DNA from: Oscillatoria sp. HE19RPO
GTDB taxonomy: Bacteria > Cyanobacteriota > Cyanobacteriia > Cyanobacteriales > Laspinemataceae
Assembly (NCBI RefSeq): GCF_024220515.1
Contig: NZ_JAMXOT010000104.1
Coordinates: forward strand, 1-64,000
Length of the DNA: 64,000 nucleotides
Direction of reading: 5' to 3'
In this document: positions 1 through 64,000 of the stretch, piece after piece
Position numbering within the stretch: position 1 is the stretch's first letter
How the letters are laid out: every line of letters begins with the position of its first letter
The notes under the pieces: model-generated
Databases searched by the model: none
What the model was told of the DNA's origin: nothing
The model's input: the letters and a program-made list of their open reading frames with translations, nothing else
Made by a program: the position numbers and the translations under genes

Positions 1-2175
1 GGCAACAGCGACACCGGAACCTTAGTCAAAAACCTGACATTACCCGGTGCCAGCGACGGCATTTGGAGTCAAGGAGATGGTAATTACTATGTGGGGATGG
101 TTGTTGACCGCTACAACCAAGTTAGCGAAACCAACGAAACTAACAACAGTAGCAACCGCCATTTAGGTGATTACGATGCCGTGTACATGAGCGTTCCCAA
201 GTCCACCATTAACATCAGTAATTACGATATCTATGCGATGGAAGGTGTCCACCAAGGTTCCATTCAAGTAACTCGCAGTGGTGGAAACAACAGCCAGAGT
301 GAACGGGTGTACTACAGCATCAGCGGCAGTGCCAGCAATGGCAATGACTACACCTACCTCCCTGGTTACATCGATATCCCGGCTGGCTCAACGACAGCTT
401 ACATCACCGTCCGTCCGAATAATGACAGCGACTACGAAGGGACGGAAGACGTGCGCGTCAATCTGCAATCGAATTCCAACTACAATGCGGGAAGCAGTAC
501 CAGTGGGTCTGTGTACATCTACGACGACGATCCTCAACCCAAGTCCACCATCAATCTGTACAGCAACGACACCTACGGGTACGAACGCAACGCTGGTGAA
601 ACCCCCGACGATGCTAAGTTCTATGTCTATCGCACGGATGGGGACAACAGTAAAGCGGAAACGGTTTACTACTCAGTCAGTGGCAGTGCGACTAACGGCA
701 GTGACTACAGCTATCTTTCCGGCTATGTGACGATTCCAGCCGGTTCGAGTTTCGCTTACATCCCTGTAGATATCACCAATGACAGCAGTTATGAGGGAAC
801 CGAGCAAGTTCAACTGACCTTAAACAGCAACAGCAACTATCTTGTTGGCAGCAACACCACTCGCACTGTCACCATATACGACAACGATACCGCACCATCT
901 ACCATCAATCTGTACAGCAACGACACCTCGGGTTGGGAACGCAACGCGGGTGAAACTCCCAACGATGCTCAGTTCTATGTCTATCGCACGGGTGGGGACA
1001 ACAGCCAAGCGGAAACTGTGTACTACTCCGTCAGTGGCAGTGCGACTAACGGCAGTGACTACAGCTATCTTTCCGGCTATGTGACGATTCCAGCCGGTTG
1101 GAGTTATGCTTACATCCCTGTAGATATCACCAATGACAGCATCTATGAGGGAACCGAGCAAGTTCAACTGACCTTAAACAGCAACAGCAACTATCTTGTT
1201 GGCAGCAACACCACTCGTACTGTCACCATCTACGACAACGATGTTGCCAAATCCACCATCAGCATTAACAGTTACGACACCTATGCCAGTGAAGATGGTA
1301 ACTCCGGTTACGTGCAAGTGAGCCGCAGTGGTGGAAACAACAGCCAGAGTGAACGGGTTTACTACAGCATCAGTGGCAGTGCGACTAAAGGCAGTGACTA
1401 CAGCTACCTGAATAGCTACATCGACATTCCTGCTGGGTCAACCACGGCTTACATTCCCATTAATCCAATTAATGACAGTATCTACGAGGGAACCGAAACC
1501 GTTAGCATTAACCTGCAATCCAGTTCTGCCTACAATAGTGGCAGCAGTACCAGTGGCATGGTTTACATCTACGACAACGACCCAAACATTTCAAATATTT
1601 TAGTGTTTGACTCATCTATCGACAAACACCTTCAAACTGCTGTTAGTGGTTTGGGCAAGAGTTACCAATCATTCACTGATTCAAATACTTTTGACCAAGC
1701 AATTGCTAATGCCAATCCCAATACTACCCTCGTCCTGATATCTAGTCCGGGCTTGGCTTTATCAAACTGGAGTAACTTAACCAACTTTGTCAATGCGGGT
1801 GGCCGATCGCTATTGAGCTACTGGAATCTAGATGCCAACTCTTCTTTAGCAAGTACATTTGGAGCTTCTGTCACGTCAGATATGTTTTCTTCTCAGCCAA
1901 TCTACCAGTGGGGTGGCTCGACAATATTTGACGGGTTGGGAAGTTCTGTGGGCTTTTCACAAGATGTTTGGGGCGATAACGGCGATCGCTTACAACCTTT
2001 AGCGGGTAGTGCAGCTCTGGCAGGTTTCCAAAGTTACTCTGGCTACGGTCAGGCAGCGAGCGTTCTCGGAAATTCAGGTCGCACTATTGTCAATGGTTTC
2101 CTGTTTGACGATGTAACGGTTGACTCTCAAGCAGTTCAACTGGCTAAAAATCAAATTCAGCTATTGATGAAGTAG
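1..2175 (+). CDS. Calx-beta repeat secreted protein, 5' partial
   Basis: The frame is open from base 1 with no start, so this is the C-terminal part of a larger protein. The first ~55 residues look like the end of a CARDB domain (GNYYVGMVVDRYNQVSETNE). Four Calx-beta domains follow, each with the YxxxSGSAxxGxDYxYL core and ending in an acidic YDDD/YDND turn, at about nt 205-530, 540-890, 895-1245 and 1250-1580. A ~200-residue C-terminal domain of unclear family follows (ILVFDSSIDKHL...GGRSLLSYW), perhaps a GATase/ThuA-like fold. Calx-beta domains bind Ca2+ in surface and adhesion proteins (family knowledge). The PpiC, M50 and HlyD genes downstream suggest that this is an exported cargo (inference). 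Repeats 2 and 3 are near-identical in DNA, so the gene has expanded recently. Confidence 0.85.
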   Translation, partial: GNSDTGTLVKNLTLPGASDGIWSQGDGNYYVGMVVDRYNQVSETNETNNSSNRHLGDYDAVYMSVPKSTINISNYDIYAMEGVHQGSIQVTRSGGNNSQSERVYYSISGSASNGNDYTYLPGYIDIPAGSTTAYITVRPNNDSDYEGTEDVRVNLQSNSNYNAGSSTSGSVYIYDDDPQPKSTINLYSNDTYGYERNAGETPDDAKFYVYRTDGDNSKAETVYYSVSGSATNGSDYSYLSGYVTIPAGSSFAYIPVDITNDSSYEGTEQVQLTLNSNSNYLVGSNTTRTVTIYDNDTAPSTINLYSNDTSGWERNAGETPNDAQFYVYRTGGDNSQAETVYYSVSGSATNGSDYSYLSGYVTIPAGWSYAYIPVDITNDSIYEGTEQVQLTLNSNSNYLVGSNTTRTVTIYDNDVAKSTISINSYDTYASEDGNSGYVQVSRSGGNNSQSERVYYSISGSATKGSDYSYLNSYIDIPAGSTTAYIPINPINDSIYEGTETVSINLQSSSAYNSGSSTSGMVYIYDNDPNISNILVFDSSIDKHLQTAVSGLGKSYQSFTDSNTFDQAIANANPNTTLVLISSPGLALSNWSNLTNFVNAGGRSLLSYWNLDANSSLASTFGASVTSDMFSSQPIYQWGGSTIFDGLGSSVGFSQDVWGDNGDRLQPLAGSAALAGFQSYSGYGQAASVLGNSGRTIVNGFLFDDVTVDSQAVQLAKNQIQLLMK
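547..1254 (+). repeat. 354-bp in-gene tandem duplication
   Basis: Two adjacent 354-bp units (547-900 and 901-1254), each encoding one 118-residue Calx-beta module, are almost identical in nucleotide sequence, including synonymous positions. For example, the stretch from ACTAACGGCAGTGACTACAG onwards occurs at 691 and 1045. The modules before and after are clearly more diverged. This points to a recent unequal crossover or slippage, or to gene conversion. Confidence 0.8.
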
Positions 2176-2209
2176 TTCGGTTTATCGGTTGTTTAATTTA
2201 GGCAATCTA

Positions 2210-2250
2210 GGCGATTGCTCTTCTGAAATCTGACAGGCAATCGCCTTTTC
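2210..2250 (+). terminator. Hairpin terminator or attenuator after the Calx-beta gene
   Basis: A 9-bp stem, GGCGATTGC (2210-2218) with GCAATCGCC (2237-2245), is followed at once by TTTTCTC. It lies between the cargo-like gene and ppiC, only 23 bases before the ppiC ATG. It may end most cargo transcripts and let a fraction read into the export genes. Confidence 0.6.
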
Positions 2251-2272
2251 TCAAACATAAGGAAGCATCAAC

Positions 2273-3037
2273 ATGGAACCGACAAAAGCACCCTTTCTCA
2301 AAGTTAACGAAGATTCTATTTCTCTTGGTGAGGCTATAGATTATCTCAAGGCAGCCGGTGGCTACCATCGGATGATGACAGATATCATGCGACAATACTT
2401 GCTGCAAAAAGAACTGGAACAGCGAACTGATATTAAGTTTAGTGATTTTCAAGTCGATCAAGCGGTGATGGATTTTCGAGTCGCCAATAATTTAGCCGAT
2501 CCTAAACTGTTTCAAAATTGGATGCAAGTTAATGGAGTTAAGTACGATGAGTTTCGCAAAAATATTGCCTTTGGTTTCAAGGTAGAACAATTGAAAACTG
2601 AGGTAACAGAACCTAAGTTGGCAGAATATTTCCTAGAGCGGAAACCTCTGCTTGATCGCGTTATTCTGTCTCGCTTGATTGTCAAAGACCAAGAAATCGC
2701 CGAAAACCTGAAAGCAAAAATATTGGACGATCACGCTCAATTTGAATCATTAGTCCGCGCCTATTCTATCACGGACGATCGCGCAGCCAATGGCATGATG
2801 GGTGCAGTACCCAAAGGTACAATGCCGGATATTATGAAAACGGCGATCGATTTAGCGAATCCTGGAGAGGTAGTGGGACCGCTCAAAATTGATGATCGTT
2901 ATTGTTTATTCCGAGTTGAACAATTTATTCCAGCTTCTTTAGAAGAACAACCTCTCAAACATGAACTTAAAAATCAACTTTTTGAGCGATGGGTACAAGA
3001 AAAACTCCAATCTTTCGAGATTCGTTTGGAAGTCTAG
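2273..3037 (+). CDS. PpiC/parvulin-type peptidyl-prolyl isomerase
   Basis: A 254-residue protein whose C-terminal half matches the rotamase (parvulin) fold: LSRLIVKDQEIAENL at about residue 133, then FESLVRAYSITDD and NPGEVVGPLKIDDRYCLFRV. The N-terminal half is a SurA-like helical chaperone region (DIMRQYLLQKELEQRTDI). There is no signal peptide or membrane segment, so it may work in the cytoplasm or be exported without a classical signal. In cyanobacteria such proteins are often encoded beside type I secretion genes, where they probably assist substrate folding (family knowledge). The gene starts 23 bases after a terminator-like hairpin and is followed by the M50 and HlyD genes on the same strand. 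The fold is fairly certain; the substrate is inferred. Confidence 0.85.
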   Translation: MEPTKAPFLKVNEDSISLGEAIDYLKAAGGYHRMMTDIMRQYLLQKELEQRTDIKFSDFQVDQAVMDFRVANNLADPKLFQNWMQVNGVKYDEFRKNIAFGFKVEQLKTEVTEPKLAEYFLERKPLLDRVILSRLIVKDQEIAENLKAKILDDHAQFESLVRAYSITDDRAANGMMGAVPKGTMPDIMKTAIDLANPGEVVGPLKIDDRYCLFRVEQFIPASLEEQPLKHELKNQLFERWVQEKLQSFEIRLEV

Positions 3038-3224
3038 AATCTGATGGGTTGAGATGTCCACGCGCAATCCCACATAATCTATCGAAATTGGCCACCACTG
3101 TCTGTAAAGTTTTGCCCTAAAATTGTTCATAAGGCATAATTCACTGGGATTACTCCTAATAAAGAAATAGAACCGTAACCCACTGGATGAACCCCTAGAC
3201 CCTCTCACCCCGGATGCGATCGCC

Positions 3225-4973
3225 ATGAACCCTCAACCCCTCAATCCTCAAAACCACTATGATCCCTGGATTTGTCCGAATCTCGGCACTTACTGGCAAT
3301 TGGCTAAGGTGCGAGGTTCGGATAGGGTGGTGCTAAAGTCGCGCCAAGGGGAGGGTCAATTTACGTTTTCCCCGATGGAAGGATTTGTTTTACAGCATTT
3401 CACGGGGAAGTTGGCGATCGCCCAAATCCAGCGGCGTTGTCAGCAGCAATTTGGCGAGTCAGTTTCTCCCTCTTTTGTTTGGGAAGTCCTGCAAAAATTG
3501 ATTGAATTGGGTATTCTAGCGGCTGAGGATGAGACGGCTATGGATTGGATTTGTCCAGATTTAACTCCTTACTGGACTCTATCTCCTCTCCCTGATTCTG
3601 ACCAAATTCTGCTCAAAGCTATTGAAGGCAATCTTCGCGTGATTTTTTCGGCGGTTGAAGGATATGCTTTAAACTATTTTACGGGAAAACATACCGTTTT
3701 TGAGATTCAAACTCGCTGTGAGCAGCAGTTTCCTGGGGAAATTTCTGCTGATTTTATCCCGGATTTGATACAAAAGTTGATTGATTTACAGATTTTAGCA
3801 CGGGATGATTCAGAGCAAGAGGTTGAGCCGTCTGATGCTGAAAAAACTGTGGGCGATCGCCCTAAAAATTCTCCAGGTTTGAAAGCGTCTGTTCACTGGA
3901 TTAATCATCCAGATGGATATTGGATTCTTCGCAATCCGGAGGATTTTACTTTTTTACAGTTGAGTGATTCAGATAAGGTGATTATCGACCAACTGGGACG
4001 GCGATCGCCTTCTTCAATTATTGAAGAATTCTGTATTACTCCCCAAGAGTTAAAAAATCTCCTGCGACTGTTGACGACATCCGCCATGTTGGAAGGAACG
4101 ACGTTGCCAACTCCTCCTCGCGGCAAATTTAACCCGATGCAGTTGCTTTATTTTCGGATTCCTTTATTCAATCCCGACCCTTGGCTGACTCGACATATTG
4201 ATGGAATTCGCTGGATTTGGACGAAGCCCTTTGCGGTGATTTTATTCCTGTGTTTATTTGCTTCTGCTGTCTTGGGAATTCGTCAGCGAGAAATCATTGT
4301 TTATACGGGACAGCAACTCATGGAAGCCAATGGACCCGCTTTAATTATTCCTTTTGCTCTGCTGTCAATGCTGGTGGTTGCTTTTCATGAATTGGGTCAT
4401 GCGTTTACGTTAAAAAACTTTGGCGGGGTGGTTCCAAATATGGGATTGCTGCTGATGATGTTTATGCCTGCGGCTTATACGAATACGACGGATTCTTACT
4501 GTTTACCTCGATTTAAGCGGGTGTTAGTTGTGGGGGCGGGTTTGTTGGTCCAATTTGCAATTTGGGCCGGTGCTTTGTGGTTTTGGAATTGGACTCATGC
4601 CGGGAGTTGGCTACATACTGCGAGTTATTTATTGATGGTGGCGGCTTTAGTCACGGTGGCGATTAATTTCAATCCGATGGCTAAGTTTGATGGCTATTAT
4701 CTGGCAGTGGCATTGACGGGAATTAACAATCTCAGAACGCGCTCTTTTGCTTTATATGGGAATTTTCTGCGCGGGAAACCGTTACGAGAAAAAGCATCGG
4801 ATATTTTAATTTTAGCGATTTATGCCCCTTTGAGTTTGGCCTATATCTATTTTGTTTTTGGATTTTTATTTTTCAGGATTGCTGATTGGAGTTTAACTAA
4901 AATTCCGATGACGGCTCTTTTGATTTTAACACTTTGGTTGATTTATTTTTTCTTTCCTACCAAGAAAAGTTGA
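3225..4973 (+). CDS. Tandem PqqD-like domains fused to a membrane M50 zinc protease
   Basis: A 582-residue protein. Residues ~8-95 and ~105-190 are two copies of one domain (WICPxLxxYWxL ... FTGKxxxxxIQxRCxQQF ... LQKLIELGIL), and a weaker third copy spans ~225-300. They resemble PqqD/RRE winged helices, which bind peptide leaders. From ~330 onwards there are about six membrane segments with the site-2 protease motifs: FHELGHAF (zinc ligands near residues 389 and 393) and NPMAKFDGYY (third ligand Asp near 488), so the enzyme is probably active. It sits between PpiC and HlyD genes, 33 bases before the latter. It probably binds and cleaves, or guides, an exported polypeptide (inference). Peptide zinc metalloprotease proteins of this kind occur in RiPP/Nif11-type and type I export clusters. 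Confidence 0.85.
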   Translation: MNPQPLNPQNHYDPWICPNLGTYWQLAKVRGSDRVVLKSRQGEGQFTFSPMEGFVLQHFTGKLAIAQIQRRCQQQFGESVSPSFVWEVLQKLIELGILAAEDETAMDWICPDLTPYWTLSPLPDSDQILLKAIEGNLRVIFSAVEGYALNYFTGKHTVFEIQTRCEQQFPGEISADFIPDLIQKLIDLQILARDDSEQEVEPSDAEKTVGDRPKNSPGLKASVHWINHPDGYWILRNPEDFTFLQLSDSDKVIIDQLGRRSPSSIIEEFCITPQELKNLLRLLTTSAMLEGTTLPTPPRGKFNPMQLLYFRIPLFNPDPWLTRHIDGIRWIWTKPFAVILFLCLFASAVLGIRQREIIVYTGQQLMEANGPALIIPFALLSMLVVAFHELGHAFTLKNFGGVVPNMGLLLMMFMPAAYTNTTDSYCLPRFKRVLVVGAGLLVQFAIWAGALWFWNWTHAGSWLHTASYLLMVAALVTVAINFNPMAKFDGYYLAVALTGINNLRTRSFALYGNFLRGKPLREKASDILILAIYAPLSLAYIYFVFGFLFFRIADWSLTKIPMTALLILTLWLIYFFFPTKKS

Positions 4974-5006
4974 ATTGTTAACTTTCTATTCAGGGCATTG
5001 ACTGTT

Positions 5007-6587
5007 ATGAGTTCTAATCCGAATCAACCCCAAAAGTCTCCGCTGAAAGTGGTACCACCGAAATCGTTGGTTCAACCCCCTATCCCACCGACGGTGCCAG
5101 CTTCGCCGACTCCTGAAGCGGTTCCTCCGGCAAAACCACCGGCTGCTTCTCCCTTTTATCGGAAGGGGTTAATGCTGCTGTTTTTATTGGTGGGTGGGGT
5201 GGCGATCGCCCAAATTCCCATCGCTAATCATGTTACAGGAGCCGGAACAATTACCTCTCGCAGTTATGAACGTCACCATGTTACGACTTCAGTAGCGGGT
5301 ACGGTTAATCTGAAAGTTAAGAGTAATGGATTGGTTACCGAAGGGGATATTGTTGCGGAAGTTTATAGTGCAGAAATAGAACAGCAAATTGCTTCGGCAG
5401 AACAGAGTTTACAACAAGCAACTTCAGCCCTTGATGACGCCAAAAGTCGGGCGAAAATGGGGGAGATGCAATTATTGAAGGCGAAACAGGATGTGGCGAT
5501 CGCCCGCAGTCGCGCCGAGAAAGAACAAGCGGAGTTTGAAGCAATTGTCTCGGGAAACAATTCACCGCAAATTCGGCAGCTAGAAGCAGAAATTAACAGT
5601 ATTGAAAGTGAAATAGCTGGGGCGATAAATAATCAGCTAGGCATTGAAGAGCAGATTACGGGAATTCACCATGAAATTGCGGCATTAGAAGTAGATTCGA
5701 CAAGTTATCAGGAAAATTTACAAATTCTCCAATCGGAGATCCAAAAATATCAAGAAATTCTTATGGAAGGGGCGTTAGCCCAGAATGAGTTTAATAAATC
5801 TCAGAAGGAAGAAAATATCCTGAAAGCTCAGATTAACCAACAAATCAGTCAAATAGAGGTGAAGCGCCAGCAAATCCGCCAATATGAAAGCGAAATCCGT
5901 CAAAGAGAAAATTTGATTGAGCAGAAACAGGGATTAATTGCAGCTAAATATGCACAGATTGAAGAACTTAAAAATCAAGTAGAAGAGTTGCGAGATGAGC
6001 GAGCCAATGAGTTGGAGCAGCAGTTAGTATTACAACGTTCTGTGGAAACAGAAGTGGAATCGGCAGTATTACAGATTAAGAATGAATCGGAAAGGGTAGC
6101 TCAGGCAGAAGCGGAACTCGCCCGATTGCGCGATCGCCAACAGGATTTGATTCTAAAATCTAAAATCACAGGAACCGTGGTGACGGCTGATTTAGACCTA
6201 GTGGATCAAGCTCCGGTACAAATGGGTCAAGAACTGATGGAAATTGTTAATTTATCCCAGCTTACTGCCACGGTAGAAGTTTCTCAAGAAGATGGGAATT
6301 TGGTCAAGCCGAATCAATTTGTAACTTTTAAAGTTCGCGACCCTTATAGTCCGAGTTACCGGGCAACAGTTCAAGATATTTTACCGAAAATCGTCTTGGA
6401 TCAGTCCGGGAGTAATCCGATGTTGACTTTGACCATTTTAATTGATAATCACGACCAGAGTTTACGACCTGGAAGTGAAGGATTTGCTCATATTGAAACG
6501 GGACAGATGCGAATTTATCAAAAAGCTCAACATGAATTAAATAAGTTGTTTAATTTGGATAAATATTTTGTAGGATTTTCTAAATAA
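5007..6587 (+). CDS. HlyD-family membrane fusion protein
   Basis: This is a periplasmic adaptor of type I secretion or efflux systems. A Pro-rich cytoplasmic tail (about residues 1-50) is followed by one transmembrane helix (GLMLLFLLVGGVAIAQIPI). A lipoyl half-motif comes next (GTVNLKVKSNGLVTEGDIVAEV), then a long coiled coil of about 270 residues rich in Q, E and K. The second lipoyl half (LILKSKITGTVVTADLDLV) and the beta-barrel domain (LTATVEVSQEDGNLVKPNQF) complete the protein. I chose ATG 5007; an in-frame TTG at 4998 has no better ribosome site. The gene is 33 bases downstream of the M50 gene and is the last of the operon. No ABC ATPase or TolC is visible in the window, so the partners must be upstream or elsewhere. 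Confidence 0.92.
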   Translation: MSSNPNQPQKSPLKVVPPKSLVQPPIPPTVPASPTPEAVPPAKPPAASPFYRKGLMLLFLLVGGVAIAQIPIANHVTGAGTITSRSYERHHVTTSVAGTVNLKVKSNGLVTEGDIVAEVYSAEIEQQIASAEQSLQQATSALDDAKSRAKMGEMQLLKAKQDVAIARSRAEKEQAEFEAIVSGNNSPQIRQLEAEINSIESEIAGAINNQLGIEEQITGIHHEIAALEVDSTSYQENLQILQSEIQKYQEILMEGALAQNEFNKSQKEENILKAQINQQISQIEVKRQQIRQYESEIRQRENLIEQKQGLIAAKYAQIEELKNQVEELRDERANELEQQLVLQRSVETEVESAVLQIKNESERVAQAEAELARLRDRQQDLILKSKITGTVVTADLDLVDQAPVQMGQELMEIVNLSQLTATVEVSQEDGNLVKPNQFVTFKVRDPYSPSYRATVQDILPKIVLDQSGSNPMLTLTILIDNHDQSLRPGSEGFAHIETGQMRIYQKAQHELNKLFNLDKYFVGFSK

Positions 6588-6771
6588 TTAGGGGAAACAG
6601 GAGCAGGGATTATCCAGCTAGAGTCTGGGCAGGGCAGGGTCATGAGAAAGCCTGTTTTTAGAAACCCAAATGACAAGGAAATAGGGGTTTATAGAAGAGA
6701 GGGTAGAGGCAATGCGATCGCCTCGGGATGGCCCCTACCCGCTAAGGTTGACCTAAAATGCCGGGTTCTAA

Positions 6772-7593
6772 TTACTGTGGATCGCGGATGGAGGTTTGCT
6801 CCTGCTCCCAATTGAGTAAAGGGGCCTGAGCCACTTCTGCGAGATTGACGGCTTCTAGGAGCGCATCCCATTTTTGCCGTAAAAACGGGTCGTTGGGGTT
6901 TTCCTGGAGGAGTTGCGCCAGGGTGCCGATCGCGTCAAACCACAACAGTTCCCGCTCGTAGACGGCAAGGCGATCGCGGGAGGTGAGTGGTTCGAGTTCC
7001 TGAGTCAACGTCGGTGAGGGTTCAATCCGTTCGATCCAACCCCCGAGGGATAAAACCGAGGGGTCTGTTGCTTTCGGATTACAAATCAGTGAGAAGTACC
7101 AACTATAAAATTGATTGACTTGCAAGGGAGGCAGATTCTCGTCATCGGGTAGGGTCAGGGCGACGGTTCCCCCGGCAGTGGGTACAGGAACTCTCTGCTG
7201 ATAAATTTCTTGGACATTTTCTGGGTCCGATTCATCTACCAGGAGAAATTCCATCTCAATTTGCTCCGGACTGGTCCCATCAATTTTGGGGACGTAAAAC
7301 AAGAAGGTAGGGGTATTCGAGAGGGTCAGTCCTAGGTTATTCTCGGGGACTAGGGCAATCATGCCCGATGCACTCTTCGGACAGGTCCCCCGAGTTCCGC
7401 CACCAATTCGTCGTCCCGGTGCACCTTCGGGGGTCTCAAATACGTTCCAATCCGTGGGTAACTCATTTTGGGCGATCGCCCGGGAGACAGAATCAGGGGT
7501 TGCAGGTTGGGTCAAACCGGCACTCCCACCGAATCCAACAGAGAATGCCATTGATAGAGAAATTAAGGCAAGAGAAGACTTTCTTAAAATCAT
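6772..7593 (-). CDS. DUF928 family exported protein
   Basis: A 273-residue protein with an N-terminal signal peptide (KSSLALISLSMAFSVGFGGSAG). The body matches the cyanobacterial DUF928 family: GAPGRRIGGGTRG, a middle beta-rich domain with FYSWYFSLICNPKATDPSV (the family's conserved central block), and a helical C-terminus with YERELLWFDAIGTLAQLL. The family is frequent beside CHAT/TPR proteins in cyanobacteria; its function is unknown. It converges with the HlyD gene and diverges from the transglutaminase gene. Cell-envelope or periplasmic location is inferred from the signal peptide. Confidence 0.85.
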   Translation of the reverse strand: MILRKSSLALISLSMAFSVGFGGSAGLTQPATPDSVSRAIAQNELPTDWNVFETPEGAPGRRIGGGTRGTCPKSASGMIALVPENNLGLTLSNTPTFLFYVPKIDGTSPEQIEMEFLLVDESDPENVQEIYQQRVPVPTAGGTVALTLPDDENLPPLQVNQFYSWYFSLICNPKATDPSVLSLGGWIERIEPSPTLTQELEPLTSRDRLAVYERELLWFDAIGTLAQLLQENPNDPFLRQKWDALLEAVNLAEVAQAPLLNWEQEQTSIRDPQ

Positions 7594-8031
7594 AATAGAG
7601 GGGCCTTGTGGTGAATTTAGATCGTAAAAGTAGGCGGAATAACGAGATGGACCCGGCCTACCGAGAGGGAACCGCTCTCTCTGAACACATTGAATCCCAC
7701 TAAAATTGCTAAATTAGCAACCGTGCACCCCAAACCGTAGCGATCGCGGGGTTCTTTACCCCCACTCCTGCGGTTTCCCAAGGATTTGCACCCTTCAAGA
7801 GACATCACCCTGCTCTTAATATGGGGTGGCGATTGCGGATTCACTCCGATCGCCGGTTTAAACCTTTCGATAAGTGTTTAAATCCATCATAACCGCTCTC
7901 AACCCCAGGGCACACTTTCAGTCTCTTGCGGGAGACAAGTTCACGCAGACTTGCGAAAGCGACTGCCATGACTCTACCGCCAGTTATCCGTTGATCTTTT
8001 ATCCCTTTTAGCACCCTTAGATTAGTTTTCT
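7594..8031. other. Divergent intergenic region, no gene seen
   Basis: This 438-base gap separates the minus-strand DUF928 gene from the plus-strand transglutaminase gene and must hold both promoters. I see HIP1-like GCGATCGC sites but no convincing gene, RNA fold or clear -35/-10 pair. Confidence 0.5.
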
Positions 8032-9726
8032 ATGAGCTTTGATTCACCTGTTCTCTCTCATCAAATCGACCCCTGGTTACGCACGATTAGACCTTATGGC
8101 GTCTATGAGCTGCACTCTATGGCCTTTGTTGGCGATGCCCTGATTGCCATTGATACCGCCCGGGGCTATCTCCTGGAAATTGACTGTACGAACGACAACA
8201 CCAAAATTCTCAATCCCTATCAGGCTTCTGAATTTGTCGATACCACGGGCCTTTGCTTCTGGGAAGATACCCTCTGGCTAACCCGGGAAAACAGCGTTTA
8301 TTTTTGTGAAAATGCCCGGTCCGGTTTGGGAACTCAAGAACTCAATCCCCAACATTTCGTGACCTTGCCCTATCCGGCAAATGGGGTCGCAGTTTGGGGT
8401 TCTACGGTTTATGTGAGTTCTCAAAAAACGGGCTACATTTTGATTTTTAACCGCAAAACTGGGGAGGAAATCACCCGGTTTTATGCCCCCGGAATCGGGG
8501 TGGAAAGTTTGACGGTCCAGGCGGAATACCTGTGGGTTTCTGATTCGGAGGAACAAACGGTTTACTGTCTCGATCGCGCTACAGGTACTCTAATTTTTAG
8601 TGTCCTGACTCCCTTTGAACATCCCTCGGGTTTGGCCTTTCATCGCCATCCCGAAACTGGGGAAGACATTCTCTATGTGGCCTATGCTTCGGAAGAAATT
8701 TATGTTCGGGATGACCCGAATTCCATCGATCCCCACCAATTAGCCTTTCGCGATCGCACGTTGATTCATCCGTTACATTTTCAATACCATGAAGATGAAC
8801 ATTATGCCCTATCCAACGGCTATCTCATGGAAATTTCCTACGTTGAGGAACTCTCTCCTCTGGATGAGTTGGACTTGACGGATTTGGAATGGCGGATCGC
8901 TTTTCCGGCAGAAACCCCTCGCCAAAAGTTGAAGAAAATTGAGGCGATCGGACTGCCGTTTCAGGAGGAAATTATGGATGGACAACGGATTGCTGTGTTT
9001 AAGTTCGACAGTCTCAAACCCCACGAGGCACGGGTTTTTGGTTGGAAAGCTCTTTTAGAGGTTCGCAGTATTAAATATCGTCTTTCCCCTCGGGATGTGG
9101 AAAATCTGCCCGAACCTCCCCCAGAGTTTGGCGATCGCTATTTAGTCGATAATGACAATCTGGCGATGGATACGGAGATTGTTCGCAAGGCAGCAATTGA
9201 GGCGATCGGGACCGAAACCAATCTCCTGCGAAAGGTCCTGAGTATTCGCGATTATGTCTATGAAAAACTCGACTACGGCATCAAACCCCATATTGATACC
9301 CCAGATATCGTCCTGGAACGCGGGATCGGTTCCTGTGGCGAATATGTGGGGTTAATGCTGGCCCTGTTGCGGTTAAATGGGATTGCCTGTCGGACTGTGG
9401 GACGTTACAAATGCCCCCCACACCCCGATCGCCAAGGAATGCCCATGCAACCGGACTACAATCATGTCTGGTTGGAGTTCTATATTCCTGGATTGGGTTG
9501 GATCCCAATGGAATCCAATCCCGATGATAATCAGGATAGCGGCCCTAACCCGATGCGGTTTTTTATGGGATTAGCTTGGTATCATGTGGAATTGGGCAAA
9601 GGGATCCGGTTTGAAAGTCTCAAACTCAAGGGAGTCCCGTTACATAAAAGCGAGATCCGTCTGGGGGATTTGGCAATCAATCATGTCCGATTCACGATTT
9701 TAGGTGAACTGCCACCACCTAACTAA
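8032..9726 (+). CDS. Transglutaminase-like domain protein with N-terminal beta-propeller-like region
   Basis: A 564-residue protein without a signal peptide. Residues ~1-250 are repeats of beta-strand pattern resembling an SMP-30/NHL-like propeller (LWVSDSEEQTVYCLDRATGTL, HPSGLAFHRHPETGEDILYVAY). Residues ~380-530 form a transglutaminase-like cysteine protease domain. Its visible triad candidates are Cys435 in GSCGEYVGLMLALLRLNGI, His478 in YNHVWLEFYIPGLGW, and an Asp in the ESNPDD stretch. Such domains cut or cross-link peptides, or act in peptidoglycan or protein deamidation (family knowledge); the substrate here is unknown. ATG 8032 is the first start after an upstream AT-rich stretch. It is probably monocistronic, followed by a tiny membrane protein gene after ~110 bases. 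Confidence 0.85.
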   Translation: MSFDSPVLSHQIDPWLRTIRPYGVYELHSMAFVGDALIAIDTARGYLLEIDCTNDNTKILNPYQASEFVDTTGLCFWEDTLWLTRENSVYFCENARSGLGTQELNPQHFVTLPYPANGVAVWGSTVYVSSQKTGYILIFNRKTGEEITRFYAPGIGVESLTVQAEYLWVSDSEEQTVYCLDRATGTLIFSVLTPFEHPSGLAFHRHPETGEDILYVAYASEEIYVRDDPNSIDPHQLAFRDRTLIHPLHFQYHEDEHYALSNGYLMEISYVEELSPLDELDLTDLEWRIAFPAETPRQKLKKIEAIGLPFQEEIMDGQRIAVFKFDSLKPHEARVFGWKALLEVRSIKYRLSPRDVENLPEPPPEFGDRYLVDNDNLAMDTEIVRKAAIEAIGTETNLLRKVLSIRDYVYEKLDYGIKPHIDTPDIVLERGIGSCGEYVGLMLALLRLNGIACRTVGRYKCPPHPDRQGMPMQPDYNHVWLEFYIPGLGWIPMESNPDDNQDSGPNPMRFFMGLAWYHVELGKGIRFESLKLKGVPLHKSEIRLGDLAINHVRFTILGELPPPN

Positions 9727-9835
9727 AATAGCCCACCCTCAGCGGTCCTCTATTTAGGTGACTTCCCAGGAATAGATGACTGCCGCCCCTTAAACTCGGA
9801 CTCTGTTAACACTGATTTTTGATTGGGGAGGACTT

Positions 9836-9973
9836 GTGGACACGACTATCTATACTGTTCTAGCAACGGGAACCCTAGGGTTGATGGTCCTGGTAACGGG
9901 AGGAATTATCTATCTCACCGCAGCGGAATGGCGCGATCGCCGCCGTCAGGAAAAGGAGAAACGCTCTCGTTAA
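9836..9973 (+). CDS. 45-residue single-helix membrane protein
   Basis: A GTG-started ORF (VDTTIYTVLATGTLGLMVLV...) preceded by a strong ribosome site, GGGGAGG, about 6 bases upstream. One hydrophobic helix (residues ~5-27) is followed by a charged tail (YLTAAEWRDRRRQEKEKRSR), which predicts an N-out, C-in topology. Size and layout are those of accessory subunits of cyanobacterial thylakoid complexes. It resembles what I recall of NdhP, a ~40-residue NDH-1 subunit, but I cannot verify that. The clean ribosome site and amphipathic layout argue for a real gene too short for normal gene callers. Confidence 0.6.
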   Translation: MDTTIYTVLATGTLGLMVLVTGGIIYLTAAEWRDRRRQEKEKRSR

Positions 9974-10009
9974 GTTCTCAGGAACTAGGACAAGGTGTGT
10001 TTCTTGTAG

Positions 10010-10075
10010 GGGCGCTTCGAGAAGCGCCTGTCCAAGAAATAACGATTTTTCGTCATCAAATTTATCACCTTGATA
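10010..10075 (+). repeat. Dispersed palindromic repeat, family C (single copy)
   Basis: The unit starts CTTGTAGGGGCGCTTCGAGA and contains the palindrome GGCGCTTCGAGAAGCGCC. It is followed by CTGTCCAAGAAATAACGATT and TTTTCGTCATCAAATT. The same unit is found in tandem at 44380-44600. It lies in the gap between the small membrane protein and the K+ channel gene. Confidence 0.8.
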
Positions 10076-10225
10076 GGGCTACTCAAGGGGACTATTACCG
10101 GGTTTTCGGCCCTGGGACCTCATCAGGTACTGATGCTCTGAGGATTCCTCCAGGAGTCACCCTCTGATTCCAGACTCTGGAAGGAAGCGGGGAATTAAAC
10201 CCCCCGCCTCCAACTGGAAGTCTCG

Positions 10226-11071
10226 ATGCGGTTGAATTTATACTACTTCATCCTTAAAAACTTGGCCGAAAAAATCGCTTTTTATTTAGATGATACCCAA
10301 ACCCAAGCTGGAAAATGGATTAACCTCATTTTGACCAGTCTGGTTTTATTATCTTCGGCAATATTTGTTATTGAAACTTATCAAATTCCAATTCAGCTTA
10401 CCCTGATTTTAAATAAGCTGAATACTTTTATTTTAATTATATTTTTCTTAGAATATCTTTTACGATTTTGGTCGGCAAACCATAAAATAACTTACTTTTT
10501 TAGCATCTATTCTTTGATAGATCTCATTGTAATTCTTCCCTTATTTATCGGTGATTTCGGGATTGGCTATTTGCGGCTCCTGCGATGGTTTAGGATTTTG
10601 CGGTTGCTGCGCTTTGTGGAAAGTCAAGTTTTTTTTGACAGTACCGAGGGGGAAGACCAATTAATTATTCGCCGGATTATCTTTACCCTGTTTACCATTG
10701 TTTTTGTTTACTCGGGGTTAATTTATCAAGTCGAACATCCCACGAATCCCCAGGCATTTCGCACGTTTATTGATGCGGTCTATTTTTGCGTTGTCACCAT
10801 GACAACGGTGGGATTTGGGGATGTGACCCCGTTATCGCAAGGGGGGCGATTGCTGACAATTTTGATGATTATTTCAGGGATTGCTTTGATTCCGGGACAA
10901 CTGGGGGCGTTAATTAAAGAATTAGTGAAAAATTCAAACCGGGTGGAAACGCCTTGTGGAGGATGTGGATTGTCTCGTCACGATCGCGATGCGCTGTTTT
11001 GTAAGGTTTGCGGCACTTCGTTAAAGTCGTCCCCCTTAAATCCCGCGCGATCGCCAGATGCCGAAAGTTAA
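10226..11071 (+). CDS. Voltage-gated K+ channel (Kv type) with C-terminal zinc-ribbon-like tail
   Basis: A 281-residue, six-helix ion channel. S1 starts near residue 30 (LILTSLVLLSSAIFVIETYQI). S4 is a typical arginine ladder (YLRLLRWFRILRLLRFVE), which indicates voltage sensing. The pore loop has the K+ selectivity filter TMTTVGFGDV, and S6 follows (LLTILMIISGIALIPGQL). After the pore the tail has two CxxC pairs (CGGCGLSRHDRDALFCKVCG), a likely zinc ribbon. The fold is clear from the sequence. Regulation by metal or redox through the CxxC pairs is inference. No partner gene is evident nearby. Confidence 0.93.
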   Translation: MRLNLYYFILKNLAEKIAFYLDDTQTQAGKWINLILTSLVLLSSAIFVIETYQIPIQLTLILNKLNTFILIIFFLEYLLRFWSANHKITYFFSIYSLIDLIVILPLFIGDFGIGYLRLLRWFRILRLLRFVESQVFFDSTEGEDQLIIRRIIFTLFTIVFVYSGLIYQVEHPTNPQAFRTFIDAVYFCVVTMTTVGFGDVTPLSQGGRLLTILMIISGIALIPGQLGALIKELVKNSNRVETPCGGCGLSRHDRDALFCKVCGTSLKSSPLNPARSPDAES

Positions 11072-11699
11072 GAGGATGGGTGAGTCGGTTGCCGACTTTT
11101 AGTGAGGAAATGGCTAAATTTTGAGCAACAGCAGGCAGGATTGAGTCAGGCAATTTGACCGGAAGCTGGGGACATCACCCCAGGGGCGATCGCAGATTAA
11201 CTTGAGCGATTTTAATCCATTCCTGATGAGAACATAGTTTGTCGCAATTGTCAAATTTTTACAAAAGTTAAAATTTAGGTCAAACTATGCTACAAATTGT
11301 TAAGGATTTTGGCTAAAATGCCAAAAAAATCAGGTCGCCAGAAACTACCGCTGAACCAAAATAGACTAACAACTCATCAGGAAGGCTAACAGGGAGTCTC
11401 TCGATCTAGACATCCGAGGGCCATGCTTTCGACTTGCCTCACTAGACATCTAGAATCGGAATGTTGAATGGGTTCGGCGAATCGTCGGGGTTTGCATCAC
11501 TCTTTCTAGGCGGCACTATCATTCGGATGCGTGGGATCTGAGTACCACAGTCTAACTCGGTGTTCCGGCGATCGCGGTGCGGAACTTTTGAACGGGGAAA
11601 AAGACCAGTCAAAAGCCAGAAATCGGCGATCGCATCCAGGAACTCCACTCCACAACTCCGGAAACCCTATCTGCATTCCATACCAGGAGGATTCCCCCC
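11072..11699. other. Intergenic region with a long-range inverted repeat
   Basis: This 628-base gap has no credible gene. At 11233-11241 CATAGTTTG is mirrored by CAAACTATG at 11281-11289, enclosing an AT-rich stretch, which could be a regulator site or a cruciform. Near 11406-11455 a TCTAGACATC-type motif occurs twice. The histidine kinase gene at the right end has a clear ribosome site, AGGAGG. Confidence 0.5.
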
Positions 11700-14192
11700 A
11701 TGCAACAGATTTCAGTCCATCAATCCCTCAAGGTGCAACCCAACCCAACCCTCAATGGCAATCCCAAAACCAGCCGATCGCCATCCACGAAAATCCCCAC
11801 TGCCGTCCAGCAAAGCGAAGGCATCTTATCCCAATTTGTGGAATATGTTCCGGCAGCGGTGGCAATGGTCGATCGCCAGATGCGATATTTGGCTTGGTCG
11901 CGACGTTGGTACAGTGAATATGGTTCCGGCGATCGCACCTGTGTCATTGGGCGATCGCATTATGAACGCTTTCCCCATCTGTGCGAATCCTGGCAACAGC
12001 GCTATCAACATTGTATAGAAACCGGAGAACCCTTATGCCATGAGGATTGTCTCATTAAACCCAATGGCCAACAAGAATGGATTAAATGGGAAATTCAACC
12101 CTGGATCGCCAGTGATGGCGAAATTGGCGGGTTGATGTTGTCTGCCGAACTCCTCACCGAGCGCAAACAACTCGCCGACGCCTTACAACTCACTCAATTT
12201 GCAATGGATAAAGCGGCAGATGCCGTCCTCTGGATGACCCCAGACGCCCAATTAAGCTATGTTAATGAAGCCGCCTGTCAGTTACTCGGCTATACCCAAG
12301 AAGCGTTACTCGCCCTGAGCGTTTCTCAAATTGACCCCGCCTTTTCTCCCCCGATTTGGGCCGAACATTGGCGAGCCATCAAACAGTTTAGAACCTTCAC
12401 CTTTGAATCCAATTTTTTCACCCAACAAAATCACTCAATTCCGGTGGAAGTCCGGGTCAATTATTTAACCTTTAATGGTCAAGAATATCACTGTGCCTTC
12501 GTGCGCGATATTAGCGAACGCAAACAAGCCGAATCCGACTTGCAGAATGCCAACGAGCAACTCCAAGCGGTCCTCGATGCGGTTCCCGGTTTAGTCTCTT
12601 GGGTGAGTTCAGATTTACGCTATTTAGGGGTGAATCGCCATTTAGCCGCAGCCTTTCAAATGCCAGTCGATAGCTTTGCCGATCGCCCGGTGGGTTTTTT
12701 ACAAACCAGTCCCAAATTCTCCGAAATGGTTCAGGACTTTTTTGCCCGTCCTGAACTCACCCAATCCACAGAAATCACCCTAGAATCCCAGGGAGAACCC
12801 CGCAGCTATTTAGTAGTTGCTCAGAAATATCAAAAAGGAACCAAAGCCGTTTTTATCGGCATTGATATTAGCGATCGCAAACAAATGGAGGTGGCATTAC
12901 GCCGGAGTGAAACCCAGTATCGCACCCTGGCAAAAAACTTTCCCAATGGGACCGTTTGCCTCTTCGATAGGGAACTGCGTCACACCCTCGCCGAAGGAAC
13001 CGAACTCCCCAAAGTGGGCTTATCTAAAGAATTAATCGAAGGCAAAACTCTCCCAGAAGCCTTCCCCTCAAACATTGCGAATCTCTACGAAACCCTCTAT
13101 CGCGATGCACTCGCGGGCAAAGAAAGCGTGACTGAAGTTCCCTTTGGCAGTCGTCTTTATCTCGCTCATACCTTACCCCTGAAAAATGAACAGGGAGAAG
13201 CCATTGCCGGAATGATTATGACCCAAAATATTACCGAACGCAAACAAGCAGAAGATGCCTTGCGCCGTTCGGAAGAACGATTCCGCCAAAAAGCTGAAGA
13301 ACTCAAACACACCTTACAGGAATTAAAACAAACTCAAACTCAACTGATTCAAACAGAAAAAATGTCCAGTCTCGGCCAACTGGTTGCCGGAGTTGCTCAC
13401 GAAATTAACAATCCCGTGAGCTTTATTTATGGCAATATCGCTCATGCTCGCCAATATGTCCGGGACCTTTTAGCCCTGGTGGAACTGTATCGAAAAGAAT
13501 ATTTAGAACCCACTCCGACGATTCAACAGCATATTGAAGGAATTGGCCTCAATTTTTTAATGGAAGATTTTCCCAAGCTGATGTCTTCCATGCAGGTGGG
13601 AGCCGATCGCATTCGGGAAGTGGTGCTATCTTTGCGGAACTTTTCCCGTCTGGATCAAGCTCAGAAAAAGTCGGTGAATATTCATGAAGGGATTGATAGT
13701 ACCTTACTGATTTTACAAAATCGTCTCAAAGCCAAAGCCGGAATGCCAAGTATTGAGGTGATTAAAGAGTATGGGGAACTTCCTGGGATTGAATGTTATG
13801 CCGGACAACTGAATCAGGTGTTTATGAATTTACTGGGGAATGCGATCGATGTTTTAGAGGAAGAGGGGCAAAACTATCTCAAAAGGCGAGCCAACGTTCC
13901 GAAAATGACCGGGGATTCTCCCGGAACTTTTACTCCCCGAATTTGCATTCGCACCGAACGGGTGGGGGACTGCGCGGTGATCCGGATTTCAGATAATGGT
14001 CGTGGGATGACAGATCAGACCCAACAACATATTTTTGAGCCGTTTTTTACGACCAAAGACCCGGGGAAAGGCACGGGACTGGGTTTGTCGATTAGCTATC
14101 AAATTGTGGTGGAAAAACATGGCGGCCAAATTGAGTGTCAGTCAGGGCCTGGATTAGGAACGGAATTTAAGATTACATTACCCATTCCCTAA
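11700..14192 (+). CDS. Multi-PAS sensor histidine kinase
   Basis: An 830-residue protein with no membrane segment, so probably cytoplasmic. Four PAS-type regions lie in series, each but the last ending in an ERKQ/DRKQ element: ~38-150, ~155-275, ~285-395 and ~405-520. A coiled-coil linker (EELKHTLQELKQTQTQ) leads to the HisKA box GVAHEINNPVSF, with the phospho-acceptor near His567. The ATPase domain has the N box (NQVFMNLLGNAIDV), G1 (ISDNGRGM), F box (EPFFTTKD) and G2 (GKGTGLGLSIS). An AGGAGG ribosome site precedes ATG 11700. There is no cognate response regulator next to it, and the ligand is unknown. The following gene is a c-di-GMP enzyme, possibly functionally linked. Confidence 0.95.
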   Translation: MQQISVHQSLKVQPNPTLNGNPKTSRSPSTKIPTAVQQSEGILSQFVEYVPAAVAMVDRQMRYLAWSRRWYSEYGSGDRTCVIGRSHYERFPHLCESWQQRYQHCIETGEPLCHEDCLIKPNGQQEWIKWEIQPWIASDGEIGGLMLSAELLTERKQLADALQLTQFAMDKAADAVLWMTPDAQLSYVNEAACQLLGYTQEALLALSVSQIDPAFSPPIWAEHWRAIKQFRTFTFESNFFTQQNHSIPVEVRVNYLTFNGQEYHCAFVRDISERKQAESDLQNANEQLQAVLDAVPGLVSWVSSDLRYLGVNRHLAAAFQMPVDSFADRPVGFLQTSPKFSEMVQDFFARPELTQSTEITLESQGEPRSYLVVAQKYQKGTKAVFIGIDISDRKQMEVALRRSETQYRTLAKNFPNGTVCLFDRELRHTLAEGTELPKVGLSKELIEGKTLPEAFPSNIANLYETLYRDALAGKESVTEVPFGSRLYLAHTLPLKNEQGEAIAGMIMTQNITERKQAEDALRRSEERFRQKAEELKHTLQELKQTQTQLIQTEKMSSLGQLVAGVAHEINNPVSFIYGNIAHARQYVRDLLALVELYRKEYLEPTPTIQQHIEGIGLNFLMEDFPKLMSSMQVGADRIREVVLSLRNFSRLDQAQKKSVNIHEGIDSTLLILQNRLKAKAGMPSIEVIKEYGELPGIECYAGQLNQVFMNLLGNAIDVLEEEGQNYLKRRANVPKMTGDSPGTFTPRICIRTERVGDCAVIRISDNGRGMTDQTQQHIFEPFFTTKDPGKGTGLGLSISYQIVVEKHGGQIECQSGPGLGTEFKITLPIP

Positions 14193-14635
14193 CCGCGATT
14201 GCGAGATTGGAGCCGGGTGCGAAGTTGAATCGCCAAGGGACACTGAGTTTCCGTGTCCCTACGGTTGACAAGGTGTTATGAGTTGAGTTAATCAAAAGGA
14301 AACAGTTGAAATAATGGGGTTCAGAGTGAACAAAATGACTCTCGTTTTTGCCTTTTAACTCGGGGTTTAAAAAATTTTTTTTAATTTTTATGAACAAAAA
14401 ATCGAGTACCCTGTTATTCTGATATCTTTAGGAGTCACGCCATCGTAACCGGGAAGGGATGATTAAAGGAGTTACAAATATTCACAATAGTTCAAAACGA
14501 CCTCGAACAGAAGTCAGACCCATTTTGGGGAACTTTTGTGTCGAAGCAAACAACGGTTAATCCGAAACAAGTCCTAAACTATAAACGTGATGGGCGGGGA
14601 ATGGGCAGAACATGAAGACTCAGAAGGGAGAAAAA
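14193..14635. other. Intergenic region with one hairpin
   Basis: This 443-base gap before the GGDEF/EAL gene holds the inverted repeat AGGGACAC (14236-14243) / GTGTCCCT (14253-14260), similar in style to the palindromic repeats elsewhere. No T-run follows it, so it is not a convincing terminator. A poly-A/T stretch occurs near 14370-14400. No gene is supported. Confidence 0.45.
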
Positions 14636-17600
14636 ATGATAAGGGCAGGATTGGCCCTGGGATTAGTGGCGATCGTCGGGGGTATGTTTGTCCTGGACCA
14701 GCAGGGTGGTAGACTGGGTTGGGTAGGCCAACTTGCCCAGACCCGAGAACTGTTCCCTGAAGCGGCGATCGCAGTGACGCCTCCAGGCTTCTCCATAGTT
14801 TCCAGTCGTCCTGATTCTTTCCCCACTCGTGCCAGAGGGGTGACGGAACAACGCTTAGGAAAAGTCGGGGATATCACCGGAGGCGAGGGTCGTCCAAGGG
14901 AGCTAAAATTAATAAAAAATGGATTATCAATTGACGACCCATTTGCCAAGGTTCAGAAATTAATCCGAGTTTCAAATGACTCTTTTTTTACCCAAAATTT
15001 CTCAAGTTCAGGAAACTTAAAAGAGGGGACTGCTAGAGTTGACGACCCATCCAATCCTCAACCGTCTCAAGATGTTTCTGAATCATCCTTCCTGGTGGTA
15101 ATCAACCCCGAGGGAACCCTCCAAAAGCCCTATCAAATTGCCCTGTTGCTCTTCCTAAGTACCACTGGAACAGTTCTGATGCTGCACTATATGAGTCTGA
15201 GAATGCAAACCCAGTTCAAAGCCCAGCTCACTGAGAAGGAAGCATTGCCAGTCGCCCCAGAGGGATGGTTGAGTCTCCTGGATACAAACCCCGCCTTTAA
15301 CTGTGCTATCAAACCCAATGGCACAGTTTTCTTTATGAATCAAGCCATGTTAGAGCGCGTCGGTTATACTCGTGCAGAAGCCTTGGGGATGAATTATATG
15401 AAGACATTTATCCCCGAATCTGACCGGCCATTGGTCTCTCAGACCTGGGAGCAACTCACCCAGGAAACTCAACCCCAACGAATCCAAAACCGTATTCTCA
15501 CAAAGCAGGGAGAAGAAATCTGGGTGGAGTGGTGTGTTCGGGCCGTGTTCAAGGGCGATCGCCAGATTTTAGACTATTGGATCGCGACTGGAATCGAGAT
15601 TGAAGACCCGAGTCGAATTGAATCTCACACTCGGCTGTGGGAGAACATGACCCAGGCGGTGAGTGCAGCACCAGATTTTGAATCTGCCTTAAAAATCGCA
15701 CTTTGTAGCTTCGGAGAAACCTTGGGATACTTTGCCGGGGAAGCTTGGGTTGCCAACCCCGAGGGAACCGCTTTAGACTGTTCTGGATTGTATTACGCTG
15801 CACCGGGAACCGTTTACCCCAGGTGTAGTGGGTTGCGCTTAGAACTGAATCAGGGATTACCCGGACGAGTCATGGCATCGGGAGAACCGGAATGGATTAC
15901 GAATCTTGCCGCAGAAGCAGAGAAAGGGTTTTCCGGGGAACACAGGGCGATCGCCTGTGGACTCAGCAGTGCCTTGGGTATTCCAATTCTGGCCGATCGC
16001 CGGGTCCTGGCGGTGTTGGTCTTTTTTCAGTCAACTCCTGGGGACTTAGATCCGCGAATGCTGCCGCGCATCTCCTCAATGGCCCTCCAAGTGGGGTCAG
16101 TCTTACATCGGTTACAGACGTTAAAGGCACTTCAGCAAGCCGAAGCCAACTATCGCAGTATTGTAGAGAATGCAGTAGAAGGAATTTTTCAGACGACCCC
16201 CGATGGACGGTATATGAATGCGAATCCAGCTTTGGCGGCGATCTATGGGTATGCTTCCCTCCCGGACTTGATGGCGGCTCTGTGCGATCGCTCCCATCAA
16301 ATCTACGTTGATCCCCGATGTCCAGAGGAGTTTATTCGCCTGTTACAGGAACAAGATGTGGTTACAGGTTTTGAGGCCCAGGTTTATCGGGCTGATGGTA
16401 CTATGATTTGGATTGCTCAAAATGCTCGCGCAGTGCGCGATGTTCATGATCAATTGATGTATTATGAAGGCTCCGTGGTGAATATTACCGATCGAAAATG
16501 GACGGAGGCCCAACTACGATACAATGCCTCTCACGATGCACTCACCGGGTTGTGGAACCGAGGCTTTTTTATGGATCGGTTAGTCAAAGCCGTCTCCCGC
16601 GCTCAGAGTGAAGCGGATTATGAATTTGCGGTCCTGTTCATGGATTTGGATGATTTCAAGTTGGTGAATGATAGTTTAGGTCATTCCGTCGGCGATCGCT
16701 TGTTGATGGCGATCGCCGGACGACTGGAAGAATGTTTAGGTCCTAAGGATACCCTAGCGCGGTTTGGCGGGGATGAATTTACCTTGTTGTTGGAAGATAT
16801 TCCCCGGGTTGAAGATGCGATCGCCGTGGCGCACCAAGTCCACGAAACCTTGCGTCAGCCTTTTAATGTGGGAAGTTACGAGGTATTTGCCTCGATCAGT
16901 ATTGGCATTGTTCATAGTACCGCAGGCGATCGGCGTCAGCCCGATTTTCTGCGGGATGCGGATATCGCCATGTATCGCGCCAAAGCCCGGGAAAAAGGCG
17001 GATATGTGGTATTTGATAGCACCATGCGTGAGGAAGCCATCCTGCGCTTGGAGTTGGAGACGGATCTGCGCTGGGCGATCGAACGGAACGAGTTTCAGAT
17101 GTTTTATCAGCCCATTGTGAGATTGTCCACCGGAGAAATTAGTGGATTTGAAGCCCTGATTCGATGGCATCATCCCCGCAAAGGGTGGATTTCTCCCAAT
17201 GTATTTATCCCCGTGGCTGAGGAAACCGGCGCGATCGAACGCATCGGCGAATGGGCGCTGATTCAAGCCTGTAGCCAGTTAAGAAGCTGGAAAAAGCAAT
17301 TTCCCACCTATCCTTCCCTGAAAATGAGTGTGAATCTTTCCGGGAAGCAACTGACTCAGAATTTGAGCGATCGCGTTGAGGAAATTCTCCAGGAAACCGG
17401 GGTCGATGGCTGGGATTTGAAATTAGAAATTACCGAAACGGCCCTAGTGGAAGACCCCGAAGGGGCGATCGGCATCTTGGAACGCCTCAAAGCCCTGGAT
17501 ATTCAGTTATGCATTGATGATTTTGGCACAGGTTACTCGTCTTTGAGTTATCTCCATCGCTTCCCCGTGGATGTTTTAAAAATTGACCGTTCTTTTATTA

Positions 17601-17836
17601 CTAAAATGTCCCCGCTCAATGACGATTCGGAAATTGTCAGAACCATTGTTACCCTGGCCCATACCCTAGGACTGGATGTGATTGCCGAAGGCATTGAAAC
17701 CCTCGATTCTATGCATGAACTCGAACTCCTGCGCTGTAAATACGGTCAGGGTTACTTTTTTTCCGAACCCGTTAACGGTGAGGCGGCTGCACTCTTATTA
17801 AGCCAGGGTCAATTGAGTGACCTAGAGGTGAGTTAA
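14636..17836 (+). CDS. PAS-GAF-PAS-GGDEF-EAL membrane protein, c-di-GMP turnover
   Basis: A protein of about 1066 residues that makes and/or degrades cyclic di-GMP. Two membrane helices (GLALGLVAIVGGMFVLDQ near the start and IALLLFLSTTGTVLMLHYM at ~165-185) flank a ~140-residue periplasmic region. PAS, GAF and PAS domains follow. The GGDEF domain has an intact RFGGDEF near residue 711, but no RxxD inhibitory site before it (GPKD instead). The EAL domain keeps EALIRWHHP, NLSGKQL, LEITETAL, CIDDFGTGYSS and VIAEGIET, so both activities look possible. ATG 14636 has AGGGAG 7 bases upstream; an in-frame ATG at 14612 is the alternative. A terminator follows at 17953. Confidence 0.95.
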   Translation: MIRAGLALGLVAIVGGMFVLDQQGGRLGWVGQLAQTRELFPEAAIAVTPPGFSIVSSRPDSFPTRARGVTEQRLGKVGDITGGEGRPRELKLIKNGLSIDDPFAKVQKLIRVSNDSFFTQNFSSSGNLKEGTARVDDPSNPQPSQDVSESSFLVVINPEGTLQKPYQIALLLFLSTTGTVLMLHYMSLRMQTQFKAQLTEKEALPVAPEGWLSLLDTNPAFNCAIKPNGTVFFMNQAMLERVGYTRAEALGMNYMKTFIPESDRPLVSQTWEQLTQETQPQRIQNRILTKQGEEIWVEWCVRAVFKGDRQILDYWIATGIEIEDPSRIESHTRLWENMTQAVSAAPDFESALKIALCSFGETLGYFAGEAWVANPEGTALDCSGLYYAAPGTVYPRCSGLRLELNQGLPGRVMASGEPEWITNLAAEAEKGFSGEHRAIACGLSSALGIPILADRRVLAVLVFFQSTPGDLDPRMLPRISSMALQVGSVLHRLQTLKALQQAEANYRSIVENAVEGIFQTTPDGRYMNANPALAAIYGYASLPDLMAALCDRSHQIYVDPRCPEEFIRLLQEQDVVTGFEAQVYRADGTMIWIAQNARAVRDVHDQLMYYEGSVVNITDRKWTEAQLRYNASHDALTGLWNRGFFMDRLVKAVSRAQSEADYEFAVLFMDLDDFKLVNDSLGHSVGDRLLMAIAGRLEECLGPKDTLARFGGDEFTLLLEDIPRVEDAIAVAHQVHETLRQPFNVGSYEVFASISIGIVHSTAGDRRQPDFLRDADIAMYRAKAREKGGYVVFDSTMREEAILRLELETDLRWAIERNEFQMFYQPIVRLSTGEISGFEALIRWHHPRKGWISPNVFIPVAEETGAIERIGEWALIQACSQLRSWKKQFPTYPSLKMSVNLSGKQLTQNLSDRVEEILQETGVDGWDLKLEITETALVEDPEGAIGILERLKALDIQLCIDDFGTGYSSLSYLHRFPVDVLKIDRSFITKMSPLNDDSEIVRTIVTLAHTLGLDVIAEGIETLDSMHELELLRCKYGQGYFFSEPVNGEAAALLLSQGQLSDLEVS

Positions 17837-17952
17837 CCCCCAAGGGGGGATTCGTACCCTCGCCGGGTCGGGTCACCCGTGCTTTCCCGGCAGCTTGAAC
17901 CCGATACCCCGATGTCCTTCAACATTCAACTCCCTACTCTTTAACTTTTCAG

Positions 17953-17978
17953 ACTTCGGACAAGTCCGAAGTTTTTTC
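17953..17978 (+). terminator. Intrinsic terminator after the GGDEF/EAL gene
   Basis: A perfect 9-bp stem, ACTTCGGAC / GTCCGAAGT, with an AA loop is followed by TTTTTTCG. It lies 117 bases past the stop codon. Confidence 0.85.
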
Positions 17979-18099
17979 GTTACAATAAATGCGAGCCTTT
18001 AGGGGAAATCTACGCAAGCGCGATCGCGCTTTTACTGGGTGACATTCCATTGGATCACCTTCTCAAAAAAAAGCGAATTTAGCGAATAGTAACTTTTGC

Positions 18100-19560
18100 A
18101 TGAAACCAACATTTTTCAAGTCAAACTCACAATTCAATTCGTTCATTTCCAGGAAACATTTCTGGTATATTGTTCCTTTTTTATGTTCTTTGGGACTCGC
18201 CTTATTTCCCTCGGTGACTGTCGCGAGTGATGCTCACGGGCGTGCCGTTTTACCCGGGATATCCCGTTTTGATCAGCTCACTCAATCTCAGGACCGGAAA
18301 CCTCAAATCAGCCAAGGAAGTTCACCACGCGATTTTGCAGAGGCTGTCACGGTAATTGAGCAACAATGGGAACCTGTATTTGAAGATTATTTTGGCAGAA
18401 ATTTATCGGAGGTTACCCTGAGTGGGGCAGAAATTAGCGAAGCGTTGGCGGTGGTTGAACAAAAAACGGGTCAAAAGTCTGCGGTAATTTACATGATTCC
18501 CGGTGAGGATCAACTTGAATTGTTGTTAGTCACTGCTGATGGAGGCGTGACGGGTCGGACGATCGCCGAAACCAATCAGGAGATGCTGATCGAAACGGCA
18601 CAACAATTACGGCAGCGCATGACTAGCCCTAGCCGAAGAAGTACCCGCTCCTATTTGCCTCAAGCCCAAAATCTTTATACTTGGACGATCGCCCCTTTGC
18701 GTGAGGAATTGCAATCCCTAGGAATCGAAAACCTGTTGTTATGTGTCGGTCCGGGCTTGCGATCGGTCCCCTTTGCGGCTTTACATGATGGGGAAGAATT
18801 TCTGGTGGAACAATACAGTCTCGCCTTGATTCCCGCCTTTAACATGATTGACTTGAATCCCAGTACCCTGGCAAATACAGAAGTATTGGCAATGGGGGCT
18901 TCCATTTTTGAAAACCTCTCTCCCCTGCCTGCGGTCCCCGTGGAACTCTCTCAAATTGCCAGTTATCTGTGGCGCGGAGAGATATTTCTCAATCAAGAGT
19001 TTACTCAGGAAAACTTGCAGTCACAATTGCAAGAATCCCGCTATGGAATCGTTCACCTCGCTACTCACGCGGATTTTCAGGAGGGAGAACCGACTCAATC
19101 TTATATCCAATTGTGGGATAGTAAACTCACCTTGGATGATATGCAACGCTTAGAACTTGATGAATCTGCGATCGGATTGTTGGTGTTGAGTGCTTGTAAG
19201 ACAGCCGTTGGCAGCCAAGATGCCGAAAAGGGATTTGCCGGATTAGCGATTCAAAGCGGCGTTCCCTCTGCCTTAGCAAGTTTATGGTATGTGAGCGACC
19301 TCGGGACTCTGGCCCTGATGTCCGAGTTTTACAATACGTTCAAAACCGACGACGAAAACGCGCGATCGATACTCAAGGCAGACGCCCTACGGCAGGCACA
19401 ACTTGCCATGCTTCGAGGAGAAGTGCGCTTAGAAGACGGCAAGTTAGTCAGCGATCGCGGGGAACTAGCCCTCCCTGAAAACTTAGCGGAATTGACCGGG
19501 GAAAATTTAGCTCACCCTTACTTTTGGGCCGGGTTTACCTTAATTGGCAGTCCCTGGTAA
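18100..19560 (+). CDS. Secreted CHAT-domain protein
   Basis: A 486-residue protein. A hydrophobic N-terminal segment (WYIVPFLCSLGLALFPSVTVASDA, about residues 23-46) looks like a signal peptide. Residues ~200-486 form a CHAT (caspase-like) domain with the catalytic dyad His323 in HLATHADF and Cys366 in LVLSACKTAVG, plus GFAGLAIQSGVPSALASLWYVSD typical of the family. Most cyanobacterial CHAT proteins carry long TPR arrays; this one has only a ~170-residue N-terminal region and no TPR units that I can see. Proteolytic activity is plausible from the dyad; the target is unknown. It is monocistronic as far as visible. Confidence 0.9.
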   Translation: MKPTFFKSNSQFNSFISRKHFWYIVPFLCSLGLALFPSVTVASDAHGRAVLPGISRFDQLTQSQDRKPQISQGSSPRDFAEAVTVIEQQWEPVFEDYFGRNLSEVTLSGAEISEALAVVEQKTGQKSAVIYMIPGEDQLELLLVTADGGVTGRTIAETNQEMLIETAQQLRQRMTSPSRRSTRSYLPQAQNLYTWTIAPLREELQSLGIENLLLCVGPGLRSVPFAALHDGEEFLVEQYSLALIPAFNMIDLNPSTLANTEVLAMGASIFENLSPLPAVPVELSQIASYLWRGEIFLNQEFTQENLQSQLQESRYGIVHLATHADFQEGEPTQSYIQLWDSKLTLDDMQRLELDESAIGLLVLSACKTAVGSQDAEKGFAGLAIQSGVPSALASLWYVSDLGTLALMSEFYNTFKTDDENARSILKADALRQAQLAMLRGEVRLEDGKLVSDRGELALPENLAELTGENLAHPYFWAGFTLIGSPW

Positions 19561-20063
19561 GAGGCGGTTGCAGCGATCGCCTTTGTGGGAAACTGGAGCA
19601 GTAGGTGGGCGATCGCTGCTTAAGCTCCTCTCATATCTGGGTTGAACTGTTCCAAAATCGGCTCAATTCATTCAAAATTTCTGATAGAACCTACCCGGTT
19701 TAATCGCATTTTTTCAGCGGTGTTATTGGAGCAAACACACTCACCCTAAATACCGAGCAACCGTTGCAGCGATCGCCTGCTATTTTTTTAGACTGACGAC
19801 TTGAATGACTGAACCTAACCGCTGTAAAGTGGCGATCGTATATTGGCCATCCTCACCGGGATTCTATTCTCTTTCAATCATGCAATCCCAGCGTTAATGG
19901 TAGGATTAGACTGACCCATTGAAAATCATTCCCATGACCTAACTTAAGTCCGGTTCATTCAATCAAAAGTCATCAATTTGCCAACCCCCATCCAAACATC
20001 CTACAATTATCCCATTGTCAGTGATTTTTATAACTCGGGTTTTGCACCCCATTCAAAAAATCG
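19561..20063. other. Intergenic region rich in HIP1 sites
   Basis: This 503-base gap contains an inverted repeat of GCAGCGATCGCC (from ~19570) with GGCGATCGCTGC (from ~19608), and a lone GCAGCGATCGCCTGC followed by TATTTTTTTAG near 19766-19790 that might act as a weak terminator. No gene is supported. Confidence 0.45.
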
Positions 20064-21131
20064 ATGAAAATGTTTGTTCCAGGTCGTCTTTGTTTATTTG
20101 GCGAACACAGTGATTGGGCCGGAGGATACCGAACTATCAATCCGGCTCTCCACAAAGGATACACCCTCAGTGTCGGCACCAATCAAGGTATTTATGCCCA
20201 AGTCAAACCCCATCCGACCCACCTCATTCTTCACTCCTGTCTCACCGATGGCACTCGTAAAGAATTGTTACAAATTCCTATGGAACGAGAACAATTGTTG
20301 GCCGAAGCCAAAAAGGGTGGTTTCTTTAGTTACGCCGCCGGAGTTGCCTATCAAGCCTTGACTCTTTATCACGTCCAAGGGGTAGAAATTGATAACTATA
20401 AAACCGATTTACCCATTCAAAAAGGATTAGCCTCAAGTGCAGCTATCTCCGTTCTCGTCGCCCGTTCCTTCAATCAGTTGTACCAATTAAAATTAACCCT
20501 TCGCGGTGAAATGGAGTTAGCCTATCACGGTGAAATTACCACCCCATCTCGCTGTGGTCGCCTCGACCAAAGCTGTGCCTACGGTAACCGACCCGTGATG
20601 ATGATGTTTGATGGACAACATATTAATATTATAGAACTCAAAACTCCCAGCAATTTATTTTTTGTAATCGTCGATTTAGCCGCTTCTAAAAACACCCATG
20701 AAATCTTGAGCATTCTCAATCAATGCTATCCCTTTGCCACCAATGAAATTAAACAAAGCGTTCATAAATATTTAGGAGAAATTAGCGCCAGAATTACCCA
20801 GGAAGCCGCCACTGCCTTAGAACAGGGCGATGCCGAATCTCTCGGGGCCTTAATGAAGCAAGCCCAAAGCGAATTTGACCGCCATTTAATTCGGGCCTGT
20901 CCCTCCCAATTAACCGCCCCCGTCCTGCACTCGCTGCTCAAACATCCGCCGCTGCAAAGCTTAATTTTGGGCGGAAAAGGCGTCGGGTCTCAAGGAGATG
21001 GGACGGCACAATTTATTGTAAAAAATCAAGAGAATCAACAGCGCGTGATTGAACTGATTAAACGAGATTTCCCCCAAATGCAATGTCTGAAACTGGTGAT
21101 TTCCTCCTCTTCCGCTGAAGTTATAGAATAA
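20064..21131 (+). CDS. GHMP-family sugar kinase
   Basis: A 355-residue GHMP kinase. The N-terminal sugar-binding signature is VPGRLCLFGEHSDWAGGYR, and the ATP-binding loop GLASSAAISVLVARSF lies near residue 122. The motif GRLDQSCAYG follows, and the C-terminal glycine motif is LILGGKGVGSQGDGTAQF. The EHSDWAGGYR signature is closest to galactokinase, L-arabinokinase and glucuronokinase types rather than mevalonate kinase. The next gene, 82 bases downstream, encodes a UTP-sugar nucleotidyltransferase. The pair could therefore phosphorylate a free sugar and activate it as a UDP-sugar, a salvage route (inference). The exact substrate cannot be told from sequence alone. Confidence 0.88.
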   Translation: MKMFVPGRLCLFGEHSDWAGGYRTINPALHKGYTLSVGTNQGIYAQVKPHPTHLILHSCLTDGTRKELLQIPMEREQLLAEAKKGGFFSYAAGVAYQALTLYHVQGVEIDNYKTDLPIQKGLASSAAISVLVARSFNQLYQLKLTLRGEMELAYHGEITTPSRCGRLDQSCAYGNRPVMMMFDGQHINIIELKTPSNLFFVIVDLAASKNTHEILSILNQCYPFATNEIKQSVHKYLGEISARITQEAATALEQGDAESLGALMKQAQSEFDRHLIRACPSQLTAPVLHSLLKHPPLQSLILGGKGVGSQGDGTAQFIVKNQENQQRVIELIKRDFPQMQCLKLVISSSSAEVIE

Positions 21132-21213
21132 AATAACAGAAGATTTCCGCAACCTGTCTAGTTCAGTCTTACCCGGGAGACTTGATAGCCTGTTCTGAAC
21201 CCTTTTAATATAT

Positions 21214-22107
21214 ATGAAAAACTCAAATCATCCGATTCGCAAAGCAATTATTCCCGCCGCCGGATTTGGCACACGCTTGTTTCCAGCCACGAAAGCTGTA
21301 AAAAAAGAATTGTTGCCGATTATCGACAGCAAAGGTCGCGTTAAACCCTCGATTTTAGCCATTGTGGAAGAAGCCATCAGTGCCGGAATCGAAGAAGTGG
21401 CGATTATCGTCCAACCCGGGGACGCTCCAATTTTTGAGAGTTTCTTCAAAACTCCTTTAAACTCTAATCATTATCACAAACTTTCCCCAGAAAATCAAAT
21501 TTATAGCCAGTATTTACAAGAATTAGGCGAAAAAATTACTCTGGTAATTCAGGAGGTCCAGGAGGGGTATGGTCATGCGGTATTTTGCGCCAAAGACTGG
21601 GTAAATCAGGAACCGTTCCTGCTGTTTTTAGGAGATCATGTTTATTTATCGGATACCGATGTTTCTTGTGCCAGCCAACTGGTGGAGGTTTATAACCGGG
21701 TGGGAAAAAGTACAATCGCCCTGACGGTAACCCCTGGGGAAGAAATTTATCACTGTGGTTGCGTCACGGGGAATTGGCAAGATAACGATGAAATTTTGTC
21801 CCTCACCGAAGTCTGTGAAAAGCCGGATTTAGACTATGCTAGGAAAAATTTAACGGTAGAAGGATTAACAGGCGATCGCTTCTTAACCGTCTTCGGAATT
21901 TACGCCCTGACGCCCACAATCTTTGACTTTCTCGAAGCCAATATCCGCAATAATTTCCGAGAAAAAGGAGAATTTCAGCTCACCACCTGCCTAGAACAAG
22001 TGCGCCAAGCCGAAGGAATGTATGGCTATCAAATCAAAGGACGGTGTTTCGATACCGGAATGCCCGATGCCTATTATCAAACATTCATCGATTTTCGCAA
22101 CGGCTAA
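21214..22107 (+). CDS. GalU-like UTP-sugar-1-phosphate uridylyltransferase
   Basis: A 297-residue nucleotidyltransferase. The N-terminal signature is AIIPAAGFGTRLFPATKAVKKELLPI (UTP/Mg2+ loop). Further motifs are EGYGHAVFCAKDWV, the metal-site FLLFLGDHVY, and ...GEFQLTTCLEQV with RCFDTGMPDAYYQTF at the end. It differs from classical GalU by having a GDH instead of the usual DD(V/I) at the metal site, seen also in plant-like UDP-sugar enzymes. It follows the GHMP kinase by 82 bases on the same strand and probably uses its product. Confidence 0.88.
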   Translation: MKNSNHPIRKAIIPAAGFGTRLFPATKAVKKELLPIIDSKGRVKPSILAIVEEAISAGIEEVAIIVQPGDAPIFESFFKTPLNSNHYHKLSPENQIYSQYLQELGEKITLVIQEVQEGYGHAVFCAKDWVNQEPFLLFLGDHVYLSDTDVSCASQLVEVYNRVGKSTIALTVTPGEEIYHCGCVTGNWQDNDEILSLTEVCEKPDLDYARKNLTVEGLTGDRFLTVFGIYALTPTIFDFLEANIRNNFREKGEFQLTTCLEQVRQAEGMYGYQIKGRCFDTGMPDAYYQTFIDFRNG

Positions 22108-22186
22108 AAATTGTGCTAAATCCAACTCAGCCTGATTGACATTTGATACCATAGAGGGGAACCCTAGCAGAATTGACAAACCTCCC

Positions 22187-22864
22187 ATGAGAAAACTCGG
22201 CTTTGGATTAATATGGCTTGGATTAATCATTTATGCCTTTGGATTTGCACCCCCGGATAACCCCACCGCCACCTTTAACTTAATTAAAAACCTAGTAACC
22301 GGCGAATGGGAGGGAATCAACCCCCTAATTATTGCCCTGTTTAATATCATGGGAGTATGGCCATTTATCTATAGCGCCGTGCTATTTTTAGATGGAAAAG
22401 GACAGAAAATTCCCGCATGGCCATTTGTCACCCTGTCCTTTGGGGTCGGTGCATTTGCCTTGTTACCCTATCTCGCCTTGCGCCAGCCTAACCCCAGCTT
22501 TTCCGGGGAGAAAAATTGGTTTTTAAAAGCAATAGACTCGCGAATTTTCGGGGCGATCGCCGCCTTATCCGCCCTCATCTTACTCGGCTATGGCATCACC
22601 CAAGGAAATTGGACCGATTACCTCTACCAATGGCAAACCAGCCGATTTATTCATGTCATGACCTTAGACTTTTGCCTGCTGTGCCTCCTCTTTCCCACCA
22701 TCCTCGGAGATGACATGGCGCGACGGGGTTTAAACAGTCCCGTGATATTTTGGATAGTCGCCTTAATTCCCCTATTAGGACCGGCATTTTATCTAGTCTT
22801 ACGTCCCCCCATCCAAGTCAGCGAGGAAGGGGTCCCGATGAATACTCCGGTTACTCAGGAATAG
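22187..22864 (+). CDS. Multi-spanning membrane protein, conserved unknown
   Basis: A 225-residue protein with about six membrane helices (FGLIWLGLIIYAFGFAP, ALFNIMGVWPFIYSAVLFL, FVTLSFGVGAFALLPYLAL, IFGAIAALSALILLGYGI, VMTLDFCLLCLLFPTIL, VIFWIVALIPLLGPAFYLVL). It resembles cyanobacterial and plastid DUF2834-type conserved membrane proteins, but I do not recognise a function. ATG 22187 is preferred because the upstream extension from 22136 has no membrane or family pattern. It is 79 bases after the GalU-like gene and may be cotranscribed. Confidence 0.8.
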   Translation: MRKLGFGLIWLGLIIYAFGFAPPDNPTATFNLIKNLVTGEWEGINPLIIALFNIMGVWPFIYSAVLFLDGKGQKIPAWPFVTLSFGVGAFALLPYLALRQPNPSFSGEKNWFLKAIDSRIFGAIAALSALILLGYGITQGNWTDYLYQWQTSRFIHVMTLDFCLLCLLFPTILGDDMARRGLNSPVIFWIVALIPLLGPAFYLVLRPPIQVSEEGVPMNTPVTQE

Positions 22865-22914
22865 TACAGTAGCGGCAGAATTGATTCTGCCGTGAGTCTA
22901 GGCGATCGCCCGCT

Positions 22915-22946
22915 AAAAAACACAAAAGGCGCGATCGCCGCGCCTC
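22915..22946 (-). terminator. Intrinsic terminator of the Cys-rich/phasin pair (minus strand)
   Basis: On the minus strand AGGCGCG and CGCGCCT (22927-22933 and 22939-22945) form a 7-bp GC stem followed by TTTTGTGTTTTTT. It lies just past the stop of the gene at 22963. A separate hairpin, CGGCAGAATTGATTCTGCCG, is at 22873-22892 on the side of the upstream plus-strand gene. Confidence 0.75.
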
Positions 22947-22962
22947 CTGTTACTTATCCCAA

Positions 22963-23418
22963 TTACGATTCCCAGTCGGGACAGTCGCCATCGGTTTCCC
23001 AGCCATAGGGATGCATTCCACAAACCAGTAAATTGCCCCCGTAAACCTGACCGTGATAGTTTTTACAGCCGATACAGGCTGCATATTTTTCCGCTGTGGG
23101 TTCCACCGATGACACAAAGCCATCCATGTCCGTTGGAAATTCATCTAGTCCTAAATACAGGTCAAAAAATGGATCAACTAACTCTTCAAAATATTGGTCG
23201 ATTTCGATGAAAATCGTCGTTTGTAATTCTTCCGTGAATTCTTCAGAAAGTTCAATAATATCTGAAGAAAACCTTCCCAAAACCTCAACGAATTCCTCGA
23301 CCTCTTCCGTCACTTCTTGAACAAAGCGATCCACTTCTTGTCCCGCTGTCTCTAACATTTTGAAAAATTCTTTCGGCCAATCTTCCATAACCCTTTGCCT
23401 AATGACTTCCGGAAGCAA
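22963..23418 (-). CDS. Acidic protein with C-terminal four-cysteine motif
   Basis: A 151-residue, strongly acidic protein. Residues ~20-95 are helical and Glu-rich (EVDRFVQEVTEEVEEFVEVL). The C-terminus carries CIGCKNYHGQVYGG, then a Cys in LLVCGMHPYGW and another in DCPDW, a likely metal or Fe-S site. The motif ACxxCxNYHG...CGxHPYG is conserved in cyanobacterial unknowns as I recall them. It starts 3 bases after the stop of the phasin-like gene upstream, so the two form an operon. Function unknown. Confidence 0.8.
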   Translation of the reverse strand: MLPEVIRQRVMEDWPKEFFKMLETAGQEVDRFVQEVTEEVEEFVEVLGRFSSDIIELSEEFTEELQTTIFIEIDQYFEELVDPFFDLYLGLDEFPTDMDGFVSSVEPTAEKYAACIGCKNYHGQVYGGNLLVCGMHPYGWETDGDCPDWES

Positions 23419-23421
23419 TCT

Positions 23422-23793
23422 CTATTCGTTCTGGAGTCGCCGTAGTTCATCCTGTAACGATTGTACCTGATCGCGCAGGTTATTCACCTCTGGAGGTTTC
23501 TCCGGGGTGGGTTCTTCATCGTCTTCTAGGATTTCAATGCGACGGGGTTCTTTTGGCGTTGTGGGTTCCGATGGGGGCTGCTTGATTTGCTGCTGGCCCT
23601 GTTTCATCATGTCTTCGACGAAGCGACGCGCTTCTTCGGTGCTCATTTCACCCCGCGCGACCATTTCATCGGCCAGTTTTTGGGCTTTTTCGCGCACTTC
23701 GGCTAGTCTTCCGGTGGCTTGTTCGCCTGCATAAGATGCGATTCCCACTCCCAGATAAAATGCCCTTTGTACTATATCACCGAAACCAGGCAT
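23422..23793 (-). CDS. Phasin-like helical protein
   Basis: A 123-residue protein. The first ~75 residues (YLGVGIASYAGEQATGRLAE ... KLADEMVARGEMSTEEARRF) match the phasin/PHA-granule-like helix of cyanobacteria. A Pro/Thr/Glu-rich linker and a coiled-coil end (LRDQVQSLQDELRRLQNE) follow. It may bind membranes, polymer granules or a partner; the acidic Cys protein in the same operon is a candidate. The evidence is sequence pattern only. Confidence 0.78.
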   Translation of the reverse strand: MPGFGDIVQRAFYLGVGIASYAGEQATGRLAEVREKAQKLADEMVARGEMSTEEARRFVEDMMKQGQQQIKQPPSEPTTPKEPRRIEILEDDEEPTPEKPPEVNNLRDQVQSLQDELRRLQNE

Positions 23794-23886
23794 AGGCAGT
23801 ATTGCTCCTTCGTCGCTGAGGTTACTGCTTCTAGGATAAGGCTAATAGAGGCCGAGTGACCACCAGAAAGAGGCACTAAAAAAAAG

Positions 23887-23982
23887 TGACCCGGATACCA
23901 CGCCTGTCACAAGCATCCCGTATTGCTGCTACCTTCCGGTCCTGACAAAGTTTGGGCGTTATGACCGCATGGGTCCAGGTCA
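23887..23982 (-). ncRNA. ffs: Signal recognition particle RNA (4.5S type)
   Basis: The minus strand contains the universal SRP loop, GTCAGGACCGGAAGGTAGCA, around 23925-23945. Outer arms TGACCTGGACCC (near 23982) and GGGTCA (near 23887) pair to close a ~96-nt hairpin RNA. TTTTTTTT follows directly on the minus strand (plus 23878-23885), which marks the 3' end. The RNA works with Ffh in membrane targeting. Confidence 0.93.
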
Positions 23983-24059
23983 TTTACAACTATATCATTG
24001 TTGTCCGACTCTTGTCTAGGGGGTGGCAGAATATTTTTTAAAGTTGTGGTTGCGGCCCG

Positions 24060-24326
24060 TTATTCTACGACGATACACCACTCATAGAGGTCGTACTGGA
24101 CGCAGCCATGTTTAACCAGAGGGTCCTCTGCAACGATCTGCTGGGCTTCCTCTATTGACTCCGCCTCAAACAGCAGCATTCCGCCTCCACGTCGTTTCCA
24201 GTAGCCAGTTTTGGCGTTATGTCCTTTGGCGATTAAATCTTCGACGTAGGCTTTATGGGCGGGAACGTGGCGATCGAAGGTGGGTTTATCGACGATTCCT
24301 TCTTCTATTTTGACAAACCAGGGCAT
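24060..24326 (-). CDS. YciI-family protein
   Basis: An 88-residue protein of the YCII fold: KIEEGIVDKPTFDRHVPAHKAYVEDLIAKG, then GGGMLLFEAESIEEAQQIVAEDPL and a C-terminal Tyr/Trp pair. The family has ferredoxin-like dimers with a conserved His-Asp pair and often unknown enzymatic roles. Start ATG at 24326 is the first Met before the conserved block. It is a short stand-alone gene, with no clear operon partner on either side. Confidence 0.85.
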   Translation of the reverse strand: MPWFVKIEEGIVDKPTFDRHVPAHKAYVEDLIAKGHNAKTGYWKRRGGGMLLFEAESIEEAQQIVAEDPLVKHGCVQYDLYEWCIVVE

Positions 24327-24435
24327 TGGAGGTTGCAGTCAGGGGTTAGGGGTTAAACGGGATTGGCCTGGGACTCCCAAGAGTGCAGGTCATCGCAAAT
24401 TTTACCATCAAATGGGCTACTGGTTGGTGTTCCCC

Positions 24436-27087
24436 TTAGAAACAGCGTTTGAGGAGGGTGGGAGGGATGGAATGGGGGATTGACCGATCGCCCAATAACT
24501 GGCACCCCTGACGCACTAAATCATCCAGTTCCAGGTTCCAAATCATCGCCGTCCCATCGTCACTGGTGGAGGCTAATTCTCCCCCTTCTGGAGACCAGGA
24601 TACATGAGTGATGGCTTGTTGATGTCCGCGTAGGGGCGTGAGGAAGCTGCCATCTCGATTCCAGAGGTTAACAGTACCATCAGCAGTTCCGGTGGCAAGG
24701 GTTTGAGAATCGGGGTGGAAATTGAGGCTGGTGACGGGGTGGGAATGGTGGAGGATACTTAATAATTTACCATCGCTTTCTCGCCAGAGTCTGACGGTGC
24801 CATCATCACTGGCGGAGGCTAATAATTGACCATCGGGACTGAAGCGAATGGCAACGACGCGACTGCCATGTCCTTCGAGGAGATGAATCAATTTACCATC
24901 GCTGGTTCTGCGGAGGAAGATTCGGCGATCGCCACTGGCAGAGGCGAGGGTTTTGCCGTTGGGTGAAAACCTCACGGAGAAGACTTGATCCTGATGTCCT
25001 GTCCAGGTTTGTAGCAATTTTCCATCTTTGACCCGCCAAATTTTCACGGTGTTTTCTTCTGCGGTGGCGATCGTCTCTGCTTTGGGACTAAAACTCACAT
25101 CGGTGATGGGACTGGAATTCGGGATGGTCAGGGGTAATTTTTCCCGGGTTGTTGTCCAGAATTGCAAAGGATGATTTGTGGTTGCCACTGCGATGATTTT
25201 GCGGTCAGGACTGATAGCAATGCGGTTAATTGGACCGGGAATATCGGGTAAATTCAGGGCGACTTGGCGATCGCGATTCCAGAGAGTAAGGGTATTATGA
25301 GTAGCCGTGACGAATCCCTGACCGTTGGGGGTAAATTCCAGGGCGACTGCTGGGTGAGAATGGAGGAGGCGATCGGCGGGTTCGATTAAACCATTTATCG
25401 CCTGATGTAGTCCTAGGGCCACCCGGAACTGAGTGGCGGAGTTGACCCCAATGAATGCCTTGAGTTGTTGGGCGGCTTCTAGGCTTTCTATCAGGGCCAA
25501 TTCAGGTTGGTTTTCGGCAATTAGGGCTTGAGAGAGTAAGGCGACACCATTAAGTTTAGTATGGGTTTTGTCAATGGATTTGTTCACCCAAAATACGCCC
25601 AGGAGAAAGGCAGAAACTGCCATGACTCCACTAACCCATCCGGTTATAATTTGGGCTTTATTTTGCCGGTGTTGTCTCAGTTTAGCTTCAGTAATTTTGC
25701 GGCGATTTTGTTCTTGAGTGAGTTCTTCTAATAATTCTTTTTCCCGATAAAGTTGCTGAATTTGGGCTTGAGTTTGTTCCGCATTTTGGCGAAACTGGGT
25801 TAATTCGGCTTCTTGACTGGCGGCTAAGAATTGATAATCGAGGTCGCTCAAATTTTTTCCTTTGGCCCATTCCCGGGCATCTTGTAAGGCTTTTCCTCGG
25901 AGTAAACGGGAAGTATCCTGGCGGTCCGACTCTAACCAGGCTGCTAAGGCTTCAGCATAAGGACGTAAATTAAACAGGGATTTTTCGACCCAATTGAAGT
26001 TAAAAATGGCGGCATAGATGGGATTGCTAACGGTTAATTTTCCGTCTTGGATTCGGACTAAACCGGATAGGCGTAATTCGGTTTGTTCGGGACTATCATC
26101 GGCGGGAATTGCTTGTAATTTTAAGAGTTGTTGATAGCATCCCAGTAAACGGCTGGCCCGTTGGGGATTTCTGAGGAGGCGATCGCGAACGGTTCGCAGA
26201 TGTGCCGGTTCGTCCCGAGATTCCCAATTGTGAATAATTTCAGTTTGAATGAACCGTTCAACCCATTCGGCTTCATTCCCGGACTGGGGTAAAAATTCGG
26301 GGCTAATTTTTCCCATTTCCCGGACCAATTGACATAATTTTTGGGTTAAAAAGGGTTGTCCCCCGGTCCAATGGAGAATCTGGTGGAGGACCTCTTGGGG
26401 ATGAGTCAGGATATCAGTTAATCCAGCCAGTAACGGCTGGACTTCATCGAGTTGAAAGCCGGATAAATCAATCGCATGGCCGATATTAAAGGGGGTACGA
26501 GTGCGATCGCTAATTAAATCCGAGGGGGTGGCGACTCCTAAGAGGGCAAAAGTTAGGCGATCGTAGTTGGGATTTTGCGATCGCTTATTATAACAAGACC
26601 GAATCAAGGCAAAAAAGTCTTCCAAAGATTCATTCACACTCAACACGCTATCAATTTCATCAATAAAAATCACAATCCGTTGAGAAACCTGCTGCAACAA
26701 CAACGTTTCAATCAGTTCCCCCAACCGCTGAACTGGAGAAATCGACTCCCGGTCTTGCCACCAGTTCATAAACTCCAAAGCATCTAATAAATTAAAATTG
26801 CTGGTGAGTTTATAGGCAACTCCTCCATACCATTGTTCGAGGGAAATCTGTTTACTGCCAATATCAGAAATATCAATCGTTGCACAGGCAACTCCGTCGG
26901 CAGTTAGGCGATGCACCGTTCGCACCAGCAAGCTAGATTTTCCCATCTGCCGAGAATTAAGAATGTAACAAAATTCGCCAAGTTTTAGCTTTTCATAGAA
27001 ATTAGAATCAGCTTTACGCACCACATAGTTTGGAGAAGTTTCCGGCAAACTTCCTCCGGCTTGATAATAAAAAGTTGCTTTTTTCAT
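24436..27087 (-). CDS. AAA-like (STAND-type) ATPase with WD40 repeats
   Basis: An 883-residue protein. Residues ~1-360 are the cyanobacterial AAA-like domain: ILNSRQMGKSSLLVRT (Walker A, ~residues 45-60), IVIFIDEIDSVLS (Walker B) and a helical winged-helix region (WTGGQPFLTQKLCQLV). A coiled coil (ELTQFRQNAEQTQAQIQQLY) and one membrane helix (GWVSGVMAVSAFLLGVFWV, ~505-525) precede about seven WD40 repeats (FSPDGQLLASASDDGTVRLWRESDGKLL and similar). Such proteins are signal-transducing NTPases with a sensing propeller (family knowledge). Their actual cue is unknown. The downstream (upstream on the strand) neighbour is a MITE-like element and then the SPFH gene. Confidence 0.9.
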   Translation of the reverse strand: MKKATFYYQAGGSLPETSPNYVVRKADSNFYEKLKLGEFCYILNSRQMGKSSLLVRTVHRLTADGVACATIDISDIGSKQISLEQWYGGVAYKLTSNFNLLDALEFMNWWQDRESISPVQRLGELIETLLLQQVSQRIVIFIDEIDSVLSVNESLEDFFALIRSCYNKRSQNPNYDRLTFALLGVATPSDLISDRTRTPFNIGHAIDLSGFQLDEVQPLLAGLTDILTHPQEVLHQILHWTGGQPFLTQKLCQLVREMGKISPEFLPQSGNEAEWVERFIQTEIIHNWESRDEPAHLRTVRDRLLRNPQRASRLLGCYQQLLKLQAIPADDSPEQTELRLSGLVRIQDGKLTVSNPIYAAIFNFNWVEKSLFNLRPYAEALAAWLESDRQDTSRLLRGKALQDAREWAKGKNLSDLDYQFLAASQEAELTQFRQNAEQTQAQIQQLYREKELLEELTQEQNRRKITEAKLRQHRQNKAQIITGWVSGVMAVSAFLLGVFWVNKSIDKTHTKLNGVALLSQALIAENQPELALIESLEAAQQLKAFIGVNSATQFRVALGLHQAINGLIEPADRLLHSHPAVALEFTPNGQGFVTATHNTLTLWNRDRQVALNLPDIPGPINRIAISPDRKIIAVATTNHPLQFWTTTREKLPLTIPNSSPITDVSFSPKAETIATAEENTVKIWRVKDGKLLQTWTGHQDQVFSVRFSPNGKTLASASGDRRIFLRRTSDGKLIHLLEGHGSRVVAIRFSPDGQLLASASDDGTVRLWRESDGKLLSILHHSHPVTSLNFHPDSQTLATGTADGTVNLWNRDGSFLTPLRGHQQAITHVSWSPEGGELASTSDDGTAMIWNLELDDLVRQGCQLLGDRSIPHSIPPTLLKRCF

Positions 27088-27130
27088 GGTTAGGGCTAAA
27101 TTATAAAATATTTCAATTTAGATAGACAAA

Positions 27131-27233
27131 ACTTACGCTTTTTTTTTAAACCCACCCTAAATGTAGAGGCGATTCGCGAATCGCCTCTACATTTAGGAAC
27201 CGATATTATTTCGATGTTATTGATTGCGTAAGT
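27131..27233. mobile_element. MITE-like element with ACTTACGC ends (family D)
   Basis: Terminal inverted repeats ACTTACGC (27131-27138) and GCGTAAGT (27226-27233) enclose a 42-bp perfect palindrome (27156-27197) whose arm begins CCTAAATGTAGAGGCGATTC. Elements ending GGACTTACGCA are common non-autonomous ISs/MITEs in cyanobacteria (recalled). It lies between the AAA-like and SPFH genes and has no ORF. Related cores occur at 42523 and 44667. Confidence 0.75.
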
Positions 27234-27276
27234 CCTGCCCCTAATTCTCCTGATTTTAACCCAGGGTTTGGACTTG

Positions 27277-28215
27277 TCAAGACAATTGCTTGACTTTGCC
27301 ATTACTCTGCTGGGAGACGAGCGATCGCACGCCGTCTAAGGTGGCTGGAATCTGACGCGGGTCGGGGATGATTCCCTTTCCCTCGCTATCCATTTTGAGG
27401 GCCATATCCAGATAGGTTTGAGCGAGTAAAAATTGCATCGCTTCCGGGGCGTAGGAGGGGTCGGATTCTATGGTTTTGGCGAGGGTGGAGATGGCTTCGG
27501 CAGTGCCTTTAGCATTCAGCACTTGTTGCTGTTGTTGCGCTTCTGCTTCCAAAAGTGCTGCTTGCTGCTTTGCTTTTGCTTGTAAAATCCGGGCCTCTGC
27601 TTCTCCTTTCGCATTATTAATCGCTGCTTCTCGTTGTCCTTCGGAGGTGAGAATTGCGGCTTGTTTTTTTCGTTCTGATGACATTTGCAATTCCATTGCT
27701 TCTCGCACGGATAAAGACGGAATGATATCCCGTAATTCAACTCGGGTTACTTTGATTCCCCAAGATTCTGTAGCGATATCGAGTTTCTGTAACAGTAACT
27801 CATTGACTTCACTCCGGGCCATGAAGGTCTGTTCTAGTTTTAATTTGCTGATTTCTGAGCGAATTAGAGTGGTGACTAAACTTACCATCGCAGGCTGGAG
27901 ATTCTCGACCTTATAATAGGCTTTTTCAATGTTTAAAATCCGCCAATAGACGACTGCATCCACGCTAATTGAAACATTATCTCGGCTCATGCAGGTTTGA
28001 GGCTTAATATGCAGGAATTGTTCGCGAGTGGTTTCTTGATAGGCAACTTGATCCAGGAACGGAATCATAAAATTGAGTCCGGGTTTGAGTTTTTTTCCGT
28101 CATATTTGCCGAGGGTTTCTACTAAGGCTTCATCCCCTTGTTTGATGATTTTGACGCTACCGACTAGGGAGGTTCCAGTTAGGGCGAGAAAGATTACAAA
28201 TAAGGATTCGTACAT
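27277..28215 (-). CDS. SPFH/band-7 (stomatin/prohibitin-like) membrane protein
   Basis: A 312-residue protein with an N-terminal membrane hairpin/helix ([19 protein letters not shown]). The SPFH domain follows ([37 protein letters not shown] ... [16 protein letters not shown]), then a Gln/Ala-rich coiled coil ([20 protein letters not shown]). I chose ATG 28215 because AGGAGT lies 8 bases upstream and the longer version (to 28461) adds a non-homologous stretch. It follows an NfeD gene by 55 bases; NfeD-SPFH pairs form membrane quality-control or flotillin-like systems (family knowledge). Confidence 0.93.
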
Positions 28216-28270
28216 GATAAAACTCCTGATGGGATGGGTGAACTGAACGGAAAAACGGAATGTATAGGAT

Positions 28271-28828
28271 CTAAGAATGAAAAAGCTGGTCGGGAACGAC
28301 GATGAGGGTGTTGCCTTCGCAGCGTAAGACGTAAACTTTTTGGTTAGCGGCGATCGCCAAGTCGCGAACATCACATTGTGCGGGCCAGGAACTGCCTTCA
28401 TAGAGGACTCGCCCGACTTCCCCGGGTAAGATAGGGGATAAGGTTTTGGCTTCGGTGGCATCCGGGACGGCGATCGCGCCTCTACTTTTTACGAAGATGG
28501 GACGCAACCACAGAACTGAAATCAGTGACAATCCCATCCAATAGGCAATTTGCCAATTCAACTCGACTACCATCATCAAATGCCATACGATCGCCCCCAT
28601 AATCAGGGCTGTAATTCCCATGATTAAGGCGATCGCCTGATATTTATGACCGAAATATTTTCGGACCACCCACTCGATCGCACAAAAACTCACACCCGTT
28701 ACCCCCCAAAATAGGGGCATCCACCAGGTGGGCGGACTCACAGGCATCGGCAACCAAGCATATCCGCTTGTCGTTAAACTCTGTGTCGCCCGGGTTAGGA
28801 ATACGACTGCATAAAAATCGGTTACCAC
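28271..28828 (-). CDS. NfeD-family membrane protein
   Basis: A 185-residue protein. Four hydrophobic segments ([50 protein letters not shown] and an earlier one) precede the C-terminal NfeD OB-fold: [36 protein letters not shown]. It lies 55 bases before the SPFH gene on the same strand and is the usual partner. The start is uncertain; Met28 is an alternative. Confidence 0.85.
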
Positions 28829-28937
28829 TGGAACTTCCTCCCAACTCGATTCGCTGTCTTTCTCATTACATCCTGGGACTGACTGAGATCCACACTGAGT
28901 TGTTTGAGTTCCCTTCGAGTTTCTATCGACTTGGGTT

Positions 28938-29948
28938 TTAGCGTAAACTCACAAATCCCGCTTTCCGAATTAAGTCTTGTCCCTGTTCGGTTAATAAAAA
29001 TTTGGCATAAGTTTCCCCGGCTTGTTGGTCAATTTGGCCATTTTCTTTAACCACCACCACCAATCGACGACTCCAGGGGTATTCCCCAGTTCTAAACACA
29101 TCTAAATTCACTTCATTACGCCTTTGAGGACATTCCGAAAGCGGAACAAAGGGCAATTTATAAGGTGCAACAAAATTATTAGAAGTCCGTCCCACAGCTA
29201 AGGGTTTCACCATGCACTGAGACACCAATAATGGGGCCGAAGCCCAATAAATTCCGGCGGGATCCGAACTAACTCCCCTTAACGCTTCAGTGGTTGTGGA
29301 AGTTAAAATGACACTCGGGTGAGAATCTCGGTCGATTTTGCCGTAGGGTTGAATTCTCAAATCTGGTCCGCCCACTTGATTCCAATTGGTAATTTCTCCC
29401 GCATAAATCGCATCAAATTGATCCATCGTGATTCCGGGAATATCTAAAGAGGGATGGACAACGATCGCAATCCCATCAATAGCGACGGGAATTTCTTTCA
29501 GAGTAAACCCTCTATCCCTCGCTTTTTGATATTCGGCATCGGAAATCGGTCTAGCCGACATCGCAAAGGTGAGTTGATTATCGAGTAACATTTCAATGCC
29601 AGTTCCCGAACTTGGTGCACCTCTGGCTGGGTCAGTATAGCGGAGTTGAAACTGCGGCCAAACCGTTTGAATTGCCGGGTCTACGGCGACTCGAATGGAC
29701 ACCCAAGTGCTACTCCCCCCGTGACTAAATAATCCCCTTGGAACATTCTGCACTTCTGCTAAGGTTTCGGGGTAAGAGTCTCCTCCAGGATTAACGATTC
29801 CCTCGGACGGAGTGGGATTTTCTGAGTCCGTCAAGAATCTTCGTCCCCAGTCTAACTCTTTCGTCAGCCACCAGACTGAGGCACCCATCAACCCTAGGGC
29901 GATTACTAGGGCTATAATTAATGTGGTTGTTTCTTTTTTTGTAGACAT
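28938..29948 (-). CDS. PstS-like phosphate-binding domain protein
   Basis: A 336-residue protein. An N-terminal helix (TTTLIIALVIALGLMGASVWW) could be a signal anchor. The PBP domain of the PstS type follows: GSSTWVSIRV, ARGAPSSGTGIEMLLDNQLTFAMSARPIS, DGIAIVVHPSLDIPGITMDQFDAIYAGEITNWNQVGG, and a C-terminal LTEQGQDLIRKAGFVSL. It binds phosphate or another oxyanion in the periplasm (inferred). No pstC/A/B genes are nearby, so it is an orphan binding protein, as cyanobacterial SphX-like proteins are. It has no lipobox cysteine in the first 25 residues. Confidence 0.85.
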   Translation of the reverse strand: MSTKKETTTLIIALVIALGLMGASVWWLTKELDWGRRFLTDSENPTPSEGIVNPGGDSYPETLAEVQNVPRGLFSHGGSSTWVSIRVAVDPAIQTVWPQFQLRYTDPARGAPSSGTGIEMLLDNQLTFAMSARPISDAEYQKARDRGFTLKEIPVAIDGIAIVVHPSLDIPGITMDQFDAIYAGEITNWNQVGGPDLRIQPYGKIDRDSHPSVILTSTTTEALRGVSSDPAGIYWASAPLLVSQCMVKPLAVGRTSNNFVAPYKLPFVPLSECPQRRNEVNLDVFRTGEYPWSRRLVVVVKENGQIDQQAGETYAKFLLTEQGQDLIRKAGFVSLR

Positions 29949-30248
29949 CGATTCCTAATCCACCCATTTTTTGGGTTTATTATATCAGAAAACCCAAGGT
30001 TCAATCAGACGAAATAAGGGCGATGTCTTAATTTGAGTTGAGTAGGGGTTTTTTCAACAACAATCATCGGATTAACCTATTTTTTCATCTCAAAGAGGAC
30101 AACAGCCCTCCCGGGGTTTACATTCTTCTATTCTAGAGATTCCCCCTGGGAGTACCCCCCTGACTTATTTGAGACTTCATCGAGTTCTCATCGACTTTGG
30201 GAACCCTGCCGTTTAAAATCAGGGTGGTGTCTTCCGGTTGTCGTCATC
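29949..30248. other. Intergenic region between divergent genes
   Basis: This 300-base region holds the promoters of the PstS-like (-) and HTH/TIR-like (+) genes. It is AT-rich around 30030-30060. I see no gene or strong fold. Confidence 0.4.
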
Positions 30249-32048
30249 ATGCCCCGATCGCTTAAAATCCGTCCTTCCTGTATTTCTACCCTCAAATCCT
30301 CGTTGTTACGTCATGGGTTTCCCAGTCAAAAAATCCTGGCGGAAGAGTTGGGTTTCGCCCAATCCACGGTGAGTAATTTCCTGAATGGTAAACCTGTAGA
30401 TTTTGCGAACTTTATCGAACTCTGTCGGGTTTTGGCGCGAGAATGGCGAGATATTGCAGATTTTGAGGAGAACGGTTTACCGGAGACTGAATCCCCGAAG
30501 TCCAGGAAAATTTTAATCAGCGATCGCACCCCTTCTTCCTCCCTCTCTCTCCAATTTTACCAAGCTTTGAGTACGGCGGGTCATGAGGTGATTCTACCTC
30601 AAGCGACCCTGAACAAAATGTCATCCCTGCAAGACTATACACTCCCCCTGGAGTCTTTTGATTATTTGCTTTTACTGTTATCTGCTGACAGATTAAAAAG
30701 TGAATTAGTCTGGGAACAAGTCCGACAAGGGCGAGAATTGCAGAGTATAAACCCGCAAAAACTGGCAATATTACCGATTTATCTGAACCTAGAACCTAAC
30801 CCATTGCTCTCCTTTGAGTTGCAGCATTTATTAGAGGAAATTCAACCCTGGCAATGGCGACATGATGGGGATACAAAGGCGATGATTTCTGACTTAATTA
30901 GTCTGTTGTCCGAAGGGCGAATTGCTTTGGGTTCTGGTTATCCTTGGGCGGTTCAAAAGTTACCTCTGACTCTAAATCAGTCATCCGGGGCAATTCCCGA
31001 GGTTCCCCTGCCCGTTGCCCCTCCGGAATTGCCCGAGGGACAAGTGGAAATTGCTTCTACCTTTTATGTGAATCGCCCTCCGATTGAATCCCGCTGTTAT
31101 GAAACAATCACCCAACCGGGGGCATTAATCCGCATTAAAGCCCCGCGACAGATGGGCAAAACGTCATTAATGGCCCGGATTCTCCACCATGCAGAACGAC
31201 AGGGTTCGCAAACCGTAGCGGTGAGTTTACAACTGGCCGATCGCCGAGTATTTAGCAGTTTAAATACATTCTTACAGTGGTTTTATGCCAGCGTTAGCTT
31301 GGAGTTGGACCGATTAGATTTAGACCGCTTGGCGAAGTATTCCCAGTTAGGGGAGGCGATCGGCAGTAACCAAAGTTGCAAAGCCTATTTTGAGCAATAT
31401 TTACTCCCGGAACTCAACGGTCCCTTGACTCTGGGATTAGATGAAGTCGATCGCCTGTTTGAATTTCCCGAAATTGCCGATGACTTTTTTGGCTTATTGC
31501 GATCGCTACATGAAGAAGCCAAACGACGGGATATTTGGAAACAGTTCCGTTTGATTGTGGTGTATTCTAGCGAAGTGTACATCCCCTTAGATGTCAATAA
31601 ATCTCCCTTCAATGTGGGACTGCCGATTGAATTACCCGAATTTACTCCCGCCCAAATCACTGAATTAGCCCAACGACACCATCTTAATTGGAACAGCAAT
31701 CAGGTGGAAACCTTACTGGAATTAGTCGGAGGACATCCCTATTTAGTGCGATTAGCCCTTTATCATATTGCCCGAGAAGATGTGACTCTGACGCAATTAC
31801 TACAAGAATCACCCACGGAGACGGGATTGTATGGGGATCATTTGCGTCGGCATTTGTGGAATTTAGAAAAATATCCACCTCTCACTCAAGCCATGAAAGC
31901 AGTGGTTTCTCAGGTGGATCCGGTCCGCTTGCCTGGGGAACAGGGGTTTAAATTACAAAGTATGGGATTAGTCAAAATGACGGGCAATGATTGTACCCCA
32001 CGCTGTCGGTTATATGCGGAATATTTTGGCGATCGCCTTAAAAATTAG
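30249..32048 (+). CDS. HTH / TIR-like / AAA-like fusion protein
   Basis: A 599-residue protein with three parts. Residues ~1-72 form an XRE-type helix-turn-helix (KILAEELGFAQSTVSNFLNG). Residues ~88-225 form a TIR-like domain: KILISDRTPSSSLSLQFYQALSTAGHEV, FDYLLLLLSADRLKSELVWEQV, KLAILPIYL. Residues ~255-599 form an AAA-like ATPase with Walker A APRQMGKTSLM (~297), Walker B LTLGLDEVDRLF and helical GGHPYLVRLALYHIA. The TIR motif carries Gln where I would expect the second Glu of the SExVxEEV pattern of relatives, so NADase activity may be lost. TIR plus STAND ATPase is the layout of prokaryotic immune proteins; the role here is inferred. It is stand-alone, with a PstS-like gene divergent upstream. 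Confidence 0.88.
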   Translation: MPRSLKIRPSCISTLKSSLLRHGFPSQKILAEELGFAQSTVSNFLNGKPVDFANFIELCRVLAREWRDIADFEENGLPETESPKSRKILISDRTPSSSLSLQFYQALSTAGHEVILPQATLNKMSSLQDYTLPLESFDYLLLLLSADRLKSELVWEQVRQGRELQSINPQKLAILPIYLNLEPNPLLSFELQHLLEEIQPWQWRHDGDTKAMISDLISLLSEGRIALGSGYPWAVQKLPLTLNQSSGAIPEVPLPVAPPELPEGQVEIASTFYVNRPPIESRCYETITQPGALIRIKAPRQMGKTSLMARILHHAERQGSQTVAVSLQLADRRVFSSLNTFLQWFYASVSLELDRLDLDRLAKYSQLGEAIGSNQSCKAYFEQYLLPELNGPLTLGLDEVDRLFEFPEIADDFFGLLRSLHEEAKRRDIWKQFRLIVVYSSEVYIPLDVNKSPFNVGLPIELPEFTPAQITELAQRHHLNWNSNQVETLLELVGGHPYLVRLALYHIAREDVTLTQLLQESPTETGLYGDHLRRHLWNLEKYPPLTQAMKAVVSQVDPVRLPGEQGFKLQSMGLVKMTGNDCTPRCRLYAEYFGDRLKN

Positions 32049-32114
32049 AACCCCTCGGGGATCGGGGACGGCGATGGGCTATTCTGGATGCCAAACTTGA
32101 AATTAAAACAGCCT

Positions 32115-32531
32115 ATGCCCTTTTCCTACTCTCGCACAATTCGCTTTGCAGATACCGATGCTGCTGGGGTCGTCTATTTTGCCAATCTGCTTTCCATCTG
32201 CCATGAAGCCTATGAGGCATCCCTGGCAGCTACGGGAATAGAGTTGCAAACTTTTTTTAATAACCCCAGGGTGGCGATTCCGATTGTTCATGCCAGCATT
32301 GACTTTTTTCGGCCCCTGTTTTGTGGCGACGAAGTGGCGATCGCCCTGACTCCGCGATCCCTTACTGGCGATCGCTTTGAAATTACCTACTTAATCCGGG
32401 CTACCTCAATGCCTACAGAACGCCCCCTGGCAAAAGCGCGAACTGAGCACGTTTCCATTGATCCCCAACCCCGAACCCGCCAGCCCCTGACTCCCGAAAT
32501 GATTCACTGGATCGAGAGTTGGTCCGACTGA
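32115..32531 (+). CDS. menI: 1,4-dihydroxy-2-naphthoyl-CoA thioesterase (hotdog fold)
   Basis: A 138-residue hotdog thioesterase: YSRTIRFADTDAAGVVYFAN contains the conserved Asp of the 4HBT class (DTDAAG), followed by CHEAYEASL. Length and motifs match cyanobacterial DHNA-CoA thioesterase (Slr0204 type), which releases DHNA before prenylation. It is on the plus strand just outside the men genes (menE starts ~2 kb away), which supports the assignment. I chose ATG 32115 for family length; ATG 32088 is possible. Confidence 0.85.
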   Translation: MPFSYSRTIRFADTDAAGVVYFANLLSICHEAYEASLAATGIELQTFFNNPRVAIPIVHASIDFFRPLFCGDEVAIALTPRSLTGDRFEITYLIRATSMPTERPLAKARTEHVSIDPQPRTRQPLTPEMIHWIESWSD

Positions 32532-32690
32532 GGGGGAAAATTTTAAAAATTTTACAAAAATTTGTAAATCTTAATACTGTTTTAATCAAAGTTTAATATT
32601 ATAACTATATCTCAATAAGAACACCGTGGACTCGACAGAGCGCCCACGATACTTTCCTGACTTTCCTTGTAGAACACTTAGCAATCAATA

Positions 32691-33029
32691 ATGAAACTAG
32701 AACAGGAACTTTACGAACAGATTCGGCAATTAGGCTATTGGGACCGGACCGATCGCATTAATGAAACTAACGAGAGTCAACCTTTAGCAAGGGCCTGGTC
32801 AAATCCGAACACCACTGCTGCCCCGGAAACGATGTTTCAAATTGTCTGGTTACTCAGTTCGAGTAAAAGACGGCAACGACTCAATCCGATTGATGTGCGA
32901 ATTTTAGACCGGGCGGCAGCAGATTTGGCCTACGATCGCAGAATTGTCCCCTCCAATCAGTCTTATGTGAAATATCTGTGGGAACAGGTCTATCACATGG
33001 AATTTCCCCATTTGATGCGGGAAGGTTAA
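32691..33029 (+). CDS. 112-residue conserved unknown protein
   Basis: A small soluble protein with no membrane segment: LEQELYEQIRQLGYWDRTD, then RRQRLNPIDVRILDRAAADLAYDRRIV and SYVKYLWEQVYHMEFPHLM. The length and Arg/Tyr-rich helical character are seen in cyanobacterial unknowns, but I do not recognise a family or function. It lies between menI and the menE end. A plausible RBS region is not clear: the ATG follows AATCAATA. Confidence 0.65.
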   Translation: MKLEQELYEQIRQLGYWDRTDRINETNESQPLARAWSNPNTTAAPETMFQIVWLLSSSKRRQRLNPIDVRILDRAAADLAYDRRIVPSNQSYVKYLWEQVYHMEFPHLMREG

Positions 33030-33114
33030 GGCAATTCTATATGATTCAAGTGACCATTAAATCTCTTTGAGAAACCCGAATATGGAGTTTGAAATGGGTT
33101 TCCGGTTCCGGTGT

Positions 33115-34545
33115 CTATTGAGGTTTGAGTTGAATTAAGACCATTTCTTGAACGAGACTGCGGGAGATTTTTCCGCGATTGTTCCGAGGTAACCTGTCTA
33201 TTTGTACCCAATATTTTGGACGCTTAAAGGGTGATAAAGTATCCGAGAGTAACGAGGCGATCGCCTCTGCTTGGACTCCGCCCTTGGGAACGTAAACCGC
33301 TGTCACCACTTGACCCCAATCCCGATCCGGTACGGCGATCGCACAGACATCTTCCACCAAACCTGTCCCGAGAATGGCCGCCTCCACTTCTGCCGGATAA
33401 ATATTTTCACCCCCACTAATAATTTTATCGCTGTGGCGTCCCACCACGGTTAAATACCCCCCTGCATCGATAAACCCCAAATCATCGGATTGAAACGAGT
33501 TTAAATCCGATGAAAATGAGGCTAATTTTTCCCCAGGATAATACCCCTTAGCCAGAGAATCCGCTTGGATAGTAATCATCCCAGTTTTACCAACTTCTAA
33601 CGCTTCCCCTTCGGGATTTGTAATTATAATTTGGGCATGAGGCAACAGTCGCCCAGAACTCTGATTACCTGCTAGAAAATCTGCCGGTTTGAGGGTGACA
33701 ATTTGAGAAGCAGTTTCCGTCATGCCGTAGGTGGGAGAGAGAGAAATCTGGTATTCTCTCGCCCGTTGCAATAATTCCGGCCATGCCGGTGCACCCCCTA
33801 ATAAAACCGTTTGAAATCGGGCTAAATAATCAGCGGATTCCGGAGTTTCTAGGAGTCGATTTAATTGAGTGGGAACGAGAGAAATAAAAAACTCTTCCGG
33901 GTTGATTTTGGCAGCCGTTTGCTCTACAATTGTTTGATAAGAAGAAACATTGACAAACGTTCCCCCGGTGGTAAAAGACCGGAGAAATTGCATCAAACCG
34001 CTGACATGAAATAGAGGTAACACACAGCAGGAATTAACCGCAGGGAGTTGGAAATACTCGGTAAATCCAGCCACCGATGCCATTAAGGTTTCCCAAGTAT
34101 GAATGGCAAAGCGCAGTTGACCGGAGGAACCCCCCGTGGGAATCATAATTCCCGAGGGAGGAGTATCCCGTGGAGTTTGACAAGCCTTTCCGGGAAAGTC
34201 CTGTCCCTGATGCCATATTCGGTCCGGTTGAATCTGTTGGATTGCTGAGTGCCATTCGCTATCCACCCAGTTGGGATTGCCTAAAAACAAGGGACAATCG
34301 GCGGCAACTGCTGCAATAAAACCCCCTAAAAATCTTATCGGATCGCGTTCTGCCAGTAACAGAGTAGGGGGAGTTTTATGCTGGGTTAACTGGGAAAAAA
34401 ACTGCAAGGCAGTTGTCCCTAAACTCCCGGTTTTGGCCTCCATCCAGGCTATCAAATCCGATTTTTGCCAACCCCGGTTGGGAGGCTGGGTTCGGACATT
34501 CCTAGGCGTGAATTGGGGGAATGTTTCCCCAAAAAACTCTACCAT
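33115..34545 (-). CDS. menE: 2-succinylbenzoate-CoA ligase
   Basis: A 476-residue AMP-forming acyl-CoA ligase. It has the phosphate loop IPTGGSSGQLRFA, the adenylate motif SPTYGMTETA, LGFIDAGGYLTVVGRHSDKIISGGENIYPAEVE, and the C-terminal lysine motif FKRPKYWVQIDRLPRNNRGKISR. The substrate is assigned from the neighbours: it overlaps menC by 7 bases (ATGGTAG, the menC stop within the menE start), so the two are translationally coupled. It activates o-succinylbenzoate to its CoA ester in phylloquinone synthesis. Confidence 0.92.
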   Translation of the reverse strand: MVEFFGETFPQFTPRNVRTQPPNRGWQKSDLIAWMEAKTGSLGTTALQFFSQLTQHKTPPTLLLAERDPIRFLGGFIAAVAADCPLFLGNPNWVDSEWHSAIQQIQPDRIWHQGQDFPGKACQTPRDTPPSGIMIPTGGSSGQLRFAIHTWETLMASVAGFTEYFQLPAVNSCCVLPLFHVSGLMQFLRSFTTGGTFVNVSSYQTIVEQTAAKINPEEFFISLVPTQLNRLLETPESADYLARFQTVLLGGAPAWPELLQRAREYQISLSPTYGMTETASQIVTLKPADFLAGNQSSGRLLPHAQIIITNPEGEALEVGKTGMITIQADSLAKGYYPGEKLASFSSDLNSFQSDDLGFIDAGGYLTVVGRHSDKIISGGENIYPAEVEAAILGTGLVEDVCAIAVPDRDWGQVVTAVYVPKGGVQAEAIASLLSDTLSPFKRPKYWVQIDRLPRNNRGKISRSLVQEMVLIQLKPQ

Positions 34546-35525
34546 AAGAGTTCTAAACCCTTCTCGGATTCCAATAAGTGGTCCACCCCAAACCCGAAGG
34601 CGCGATGGCTTTTAGGGTGAATTTCTCCAGCCAATTTTAAAGCGGTTTTTCTTCCAATGTCTGTCTCAAACACCGAAGAGAAAACCGCATCAATTTTATT
34701 TAGATTGCAAAATTGACGCAATTCAGAGGGAGAACCTGCGATACAGGGTTTAATCACATAAATTCCCCGCCAACCTTGGCGATAGACGGATTGCATTTGC
34801 GACAAAGTAGCGACGGATTCATCTAAGGCGATCGCCGTTGAAAAGCGCATTCCCAATTCCACCATCGCCTCCAACTCCGTCACCGGCAGGGGTTGTTCCA
34901 GATATTCAATGATTCCCCCAAGTTCATCACAAATTTGCAGCCATGCTTCAGCTTCCGCCAAACTCAGTCCCCCATTGGCATCAATGCGGAGGGAACCCGG
35001 GCGATCGCCAGTCCCTTGCTGCAAGGCGAGAACCAGTTCCTGCAAAATCCGGACTTCCCGCTGGAATGGCAAAACACCAATCTTCCATTTAAAAGTCCGA
35101 TATCCTTGCATCCAGAGGATTTGCCGCCCGAGTAAAGCCCCTTCTCCCCCGGGTAATAATCCGCTATGGTTTGATTTTGAGGCGGGAGTTTTGTCTTCCG
35201 AAAATGCCGATTTGAACTGAGTTTTTAACGTAGCCGATTCCCAGGCTGATTCTAAGCCAAATTGACAAGCGGGTAAGTTAGGGGGAATCGAAAAAATCGT
35301 GCGATCGCTAATCACATCCGGCAGGTTACGACAATAGTTTAAAGCTTCTAAGAACGTTTCCGAACCAAACCAGCCGATGGGTGCAATTTCACCAAACCCG
35401 ATCTTTCCATTATCCGTAGTTAGGCGCAGAATAATTCCCTCCCGAATTTCCCAAGTCCCGTGACTGGTTTGCAGAGGGCGTTTAAACTTACGTTGATAGG
35501 GACGAAACTCGAATTTATAATTCAT
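34539..35525 (-). CDS. menC: o-Succinylbenzoate synthase
   Basis: A 328-residue enolase-superfamily enzyme. The N-terminal capping domain is FRPYQRKFKRPLQTSHGTW. The catalytic Lys motif is FKWKIGV, metal ligands sit in RIDANGGLS, IEYLEQPL and ALDESVA, and the second Lys in IYVIKPCIAGS. It dehydrates SHCHC to o-succinylbenzoate. The gene is in the run menA-menH-menC-menE on the minus strand and overlaps menE by 7 bases. Confidence 0.93.
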   Translation of the reverse strand: MNYKFEFRPYQRKFKRPLQTSHGTWEIREGIILRLTTDNGKIGFGEIAPIGWFGSETFLEALNYCRNLPDVISDRTIFSIPPNLPACQFGLESAWESATLKTQFKSAFSEDKTPASKSNHSGLLPGGEGALLGRQILWMQGYRTFKWKIGVLPFQREVRILQELVLALQQGTGDRPGSLRIDANGGLSLAEAEAWLQICDELGGIIEYLEQPLPVTELEAMVELGMRFSTAIALDESVATLSQMQSVYRQGWRGIYVIKPCIAGSPSELRQFCNLNKIDAVFSSVFETDIGRKTALKLAGEIHPKSHRAFGFGVDHLLESEKGLELLW

Positions 35526-35625
35526 ATAATGCGGTTGCCATGAAAGAGGGAGGAAATTATCAGCCAGTGGGGGACAGCCATCCCATCCGTTTCACCGAAC
35601 CCCTCCTCATGAAGGGGCGATCACC

Positions 35626-36423
35626 CTAACTTGAGAAAAATTTTATCACTGATTTGAGATAGGTAGAGGGATTTTCCCAATGGATCGTATGCCCACTATC
35701 GGGGATAATTTCCAGTTGGGCAACGGGACAGACTTGGGTAATTTTGTGATTAATTTCCTGAAATTTACGATCCCATTCTCCCACCAGTAACAGCAGGGGA
35801 ACCGGATGAGAGGGTAGCAGTGCCCAGAGGGAGGCTTGACTGCCGCTTCCCATCTGTCGCAGGGAAGTAGCTAAGGTTTTAGGCTGATTTTGTAAGCGAT
35901 TCTGGAAGAGGCGATCGAAGGCAGGATGATGGCGAACTGAATCAAACAAGGGTTGCTGATACCACTGGCTTAAAAATGAGGAAAAATCGCCTGTTTCCAA
36001 CTGTTGGGCGAGAATTTCATCCCGATGACGACGTTGCGATCGCGCCTCAGCAGACTCCAAACCCGGTGAAGCGGATTCTAAAATAACTTTTTCAAAGCGT
36101 TCCGGGAAATGTAAAGTTAAATATAATGCTAATCGCCCTCCCATCGAATATCCCAGTAAATAACACCGGAAAATTCCTAACTCATCTAATAACTCAATTA
36201 ACCCTTGGGCAGTATGAGACATTTGATAACATTCCTCTCCCCCCAAAACCTGAGTTTTACCATGTCCCGGCAAATCCACCGTCACACAGCAAAATTTATC
36301 GGATAATTTCTCAATCACTTCAAAAAAGTTATCACCCCTCCCCATAAAGCCATGTAAAAAGAGAATTAAAGGGTTTTGAGTATTTCCGAAAATTTTAGAA
36401 TGAAAATCATACAAACTGGACAT
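35626..36423 (-). CDS. menH: SHCHC synthase (alpha/beta hydrolase)
   Basis: A 265-residue alpha/beta hydrolase: LFLHGFMGRGDNF (oxyanion), nucleophile elbow GYSMGGRLALYL, Asp in LLLVGEWDRKF and His in DSGHTIHWENP. It makes 2-succinyl-6-hydroxy-2,4-cyclohexadiene-1-carboxylate in the men pathway; the assignment relies on position between menA and menC. ATG 36423 (MSSLYDFHSKIF) is preferred over 36462, whose extra residues lack family pattern. About 74 bases separate it from the menA stop. Confidence 0.88.
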   Translation of the reverse strand: MSSLYDFHSKIFGNTQNPLILFLHGFMGRGDNFFEVIEKLSDKFCCVTVDLPGHGKTQVLGGEECYQMSHTAQGLIELLDELGIFRCYLLGYSMGGRLALYLTLHFPERFEKVILESASPGLESAEARSQRRHRDEILAQQLETGDFSSFLSQWYQQPLFDSVRHHPAFDRLFQNRLQNQPKTLATSLRQMGSGSQASLWALLPSHPVPLLLLVGEWDRKFQEINHKITQVCPVAQLEIIPDSGHTIHWENPSTYLKSVIKFFSS

Positions 36424-36496
36424 TTTTATCGCAATAAAGGGAACGGCAAAACCGTCCCCCATCCCTATTCAAAAATTTGATAGCCGGGAAACCTCC

Positions 36497-37393
36497 TTAT
36501 AGAATAAATCCCAGCCCTAATAACAACCCACTCCAAAAATGAACAGCGATCGCAATAAATTTGCAGTTACTCACTTTTTCCGGACTGTCATGATAAGTGC
36601 CAACATGACGGCAGAGTTTCAGACTCGCAGGCAACCCAGCAAAACTGAGTAACGTCCAAACCGGGAAGCTACCCATCGCCACCAACAGCCCTGTAATTGC
36701 GAAAATACTCCCACAAAACCAGGGTAAGAGTTGAGCACCTCGGTGAGTCCCCATGCGAACCAAAGGCGATCGCTTCCCGGCAGCTAAATCGTCCTCAACT
36801 TGGTGAAAATGGGAACAGAATAACACCAAAGTGGTCGCAATTCCCACCACAATTGAAGCCAATAAACTCAGACTGGACCAACTCTGGGTTTGACTATAAT
36901 AAGCTGCCGAAACCCCCAAAGGACCAAAGGCAAAAAAGCAGAGAAATTCCCCCAATCCTTGATAACCCAGTCGAAATGGGGGACCCTGATACATATAACC
37001 CAAGAAACAACAAACCAAAATTAATCCCAAGACGGTTAAATCTTGTTGCCACCAACAAATTGCCCCAATCCCTAAAATACCCAGGGCTAAACACAAGTTT
37101 CCCGACCAAAAAATCAAAGATTTATTCCCGGTTAAATTAACTAAAGAATGATGCTTTTTTTTGTCAATCCCCGTATCTGAATCAAACACATCATTGCTAA
37201 TATTTTCCCAGGCCAAGATTAAAATGGCCGAACTTATAAAGGTAGAAAATATCGACCAGTTCAGGGAATGATGCTCATACAAAGCCACCGCAGTTCCCAC
37301 CCAAATTGGCATAATTGCCACACTATACATGGGAGGTTTAATAGCAGCTAACCATAACTTGTAATTCGAGGGCTGAATGGTCTGAGTTGTCAT
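36497..37393 (-). CDS. menA: DHNA phytyltransferase (UbiA family)
   Basis: A 298-residue polytopic UbiA prenyltransferase with about eight helices. The first Asp-rich motif is NISNDVFDSDTGIDKKKHHS, and the second is in HQVEDDLAAGKRSPLVRMG. It attaches phytyl to DHNA in the inner/thylakoid membrane. It is the first gene of the minus-strand men run. The gap upstream (37394-37724) holds a long inverted repeat rather than an evident promoter. Confidence 0.93.
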   Translation of the reverse strand: MTTQTIQPSNYKLWLAAIKPPMYSVAIMPIWVGTAVALYEHHSLNWSIFSTFISSAILILAWENISNDVFDSDTGIDKKKHHSLVNLTGNKSLIFWSGNLCLALGILGIGAICWWQQDLTVLGLILVCCFLGYMYQGPPFRLGYQGLGEFLCFFAFGPLGVSAAYYSQTQSWSSLSLLASIVVGIATTLVLFCSHFHQVEDDLAAGKRSPLVRMGTHRGAQLLPWFCGSIFAITGLLVAMGSFPVWTLLSFAGLPASLKLCRHVGTYHDSPEKVSNCKFIAIAVHFWSGLLLGLGFIL

Positions 37394-37503
37394 TGATTAT
37401 TCCTATTATTCTTCCAACCAGCCCCATCATTTTACGATGGCGGATAGAAAAGTCTCAGAGGATGAAATAAAAATTAAGAATTAATACGCAATCCGGTGGT
37501 CTC

Positions 37504-37703
37504 ATACGGAATCCGGTTGTCAAAGGTCTGTAAAAACCCACACCCTCAAGGGTGGGGCTACACAAACGAAGCCCGCCTGCGCGGGCTCATCCAGGAAATG
37601 GACTTTTAACAACCCGATTTGGGATCATGTCTGTTTTCTCTCTTATAGCCTGCGTAGGCAGGCTTCGTCCGTATAGCCCCACCCTTGAGGGTGTGGGTTT
37701 TTA
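37504..37703. repeat. Family A element with a 30-bp inverted repeat
   Basis: The left end, ATACGGAATCCGGTTG (37504-37519), and the right end, CAACCCGATTTGGGAT (37610-37625), are imperfect inverted ends. A perfect 30-bp inverted repeat (37531-37560 against 37674-37703; arm starts TAAAAACCCACACCCTCAAG) encloses them further right. The pair of divergent GC hairpins (GCCCGCCTGCGCGGGC and GCCTGCGTAGGCAGGC) suggests two copies in opposite directions. It sits between menA and the P450 gene, with the P450 stop 22 bases beyond. The 37394-37500 part of the gap shows nothing. Confidence 0.8.
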
Positions 37704-37724
37704 CGATAACTACCGGATTGGGTC

Positions 37725-39092
37725 CTACCGCATCGCTGCGGATAAAACAGCCGATCGCCTCTGTTTCACCATCAGTTGAAAATTAGCCGAGGGGACAAAG
37801 GTAATCCCCCGACGGTGAGGACGAATCGGACCCCGATCGCAGAGGGCCAATTCATAGCGGGAGAGGACCGTTGCCAGGACCAACTTCATCTCATACATGG
37901 CTAGGGCCATACCAATACAACTGCGACTCCCCCCGCCAAAGGGAAAATATTCATAAGGTGAAAACTTGCGCTGGCAAAACCGCTGCGGCTTAAATGCCAA
38001 CGGTTCTGGATACACCTCCGGACGCCGATGGGCTAAATAAATGCAAGGAACCAAGACGGTCCCTGGTGCAAATTCATACCCCTGAATTTCCACCGATTCC
38101 TTCACCACCCGGGGTTGAGAAATTAAGGCGATCGGATACAGACGCAGGGCCTCTTGACAAACTGCTTGCAGAAACGGCAATTGCGCCACTGCCATCGGGT
38201 TGGGGTGACTCCCCAGACTATCCAGTTCTTCTACCAACTGCGATCGCACCTCGGAGTCCTGATGAATCCAATAAAATGCCCAAGTCAGGGCCGATGCGGT
38301 CGTATCATGACCCAACAACAGCAGAGTAATCAACTGATCGCGCAATTCCGCCTCCCCCATTCCCTCTCCCGCCTGATCTTGCGCCGACATCATCATGGAG
38401 AGGACATCATTGCCATCGGTTTGACCCCGGCGATCGCGAATTTCGGCATAAATTAACTCGTCAATTTGCTGCTGTTGGCGCAGAAATTTCCCCCAAGGAC
38501 TCCAGGGACCTAAATCTTGCTGTAACGGATTCCAAAAAAATTGCACCGAGTTCAGGGTAGAATTCACCGACTCCAAAAACGGTTCAATCAGGAGTTCGAG
38601 TTGGTGGGCACGTTCCCCAGGGTTCATGCCAAACACCACCCGCAAAATCGTTTTGAGAGAAATCGACGACAGGGCCTGACGCAAATTCAGATTAGAACCC
38701 GGTTGCCAATGGGCGATCGCCTCTGCAGTAATATCACAAATCTGATTGCCATACCCTTGCAACCGTTCCCCATGTAAAGGCGGCATCAAAAGCTGGCGCG
38801 TCCCTTGATGCTTGGCCCCATCTTGCATAATCAGGGATTGGGACCCAGTAAGGGGGCGAAAGGGGTCGGTGATTTTGCCTAACTCAAACGCCCCTGCTGC
38901 CGAGGTAAAAATCTGTTGAATCCCATCAGGATGACTCAAAAACACCACCGGGGGAGAGTTTCCCCCCAATAAATGTAGGGTGAAAGGGTCACCATAGCGA
39001 TTGGCATTCCGGTCCAGATAGGCGACTGGATTGGCAATCATTTGTAGCGATTGCAGAAAAAATGGTGCCCTAGGGCCTGCTGGCAACTTCAT
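37725..39092 (-). CDS. Cytochrome P450, CYP110-like
   Basis: A 455-residue P450. It has the I-helix motif LLLLGHDTTASALTWAF, the ExxR motif EALRLYP, and the heme loop FPFGGGSRSCIGMALA with Cys392 as iron ligand. The start MKLPAGPRAPFFLQSLQMIANPVAYLDR and the PPLHGERLQGYG motif match the cyanobacterial CYP110 family, whose members act on fatty acids or hydrocarbons (recalled). I chose ATG 39092, with AGGGGG 5 bases upstream; the longer frame to 39530 is unsupported. It lies between the two arms of the men cluster and is divergent from menF (197-base gap). Any link to phylloquinone is only inference. Confidence 0.92.
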   Translation of the reverse strand: MKLPAGPRAPFFLQSLQMIANPVAYLDRNANRYGDPFTLHLLGGNSPPVVFLSHPDGIQQIFTSAAGAFELGKITDPFRPLTGSQSLIMQDGAKHQGTRQLLMPPLHGERLQGYGNQICDITAEAIAHWQPGSNLNLRQALSSISLKTILRVVFGMNPGERAHQLELLIEPFLESVNSTLNSVQFFWNPLQQDLGPWSPWGKFLRQQQQIDELIYAEIRDRRGQTDGNDVLSMMMSAQDQAGEGMGEAELRDQLITLLLLGHDTTASALTWAFYWIHQDSEVRSQLVEELDSLGSHPNPMAVAQLPFLQAVCQEALRLYPIALISQPRVVKESVEIQGYEFAPGTVLVPCIYLAHRRPEVYPEPLAFKPQRFCQRKFSPYEYFPFGGGSRSCIGMALAMYEMKLVLATVLSRYELALCDRGPIRPHRRGITFVPSANFQLMVKQRRSAVLSAAMR

Positions 39093-39289
39093 CGAACCCC
39101 CTGTGAATCCCTCAGTGACATACAATGCTGAGAATGCGGGATCTATTTTACCGGGTAGATGTCCCCATCCAGTGCGCGTGTCCGTGGGAACCGTGCGATG
39201 GTTAGATAGATAGGAGGTACTTTTGAGGGTACCCTCTGTAAACCGGGGACTATTTCCCCCAACCAGCCCAAGAAGCCATCCTTTCCTCC

Positions 39290-40714
39290 ATGCTAGTTGT
39301 ACCGTCTGATACCAATATGAAGCCAGACCGCAAGGATCTTTATCAGTTCCTTGTCGCTTGTCAGCAGGTATCCGTTGAGAAAGAATGCCCCCAGATTGCC
39401 ACCCTCTCCTTGGAACTTCCCCCCCTGGACCCCCTAGCGGTATTGCAGGCGATCGCCCAACCCGAGGACCCACATTTTTATTTTGAAAATGGCAATAAAG
39501 GGGAAGCGATCGCGGCGATCGGGGCGGCAATCACCTTTCATGTCCCCTCGGGTTCCGCAAGATTTGGCAAAGCGCAAACCTTTATCCAATCCTGTCTGGC
39601 GAATACCATTACCACCGGGGCCACGGACCTGCCGTTTGCCGGACCCCACTTTTTTTGTAACTTTACCTTTTTTGACGACCTGCGCCCCCCAGAATCGGCC
39701 TTTCCTTGCGCCACGGTGTTATTACCCCGGTGGCAAGTCGCCCGATGTCGCAACCGTTCGGTGTTCGTCGCCAATTTTTCCTTATCCCCCCGGGATAATA
39801 TTAAAGCCTTACATCAAGATTTATGTAATAAACTCACCCAAATTCGCTGGGCCAATTCTCGCTGGTTAGACCCGGTAAATTTTCCCAACCAATCTTTCCA
39901 AAGTCACGATTTTAAACCCACGGCTAATTTTAGAAAATCTGTTTATTCTGCCCTGAACAGGATTAACAACAAAACTTTAAATAAAATCGTTTTAGCTGAT
40001 GCCATTGATTTAAACTTTCCCCTCCCCATCAACTTAATCAAATCCCTGAATAATTTACGCCGACTTTACCCCGATTGCTACACCTTTGCCACGGGAAACG
40101 GCGGCGGGACTAATTTTATTGGGGCCAGTCCCGAACGCTTGCTGGCGATTTATAATCATCAATTAACCACTGATGCTTTAGCCGGGTCTGCCCCGCGAGG
40201 TAAAACATCCGGAGAAGATGCAGAATTAGCCAAACTGCTGTTATCCAGCGAGAAAGAAATTCATGAACATCGAGTGGTGATTGATTTTATCTGCGATCGC
40301 CTCACCCGTTTAGGGCTAACTCCCAACGTCCCCCCGCAATTGTTGTTATTACAATTGTCCAATATTCAACATCTCTGGACCCCAATTCAAGCCCCTTTAC
40401 CTCCGGGAATTCATCCCTTAGACATTTTAGCGGACCTCCATCCCACTCCCGCAGTAGCTGGGGTTCCCCGGGATACGGCTTGTCAAGAAATTCGCCGTTA
40501 TGAAGCCTTCGATCGCGGCTTATATGCGGCCCCATTAGGCTGGATTGATGGCTATGGGAACTGTGAATTTATTGTGGGCATTCGGTCCGCTTTAATTGAA
40601 GGCGATCGGGCCCGATTGTATGCGGGGGCTGGAATTGTCGCCGGGTCCGACCCAGACAAAGAATTAGCCGAAGTGCAACTCAAACTAAAAACCCTGTTAA
40701 AAGCCTTAGTTTAA
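39290..40714 (+). CDS. menF: Isochorismate synthase
   Basis: A 474-residue chorismate-binding enzyme: the C-terminal core has SVYSALNRINNKTLNKIVLADAID, GGGTNFIGASPERLLAI, TDALAGSAPRGKTSGEDAEL, SSEKEIHEHRVVIDFI and LHPTPAVAGVPRD. It converts chorismate to isochorismate, the first step of phylloquinone synthesis. It is 42 bases upstream of menD on the same strand. The start is uncertain (39290 or 39317; neither has a clear ribosome site). Confidence 0.93.
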   Translation: MLVVPSDTNMKPDRKDLYQFLVACQQVSVEKECPQIATLSLELPPLDPLAVLQAIAQPEDPHFYFENGNKGEAIAAIGAAITFHVPSGSARFGKAQTFIQSCLANTITTGATDLPFAGPHFFCNFTFFDDLRPPESAFPCATVLLPRWQVARCRNRSVFVANFSLSPRDNIKALHQDLCNKLTQIRWANSRWLDPVNFPNQSFQSHDFKPTANFRKSVYSALNRINNKTLNKIVLADAIDLNFPLPINLIKSLNNLRRLYPDCYTFATGNGGGTNFIGASPERLLAIYNHQLTTDALAGSAPRGKTSGEDAELAKLLLSSEKEIHEHRVVIDFICDRLTRLGLTPNVPPQLLLLQLSNIQHLWTPIQAPLPPGIHPLDILADLHPTPAVAGVPRDTACQEIRRYEAFDRGLYAAPLGWIDGYGNCEFIVGIRSALIEGDRARLYAGAGIVAGSDPDKELAEVQLKLKTLLKALV

Positions 40715-40756
40715 CCTCAATTACCGGGACCATTAGGATTCCTTTTTCCCTTAAGA

Positions 40757-42508
40757 ATGCCAATAGATTTCCGCAATACTAACACCGTTTGGGCTTCTAT
40801 TTTAGTCGAGACATTCCAACGCCTGGGATTAACCACCGCAGTGATTTGTCCCGGTTCCCGTTCCACCCCGTTAACCGTTGCCTTTGCCAGCCATCCCGAG
40901 GTCGAAGCTATCCCAATTTTAGATGAGCGATCGGCCAGTTTTTTTGCATTAGGAAAAGCCAAACAAACCGGCAAACCCGTTGTCTTAGTTTGTACTTCGG
41001 GAACCGCTGGGGCAAATTTTTATCCGGCGATTATTGAAGCCAAAGAAAGCCGAGTACCCTTATTAATTTTAACCGCAGACCGACCCCTAGAACTGCGAGA
41101 TTGCCATTCCGGTCAAACCATTGACCAAATTAAACTGTATGGACATTATCCCAATTGGCAAACGGAATTAGCTACGCCATCTTTAGAACTAAAACAACTC
41201 AGCTATCTCCGCCAAACCCTGATTCACGCTTGGGAAAAAACCTTATTTTCCGTCCCCGGTCCCGTCCATTTGAATCTCCCTTTTCGCGATCCATTAGCCC
41301 CTTTACCAGAACCCAAAGCCACCCATTTAGCAGCAACCTTCCAACCCGAAGAATTCTTTAGCCATCTCCCCCCATCTCCCCCATCCCCCCCATCTCCCCC
41401 ATCCCCCCCATCCCCTCTCCAACAGTGGCAAAACTGCCAACAGGGAATCATTATTGCCGGAGTCGCCCAACCCCAAAATCCCAGAGACTATTGTCAGGCG
41501 ATCGCCCATCTTTCTAAAACCTTAAATTGGCCGGTTCTTGCCGAAGGATTATCCCCCCTCCGCAATTATGCCGACCTCAATCCCTATTTAATTTCTACCT
41601 ATGATTTTATCCTCAGAAATCCCATAAATGCTGAGAAACTCACCCCAAAAATTGCGATTCAAATTGGGGAATTACCAACCAGCAAAACCCTTCGCAGTTG
41701 GTTAGAAAACAGCCAACCTCTAACCTTTTTGGTGACCGAGAGCGATCGCAACCTCGACCCCCTACATGGCCGCACGATTCCCTTACGAATGGCAATTAAC
41801 TCCCTTGCCGCCACGTTACCCCCGCTTGAAACCACTCCTTCCCCCACCGCCTATCTACAACAGTGGTGTGACGCTGAACGCCAAACTAGAGAGAAAATTG
41901 ATACCACCCTTTCATCCATTCCTGACCTGATTGAACCCAAAGTTGCATGGCTGATTTCTCAACATTTACCTCCAGAAACTCCCCTATTTATCGCCAATAG
42001 TATGCCCGTCCGAGATATCGAATATTTCTGGAAACCGGGGAACCGCCATATCCAACCCTTCGTCAACCGAGGCGCAAACGGCATTGACGGAACATTATCC
42101 ACCGGATTAGGCATCGCCCATCGCCATCAAAGTAGCGTCATGTTAACGGGAGATTTAGCCCTTTTACATGACACCAATGGCTGGTTAATCCGCCAATATT
42201 TTCAAGGTCATTTAACAATAATTTTAATCAACAATAACGGCGGCGGCATTTTTGAAATGTTACCCATTGCCAAATTTGACCCGCCCTTCACCGAGTTTTT
42301 TGCTACCCCGCAAAACATCACTTTTGCCCGATTATGTGCAGCCTATGATATCGAACATCAGATGATTAACGATTGGCAGCAATTACAATTCCTGTTAAAT
42401 CCATTACCAAGTTCGGGTATTCGAGTCCTAGAGGTAAAAAGCGATCGCCATCTCGATGTCAAATGGCGACAAGACCAGTTTCAACAGTTTGCCGAAGAAA
42501 GTCTGTAA
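40757..42508 (+). CDS. menD: SEPHCHC synthase
   Basis: A 583-residue ThDP enzyme. The N-terminal domain has VICPGSRSTPLTVAFASH, ILDERSASFFALG and CTSGTAGANFYPAIIEA; the C-terminal one has ANSMPVRDIEYFW, NRGANGIDGTLSTGLG and LINNNGGGIFEMLP. It joins isochorismate and 2-oxoglutarate. An in-frame stretch of 5 PPS units (about nt 41369-41420) breaks the family pattern between the domains. The gene follows menF, and its 3' end is repeated in the gap downstream (42523-42728). Confidence 0.94.
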   Translation: MPIDFRNTNTVWASILVETFQRLGLTTAVICPGSRSTPLTVAFASHPEVEAIPILDERSASFFALGKAKQTGKPVVLVCTSGTAGANFYPAIIEAKESRVPLLILTADRPLELRDCHSGQTIDQIKLYGHYPNWQTELATPSLELKQLSYLRQTLIHAWEKTLFSVPGPVHLNLPFRDPLAPLPEPKATHLAATFQPEEFFSHLPPSPPSPPSPPSPPSPLQQWQNCQQGIIIAGVAQPQNPRDYCQAIAHLSKTLNWPVLAEGLSPLRNYADLNPYLISTYDFILRNPINAEKLTPKIAIQIGELPTSKTLRSWLENSQPLTFLVTESDRNLDPLHGRTIPLRMAINSLAATLPPLETTPSPTAYLQQWCDAERQTREKIDTTLSSIPDLIEPKVAWLISQHLPPETPLFIANSMPVRDIEYFWKPGNRHIQPFVNRGANGIDGTLSTGLGIAHRHQSSVMLTGDLALLHDTNGWLIRQYFQGHLTIILINNNGGGIFEMLPIAKFDPPFTEFFATPQNITFARLCAAYDIEHQMINDWQQLQFLLNPLPSSGIRVLEVKSDRHLDVKWRQDQFQQFAEESL

Positions 42509-42522
42509 AAACCGGATACCGG

Positions 42523-42728
42523 ATTAAATGTAGAGGCGATTCGCTTTCTCGCCAGTCCAGAATTCAAATCCAAGAGGTAAAAAGCGATCGCCACCTCAAT
42601 ACCCGATTAAATGTAGCCGCGATTCGCTTTCTCGCCAGTCCAGAATTCAAATCCAAGAGGTAAAAAGCGATCGCCACCTCGATGTCCAATGGCGACAAGA
42701 CCAATTTCAACAGTTTGCCGCCGATTAA
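42523..42728 (+). repeat. Duplicated menD 3'-end fragments
   Basis: An 83-bp unit starting ATTAAATGTAGAGGCGATTC occurs at 42523 and again at 42606 (ATTAAATGTAGCCGCGATTC). Each unit carries GAGGTAAAAAGCGATCGCCA, which is also in the menD C-terminal coding part at ~42430. The second unit runs on into GGCGACAAGACCAATTTCAA and CAGTTTGCCG, matching the last ~80 bases of menD with a few substitutions and ending in its own TAA. The copies are not an independent gene. Confidence 0.85.
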
Positions 42729-42786
42729 TTCAAGTTCGGTCAGTCATAAACCGGCGATCGTCACCCCAAGATAACCCTCCTATTTC

Positions 42787-43110
42787 TTAGGGTATTCCAA
42801 CAAATAAATCATCCTTGCTTTGATGCGATCGCACCTAACAAGACTCTATATTAGCCCGCGCAGGCGGGCTATAGCCCAAGGGGCATGGCTTCGCTAACGT
42901 TCGTATAGCCCCACCCTTTAGGGTGCGGGTTTTTTGGATATTTTATTTTTTGGACTTCCCTTAGGGTGTTCCAACAAATAAATCATCCAAATCCCGATGG
43001 TTAAGCACCTAACAAGACTGTGTTAGCCCGCGCAGGCGGGCTTTGTCCGTGTAGCCCCAGGCTTCAGCCTGCGGGTTTTTTGGATATTTTATTTTTTGGA
43101 CTTCCCTTAA
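42787..43110. repeat. Two tandem family B elements
   Basis: Two head-to-tail copies (about 42787-42961 and 42961-43110) share a start of TTAGGGT(A/G)TTCCAACAAATAA, a middle AGCCCGCGCAGGCGGGCT hairpin, and an end of GGGTTTTTTGGATATTTTAT followed by TTTTTGGACTTCCCTTA. The start and end are imperfect inverted repeats, as expected of a MITE. The rest of the gap (43111-43245) shows nothing more than the phyH-type gene promoter region. Confidence 0.75.
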
Positions 43111-43245
43111 CGAAACTTTTACATCAATTCTCATTGATAGGGTGATGGTGATAGGGTAAGATCGTCACCAACTAAACTGCAATCCTCCATCCCCAGATTC
43201 TTAGCCTAAGATTCTGCCAATATCTTATTATCCAAACCCCATCAC

Positions 43246-44196
43246 ATGAACCAAGACTTGCAAGTTTTAAGAAAGTCGATTGCCCTCGACCCCTTAATTT
43301 CCCTGCTTCCGCAAGCCGAAGATATTCGCTATTGGCAAAACCTGAATCCCAATTCAAGGATTTCCAAGCAACCTTTTGATAGCCCGACTTCACCCCCGCA
43401 AGTCAGTCCACAACAACTTGAGGAATTGGCCTCCCAACTCCGAGAGGATGGCTATTTTCAAACCGAACCCCTCATCCCCCCGGCCACCCTTGCGGAAATG
43501 AAGACTTGTATTGAAACCGTCAAACAAGCCGGTTTTCCAGCCATGTTTGCCCTAGTGTACGATGTCTTTTATCAAGTTTTGGGTAACTTTGAAGCAATTC
43601 TGTCCGAAATGCTAGGACCTGGGTATAAACTTGTCCCCAATTTTTGGATTTACTACATTGATCCGGAAGACAGTGGGAAAGGATTTGAACCCCATCGAGA
43701 TGCGGAATATGAAAACACCATAGACTCCACCGGAATGCCAACGGTACTCACCATTTGGATCGCGATTACCGAGGCAAATCCACTCAATTCCTGTATGTAC
43801 ATCCTCCCCGCCAACCGAGACCCTCAATATCGAGAAGCGATTACCAATCTCCAAACAGGAGCCACTGAATTTAACTTAGAAGATATCAGAGCTTTACCGA
43901 CAGCAGCCGGAACGCTTTCTTGTTGGGATCAATATGTATTTCACTGGGGAAGTCGCAGTAGCAAACGGGCCAAATTTCCGCGCATCAGTTTAGCCGCGTA
44001 TTGTCAACGGGGGGATATTCCTCCGGTTGAAGATATTCTCATCGATATCCCTTCAACCCTAGATTTCAAAACCCGGCTAGGGTTAATTTGTCGGGGGTTA
44101 TATCGCTACTCTTATCTGAGCCTCAAAGAATCTCCCGAAGCCCAACCCTTATTAACCTTTCTGGAAAACTATCAGGCAATTATTAAAACAAATTAA
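43246..44196 (+). CDS. Phytanoyl-CoA dioxygenase (PhyH) family protein
   Basis: A 316-residue Fe(II)/2-oxoglutarate oxygenase. The facial triad is visible: His150-x-Asp152 in FEPHRDAEYEN and the distal His233 in YVFHWGSRSS, with a following Arg in KRAKFPRISLAAY for 2-oxoglutarate. The N-terminal ~60 residues are helical and less conserved. The substrate is unknown; the family includes phytanoyl-CoA, halogenase-like and natural-product hydroxylases. Proximity to the men (phytyl) genes is suggestive only. It is flanked by repeat arrays on both sides, so it is isolated from any operon. Confidence 0.88.
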   Translation: MNQDLQVLRKSIALDPLISLLPQAEDIRYWQNLNPNSRISKQPFDSPTSPPQVSPQQLEELASQLREDGYFQTEPLIPPATLAEMKTCIETVKQAGFPAMFALVYDVFYQVLGNFEAILSEMLGPGYKLVPNFWIYYIDPEDSGKGFEPHRDAEYENTIDSTGMPTVLTIWIAITEANPLNSCMYILPANRDPQYREAITNLQTGATEFNLEDIRALPTAAGTLSCWDQYVFHWGSRSSKRAKFPRISLAAYCQRGDIPPVEDILIDIPSTLDFKTRLGLICRGLYRYSYLSLKESPEAQPLLTFLENYQAIIKTN

Positions 44197-44220
44197 GGGG
44201 ATTTAAACCCTAGCCCTGTC

Positions 44221-44366
44221 ATACGGAATCCGGTTGCTCAAGGTCTGTAAAAACCCGCACCCTGTTCGCGCAGCGTTCCGCTAGGAAAGGGTGGGGCACT
44301 TGCGGACGAAGCGGTGCCTGCGCGGGCTAAAAGCGAAAACCGACTTTGACCAACCGGATTTGGTAT
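44221..44366 (+). repeat. Family A element
   Basis: It begins ATACGGAATCCGGTTG and ends CAACCGGATTTGGTAT, imperfect inverted ends. Inside are AAAAACCCGCACCCTG..., a GGGTGGGGC stretch and a GCCTGCGCGGGC hairpin. It starts 24 bases after the PhyH stop. Confidence 0.8.
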
Positions 44367-44379
44367 CAAGGTGTATTCA

Positions 44380-44600
44380 TCTGTAGGGGCGCTTCTCGAA
44401 GCGCCCTTGGGGCGCAAGCATTTACTCCAACAAGAAATAACGATTTTTCGTCATCAAATTCACCTCTTGTAGGGGCGCTTCGAGAAGCGCCTGTCCAAGA
44501 AATAACAATTTTTCGTCATCAAATTCACCTCTTGTAGGGGCGCTTCGAGAAGCGCCTGTCCAAGAAATAACAATTTTTCGTCATCAAATTCACCACCTTG
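44380..44600 (+). repeat. Family C tandem array, three units
   Basis: Units begin at about 44380 (a variant with a GGGGCGCAAGCATTTACTCC insertion), 44466 and 44531; the last two are exactly 65 bases apart. Each carries the palindrome GGCGCTTCGAGAAGCGCC and ends in TTTTCGTCATCAAATTCACC. A fourth copy is at 10010. It occupies the gap between the PhyH and aminotransferase genes. Confidence 0.85.
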
Positions 44601-44666
44601 ACAGGGCTAGGATTTAAACCCCCGTAGGTTGTTGCTTGTACCCTGATCTAATCCTGTCTTTTAACG

Positions 44667-44694
44667 GTAGGGTTGATTCGCGAATCAACCCTAC
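44667..44694. repeat. 28-bp perfect palindrome, family D core
   Basis: GTAGGGTTGATTCG and its complement CGAATCAACCCTAC form a perfect palindrome, followed by ATTTAGGATTTG and GCGGAAGTCCTGC, like the right end of the MITE at 27131. It is probably a decayed copy. Confidence 0.7.
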
Positions 44695-44746
44695 ATTTAG
44701 GATTTGACCGCAAATATTGCGGAAGTCCTGCACTAAAAATGTTGTC

Positions 44747-45943
44747 CTATGAGATAGCCAGCATCTGCTCCAACACTGCCGCCAACTGTTGATACTGCTC
44801 AAAATTATTGTAAATCTGAGCCGAAATGCGGATGACCCGTTGGGGAGATTTCGGCCAAGGCATCACCTGCACTTCAATCTGATGGCGATCGAACAGTTGA
44901 TCATGTAATTCGTCAACGGATCCATCAGGAATTGGAATACAAGCCATTGATCCAATCATTTCTGAGGGGGCCGGGATTTCCACTCCCAGGATTTGGCAAA
45001 GCATCTGCCTTGCGGACAAAACAAGCTGATGGTTTCTTGACATTAATTCGGGCCACCCCCCAGGCAGGAGGGACCCCATAAACTGAATCGCCGCAGGGAC
45101 CGATAAATAAGCCGAGGGGTCCCCGGTTCCCATCCAATCAAATTCCAGTTGGAAGCGAGATTTATCGGTCCGAGGGGAATTGGCCCCATGACTGATGGTC
45201 AGGGGTCGAATTTGCTGCTGACGGCTGCTTTTAACGTACAAAAAAGCCGCCCCTTTTGGTGCAGATAACCATTTATGACAGTTGCCGCTATAGTAGGTCG
45301 CCCCAATTTCTGATAAATTTAGGGGTAGCATCCCGGGTGCGTGTGCGCCATCAATCAGAGTCTCGATCCCAAATTGGGAAAGCTGCTGAATGATTTCCTC
45401 AAGGGGAAAAATTAATCCGGTTTGGCTACTAATATGGTCTAAGAGAACGAGTTTGGTTTTTTCGCTGACCCTTGCCATCACTGCATCGACAATCTCCTGC
45501 TTGGAGGCGATGGGGAAGGGAACTGGGGCGACGACAATTCTGGCATCAGCGCGATCGGCGACGAATTCTAAGGCGTTGCGACTGGCGTTGTACTCATGGT
45601 CCGTGGTGAGTAACTCGTCTCCGGGGTTAAACCGCAGCGATCGCAGTACAGAATTGACCCCCGTGGTGGCATTGGGCACAAATACCAAGTCCCGTCCATC
45701 CACCCCAACAAATTGGGCTAACTGGTCCCGCGCTTGATCCAAAAGCGGCTCAAATTCGCGCACGAAAAACCGCACAGGTTCCTGTTCTAGCTTCTGCCTC
45801 ACCTGTTCCTGGGCTTTTAACACCGGGAAGGGACAGGCCCCAAAAGAACCGTGATTTAAAAAAGTAATTTGCGGGTCGAGGGACCAATAAGCGGAAAATT
45901 CGGACGGTCTCTGCCCTTCTAAATCCGTGTTGTTTAACATCAT
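44747..45943 (-). CDS. Class V aminotransferase (isopenicillin-N-epimerase-like)
   Basis: A 398-residue PLP enzyme of fold type I. The start is DPQITFLNHGSFGACPFPVL. FVPNATTGVNSVLRSL and IETLIDGAHAPGMLPL (cofactor Asp/His) follow, and the Schiff-base Lys is in GNCHKWLSAPKGAAFLYVK. Members include isopenicillin-N epimerases and cysteine desulfurase-like lyases, so the substrate cannot be told. It may begin at the second Met. It is upstream of tRNA-Asn, with no operon partner. Confidence 0.9.
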   Translation of the reverse strand: MMLNNTDLEGQRPSEFSAYWSLDPQITFLNHGSFGACPFPVLKAQEQVRQKLEQEPVRFFVREFEPLLDQARDQLAQFVGVDGRDLVFVPNATTGVNSVLRSLRFNPGDELLTTDHEYNASRNALEFVADRADARIVVAPVPFPIASKQEIVDAVMARVSEKTKLVLLDHISSQTGLIFPLEEIIQQLSQFGIETLIDGAHAPGMLPLNLSEIGATYYSGNCHKWLSAPKGAAFLYVKSSRQQQIRPLTISHGANSPRTDKSRFQLEFDWMGTGDPSAYLSVPAAIQFMGSLLPGGWPELMSRNHQLVLSARQMLCQILGVEIPAPSEMIGSMACIPIPDGSVDELHDQLFDRHQIEVQVMPWPKSPQRVIRISAQIYNNFEQYQQLAAVLEQMLAIS

Positions 45944-46028
45944 CTTGTCTATTTTTAAACCTTGAACATGAAAAGACTAGATTGAAATTCAATCTAATCT
46001 CTTCAATCCAAAGTCTAAAATTAATCAA

Positions 46029-46100
46029 CTCCCCGGGTAGGATTCGAACCTACGACCAATCGGTTAACAGCCGACCGCTCTACCACTGAGCTACCGAGGA
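46029..46100 (-). tRNA. tRNA-Asn(GTT)
   Basis: On the minus strand a 72-nt cloverleaf: acceptor TCCTCGG / CCGGGGA, D arm AGCTCAGTGGTAGAGC, anticodon loop CTGTTAA (anticodon GTT), and T arm GGTTCGAATCC. The discriminator is G and CCA is not encoded. Confidence 0.95.
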
Positions 46101-46270
46101 ACGTTTCGGGTTGCTTGGCTCACCGTTATTAATAATACACATACCTTTCTGGTTTTGGCAACCCCTTTTTCAAAAAATTTTTGAATTTTTTTTTGAAGGC
46201 TCGGATTGCTTCACAGGAGGGATAGGTGGCGATCGCCTGACACTCAGAAAAATCAAGGGTTTTGACTGTC

Positions 46271-46816
46271 CTACAAACCCCGTCGCAACTGAGCGAGTCG
46301 CTGTTGGGCTTCCGCATCCAGTCCCGAAACCAAAAACCGACTAGAGGGCTTGTTGCGGGTTTTCTGTTTACTCCGGCAGCGGCGTTCCGTCGCTTCGATC
46401 GCTTGGGCAAACTGTGGCGCTGACATCCATTCGGCCCCATATCCTAAAACCGTTTGCTGTTGAGCTCGGTCTGAAGTCGCCACAATTAAGCGGCGATTCA
46501 GGTTTCCCAAGTTTCGTCGAAAGGTGGCACAGATTTTTTCAATATAGGTGTCTGCGGTTTGCCCAAAATCGGTGTAGCAGACGGATAAACTTTTCGAGAT
46601 GACTTCGGTGTAGCTCGGCTCATGGCGAGAATGAGCATCAAAAACTACCAGCGTGTCTAATCCTTCAAAGGCGCTGTAGTTGATCAGCGACTCGATTAGT
46701 TCTCGGCGGGAGGCTTCTAACCCGTCAAAGTCTCGCTTGGTTTTGAGCTTCGACCATAGTCCTATGATGTTGTATCCATCCACGAGCAATAAAGGTCGCG
46801 CTGAGGAGCGTGGCAT
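46271..46816 (-). CDS. NYN-domain (YacP/Rae1-like) ribonuclease
   Basis: A 181-residue protein with the NYN/PIN-like fold: LLLVDGYNIIGLW (first acidic residue), LDTLVVFDAHSRHEP, VCYTDFGQTADTYIEKICA and LIVATSDRAQQQTVLGYGAEWMSA. Rae1/YacP-type enzymes cut mRNA on ribosomes in Bacillus and are conserved in plastids and cyanobacteria (family knowledge). Acidic residues for metal binding are present. It starts 171 bases from the tRNA and has no operon partner. Confidence 0.87.
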   Translation of the reverse strand: MPRSSARPLLLVDGYNIIGLWSKLKTKRDFDGLEASRRELIESLINYSAFEGLDTLVVFDAHSRHEPSYTEVISKSLSVCYTDFGQTADTYIEKICATFRRNLGNLNRRLIVATSDRAQQQTVLGYGAEWMSAPQFAQAIEATERRCRSKQKTRNKPSSRFLVSGLDAEAQQRLAQLRRGL

Positions 46817-46967
46817 GGCTTTTATTTACATTTGTTTACAATTTACTCAGAATCAGACTAGGCGCTTTGCATTATATCATTTTTTATGATAATAAAAACT
46901 TAAATTTAGTTTAAAAATTCTAAACTAAACTTCCGCCAAGCATAACGATATCTTTATAAAGGTGAAA

Positions 46968-47001
46968 GGGCCGCGACTACAGCAAATAGCAGTCGCAGCC
47001 C
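46968..47001 (-). terminator. Hairpin after the ECF ATPase gene
   Basis: On the minus strand GGGCTGCGACT pairs with AGTCGCGGCCC (46968-47001) with a one-base mismatch, followed by TTTCACCTTTATAAAG, only weakly U-rich. It is near the stop codon at 47008. Confidence 0.5.
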
Positions 47002-47007
47002 TGGGAA

Positions 47008-47706
47008 TCACTCTAAATCCTCAGATTCCATCAATCGTTGGATCAGGGGCTGCGGATTTCCCGAATCGACCATCCGCCCCCGCTCCAGTAGGAAAGCCCC
47101 ATCGCAATAGGCTAATTCCTCAAAACGATGGGTGACCCAGAGTGCCGTTAAACCTCGGCTTTTCACCAACCGCTGGACTTGAGCTACCAAGTCTAACTGA
47201 CTGTCGGGGTCCAGTAAAGCGGTGGGCTCATCTAATAACAGAACCTCGCAATGGCGGGCGATCGCCCCGGCAATGGCAACCCGCTGCTTTTGACCTCCAC
47301 TCAGAGCATAGATCGGACGGCGTTGCAGGGCGAGTAAGTTGACCGCTGTTAGGGCCTCTTCCACCCGATGCCGAGTTTGAGCCAGGGTGAGATTTTCCTC
47401 CACTAATCCAAACGCGACATCGGCACCGACAGTCGGCATCACTAACTGATGATCTGGGTTTTGGAATACAAACCCCACCGGACGAGAAATGGCAATTTGA
47501 CCGTCTTTAGGGGTAAGCAAACCCGCCAGTAGCCGGAGTAACGTGGATTTTCCACTGCCATTAGTCCCCAAGAGCATCCAAAATTCGCCCTGGGGAACGG
47601 CCAAGGAGCAGGATTTTAACACCTCTGCTCCCGAGGGCCAGTTAAAGCAGAGGTCCTGCACGACGATCGCATTCGGGCGATCGTCACTAGGAGACTGGGG
47701 GTTCAT
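47008..47706 (-). CDS. ABC transporter ATPase, ECF/CbiO type
   Basis: A 232-residue ATPase: Walker A LGTNGSGKSTLLRLLAG, Q-loop VGFVFQNPDHQLV, signature ALSGGQKQRVAIAGA, Walker B EVLLLDEPTALLDP and the switch His in LWVTHRFEEL. The QNPDHQ loop is typical of energy-coupling-factor (cobalt/nickel/vitamin) importers. No EcfT or S component is in the window, so it must work with partners elsewhere. It overlaps the UPF0367 gene by 4 bases (ATGA), so the two are coupled. Confidence 0.9.
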   Translation of the reverse strand: MNPQSPSDDRPNAIVVQDLCFNWPSGAEVLKSCSLAVPQGEFWMLLGTNGSGKSTLLRLLAGLLTPKDGQIAISRPVGFVFQNPDHQLVMPTVGADVAFGLVEENLTLAQTRHRVEEALTAVNLLALQRRPIYALSGGQKQRVAIAGAIARHCEVLLLDEPTALLDPDSQLDLVAQVQRLVKSRGLTALWVTHRFEELAYCDGAFLLERGRMVDSGNPQPLIQRLMESEDLE

Positions 47707-47981
47707 TGACTCAGGGATTCCACCAAAGAGGCAAATCCAGGCGCTTTGCCTGCCGCTGCTGCCCCAGACTTTTCAGAGATTTGCACCGCTGAGATCTGAT
47801 TAATAAAGACGGCGATTTTTTTCTCAGGCATCTTCTCGCAGGTGAGTTCCAAAATCTCAGAACTCCCTGAGCGCATCGATCCCACTACCTCCTGGTAGAG
47901 GGCCTGGGCATCTTCTAGGGTCTTCCGTTGTACCGATAGAGGTAAAGGAGTGTTTTTCAGGGTTAAGTCAATCGTAAACAT
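47703..47981 (-). CDS. UPF0367 family protein
   Basis: A 92-residue protein: MFTIDLTLKNTPLPLSVQRK, then DAQALYQEVVGSMRSGSSEILELTCEKMPEKKIAVFINQISAVQISEK. The pattern matches the conserved cyanobacterial UPF0367 family; its function is unknown. The start ATG 47981 gives the family length; 47993 is an alternative. Its stop overlaps the start of the ECF ATPase gene. Confidence 0.85.
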   Translation of the reverse strand: MFTIDLTLKNTPLPLSVQRKTLEDAQALYQEVVGSMRSGSSEILELTCEKMPEKKIAVFINQISAVQISEKSGAAAAGKAPGFASLVESLSQ

Positions 47982-48071
47982 GATTTGTGGCAAAGTTCAT
48001 TGGACCGCACCTTTCTAGTATCCCAAAATCTCAGCATTCCGGGGATGTCTGGAAATGAACCACCCCGATTT

Positions 48072-48193
48072 ATACGGAATCCGGTTGTCAAGGTCTATAA
48101 AAACCCGCAGGCTCAAGGCTGGGGCGTTTGCGGACAAAGCCTGCCTACGCAGGCTACTCCATAAAAACGACTTTTCATACCCGGATTTGGTAT
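48072..48193 (+). repeat. Family A element
   Basis: It begins ATACGGAATCCGGTTG and ends CCGGATTTGGTATT, with AAAAACCCGCAGGCTCAAGG and the hairpin GCCTGCCTACGCAGGC inside. It is followed directly by a family B start at ~48192, so the two families are nested or adjoining. The 47982-48071 stretch holds only the UPF0367 upstream region. Confidence 0.8.
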
Positions 48194-48257
48194 TAGGGTA
48201 TTCCAACAAATAAATCCTCCTTGCTTTGATGCGATCGCACCTAACAAGACTCTATTT

Positions 48258-48471
48258 AGGGAACTCCAAAAAATAAAATCTCCAAAACCTTCGTTCGTAG
48301 ATCAACAGAGTAGCCCCGTCAATGTAGGGGCGCAATGCTTGCGCCCCTACATGAACGTTTGGAGGATTTATATTTTGCAATCCCCTTAGCCCGCGCAGGC
48401 GGGCTTCGTCCGTGTAGCCCCAGGCTTCAGCCTGTGGGTTTTTTGGACATTTTATTTTTTGGAGTTCCCTT
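48258..48471. mobile_element. Family B MITE-like element with perfect ends
   Basis: The ends AGGGAACTCCAAAAAATAAA (left, from 48258) are mirrored exactly at 48450-48471. Inside are the hairpin ATGTAGGGGCGCAA / TTGCGCCCCTACAT (~48323-48353) and AGCCCGCGCAGGCGGGCT. A second, partial B start precedes it (~48192-48256). No ORF is credible; the element lies upstream of psbD and ends ~340 bases before its ATG. Confidence 0.78.
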
Positions 48472-48650
48472 AGAGGCGATCGCACTCCGACTCCCGACCC
48501 GTTTTCTGCTCCCTGTGGCCCTCCCCACCCCTCAACCCGAGGCATCGATTTCCTCGAAACCATCCCCCAATCGAGACAAATTTTCGGGCAGTCCCACCCC
48601 CACCGCCACTGCCCTTCACTCAGTTTTCAGAAAATTTTTAGATTAGGGGG

Positions 48651-48680
48651 TTTAAAATTTTTCAGGTTTCCCCCTATAAT
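48651..48680 (+). promoter_or_regulatory. Candidate psbD promoter
   Basis: TTTAAA at 48651-48656 and TATAAT at 48675-48680 are 18 bases apart, resembling a sigma-70 promoter. It would give a ~125-base 5' UTR before psbD. Confidence 0.55.
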
Positions 48681-48811
48681 GAGAAACATAGTAAAGAAAC
48701 GTAAACTCTTGAGCTGCAATCGCCCATTTTCTGCTATAGCAGGCAGAACCCTTGGGTGAAAACGCTCAGAAAGAGTTAAGCGTAGTCATATTTATTTGGA
48801 GATTTTGCGTT

Positions 48812-49870
48812 ATGACGATTGCAGTCGGACGCGCACAGGCAGAGCGAGGATGGTTTGACGTCCTCGACGACTGGCTAAAACGCGATCGCTTCGTCTTTAT
48901 CGGTTGGTCTGGCCTATTACTCTTCCCCTGCGCCTACCTCGCAGTGGGAGGCTGGCTGACCGGCACCACCTTCGTCACCTCTTGGTACACCCACGGATTA
49001 GCTTCCTCCTATTTAGAAGGTTGCAACTTCCTCACCGTAGCCGTTTCAACTCCCCCGAACAGTCTGGGACATTCCCTCCTGTTCCTCTGGGGTCCTGAAG
49101 CCCAAGGAGACTTCACCCGGTGGTGTCAACTCGGCGGTCTCTGGACCTTCGTCGCCCTGCATGGGGCCTTTGGTCTGATTGGCTTCTGCCTGCGTCAGTT
49201 GGAAATTGCCCGCCTGCTAGGGATTCGTCCTTACAACGGACTCGCCTTTACCGGACCCATTGCGGTGTTCGTCAGCGTGTTCTTGATGTACCCCTTGGGT
49301 CAATCAGGCTGGTTCTTTGCTCCTAGCTTTGGCGTCGCAGCAATTTTCCGATTCCTACTTTTCTTCCAAGGGTTCCATAACTGGACCCTCAACCCCTTCC
49401 ACATGATGGGAGTGGCCGGTATCCTGGGCGGTGCACTGCTGTGCGCCATTCATGGAGCCACCGTGGAAAACACCTTGTTTGAAGATGGTGAAGGTTCCAA
49501 CACCTTCCGCGCCTTTGAACCCACTCAGGCGGAAGAAACCTACTCGATGGTGACCGCTAACCGTTTCTGGTCCCAAATTTTTGGGGTCGCTTTCTCCAAC
49601 AAGCGCTGGTTACACTTCTTTATGTTGTTCGTACCAGTAACTGGCTTGTGGATGAGCGCGATCGGGGTCGTTGGCTTAGGTTTAAACCTGCGTGCTTATG
49701 ACTTCGTGTCTCAAGAACTGCGGGCTGCGGAAGACCCTGAATTTGAAACCTTCTACACGAAGAATATTCTTCTGAACGAAGGGATTCGGGCTTGGATGGC
49801 TCCGGTTGACCAGCCTCACGAAAACTTCGAGTTCCCTGAAGAAGTTCTACCTCGCGGTAACGCTCTGTAG
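48812..49870 (+). CDS. psbD: Photosystem II D2 protein
   Basis: A 352-residue protein of standard length, opening [20 protein letters not shown] and ending [10 protein letters not shown]. It binds the reaction-centre chlorophyll, pheophytin, QA and non-heme iron; the conserved [23 protein letters not shown] and [10 protein letters not shown] are intact. I chose ATG 48812 because TTTGGAG lies just upstream and it fits all D2 starts. There is no psbC behind it: a strong terminator follows at 49912. In many cyanobacteria one psbD is cotranscribed with psbC and a second copy is monocistronic, so this is probably the monocistronic copy (inference). Confidence 0.97.
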
Positions 49871-49911
49871 AAATTTCCTGAACTCACCCGAGTTTTTAGG
49901 TTGATTTAGTC

Positions 49912-49943
49912 AAAACCCCTACCGAATGGTAGGGGTTTTGTGT
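49912..49943 (+). terminator. psbD terminator
   Basis: AAAACCCCTACC and GGTAGGGGTTTT form a perfect 12-bp stem with a GAAT loop, followed by GTGTT. It begins 42 bases after the psbD stop. Confidence 0.85.
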
Positions 49944-50139
49944 TAAAAAGCAGGGGTCACTTCCCCTGGACTTCTTCATCCAGGCGTTTCCGCCGAGTTT
50001 GGACGCCCCACACTTGCGGAAAAAAATTAGCCAGATAAAAAACAGCAGGGTTGGGAAATTTTCAATTTCCTGTGTTATGCTAGGTGACATAAAGCTTATA
50101 GAAATAAAACCCGCTTAGGGTAAACAGGAGGTGATGCCT

Positions 50140-50211
50140 ATGCCAGATAGTAGTAAACGCATGGGTCATCAGATTGGAGTAAATCGGCTGTGGGCCGGGG
50201 CTGTTCTCTAA
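50140..50211 (+). CDS. 23-residue ORF with strong ribosome site, doubtful
   Basis: AGGAGGTG (50126-50133) lies just before ATG codons at 50134 and 50140. The ORF is MPDSSKRMGHQIGVNRLWAG plus three residues, and stops at the start of a highly folded RNA region. It may be a leader peptide or a coincidence. No homologue is recognised. Confidence 0.35.
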   Translation: MPDSSKRMGHQIGVNRLWAGAVL

Positions 50212-50377
50212 CAACTCGCTTTAGTCCCTTTGGGATTAAAGAAAATCCTTGAGAACTAGGCTGGTTGGGAGTTCCTCCCGGCAGTCAGATTCCAATCTGA
50301 AGACCAACTAGACCGCTTTCACCCTCAGCGTCATAGTGAAAACTAAGCGCACCCGGTGAGAGCGGATAGTTTTTTTT
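50203..50377 (+). ncRNA. Highly structured RNA of unknown class
   Basis: A succession of stems is visible: GTTCTC (50203) / GAGAAC (50251); TTTAGTCCC / GGGATTAAA (50220-50228, 50232-50240); CTGGTTGG (50261) / CCAACTAG (50304); CAGAT / ATCTG (50286-50298); and an 11-bp stem CCGCTTTCACC (50313) / GGTGAGAGCGG (50355), one wobble, followed by eight T at 50370-50377. GGGAG/CTCCC near 50267 competes with the third stem. This suggests a free or leader RNA with a terminator end. It does not match tmRNA, 6S, RNase P, cobalamin or glutamine riboswitch patterns that I remember. The rest of the gap 49944-50125 shows a weak TTGGGA/TATGCT promoter near 50051-50082. Confidence 0.6.
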
Positions 50378-50504
50378 AAGCCCGTGTTAAATCTTTTCGG
50401 CAATTTATAGAGAAAAATACTGGGGGGAGCGCAAACCCGAGTCCGGGAAAAAATTCGCTTAACCCTCTTATGATTGAATTATTGAAGTCAACAGGGAGAA
50501 TCAG

Positions 50505-50786
50505 ATGGCTCAGTTGTTAACAGAAACAGAAATTCAGGATCGGTTGATTCAACTTGGGGGATGGACCCGAGAGGGAAAAATCTTGCAGTGTGAAAGAAAA
50601 TTCAAAGATTTTATCGAGGCGATCGCCTTTGTCAATCAATTAGTTGACCCCGCCGAAACCGCCGGACATCACCCAGACCTGGAAATTTCTTATAATAAAG
50701 TCACCATTAGCTTAACGACTCATGATGCTGGGGGCTTAACCGAAAAAGACTTTCAGATGGCCCAGACTATCTCCGAGTTGAAATGA
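50505..50786 (+). CDS. Pterin-4a-carbinolamine dehydratase
   Basis: A 93-residue DCoH/PhhB-family protein: the active site block is AETAGHHPDLEISYNKVTISLTTHDAGGLT, with adjacent His residues and the THD...GLT motif. It dehydrates 4a-hydroxytetrahydrobiopterin; in cyanobacteria it may also assist molybdopterin or other pterin systems. AGGGAG lies ~6 bases before the ATG. No aromatic amino acid hydroxylase is nearby, so the pterin source is unclear. Confidence 0.9.
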   Translation: MAQLLTETEIQDRLIQLGGWTREGKILQCERKFKDFIEAIAFVNQLVDPAETAGHHPDLEISYNKVTISLTTHDAGGLTEKDFQMAQTISELK

Positions 50787-50988
50787 GTTACCCTCCCTGA
50801 CAGAGTGGGTGGAGACGGATTAAATTCTCCTAACAAAATTTTTGTGATAAACTGTGCCAATCAGTAAACTACAGATGTAGCATCAGCGCACTCTGGAGTT
50901 GTTCTAAGTAGGAGGAACGAATTGATGGGACTTTCGACTCCGTAGGGCCTTGCTTTGGGAGCCAAAATAGGTCCATCATTTAGGAGAC

Positions 50989-51132
50989 ATGAATTTGAAA
51001 CAATCAAAAGGAAGGTCTCAACTCAGGGAAAATGTTTCTGGCAAAACCAGGAGCGGTCCCCCCTCCAAAAAGAGGGTCCTTTTTTTGGGAGTTTCCCCAA
51101 GTAACCGGCTGACCTATAACCTCGAACTCTAG
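50989..51132 (+). CDS. Basic 47-residue ORF, doubtful
   Basis: MNLKQSKGRSQLRENVSGKT then RSGPPSKKRVLFLGV; AGGAG lies 4 bases before the ATG. The high Lys/Arg content and a good ribosome site argue for translation. Against it, a terminator-like hairpin lies inside the ORF, and no homologue is recognised. Confidence 0.25.
   Translation: MNLKQSKGRSQLRENVSGKTRSGPPSKKRVLFLGVSPSNRLTYNLEL
51060..51079 (+). terminator. Short hairpin with T-run
   Basis: CCCTC / GAGGG with a CAAAAA loop is followed by TCCTTTTTTT. The stem is only 5-6 bp, so it may be weak. Confidence 0.5.
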
Positions 51133-51323
51133 GTGCTAACCCCCGATCAAGGTCAACAGCGATCGCCATTGAATGGGTTGGAAGCTTATGGGAAATGGGA
51201 TTGATTCTCCCATCTGGATCTCCTGAATGTACGGGACCCCACTCCACCAAGTCTGGAACCTTAGTCCAGCAGTCCCTTCTTGATAGTCTCGGGTTTGAAT
51301 AGGCTGATATTCTTTAAGGCCAA

Positions 51324-51341
51324 TTGACAAAGCTTTGTCAA
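51324..51341. promoter_or_regulatory. 18-bp perfect palindrome upstream of the HD-GYP gene
   Basis: TTGACAAAGCTTTGTCAA is exactly palindromic and begins with a consensus -35 hexamer, TTGACA. It lies ~270 bases before the HD-GYP start. It could be an operator over a promoter. Confidence 0.5.
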
Positions 51342-51528
51342 AGTGCCTCTAAAGGCTGAAGACAAATACCAATACCCGGGGGATTGCAATTGCGGTTACT
51401 TTATGATAGGGAAATCTGATTGTCCTGGCCTGTCACTCATGGGCTGTTAGGTAGAGTTAACCATTCAAATCGTGCTTGTTTAACCGGGCTACGGCGATAA
51501 AGCCTTAGAGTTAACGCAGGAGTCTCAC

Positions 51529-51606
51529 ATGATTGAAATTGTTTCCACAGGTAGACCGTTATTGTTAAGGGCCTCTCGATCGCCGAATAAGATTGACGGA
51601 GAATAA
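51529..51606 (+). CDS. 25-residue leader ORF overlapping the HD-GYP start
   Basis: AGGAG 6 bases upstream of ATG 51529 gives MIEIVSTGRPLLLRASRSPN plus KIDGE, and the stop at 51604 overlaps the HD-GYP start (TTG 51593). Either the tiny ORF couples translation, or the true gene starts here and carries a frameshift (+1) near 51593. Confidence 0.35.
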   Translation: MIEIVSTGRPLLLRASRSPNKIDGE

Positions 51607-53374
51607 ATGGAATAGCGCCGCCTTTCCTCCCTGGTTTAAAGAGCTAGGGCTTCCAGGCATCCGGTACTTTCAGGTGAATTCAGGTAAAGCTGTGAACAGC
51701 GATCCGACAGTAAAGCATCACTCCCTTGGGGTATTGCATACCCCGGAATTAAGCAACGAATATGTAACGAGAGCGGAATTAGTCGAAGAGCTATTAGATA
51801 TTGGCGCAGCGCTTTCGAGTACCTATGACTTGGGAGAGTTGTTGAGCCTAATTTTAACAAAGAGCCGAGAACTGACCTGTAGCGATGCAGGGAGCGTTTA
51901 CCTGGTCGATCACACCGATGAAGAAGTCCCAAAGTTGTTGTTTAAGGTAGCACAGAACGATTCTCTGCCTCAAGTTTCATTTCAGGAATTCGCCATACCC
52001 CTAACGCCTAAAAGTTTGGCCGGTTATGTCGCCCTTACTGGAGAAAGCCTAAATCTCGCCGATGCCTACGCCTTGCCACCCACAGTCCCTTATCAGCTAG
52101 AGCGCAGTGTCGATCGAGATCTGGACTACTCGACTCGTTCGGTCCTGGTGCTGCCTATGCAAAACCGTCAGGGGGAAATGATCGGCGTACTCCAACTGAT
52201 TAATCGTAAGACTCAGGCCGATGTGGTCGTCACTCCAGAAAACGTGACCGAAGTCACGCAGTCTTACTCAGAATGGGAAGAGCGCATCGTCAGAAGTTTG
52301 GCATCCCAAGCTGCGATCTCCATTGAACGAAATCATCTGCAAGAAAGTATTGAACATCTGTTCGAGGGTTTTGTAACCGCATCGGTGCAGGTCATTGAAG
52401 CACGGGATCCCTGTACCTTTGGACATTCTGAGCGGGTAGCCGAACTGACCGTTCGCCTCAGTCAAGAGGCCAATACGGTGACAACTGGACCCATGCGAGA
52501 TGTCAAGTTTAGCGTTCGTCAAATCCAAGAAGTCCGCTATGCAGCGTTGTTGCATGATTTTGGCAAAGTTGGCGTCCCTGAAGCGATTTTAGTGAAGCAG
52601 AAAAAGCTCTATCCATCACAACTAGAGGTGATCCGCCATCGCTTTGCCTTAGCGGAGCGAACGATGGAAATGGAATGCGCTCAAAATAAGTTTAGGTATT
52701 TGATTGAGCATCCCTCGCACCTTCCTCGCCACCCCGAAAACGCCTGTTCTCATTGTCAGGAGTTGCAGGAATTAGACCGTCAACTCCAAGAGAAGATAGA
52801 GCAACTGAATAGTTACTGGAAACTCTTGTTAGAGGCCAACGAACCGCGTATTCTCGCGGAAGAACCCCTGGCGCGCCTCCGAGAACTGTCTCAACAGATC
52901 TATCGAGATGTGGATGGTCAATTGAAGCCCTTGATCGATCCTGATGAAATTACTCAACTGTTGATCCCGAAGGGGAATCTGACCCCAGAAGAACGCTTGT
53001 CTATTGAATATCATGTGACTCATACCTATGAGTTTTTGAAGCGCATTCCCTGGACCCGGGATCTCAAAGATGTGCCGAAGATCGCTTTCGGCCATCATGA
53101 AAAGATAGATGGCTCCGGCTACCCAAGGGGATTGAAAGGAGATGAAATTCCGATCCAGGCCCAGATTATGACCATTGCTGATATTTATGATGCGCTCACC
53201 GCAGGCGATCGCCCCTACAAGAGAGGATTGCCTGTAGAAGCGGCCCTCAGAATTCTCCGGGAAGAAGCCATTCATAACAAAATCAACGCGGACCTGTTGG
53301 AGTTATTCGAGCATCGTCAAGTTTTTTCAGTCCTGGGCCACTCTCCAGAGGTCGTCACCCTCGAAAGCGCTTAA
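51593..53374 (+). CDS. GAF / HD-GYP phosphodiesterase with Cys insertion
   Basis: A 593-residue protein. The GAF domain covers ~65-250 (ELLSLILTKSRELTCSDAGSVYLV, VLVLPMQNRQGEMIGVLQLINRK). HD-GYP motifs are GHSERVAELTVRL, LLHDFGKVGVPEAIL, FGHHEKIDGSGYPRGLKGDEIP and IADIYDALTAGDRPYKRGL, all needed to cut c-di-GMP. An insertion of ~100 residues at ~355-460 separates the HD and GYP halves and contains CSHCQ and Glu/Gln-rich coiled coil; it is not usual. The only start in frame is TTG 51593 (GTG at 51674 is an alternative), as a stop codon lies at 51566. A short upstream ORF overlaps it. No partner regulator is seen. Confidence 0.9.
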   Translation: MTENKWNSAAFPPWFKELGLPGIRYFQVNSGKAVNSDPTVKHHSLGVLHTPELSNEYVTRAELVEELLDIGAALSSTYDLGELLSLILTKSRELTCSDAGSVYLVDHTDEEVPKLLFKVAQNDSLPQVSFQEFAIPLTPKSLAGYVALTGESLNLADAYALPPTVPYQLERSVDRDLDYSTRSVLVLPMQNRQGEMIGVLQLINRKTQADVVVTPENVTEVTQSYSEWEERIVRSLASQAAISIERNHLQESIEHLFEGFVTASVQVIEARDPCTFGHSERVAELTVRLSQEANTVTTGPMRDVKFSVRQIQEVRYAALLHDFGKVGVPEAILVKQKKLYPSQLEVIRHRFALAERTMEMECAQNKFRYLIEHPSHLPRHPENACSHCQELQELDRQLQEKIEQLNSYWKLLLEANEPRILAEEPLARLRELSQQIYRDVDGQLKPLIDPDEITQLLIPKGNLTPEERLSIEYHVTHTYEFLKRIPWTRDLKDVPKIAFGHHEKIDGSGYPRGLKGDEIPIQAQIMTIADIYDALTAGDRPYKRGLPVEAALRILREEAIHNKINADLLELFEHRQVFSVLGHSPEVVTLESA

Positions 53375-54113
53375 TCACCCCGATCCCATCACAGCTAATG
53401 GCTCTTCAGCTTTCTTAAAACCTCTTGATTCAGGCGATCGGGGAACTCCAAAATCTTAATTTCAGTCATCCCTGGGAGCCTATTGCCTCAGATCGAGCAT
53501 TGGCTGGCCCTGAACCGAAAATTTTCAGTAAAAATAGGGTTTATTTGCCCTTGAAGTAGAAAAAAAACACCATAGAACTGAACCGTTCAAGGGTTACCAT
53601 CGGTCGCAAGAAACAACAAAGACTTGCAAATATCCGGTTCCAATCGAAGTAAATCTGTTAATCTATAACAGAAGTAAGCAGCCACTATCTCGCTGACTAT
53701 ATAATGAGTCGAGAGTTTGTCAGAAGCAATAGGCCCTCCAGCCAACTCCGAAACCAGCTTGATCCGGTTACTAAAAACCCGATCAGAAAACCGAGCCGTC
53801 GGATTGAGGATTTTACATCCTCATCCTTGATGGGGCTAGTTTTTCCATCGGGGAGATTAATGATTGGAGGGGATGCCTCTGGTTCTAGGCTCTGCCGTAG
53901 CACCCCCACCCTAGGTAGTGGGGACCTATAACTGTTCCGGCTAAAAATCTATATCGGTGCAGTTGAGAAGTGGATATAACCCATCAAGGGGTTAAGAGCA
54001 ATGAAACAGCTCTGAATTTCCTTCTTTTGGCTTGTTATCTCCTGTCTGAAAGATTGAGGAGAGACGCGAGTCAAATCGTTTAGATAATTAAAGGTGTGAG
54101 GAGAAGAGGGAAA
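53375..54113. other. Long 5' region of the first porin gene
   Basis: TATAAT at 53700-53705 suggests transcription from ~53712. Between it and the porin start are folds: TGAGGAT / ATCCTCA (about 53804-53822), CCCCCAC / GTGGGG (about 53903-53925), AACCC / GGGTT (~53980-53996) and AGAGC / GCTCT (~53995-54015). If one transcript, the leader is about 400 bases. It may hold a regulatory RNA. No gene is supported. Confidence 0.45.
53700..53705 (+). promoter_or_regulatory. Candidate -10 element TATAAT
   Basis: TATAAT follows CTGAC and precedes GAGTCG; I see no good -35 hexamer at the usual spacing. It is upstream of the folded leader of the porin gene. Confidence 0.35.
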
Positions 54114-55868
54114 ATGTCTAAAGTATTGTGGAATTCTCTGTTGGTTAGTCCAGCAGTTTTAACGTCAGCGTTAGTTGGAGCGGCCTTAGCGTCCGTGGTG
54201 GGCGCACCGGAAGCGATCGCCTCCGAAACCCAAGCTGATTCTATGCCCGTGGCCCAAGCCAATGAGTTGGCTGCACCCACTGCATTTTCAGCAGGCGGAT
54301 TTGACCTAATCGCCCAAGTCCAACAAGACGCACCGTCGGCCACCGAAACCGCCAACGTCTTACAACAACTCAATCAATACAGTCGGGAAGGGGGTGGCAC
54401 CAATAACATCGCCCAAGTTACCTCCGTGTCTCAACTCCGGGACGTGCAACCCACGGACTGGGCTTTCCAAGCACTCCAATCCCTGGTTGAGCGCTATCGC
54501 TGTATCGCCGGTTATCCCGATGGGACCTTCCGTGGGAACCGCGCCTTAACTCGTTATGAATTTGCCGCAGGTTTAAACGCCTGTTTAGAGCGCATCAACG
54601 AAATCATTGCCGCCCAGCTTGAAGGGATTCTCAACAGAGACGACCTGTTAACCCTCCAGCGCTTAACTGAAGAGTTTGCCGCAGAACTGGCAACCTTGCG
54701 CGGTCGGGTAGATGCCCTCGAAGTGCGCGTCGCCGAAATCGAAGCTAATCAATTCTCCACCACCACCAAACTCTTTGGTGAATCTATCTTCGCCTTATCT
54801 TTAGCAGAAGGTGGAAACAGTGTCGGTGGCGATGTCGATAGCGGTGTTCAATTTGGCACCCGCACTCGGTTGAACTTCGATACCAGCTTCACAGGTGAAG
54901 ATTTACTCAGAACTCGACTCGAAATCAACAACCTCGATGCCTTCTCTGGCACCAACACCTTCACTCCCGAAGGGGACCTGAAATTTGGGGTTGACCCTTA
55001 CCAATCTGGAGATACCACGGTCCGCTTAGATAGCTTGTTATATAGCACGACCGTTGGCCCTGCTAATGTTGTCTTTATGGCAAATGCTGGGGCAGCAGAT
55101 GACTTCGCCAGCACCATCACCCCCCTCGACGGCGATGGTGGCAGTGGTGCTTTATCTCGGTTCGGGACCCGCGCTCCGATTTACAACATGGTTCGGGGTT
55201 CTGGGATTGGTTTAACTTTCGATGCAGGCCCTGCAGAAGTTAGCCTCGGCTACTTAGCAGAAAATGCCTCGACTCCCACCCGTCGCAACGGTCTGACCGA
55301 TGGCCCTTACGGAGCCTTAGCCCAATTGGTGTTTAAACCCGTTACGGGTCTGCAACTAGGTCTGACTTACGTGAATGCCTACCGTGGCGATCTGCTTACA
55401 GGTAGCCAGCTTGCTACTCCTACAATTTCTGGTCCCATTCGTGAAGATTCTCCAACATTGCGCTCTTACACCACCATCAGCAACGCCTATGGTGTTCAAC
55501 TCGGCTATGATACGGGAGCCTTTGCTGTCGGAGGTTGGGCCGGTTACACTAACTCTCGCATCCTAGACGAAGGTGTTAAAGGCGACTTGGGCATTTGGAA
55601 CTGGGCCGTTAACTTAGCGGTTAACGCTGGACCTCCGGGCAGCCAATTAGGTCTAGTCGTGGGTATGGAACCTCGGGTCACCAACGATGATTTTAATGGA
55701 GCTCTCGAAGATACGGATACTTCTCTGCACGTTGAAGGGTTTTACCAATATCAACTGACGGAGAATATCGCCATTACTCCGGGCTTTGTCTGGTTGACCG
55801 CTCCAGATCATAACGACCTCAACGATGATGTGGTCATTGGAACCATCCGGACCACTTTCCGATTCTAA
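54114..55868 (+). CDS. SLH-domain OprB-type outer-membrane porin, copy 1
   Basis: A 584-residue porin. The signal peptide is LLVSPAVLTSALVGAALASV. An SLH domain follows (VSQLRDVQPTDWAFQALQSLVERYRCIAGYPDGTFRGNRALTRYEF, ~107-150) that anchors to the wall, then a coiled coil (LRGRVDALEVRVAEIE), and a beta-barrel of ~400 residues ending in Phe. The SLH-coil-barrel layout is that of SomA/SomB and iron-uptake porins in cyanobacteria. ATG 54114 has GAGGAGAAGAGGG just upstream; the GTG at 54096 is rejected. A close paralogue starts 1.7 kb downstream (57577). Confidence 0.95.
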   Translation: MSKVLWNSLLVSPAVLTSALVGAALASVVGAPEAIASETQADSMPVAQANELAAPTAFSAGGFDLIAQVQQDAPSATETANVLQQLNQYSREGGGTNNIAQVTSVSQLRDVQPTDWAFQALQSLVERYRCIAGYPDGTFRGNRALTRYEFAAGLNACLERINEIIAAQLEGILNRDDLLTLQRLTEEFAAELATLRGRVDALEVRVAEIEANQFSTTTKLFGESIFALSLAEGGNSVGGDVDSGVQFGTRTRLNFDTSFTGEDLLRTRLEINNLDAFSGTNTFTPEGDLKFGVDPYQSGDTTVRLDSLLYSTTVGPANVVFMANAGAADDFASTITPLDGDGGSGALSRFGTRAPIYNMVRGSGIGLTFDAGPAEVSLGYLAENASTPTRRNGLTDGPYGALAQLVFKPVTGLQLGLTYVNAYRGDLLTGSQLATPTISGPIREDSPTLRSYTTISNAYGVQLGYDTGAFAVGGWAGYTNSRILDEGVKGDLGIWNWAVNLAVNAGPPGSQLGLVVGMEPRVTNDDFNGALEDTDTSLHVEGFYQYQLTENIAITPGFVWLTAPDHNDLNDDVVIGTIRTTFRF

Positions 55869-55967
55869 AACCAGCAATTGGAATCAACCCCTGGGCTAAA
55901 TCCAGGGAATTCGATTCCGGATGCTACCTTGGTCTTAAGCTTTTGAAAACTGGGTAGCCCAGATATT

Positions 55968-56003
55968 GAAACCCCCCTAATTAATTAAGGGGGGTTTCTT
56001 TTT
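55968..56003 (+). terminator. Terminator of porin copy 1
   Basis: GAAACCCCCCT and AGGGGGGTTTC flank an AT-rich centre and are followed by TTTTT. It is 100 bases past the stop. Confidence 0.8.
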
Positions 56004-56052
56004 AATGGGTTTGTCTGGAGAAAATTTGATGGATTTCTACCCTTGTTATCAA

Positions 56053-56193
56053 GGAATTCGGTTATCGACATAAAAACCCGCAGCCAATCCAGCGAGGCTA
56101 TACTAACACGCTTCGTAGCCCGGGGCGCAGGGCTATAGCCCACCTGTGCAGTTTCATAGAGTAAACCGACTTGAGACTATCGGATTTGGTATT
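56053..56193 (+). repeat. Degenerate family A element
   Basis: GGAATTCGGTTATCGACATA (about 56053) and CGGATTTGGTATT (56181) are diverged versions of the family A ends. Inside are AAAAACCCGCAGCC and GGGCTATAGCCC. More decayed than the copies at 37-48 kb. Confidence 0.6.
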
Positions 56194-57576
56194 AGGTTAG
56201 AATGGGAAGACTGACATTCTCGCGCTGAGTGTAGCTTTCAAAGGGTTTTAAACATAGAGGTTTTTGGCTGAGACTGTGGGTTCTTTTATGTGGGTTCTTT
56301 TAAAAGGGTGCGAGTTGTATTGGAATGGGTGGGGGGGTAGATGGGGAAAGAGCGATCGCCTTGAACCTCCCGAAGGTTTCCATAATAGGAGACGGTTTAG
56401 AAGTTGTTGTAACAAAGCAAACGGCTAAAAAATACGTTAATCTTTCCCCCTTGTCTTTTGTATAATTGGCAAATCATCCGCATTAATCATTCAATTAACT
56501 GAATTTTAAAAAATGCTGTAGCAACTTTTAAAAATTTCGATAACTCTTCATGTATGACAGCATTAGGCTGTAGTGGTAATTCATAAACTGCCACTACAGC
56601 CTAACATTTTCATGTAATCTATTGAAGAATAATTGGGTTGGCAAAATTATATTTTAATTGAGTAAATTTAAAGTTTAACAAAAATTTGAAACAAACCAAA
56701 GCTCTGGTCTGAGCGGATAGCAGTTCAATCCTTATTTTAAATCAGTTTTTGGTTTGCAGATGCTTGTGGCGGTTAAGGAAGAATGCAATTTCTCACTCAT
56801 GTATTAACAATAAATTAGGATTTACTTCCCATAATGAAAGCAAAAAAAATCGGGTTATTTTTTCATCTCATTAACAGCCTATGGCGAACCTAACTAGAAT
56901 GTTTGAATGATTTAGATGCACTATTAGTAACCCAAAATTAATTTGACAATAGCTCTAAGCCCAAGGACTTTAGACTGCGAGGTAGAAAGCTTGCTATTTT
57001 TAGGTCAAACTGATTTAGATGCGCTATAGACTTGATTGAAATAAATGCCAATAATTCCCCCAAAATCTTTTGCATGACGGGTTTTGGAGGTCTCCCCCTC
57101 TCCCTCTCAATCGCTCCAATCTTCAAGCGCGGTATTAGCAAAATTTATAATTCAACTTATGGGCTAGACAAAATTCAGGTTATAATCCACAAGGCGGACG
57201 AACTTTACCCATCGGCATACCTCATAACGCTACTTGTAGGAAAGGAAAAAGCCCAGAGTAATTGGTAACAAATGCTACCAGGGAGAATTAATAGATAAAA
57301 GTTCTTGACCGAACTACAGTTTTAGGCCATGATAAAGGCACTCACAACAGGGGTACACTAGCGCCCTAATTTGCGAGCGGATTGATGCCAAAACTCCCAA
57401 GGTGACTTAGGGGGGTGACCCAGAACAGCCTATATCCGTCCAGGGCCACGTGAATTCGGCCCGCAAATTTGGGGAAAGCCTGTATAATCACTCTGCTGTT
57501 GGTTTTGATTTCCCCAATGTAGTCCAGGGGAAAGTATTCCATCGAACTCTAAATTGGTGTGAGGAGAAGAGGGAAA
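56194..57576. other. Large intergenic region before porin copy 2
   Basis: This 1.4-kb gap has no convincing gene. It contains a 14-bp perfect inverted repeat, TTAGGCTGTAGTGG (56563-56576) / CCACTACAGCCTAA (56591-56604). The phrase GATTTAGATGC(A/G)CTAT occurs at about 56909 and 57016. TATAAT lies at 57483-57488, ~95 bases before the porin start, with AATTTGCG/CGCAAATT partly mirrored just before it. Confidence 0.45.
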
Positions 57577-59337
57577 ATGTCTAAAGTATTGTGGAATTCG
57601 CTGTTGGTCAGTCCAGCAGTATTAGCTTCAGCGTTAGTTGGAGCGGCTTTAGGGTCCGGAGTGGGTGCATCTGAGGCGATCGCCTCGGAAATCCCAGCCG
57701 ACTGGATGCCAACCGCTCAGGCAAATGAGTTCGCCCCACCGACTGAATTTTCGGCAAATGGGGTTGACTTAAACGGCGCGATCGCCCAAGTCCAAGATGC
57801 TGAACCGTCGGCGGCAGAAACGGCCAACATCTTACAACAACTCACTGAATACGGATCTGAAGCGAATAGTGGTCTGATCACCCAAGTCACCTCCGTGTCT
57901 CAACTCCGGGACGTGCAACCCACTGACTGGGCCTTCCAAGCCCTCCAATCCCTAGTTGAGCGCTATCGCTGTATCGCAGGTTATCCCGATGGGACCTTTC
58001 GCGGCAACCGGGCCTTAACTCGTTATGAATTTGCTGCCGGTTTAAACGCCTGTTTAGAGCGCATCAACGAAATCATTGCCGCTCAAATCGAAGGGGTGCT
58101 AGGCAGAGACGACCTGATCACCCTGCAACGGTTAGTTGAAGAGTTTGGGGCTGAACTCGCCACCTTACGGGGTCGTGTAGACGCCCTGGAAGTGCGGGTC
58201 ACTGAACTTGAAGCCAATCAGTTTTCCACCACCACCAAACTCTTTGGCGAATCTATCTTTGCCTTGTCCTTGTCCGAAGGTGGAAATAGCGTCGGAGGCG
58301 AAACCGAAAGTGGCGTTCAATTTGGAACCCGCACTCGTTTGGCATTTGTGACCAGCTTTACTGGGGACGACTTCTTGTACACCCGACTCCAAATCAATAA
58401 TCTCGACTCCTTCTCCGGTACCAACACCTTCACCCCGGAAGGTGACCTCAAGTTTGGAGTTGGCCCTTACCAATCGGGCAGCACCAACGTCGAACTCGAT
58501 TGGTTAGCCTATGAAACCACTGTTGGCAACGCCCGCGTTGTCTTTCTTCCTGTAGGCGGTATTGTCCCTGACTTTGCCAGCACCATCACCCCCTTGGATG
58601 GAGATGGGGGCAGCGGCGCCCTGTCTCGGTTCGGGACCCGCGCTCCCATTTATAACATGGTTGAAGGCTCCGGGATTGGCTTAAATTTTGATGCCGGTCC
58701 TGCAGAAGTCAGCCTGGGGTATTTAGCTCGAAATGCTGGAACCCCGACCCGTCGCAACGGTCTAACCGATGGCCCTTACGGAGCCTTAGCCCAAGTGGTC
58801 TTTAAGCCAGTTACAGGTCTGCAACTAGGTCTGACTTACGTCAATGCCTATCGCACCGATCTGGCCACAGGTAGCCAGCTTGCTACTCCTACAATTTCTG
58901 GTCCCATTCGTGAAGATTCTCCAACATTGCGCTCTTACACCACCATCAGCAACGCCTATGGTGTTCAACTAGGTTATGATACGGGAGCCTTTGCTGTCGG
59001 AGGTTGGGCCGGTTACACTAACGCTCGCATCCTCGACGAAGGTGTTAAAGGCGACTTGGGCATCTGGAACTGGGCCGTTAACTTAGCGGTTAACGCTGGA
59101 CCTCCGGGCAGCCAATTGGGTCTGATTTTCGGTATGGAACCCCGAGTCACCACAGATGATTTTAATGGGGCGCTTGAAGATACAGATACTTCTTACCACG
59201 TTGAAGGGTTTTACCAGTATCAGCTCACGGAGAATATTGCTATTACTCCGGGCTTTATCTGGTTGACGGCTCCGGATCACAACGATTTCAACGATGATGT
59301 GGTGATTGGAACCATCCGTACCACGTTCCGATTCTAA
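57577..59337 (+). CDS. SLH-domain OprB-type outer-membrane porin, copy 2
   Basis: A 586-residue paralogue of the porin at 54114, with the same signal peptide, SLH domain, coiled coil and barrel and the same ribosome site and first codons. Most differences are in the region after the signal and in some barrel segments (loops such as YETTVGNARVVFLPVGGIVPDF). Its upstream region has its own TATAAT at 57483. A 104-base block (58867-58970) is identical to copy 1 (55398-55501), see findings. The two are expressed from separate promoters, so may be differently regulated (inference). Confidence 0.95.
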   Translation: MSKVLWNSLLVSPAVLASALVGAALGSGVGASEAIASEIPADWMPTAQANEFAPPTEFSANGVDLNGAIAQVQDAEPSAAETANILQQLTEYGSEANSGLITQVTSVSQLRDVQPTDWAFQALQSLVERYRCIAGYPDGTFRGNRALTRYEFAAGLNACLERINEIIAAQIEGVLGRDDLITLQRLVEEFGAELATLRGRVDALEVRVTELEANQFSTTTKLFGESIFALSLSEGGNSVGGETESGVQFGTRTRLAFVTSFTGDDFLYTRLQINNLDSFSGTNTFTPEGDLKFGVGPYQSGSTNVELDWLAYETTVGNARVVFLPVGGIVPDFASTITPLDGDGGSGALSRFGTRAPIYNMVEGSGIGLNFDAGPAEVSLGYLARNAGTPTRRNGLTDGPYGALAQVVFKPVTGLQLGLTYVNAYRTDLATGSQLATPTISGPIREDSPTLRSYTTISNAYGVQLGYDTGAFAVGGWAGYTNARILDEGVKGDLGIWNWAVNLAVNAGPPGSQLGLIFGMEPRVTTDDFNGALEDTDTSYHVEGFYQYQLTENIAITPGFIWLTAPDHNDFNDDVVIGTIRTTFRF

Positions 59338-59408
59338 AATCAGTACAATTTCTGGATGAGGGGGGTTCACACTCCCCTGATTTTTAATTCATCATCACAA
59401 ATACTGGA

Positions 59409-59443
59409 ACCCTCTAAAGGTTAAGAATTTTAGAGGTTTTCTT
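59409..59443 (+). terminator. Terminator of porin copy 2
   Basis: CCTCTAAA and TTTAGAGG form an 8-bp stem followed by TTTTCTT. It lies about 70 bases past the stop codon. Confidence 0.7.
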
Positions 59444-59453
59444 GTCAGACTTT

Positions 59454-59478
59454 GCCATGCTCTGTGCATGGCTTTTTT
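59454..59478 (+). terminator. Second terminator-like hairpin
   Basis: GCCATG and CATGGC with a 7-base loop are followed by TTTTTTCG. A backup terminator to the one 45 bases upstream. Confidence 0.65.
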
Positions 59479-59581
59479 CGTGTTTATTGCCTAGGTTGAC
59501 AAGACGAACCTGAGTTAATAACAGCAGCTTCTTGAGTTGAGGATAGACCCGATGAATTCCCCCGAGGGTTATGAATTGGCT

Positions 59582-60019
59582 TTAAATGTAGTACATGATA
59601 TTACCCTGCTGCTTGGCATTCCGCAGTTCGCAAACATCTTTCAGGGTATATTTTTGCAAGACAGATTTAGAGGCTTCCTGAGCCTCTTTCCAGACCTCTC
59701 GAACAACTTCATTCTCTAGGGTTTTGGGGGTTGAATCGTTTTCCGAGAGTCCGGCATCTAATCCTTCTATGCAGGTCACCACATCTAAGAGAGTGATTTT
59801 CCAAGGTTCCCGAGCCAAAAGATAGCCACCTTTTGCGCCCCTTTGACTGCGAACCAGACCACAGCGCCGTAAGGAGGCTAAAAGTTGCTCTAAGTAACGG
59901 TCAGGAATATTTTGTTGAGCAGCTATCTGGCGAATTTGTAGCGGCTCTCCTTTATCATATTGGCTTGCTAACTCTAAGAGGGCTAACAGCGCGTATTCAC
60001 TTTTACAGGAAAGTTCCAC
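59582..60019 (-). CDS. Rrf2-family transcription regulator
   Basis: A 145-residue regulator: MELSCKSEYALLALLELA, the HTH IRQIAAQQNIPDRYLEQLLASLRRCGLVRSQRGAKGGYLLA, then the dimer helix. Four Cys are present (residues 5, ~53, ~86 and ~131), but they are not spaced like the three-Cys Fe-S site of IscR, so cluster binding is uncertain. Rrf2 proteins sense Fe-S, redox or NO. The target genes are unknown; a self-complementary promoter region is not evident. Confidence 0.9.
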   Translation of the reverse strand: MELSCKSEYALLALLELASQYDKGEPLQIRQIAAQQNIPDRYLEQLLASLRRCGLVRSQRGAKGGYLLAREPWKITLLDVVTCIEGLDAGLSENDSTPKTLENEVVREVWKEAQEASKSVLQKYTLKDVCELRNAKQQGNIMYYI

Positions 60020-60145
60020 TGTTTAAAATACAAGATACGTTTAAGGGCTAAGTTGCAAAAATTAGCCACTGGCGTCTATTATACTGCGGTTTTACAGATC
60101 TTCTGAGACCCGGATCTTGGCCCTTCTACAAAAATCGCCATTCTT

Positions 60146-60276
60146 AAGGTGGCTCTATCTGGGGTTAGTAGGGTGGGAAAAAGCAATTGTAGGGTGGGCA
60201 GTGCCCACCGTCAGTCAGGTGGGCACTGCCCACCCTACAATTGCTTCTTAGGCAAGGTGGCTCTACCTGGGGTTAG
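60146..60276. repeat. Perfect 29-bp hairpin flanked by 23-bp direct repeats
   Basis: AAGCAATTGTAGGGTGGGCA and on, to 60209, is exactly mirrored at 60218-60246 with an 8-base loop. Direct repeats of AAGGTGGCTCTA(T/C)CTGGGGTTAG lie at 60146-60168 and 60254-60276, one base different. The arrangement suggests insertion of a small palindromic element with duplication of its target, or a recombination product. Confidence 0.85.
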
Positions 60277-60334
60277 CTCGTTGAGGCTCCAGATAGTTTT
60301 AAACTTTTTTAACCCCGAACAAATGGTCATAGAG

Positions 60335-60366
60335 AAAGCCTACACCCCTTGGAGAGTGTAGGCTTT
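60335..60366. terminator. 11-bp terminator-like hairpin
   Basis: AAAGCCTACAC and GTGTAGGCTTT form an 11-bp stem. The T run is short (CTTTGC), so termination on either strand is possible but not certain. Confidence 0.5.
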
Positions 60367-60552
60367 GCTATGGATCAACGATTGATCCGCTTTGATTTGA
60401 TTAGGGCACAGAGGACCCGAAAGAGCGACCTGACTAACGAGTCTGAAAAAACTCTAGGAGTTTTTTTAACTTCGGTGCAGAAGGGAAAGGCGCAACGCCA
60501 ATCCCCACTGAAATTCACCGTTGATTAACCAGAAGCGTTAGAAAGGGGGATT

Positions 60553-61539
60553 CTATAGACCCGGGATCTGATTTCCAAAGTCTTCTAGGATCAAGTCGAA
60601 GTTGAGCTGGGGAAGGAACTGGTTATCAAAGCTTTGGAAGCGGATTCCTGTATCTTTGTAAACCAGATACTCTCCATAGGTGATGCTACCGTATCGACCA
60701 AATTGGGAAGATTCCAGGGCAGATAGGAGTGAACCAGCCAGGTTGCTGCGATCGAGACGGAAGACCATGAATTGCAGTCTTGCCGTGCTCAGGCGATCGA
60801 AGATGGCTACTGCATCCCCTGGGTTGGTAGTCCGTGCCACCACCGAGGCTAAACTGATGCTGTTATATCCTTCTAGCAATCCAATTCCACCTCTGGCAAA
60901 AGCAGCTTCTGCCGCATTCAGAATGGCTAGGGTGTTAGGCTTGGTGAGCGCAGCCTGGACCAGAGGCGTATTAAGCAACTGACCTAAAGGAATCCCGAGT
61001 CGGTTAGCAAGACCTTGCAGGAAGCTTAAGACATCCGTGGGGATCCCTGGGGGCGCTACCGGGGGCGCTACTGGGGGCGCTACTGGGGGCGCTACCGGAG
61101 GTGCTACCGGGGGCGCTACCGGGGGCGCTACCGGGGGCGCTACCGGGGGCGCTACTGGGGGCGCTACCGGGGGTGCTACCGGGGGCGCTACCGGGGGCGC
61201 TACTGGGGGCGCTACCGGGGGTGCTACCGGGGGCGCTACTGGGGGCGCTACCGGGGGCGCTACTGGGGGCGCTACTGGCGGTTGCACCGGAGGCGCTACT
61301 GGCGGGGTCGGCGTCGGCGTCGGCGTTGGCGTCGGCGGAGGCGCTACGGGTGTTCCGATCGGTAACGCAGGCGTAATCGGATCCGGCGGGATCACCGGAT
61401 TAATCGGTGAAATAGGAGATTGAGCATTCGCTGGTGCGCCTGCTGAGATCGATATTGCTGAGGCAGTAGCTGCCATCCCTACAAAGAAAAGGCGGCTACT
61501 AGATGATTTAAGTTTCGAGAATCGCTGTTTTCCGTTCAT
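60553..61539 (-). CDS. Secreted (VAPP)n Pro-rich protein
   Basis: A 328-residue protein. The signal peptide is LFFVGMAATASAISISAGAPANA. A Pro-rich region (residues ~42-160) has about 20 VAPP units in a row with one VQPP interruption, after a (TP)n stretch. The C-terminal ~160 residues are globular: VLSFLQGLANRLGIPLGQLLNT and LLEGYNSISLASVVARTTNPGDAVAIFDRL, a pattern partly like the cyanobacterial DUF1400-type region, but I am not confident. I chose ATG 61539; an upstream TTG is weak. Secreted or cell-wall-spanning linker role inferred from composition. No operon partner, though the next gene is also secreted. Confidence 0.8.
   Translation of the reverse strand: MNGKQRFSKLKSSSSRLFFVGMAATASAISISAGAPANAQSPISPINPVIPPDPITPALPIGTPVAPPPTPTPTPTPTPPVAPPVQPPVAPPVAPPVAPPVAPPVAPPVAPPVAPPVAPPVAPPVAPPVAPPVAPPVAPPVAPPVAPPVAPPVAPPVAPPVAPPGIPTDVLSFLQGLANRLGIPLGQLLNTPLVQAALTKPNTLAILNAAEAAFARGGIGLLEGYNSISLASVVARTTNPGDAVAIFDRLSTARLQFMVFRLDRSNLAGSLLSALESSQFGRYGSITYGEYLVYKDTGIRFQSFDNQFLPQLNFDLILEDFGNQIPGL
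61049..61300 (-). repeat. 12-bp minisatellite within the VAPP coding region
   Basis: About 19 uninterrupted copies of the 12-base unit GGGGGCGCTACC (plus strand), then one GTTGCACCGGAG-type unit and one more copy. Units vary only at C/T in the last base and occasional GTG/GAG, so the array is recent and likely length-variable. It encodes Val-Ala-Pro-Pro on the minus strand. Confidence 0.85.
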
Positions 61540-62089
61540 ATAACCACATCCCGCGAGAATACCCAACTCAAAACAGTTGGGAGGAAGCGATGCGGGTATA
61601 GCCGCTTCCTATGGACAGTTGGCCCTAATATTGGGAGACCGAGAGCTCTTAAATTCAAACTCTAATCGACTGCCCATCAACGTTGACGCAAACACTCCTT
61701 GAGAGTCTTGGATACAAGACATCTACCATCTGGATCACTTCAATCCCCGAAAAGGAGATGAGGTACATAGCTGATTTTAAACCGACAACCCTATCTCATC
61801 TGAGAACATCAGTGAGGTGATAGGGCGCAGGGTTCGCCGGGGGACTGAATGTCATCATGTCCTCTGTTGCCAGGTTTCTGCTACTCTCTGCATCAAAGAC
61901 TTGGGAGGTAGCTCATTTCATTCCCACTTTGACTGCACAGGTATTTGTAAATACCCATTTACCCTTGATCGGCGATTACCAAACCTGTTCATTGTTTGGG
62001 TAATGCCTTTACTTGTTTTATCGTACCTAGCGGTGATCGTGCATTTTTCGCTTTCTCCAAAAAGGAGAGAATAACGACTGTGCAGTTGT
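61540..62089. other. Intergenic region between two envelope genes
   Basis: A 550-base gap between two minus-strand genes. It contains no strong hairpin or gene; an 85-residue plus-strand ORF at 61817 has no family pattern. The promoter of the (VAPP)n gene must lie near its right end. Confidence 0.4.
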
Positions 62090-63985
62090 TTAAAAAGAAA
62101 TGCCGTAGACTATATTCAAATTTAAGCGCACCCCATCACCGGCGTTACCTGTTAAGTCATTGAGTCCAAAGCTCGCGACCAAGGGAATCCTCCTAAAGGG
62201 TACCACAGATAAGCCCATTGTCAAGTCAGTTCCAGTCCACTCTGCGATCGCATGAGCCTGGGAACCCATTGAGGTGGCGAAACTGCCAAACACATTCAGT
62301 TGTGTTCCCCCAAATTCATCCGTGGGGTCGACATTATCCTCAGTTCGGAAAACACCGTTGCCGATTCCGAGGGTGACAAACCCCAGACTAAAGGGTTTTT
62401 CAATGTCTTCATCAAAAATCAGGACTTTACTCACCGAGCTATAGAAACTGCGGCCCGTATCACTGGCGGCATCAACCCAATCCACAAGATTGACCACTCC
62501 CACTGAAACGGAAAAATTGTTCGGGAGCAGACGACTGGCTTGCAGGCTGATGCTACCTGCACCGAGATTATCATCTTGTCCACTCTCATTAGACAAACCT
62601 GTGATCGAGAGAGTTGCATCCAGGGCGACCGACTCTTCTGGATCCCCAAACCCCATAAAAAATGAAACTGCCCCATCTTCACTCGAAAACCGATTTCGGT
62701 TGTTGAAGATCACTCCAACCCCCAGATTGCCCCAACCCCCACCAAATCCAGTCGGGTTACTGAGGCTAATCCCCGGAAAGTTCCCCGGTGCGCCTAAGGC
62801 AACGGCAATTCGTCGCATTTGTTTACTGGTTAATGAGTCGATAAAACTCAGTAAAATCTCAACTTCTGCAGCGGGGAGAATAATATCTCCATCGGTTTCT
62901 GCCTGTCGGCGTTGGAAGATTTCGGTTAACTGATTCACTTGCCGGAGTTGCTCCGGGGTGAGGTCCTCTTCTCGGGCTGTTTCTAATACAACGAGGAGTT
63001 CGGCGACTTCTTCGGGAGTAAACCTCCGGGGGGTTGGCCCTTGGGAGTCAATGTTTTGCTCAATTTGAGCCAGTTCTTCCTCACTCAGAGAGCTGATTAA
63101 GTTTTGGAGCTGTTCGGCTCGCTCAGGAGATAAGAACACCACCAGATCCCCTTGGGCTTCAAGTGCCTCTAGTTCCTGGACAAGAGTTTGAATTTCTTGC
63201 TGTTGTTGGGGTCGTAAATTTAAGCGTTGGATAATTGTCAGAAATGAGATCAACTCTTGGACCGTTGCGCGATCGAGGCGAGTCCCTCGGGCGAGTTCCA
63301 CTCCTACCGCAGATTGGATCTGGGCGCGTTCTTGTGGGGTCAGGGACTCGATCACCGAGAGAACCAGTTGAGTTTGCTCAGGAGATAGAATGGCTTGGGG
63401 CTGCCCCTGTGCTTGAATTGCTTCTAAATCTTGAATTAACCTGGAAATCTCCTGAGTTTGCTGGGGCCGCAGTCTTAGCTGTTGAATTCCGTCCAGGATT
63501 ATTAAAATTTCAGAAATCTCTTGTTGGGTGAATAAACCCACTTGCACTTCAGGCAAATCCAGAGCTTCTTGAATCTGGGAGATTTCTTGGGGGGTTAAGG
63601 AAGTCAACAACCCGCGAATTTGTTGCGCTTGCCTAGAGGAGAGGACCACCTGGGGCTGCCCTTGATCGCTCAGTTGTTCTAATTCGCGAATCAGGGATTG
63701 GATCTCCTGAGCTTGTTGGGGCCTTAGTCCTTGCCGTTCGACCTCTTGGAACAAGAGGATAATCTGTTCGAGTTCTCGTTGAGTGTAGGTAACCGTTGAC
63801 TCCTGTTGTGGAGCAGTGGGTGGAACAGGTCTGGTATTCTGTTTGCTGTTGGGCACCTCAGCAGTCTGCCCGGTTGTGTTGCCCACGGGGTGAGGATTGG
63901 CTAAACTTAATCCTGATGGCAGCACAATAGCTGCACTAATACCGGCCAGCAAACTCAGACGCAATACAAGCTGATGTAAGAACAC
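62090..63985 (-). CDS. Four-repeat helical / outer-membrane beta-barrel protein
   Basis: A 631-residue protein with a signal peptide (LRLSLLAGISAAIVLPSGLSLA). Residues ~65-375 are four copies of an ~80-residue unit: EL..II....I..L.LRPQQ.QEI..LI.ELE......G.....LS.EQ....L..I.SLTPQE..QI..A, all helical with high Gln. Residues ~400-631 are a beta-strand-rich domain (GFGGGWGNLGVGVIFNNRNRF ... LNLNIVYGISF) that ends in Phe, as outer-membrane barrels do. The start used is GTG at 63985; the frame stays open to the window edge, so the gene may begin further right. It would be an outer-membrane protein with a periplasmic helical repeat domain (inference); no named family is recognised. Confidence 0.82.
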   Translation of the reverse strand: MFLHQLVLRLSLLAGISAAIVLPSGLSLANPHPVGNTTGQTAEVPNSKQNTRPVPPTAPQQESTVTYTQRELEQIILLFQEVERQGLRPQQAQEIQSLIRELEQLSDQGQPQVVLSSRQAQQIRGLLTSLTPQEISQIQEALDLPEVQVGLFTQQEISEILIILDGIQQLRLRPQQTQEISRLIQDLEAIQAQGQPQAILSPEQTQLVLSVIESLTPQERAQIQSAVGVELARGTRLDRATVQELISFLTIIQRLNLRPQQQQEIQTLVQELEALEAQGDLVVFLSPERAEQLQNLISSLSEEELAQIEQNIDSQGPTPRRFTPEEVAELLVVLETAREEDLTPEQLRQVNQLTEIFQRRQAETDGDIILPAAEVEILLSFIDSLTSKQMRRIAVALGAPGNFPGISLSNPTGFGGGWGNLGVGVIFNNRNRFSSEDGAVSFFMGFGDPEESVALDATLSITGLSNESGQDDNLGAGSISLQASRLLPNNFSVSVGVVNLVDWVDAASDTGRSFYSSVSKVLIFDEDIEKPFSLGFVTLGIGNGVFRTEDNVDPTDEFGGTQLNVFGSFATSMGSQAHAIAEWTGTDLTMGLSVVPFRRIPLVASFGLNDLTGNAGDGVRLNLNIVYGISF

Positions 63986-64000
63986 ACCTAAAACTCCCCA

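Follow-up and report, generated by a model that had tools for sequence, protein, structure and literature searches.

A conserved mini-ORF embedded in the main hairpin of a free-standing cyanobacterial small RNA gene that very probably belongs to the Sye_sRNA1 family

The feature at positions 50126-50377 of the window, the 64-kb stretch of DNA with cyanobacterial content that was analyzed here, is a real, free-standing small RNA gene with its own intrinsic terminator, and it is very probably this cyanobacterium's copy of the Sye_sRNA1 family. The RNA family as such is already known; what is new here concerns how the RNA is structured and distributed, and the conserved mini-ORF that is embedded in the main hairpin. 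Taken as a whole, the locus is best explained as a Sye_sRNA1 copy with a gene of its own that acts as a translated, dual-function sRNA, although we would give this combined explanation only about an even chance. An initial annotation had located a Shine-Dalgarno (SD) sequence, a 23-codon ORF, an 11-bp hairpin and a run of eight T in this region, all of which are present where it placed them on the plus strand. The same annotation had left open whether they form a small RNA, a riboswitch-like attenuator or a guide RNA of a mobile element, and of these three the small RNA is the correct one.

To get an overview of the distribution of the RNA, several searches were combined. A DNA similarity search found the RNA in 55 of 59 relatives (about 33 families), nearly always as a single copy, and one copy is also present in the genome analyzed here. 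A covariance model built from 36 sequences (R1) detected one copy each in 122 of 386 genomes across the phylum, which cover the own order almost completely, as far as its genomes were listed, and also represent many further families of the class. The RNA is absent from f41, a family with small genomes that presumably comprises the marine picocyanobacteria, except for two weak matches. The weak R1 matches L111 and L112 (E 1e-5 to 1e-4) were treated as chance matches. When 84,980 species genomes were scanned with a sequence pattern, only cyanobacteria appeared among the matches listed, no match was found in the viral contigs searched, and the inheritance of the RNA looks vertical. Of 211 loci, 102 have psbD, 23 have cobB and 71 have another gene upstream of the RNA, and in 15 loci the available sequence was too short to tell.

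This setting corresponds to that of Sye_sRNA1, which is described in the original report as a discrete RNA of about 200 nt and the most abundant sRNA of its host S. elongatus UTEX 2973, with 53 homologs identified by BLAST/GLASSgo that are mostly located 3' of psbD or cobB (Tan et al., 2018, PMC6091082). These homologs include Anabaena 7120, S. elongatus 7942, TU475 of Synechocystis 6803, which runs into the cobB gene sll1501, and TU2045 of Synechocystis 6714; according to the same paper, they exceed all other non-rRNA transcripts in abundance in several model cyanobacteria, and their level falls transiently when cells are moved to high light (PMC6091082). Both the placement next to psbD or cobB (102 and 23 of 211 loci, with psbD in the window itself) and a broad cyanobacterial spread together with a conserved secondary structure (122 of 386 genomes, covariation) are expected of this family and were found here. 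In a S. elongatus-like genome (G089, KaiC 97% identical) the single copy lies directly 3' of psbD, and in two Synechocystis-like genomes (G048 and G020) it lies directly 3' of cobB; we take the latter two for Synechocystis from their three KaiC genes each, the number expected there. As these loci reproduce the published psbD/cobB setting, we conclude that the RNA very probably is a member of the Sye_sRNA1 family, an assignment which is based on synteny, structure, copy number and distribution and not on a direct alignment with the published sequence. The earlier impression of an RNA outside the known classes is correct for Rfam 15, which has no model for this RNA and gave no match to 50126-50377 at the gathering score and none at E<=10, but it does not extend to the literature, since the published family matches. 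As far as the open literature goes, a settled function of Sye_sRNA1 was not found, and the refuting condition set earlier, a match to a known class with settled function, therefore does not apply. In the passages of PMC6091082 that were consulted no mention of an ORF was found, and the RNA's own sequence strings did not appear in the papers searched.

In the window, the RNA gene is flanked by psbD, encoding the photosystem II D2 protein (48812-49870, plus strand), with a terminator-like hairpin of its own at 49912-49939, and by a gene for pterin-4a-carbinolamine dehydratase (50505-50786, plus strand). A candidate extended -10 promoter element (TG-T-TATGCT) at 50073-50081 suggests that transcription at this locus starts from a promoter belonging to the RNA gene, with a putative start site near 50088, and the predicted RNA between this element and the T-run would be about 250-290 nt long. 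Furthermore, TGNTANNNT is present at most 100 nt upstream in 157 of 201 non-redundant members and usually ends about 40-70 nt before the SD.

At the other end, the intrinsic terminator (50306-50377) consists of two 11-bp arms, CCGCTTTCACC at 50313-50323 and GGTGAGAGCGG at 50355-50365, followed by eight T at 50370-50377. A comparison of 85 distinct arm pairs revealed that each of the 10 positions tested is paired in 75-85 of the 85, with compensatory exchanges such as U-A to C-G among others. The 11-bp stem with its U-run had been taken for the closing stem of the whole RNA; stem and U-run are real, but they constitute a separate terminator hairpin that does not close the remaining structure. 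The conserved terminator sequence is missing in 23 loci, several of which carry an unrelated hairpin with a T-run instead, and such a substitution fits the expectation for a terminator. The conserved ACCGC...GCGGATAG sequence is absent, for example, from Pseudanabaena and some other lineages (L099, L102, L106, L108-L110, L116, L117 and L122); the ORF is kept in these members and several have an unrelated terminator.

Some further elements of the window were recorded. The intergenic stretch at 50800-51100, 3' of the pterin dehydratase gene, contains a number of SD-like sites as well as a hairpin that resembles a terminator (51061-51076), and it is 76-86% conserved within the genus and not outside of it. 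A second, genus-specific transcript is possible there. The regions 42902-43109 and 48386-48472 harbor a dispersed repeat that measures up to 87 nt, includes a GC-rich palindrome and has a 62-nt core present in three copies. Two matches to the Rfam family CRISPR-DR28 (43024-43047 and 48387-48410) fall inside this repeat and are lone repeats rather than a CRISPR array. At 44431-44625 a 65-nt unit occurs three times in tandem, the last one diverging half-way, with a GGGGCGCTTC-GAAGCGCC palindrome in each.

The folding energy of 50126-50377 is -101.6 kcal/mol compared with -73.4 +/- 4.5 kcal/mol for 200 shuffled sequences (z -6.3), none of which equals it. The reverse strand folds well too (z -5.2) and therefore the strand cannot be assigned by energy alone; it is given by the ORF and the terminator. 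The five stems that had been proposed represent a single-sequence fold of this genome, and the conserved structure is one long interrupted hairpin, or rod, which is composed of six short helices separated by conserved internal loops. Its 5' strand (50164-50208) pairs with its 3' strand (50269-50305) in the helices P1 (GGTC at 50164-50167 with 50302-50305), P2 (50170-50176 with 50293-50299), P3 (50182-50185 with 50288-50291), P4 (GGCTG at 50186-50190 with 50282-50286), P5 (CCGGG at 50195-50199 with 50277-50281) and P6 (CTC at 50206-50208 with 50269-50271), all of them on the plus strand and defined by covariation. The segment between both strands (50209-50268) contains the stop codon of the ORF and the apical part of the rod, which varies from 54 to 127 nt between the flanking motifs among members. 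At 50269-50276 a conserved GAG-UUCCU combines the 3' strand of P6 with a CU-rich, mostly unpaired strand of an internal loop (unpaired probability 0.61), which could be capable of pairing with an SD sequence.

Covariation in relatives, which had been suggested as a check, was found for the rod as well as for the terminator arms. In an alignment of 36 sequences 97.1% of the cells pair and 15 of the 29 pairs show two-sided changes; shuffles never reach the values of the rod, the number of pair types excepted, and a slide of the rod partner by a single base reduces pairing to about 50%. With 94 members, 95.9% of the cells pair and two-sided changes are seen in 26 of the 29 pairs (0 of 500 shuffles), but this alignment was fitted to the covariance model and leans towards it. 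We also considered a local hairpin, CCGGC-UGUGC-GCCGG, within the ORF (50184-50199), which is fully paired in 34 of 36 sequences and competes with the rod helices P4 and P5. It does not replace the rod, which has more compensatory changes and a P5 that is fully paired in 36 of 36 sequences, but a two-state switch between this hairpin and P4/P5 is possible. On the 3' side, a local hairpin of GGAG with CUCC changes its register from species to species and is unsupported.

The ORF MPDSSKRMGHQIGVNRLWAGAVL (50140-50211, plus strand) is preceded by the SD sequence AGGAGGTGAT (50126-50135), which matches the 16S tail GGATCACCTCCTTT over 10 contiguous base pairs (-18.7 kcal/mol) and occurs once in the window compared with 0.11 expected occurrences. 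A search of the own assembly, a draft that probably lacks the rRNA, did not find the 16S tail, which was confirmed in four relatives. An ORF with an ideal SD in front of the structured part had been described before; the SD and the ORF stand, but the ORF does not precede the structure, as its codons 9-23 form the 5' strand of the rod. For the conservation of the translation signals we used the model-based set only, although the model itself takes in the SD region, because the pattern behind the 211 loci demands an SD and an ATG. GGAGG is present in 94 of 94 model hits, and 92 of the 94 combine the SD with an ATG 8-10 nt further 3' and an in-frame stop after 17-24 codons. The exceptions are L052 with a -1 frameshift and the weak match L111, which is probably due to chance; flags on L020 and L044 in this count are artefacts of a second-ATG choice.

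The reading frame is preserved as well. The length from the ATG to the CTG core is 43, 46 or 49 in 205 of 205 cases, so changes in ORF length are multiples of three, although they may go back to few independent events, some of them within an AGT repeat. In contrast to the ORF side, the opposite strand of the rod is 12-17 or 24-25 nt long, with every length in these ranges represented. Among 155 distinct ORFs the stop codon is TAA, TAG or TGA in 87, 67 and 1 cases, and stops block one of the other frames in 131/161 and the second in 161/161. The constraint on the amino acids is weak, with a pN/pS of 1.01 for codons 2-8 outside the rod and about 0.73 for codons 9-23 inside it, values that do not demonstrate selection on the peptide as such. 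The wobble positions of AGT-AGT-AAA, GGTC and CTG are nearly invariant. Across 151 distinct peptides, D/E-S-S-K and in most cases R-L recur at roughly the same positions, the middle of the peptide is highly variable, several lineages have an ORF that is shortened to 17 codons, and no match to the peptide was found in Pfam, NCBIfam or PDB. Judged by its sequence features, the folded RNA is probably also translated, and the coexistence of conserved translation signals with a loosely constrained peptide is an unusual combination.

As a mechanism we tentatively favor a translated, dual-function sRNA, with a confidence that stays slightly below even. Ribosomes would bind to the near-perfect SD, initiate very efficiently and read the 17-24 codons. 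Translation and the rod would be mutually exclusive, since the rod cannot form while its 5' strand is being read, and a decrease in initiation would leave an untranslated RNA that folds into the rod. The rod would then present its conserved internal loop, namely the CU-rich UUCCUYCC strand with the neighboring conserved bases, in trans to the ribosome sites of mRNAs or to a protein, and the peptide, whose sequence is loosely constrained, may add a second function. The analysis establishes the rod, the terminator, the combination of SD, ATG and stop, the preservation of the frame, the single copy and the synteny, whereas transcription at this locus, translation, its mutual exclusion with the rod and an action in trans are inferred; the pN/pS near 1, the truncations to 17 codons in some lineages and the frameshift in L052 count against it. 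The loose constraint on the peptide makes translation itself more likely than the peptide to be the selected feature. A more specific version, which we consider rather improbable, is a translation-gated switch, in which formation of the rod depends on the act of translating the mini-ORF and not on the sequence of the peptide. This version fits the observation that SD, start, stop and frame are strictly conserved although the amino acids are little constrained, and, if true, one of the most abundant cyanobacterial RNAs would report the initiation capacity of the cell (free ribosomes, light state) to its own regulatory half.

It is also conceivable, if unlikely, that the RNA is purely regulatory and that SD and ORF matter as RNA, for ribosome docking or as conserved sequence, with the peptide as a by-product. 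The pN/pS near 1 before the rod, the nearly invariant wobble positions, the variable middle of the peptide and a C-terminus that is dispensable in some lineages would all be in line with this assumption, but it does not account for a well-spaced ATG and an in-frame stop kept behind the SD in 92 of 94 model hits, for ORF indels in threes only next to a partner strand of free length, and for stop codons that interchange. Somewhat less probable still is a micropeptide mRNA, with the 23-residue peptide as the product and rod and terminator stabilizing or tuning the message. Such an mRNA would benefit from the very strong SD and would explain the residues that are kept near the same places; however, the rod covaries more strongly than mere stability would require and its covariation includes the coding strand, the amino-acid constraint is weak, and Pfam, NCBIfam and PDB gave no match to the peptide.

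A leader-peptide attenuator or riboswitch for the downstream gene, here the pterin dehydratase, is very improbable, although the order of leader ORF, hairpin and terminator resembles attenuators. The check whether the same gene lies downstream elsewhere revealed that the RNA is constant and its downstream partner is not: roughly half of the 211 loci continue with the pterin dehydratase gene, a porin, an HD-GYP protein or others are found in the remainder, and in two loci the downstream gene is on the opposite strand. Furthermore, the terminator between RNA and downstream gene is kept or swapped for an unrelated one, and the published family accumulates, according to PMC6091082, as a discrete and abundant RNA of about 200 nt. 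A HEARO/omega-RNA-like RNA that serves a mobile element as guide or structural component, as the compact structured RNA beside an ORF might suggest, has practically no probability in view of the single copy per genome in nearly all members, the vertical-looking inheritance, the conserved neighbors psbD and cobB and the lack of any match in the viral contigs and in Rfam.

The rod, the terminator and, in particular, the embedded mini-ORF make the role of this sRNA of top reported abundance testable, with the peptide, the RNA and translation itself as separable contributions.

In comparison with known systems, the RNA resembles 6S RNA in its long interrupted hairpin, its single copy per genome and its similar size, but the genome has its RF00013 match elsewhere (C192:203-387), and 6S RNA is a separate locus in nearly all relatives too. 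PmgR1/Ncr0700, a Synechocystis sRNA for photomixotrophic growth, is likewise said to be an abundant and conserved cyanobacterial sRNA that is repressed by high light. Its neighbor in Synechocystis 6803 is the transposase gene ssr2227 (PMC5386190), in contrast to cobB in the Synechocystis-like genomes, and this difference in genomic position, not in sequence, suggests that the two RNAs are distinct. With Sye_sRNA1, as far as described in its report, the RNA shares the free-standing and structured nature, the similar size, the very broad conservation and the location mostly directly 3' of psbD or cobB; the covariance model, the 211 loci, the defined rod, the terminator and the conserved ORF are added here. 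The dual-function bacterial sRNAs SgrS/SgrT and SR1/SR1P also combine an sRNA with an SD-preceded ORF in one transcript. They are not homologous, and unlike in these systems the ORF of the RNA described here itself supplies the 5' strand of the main hairpin, and the two states, translation and rod, would therefore compete with each other.
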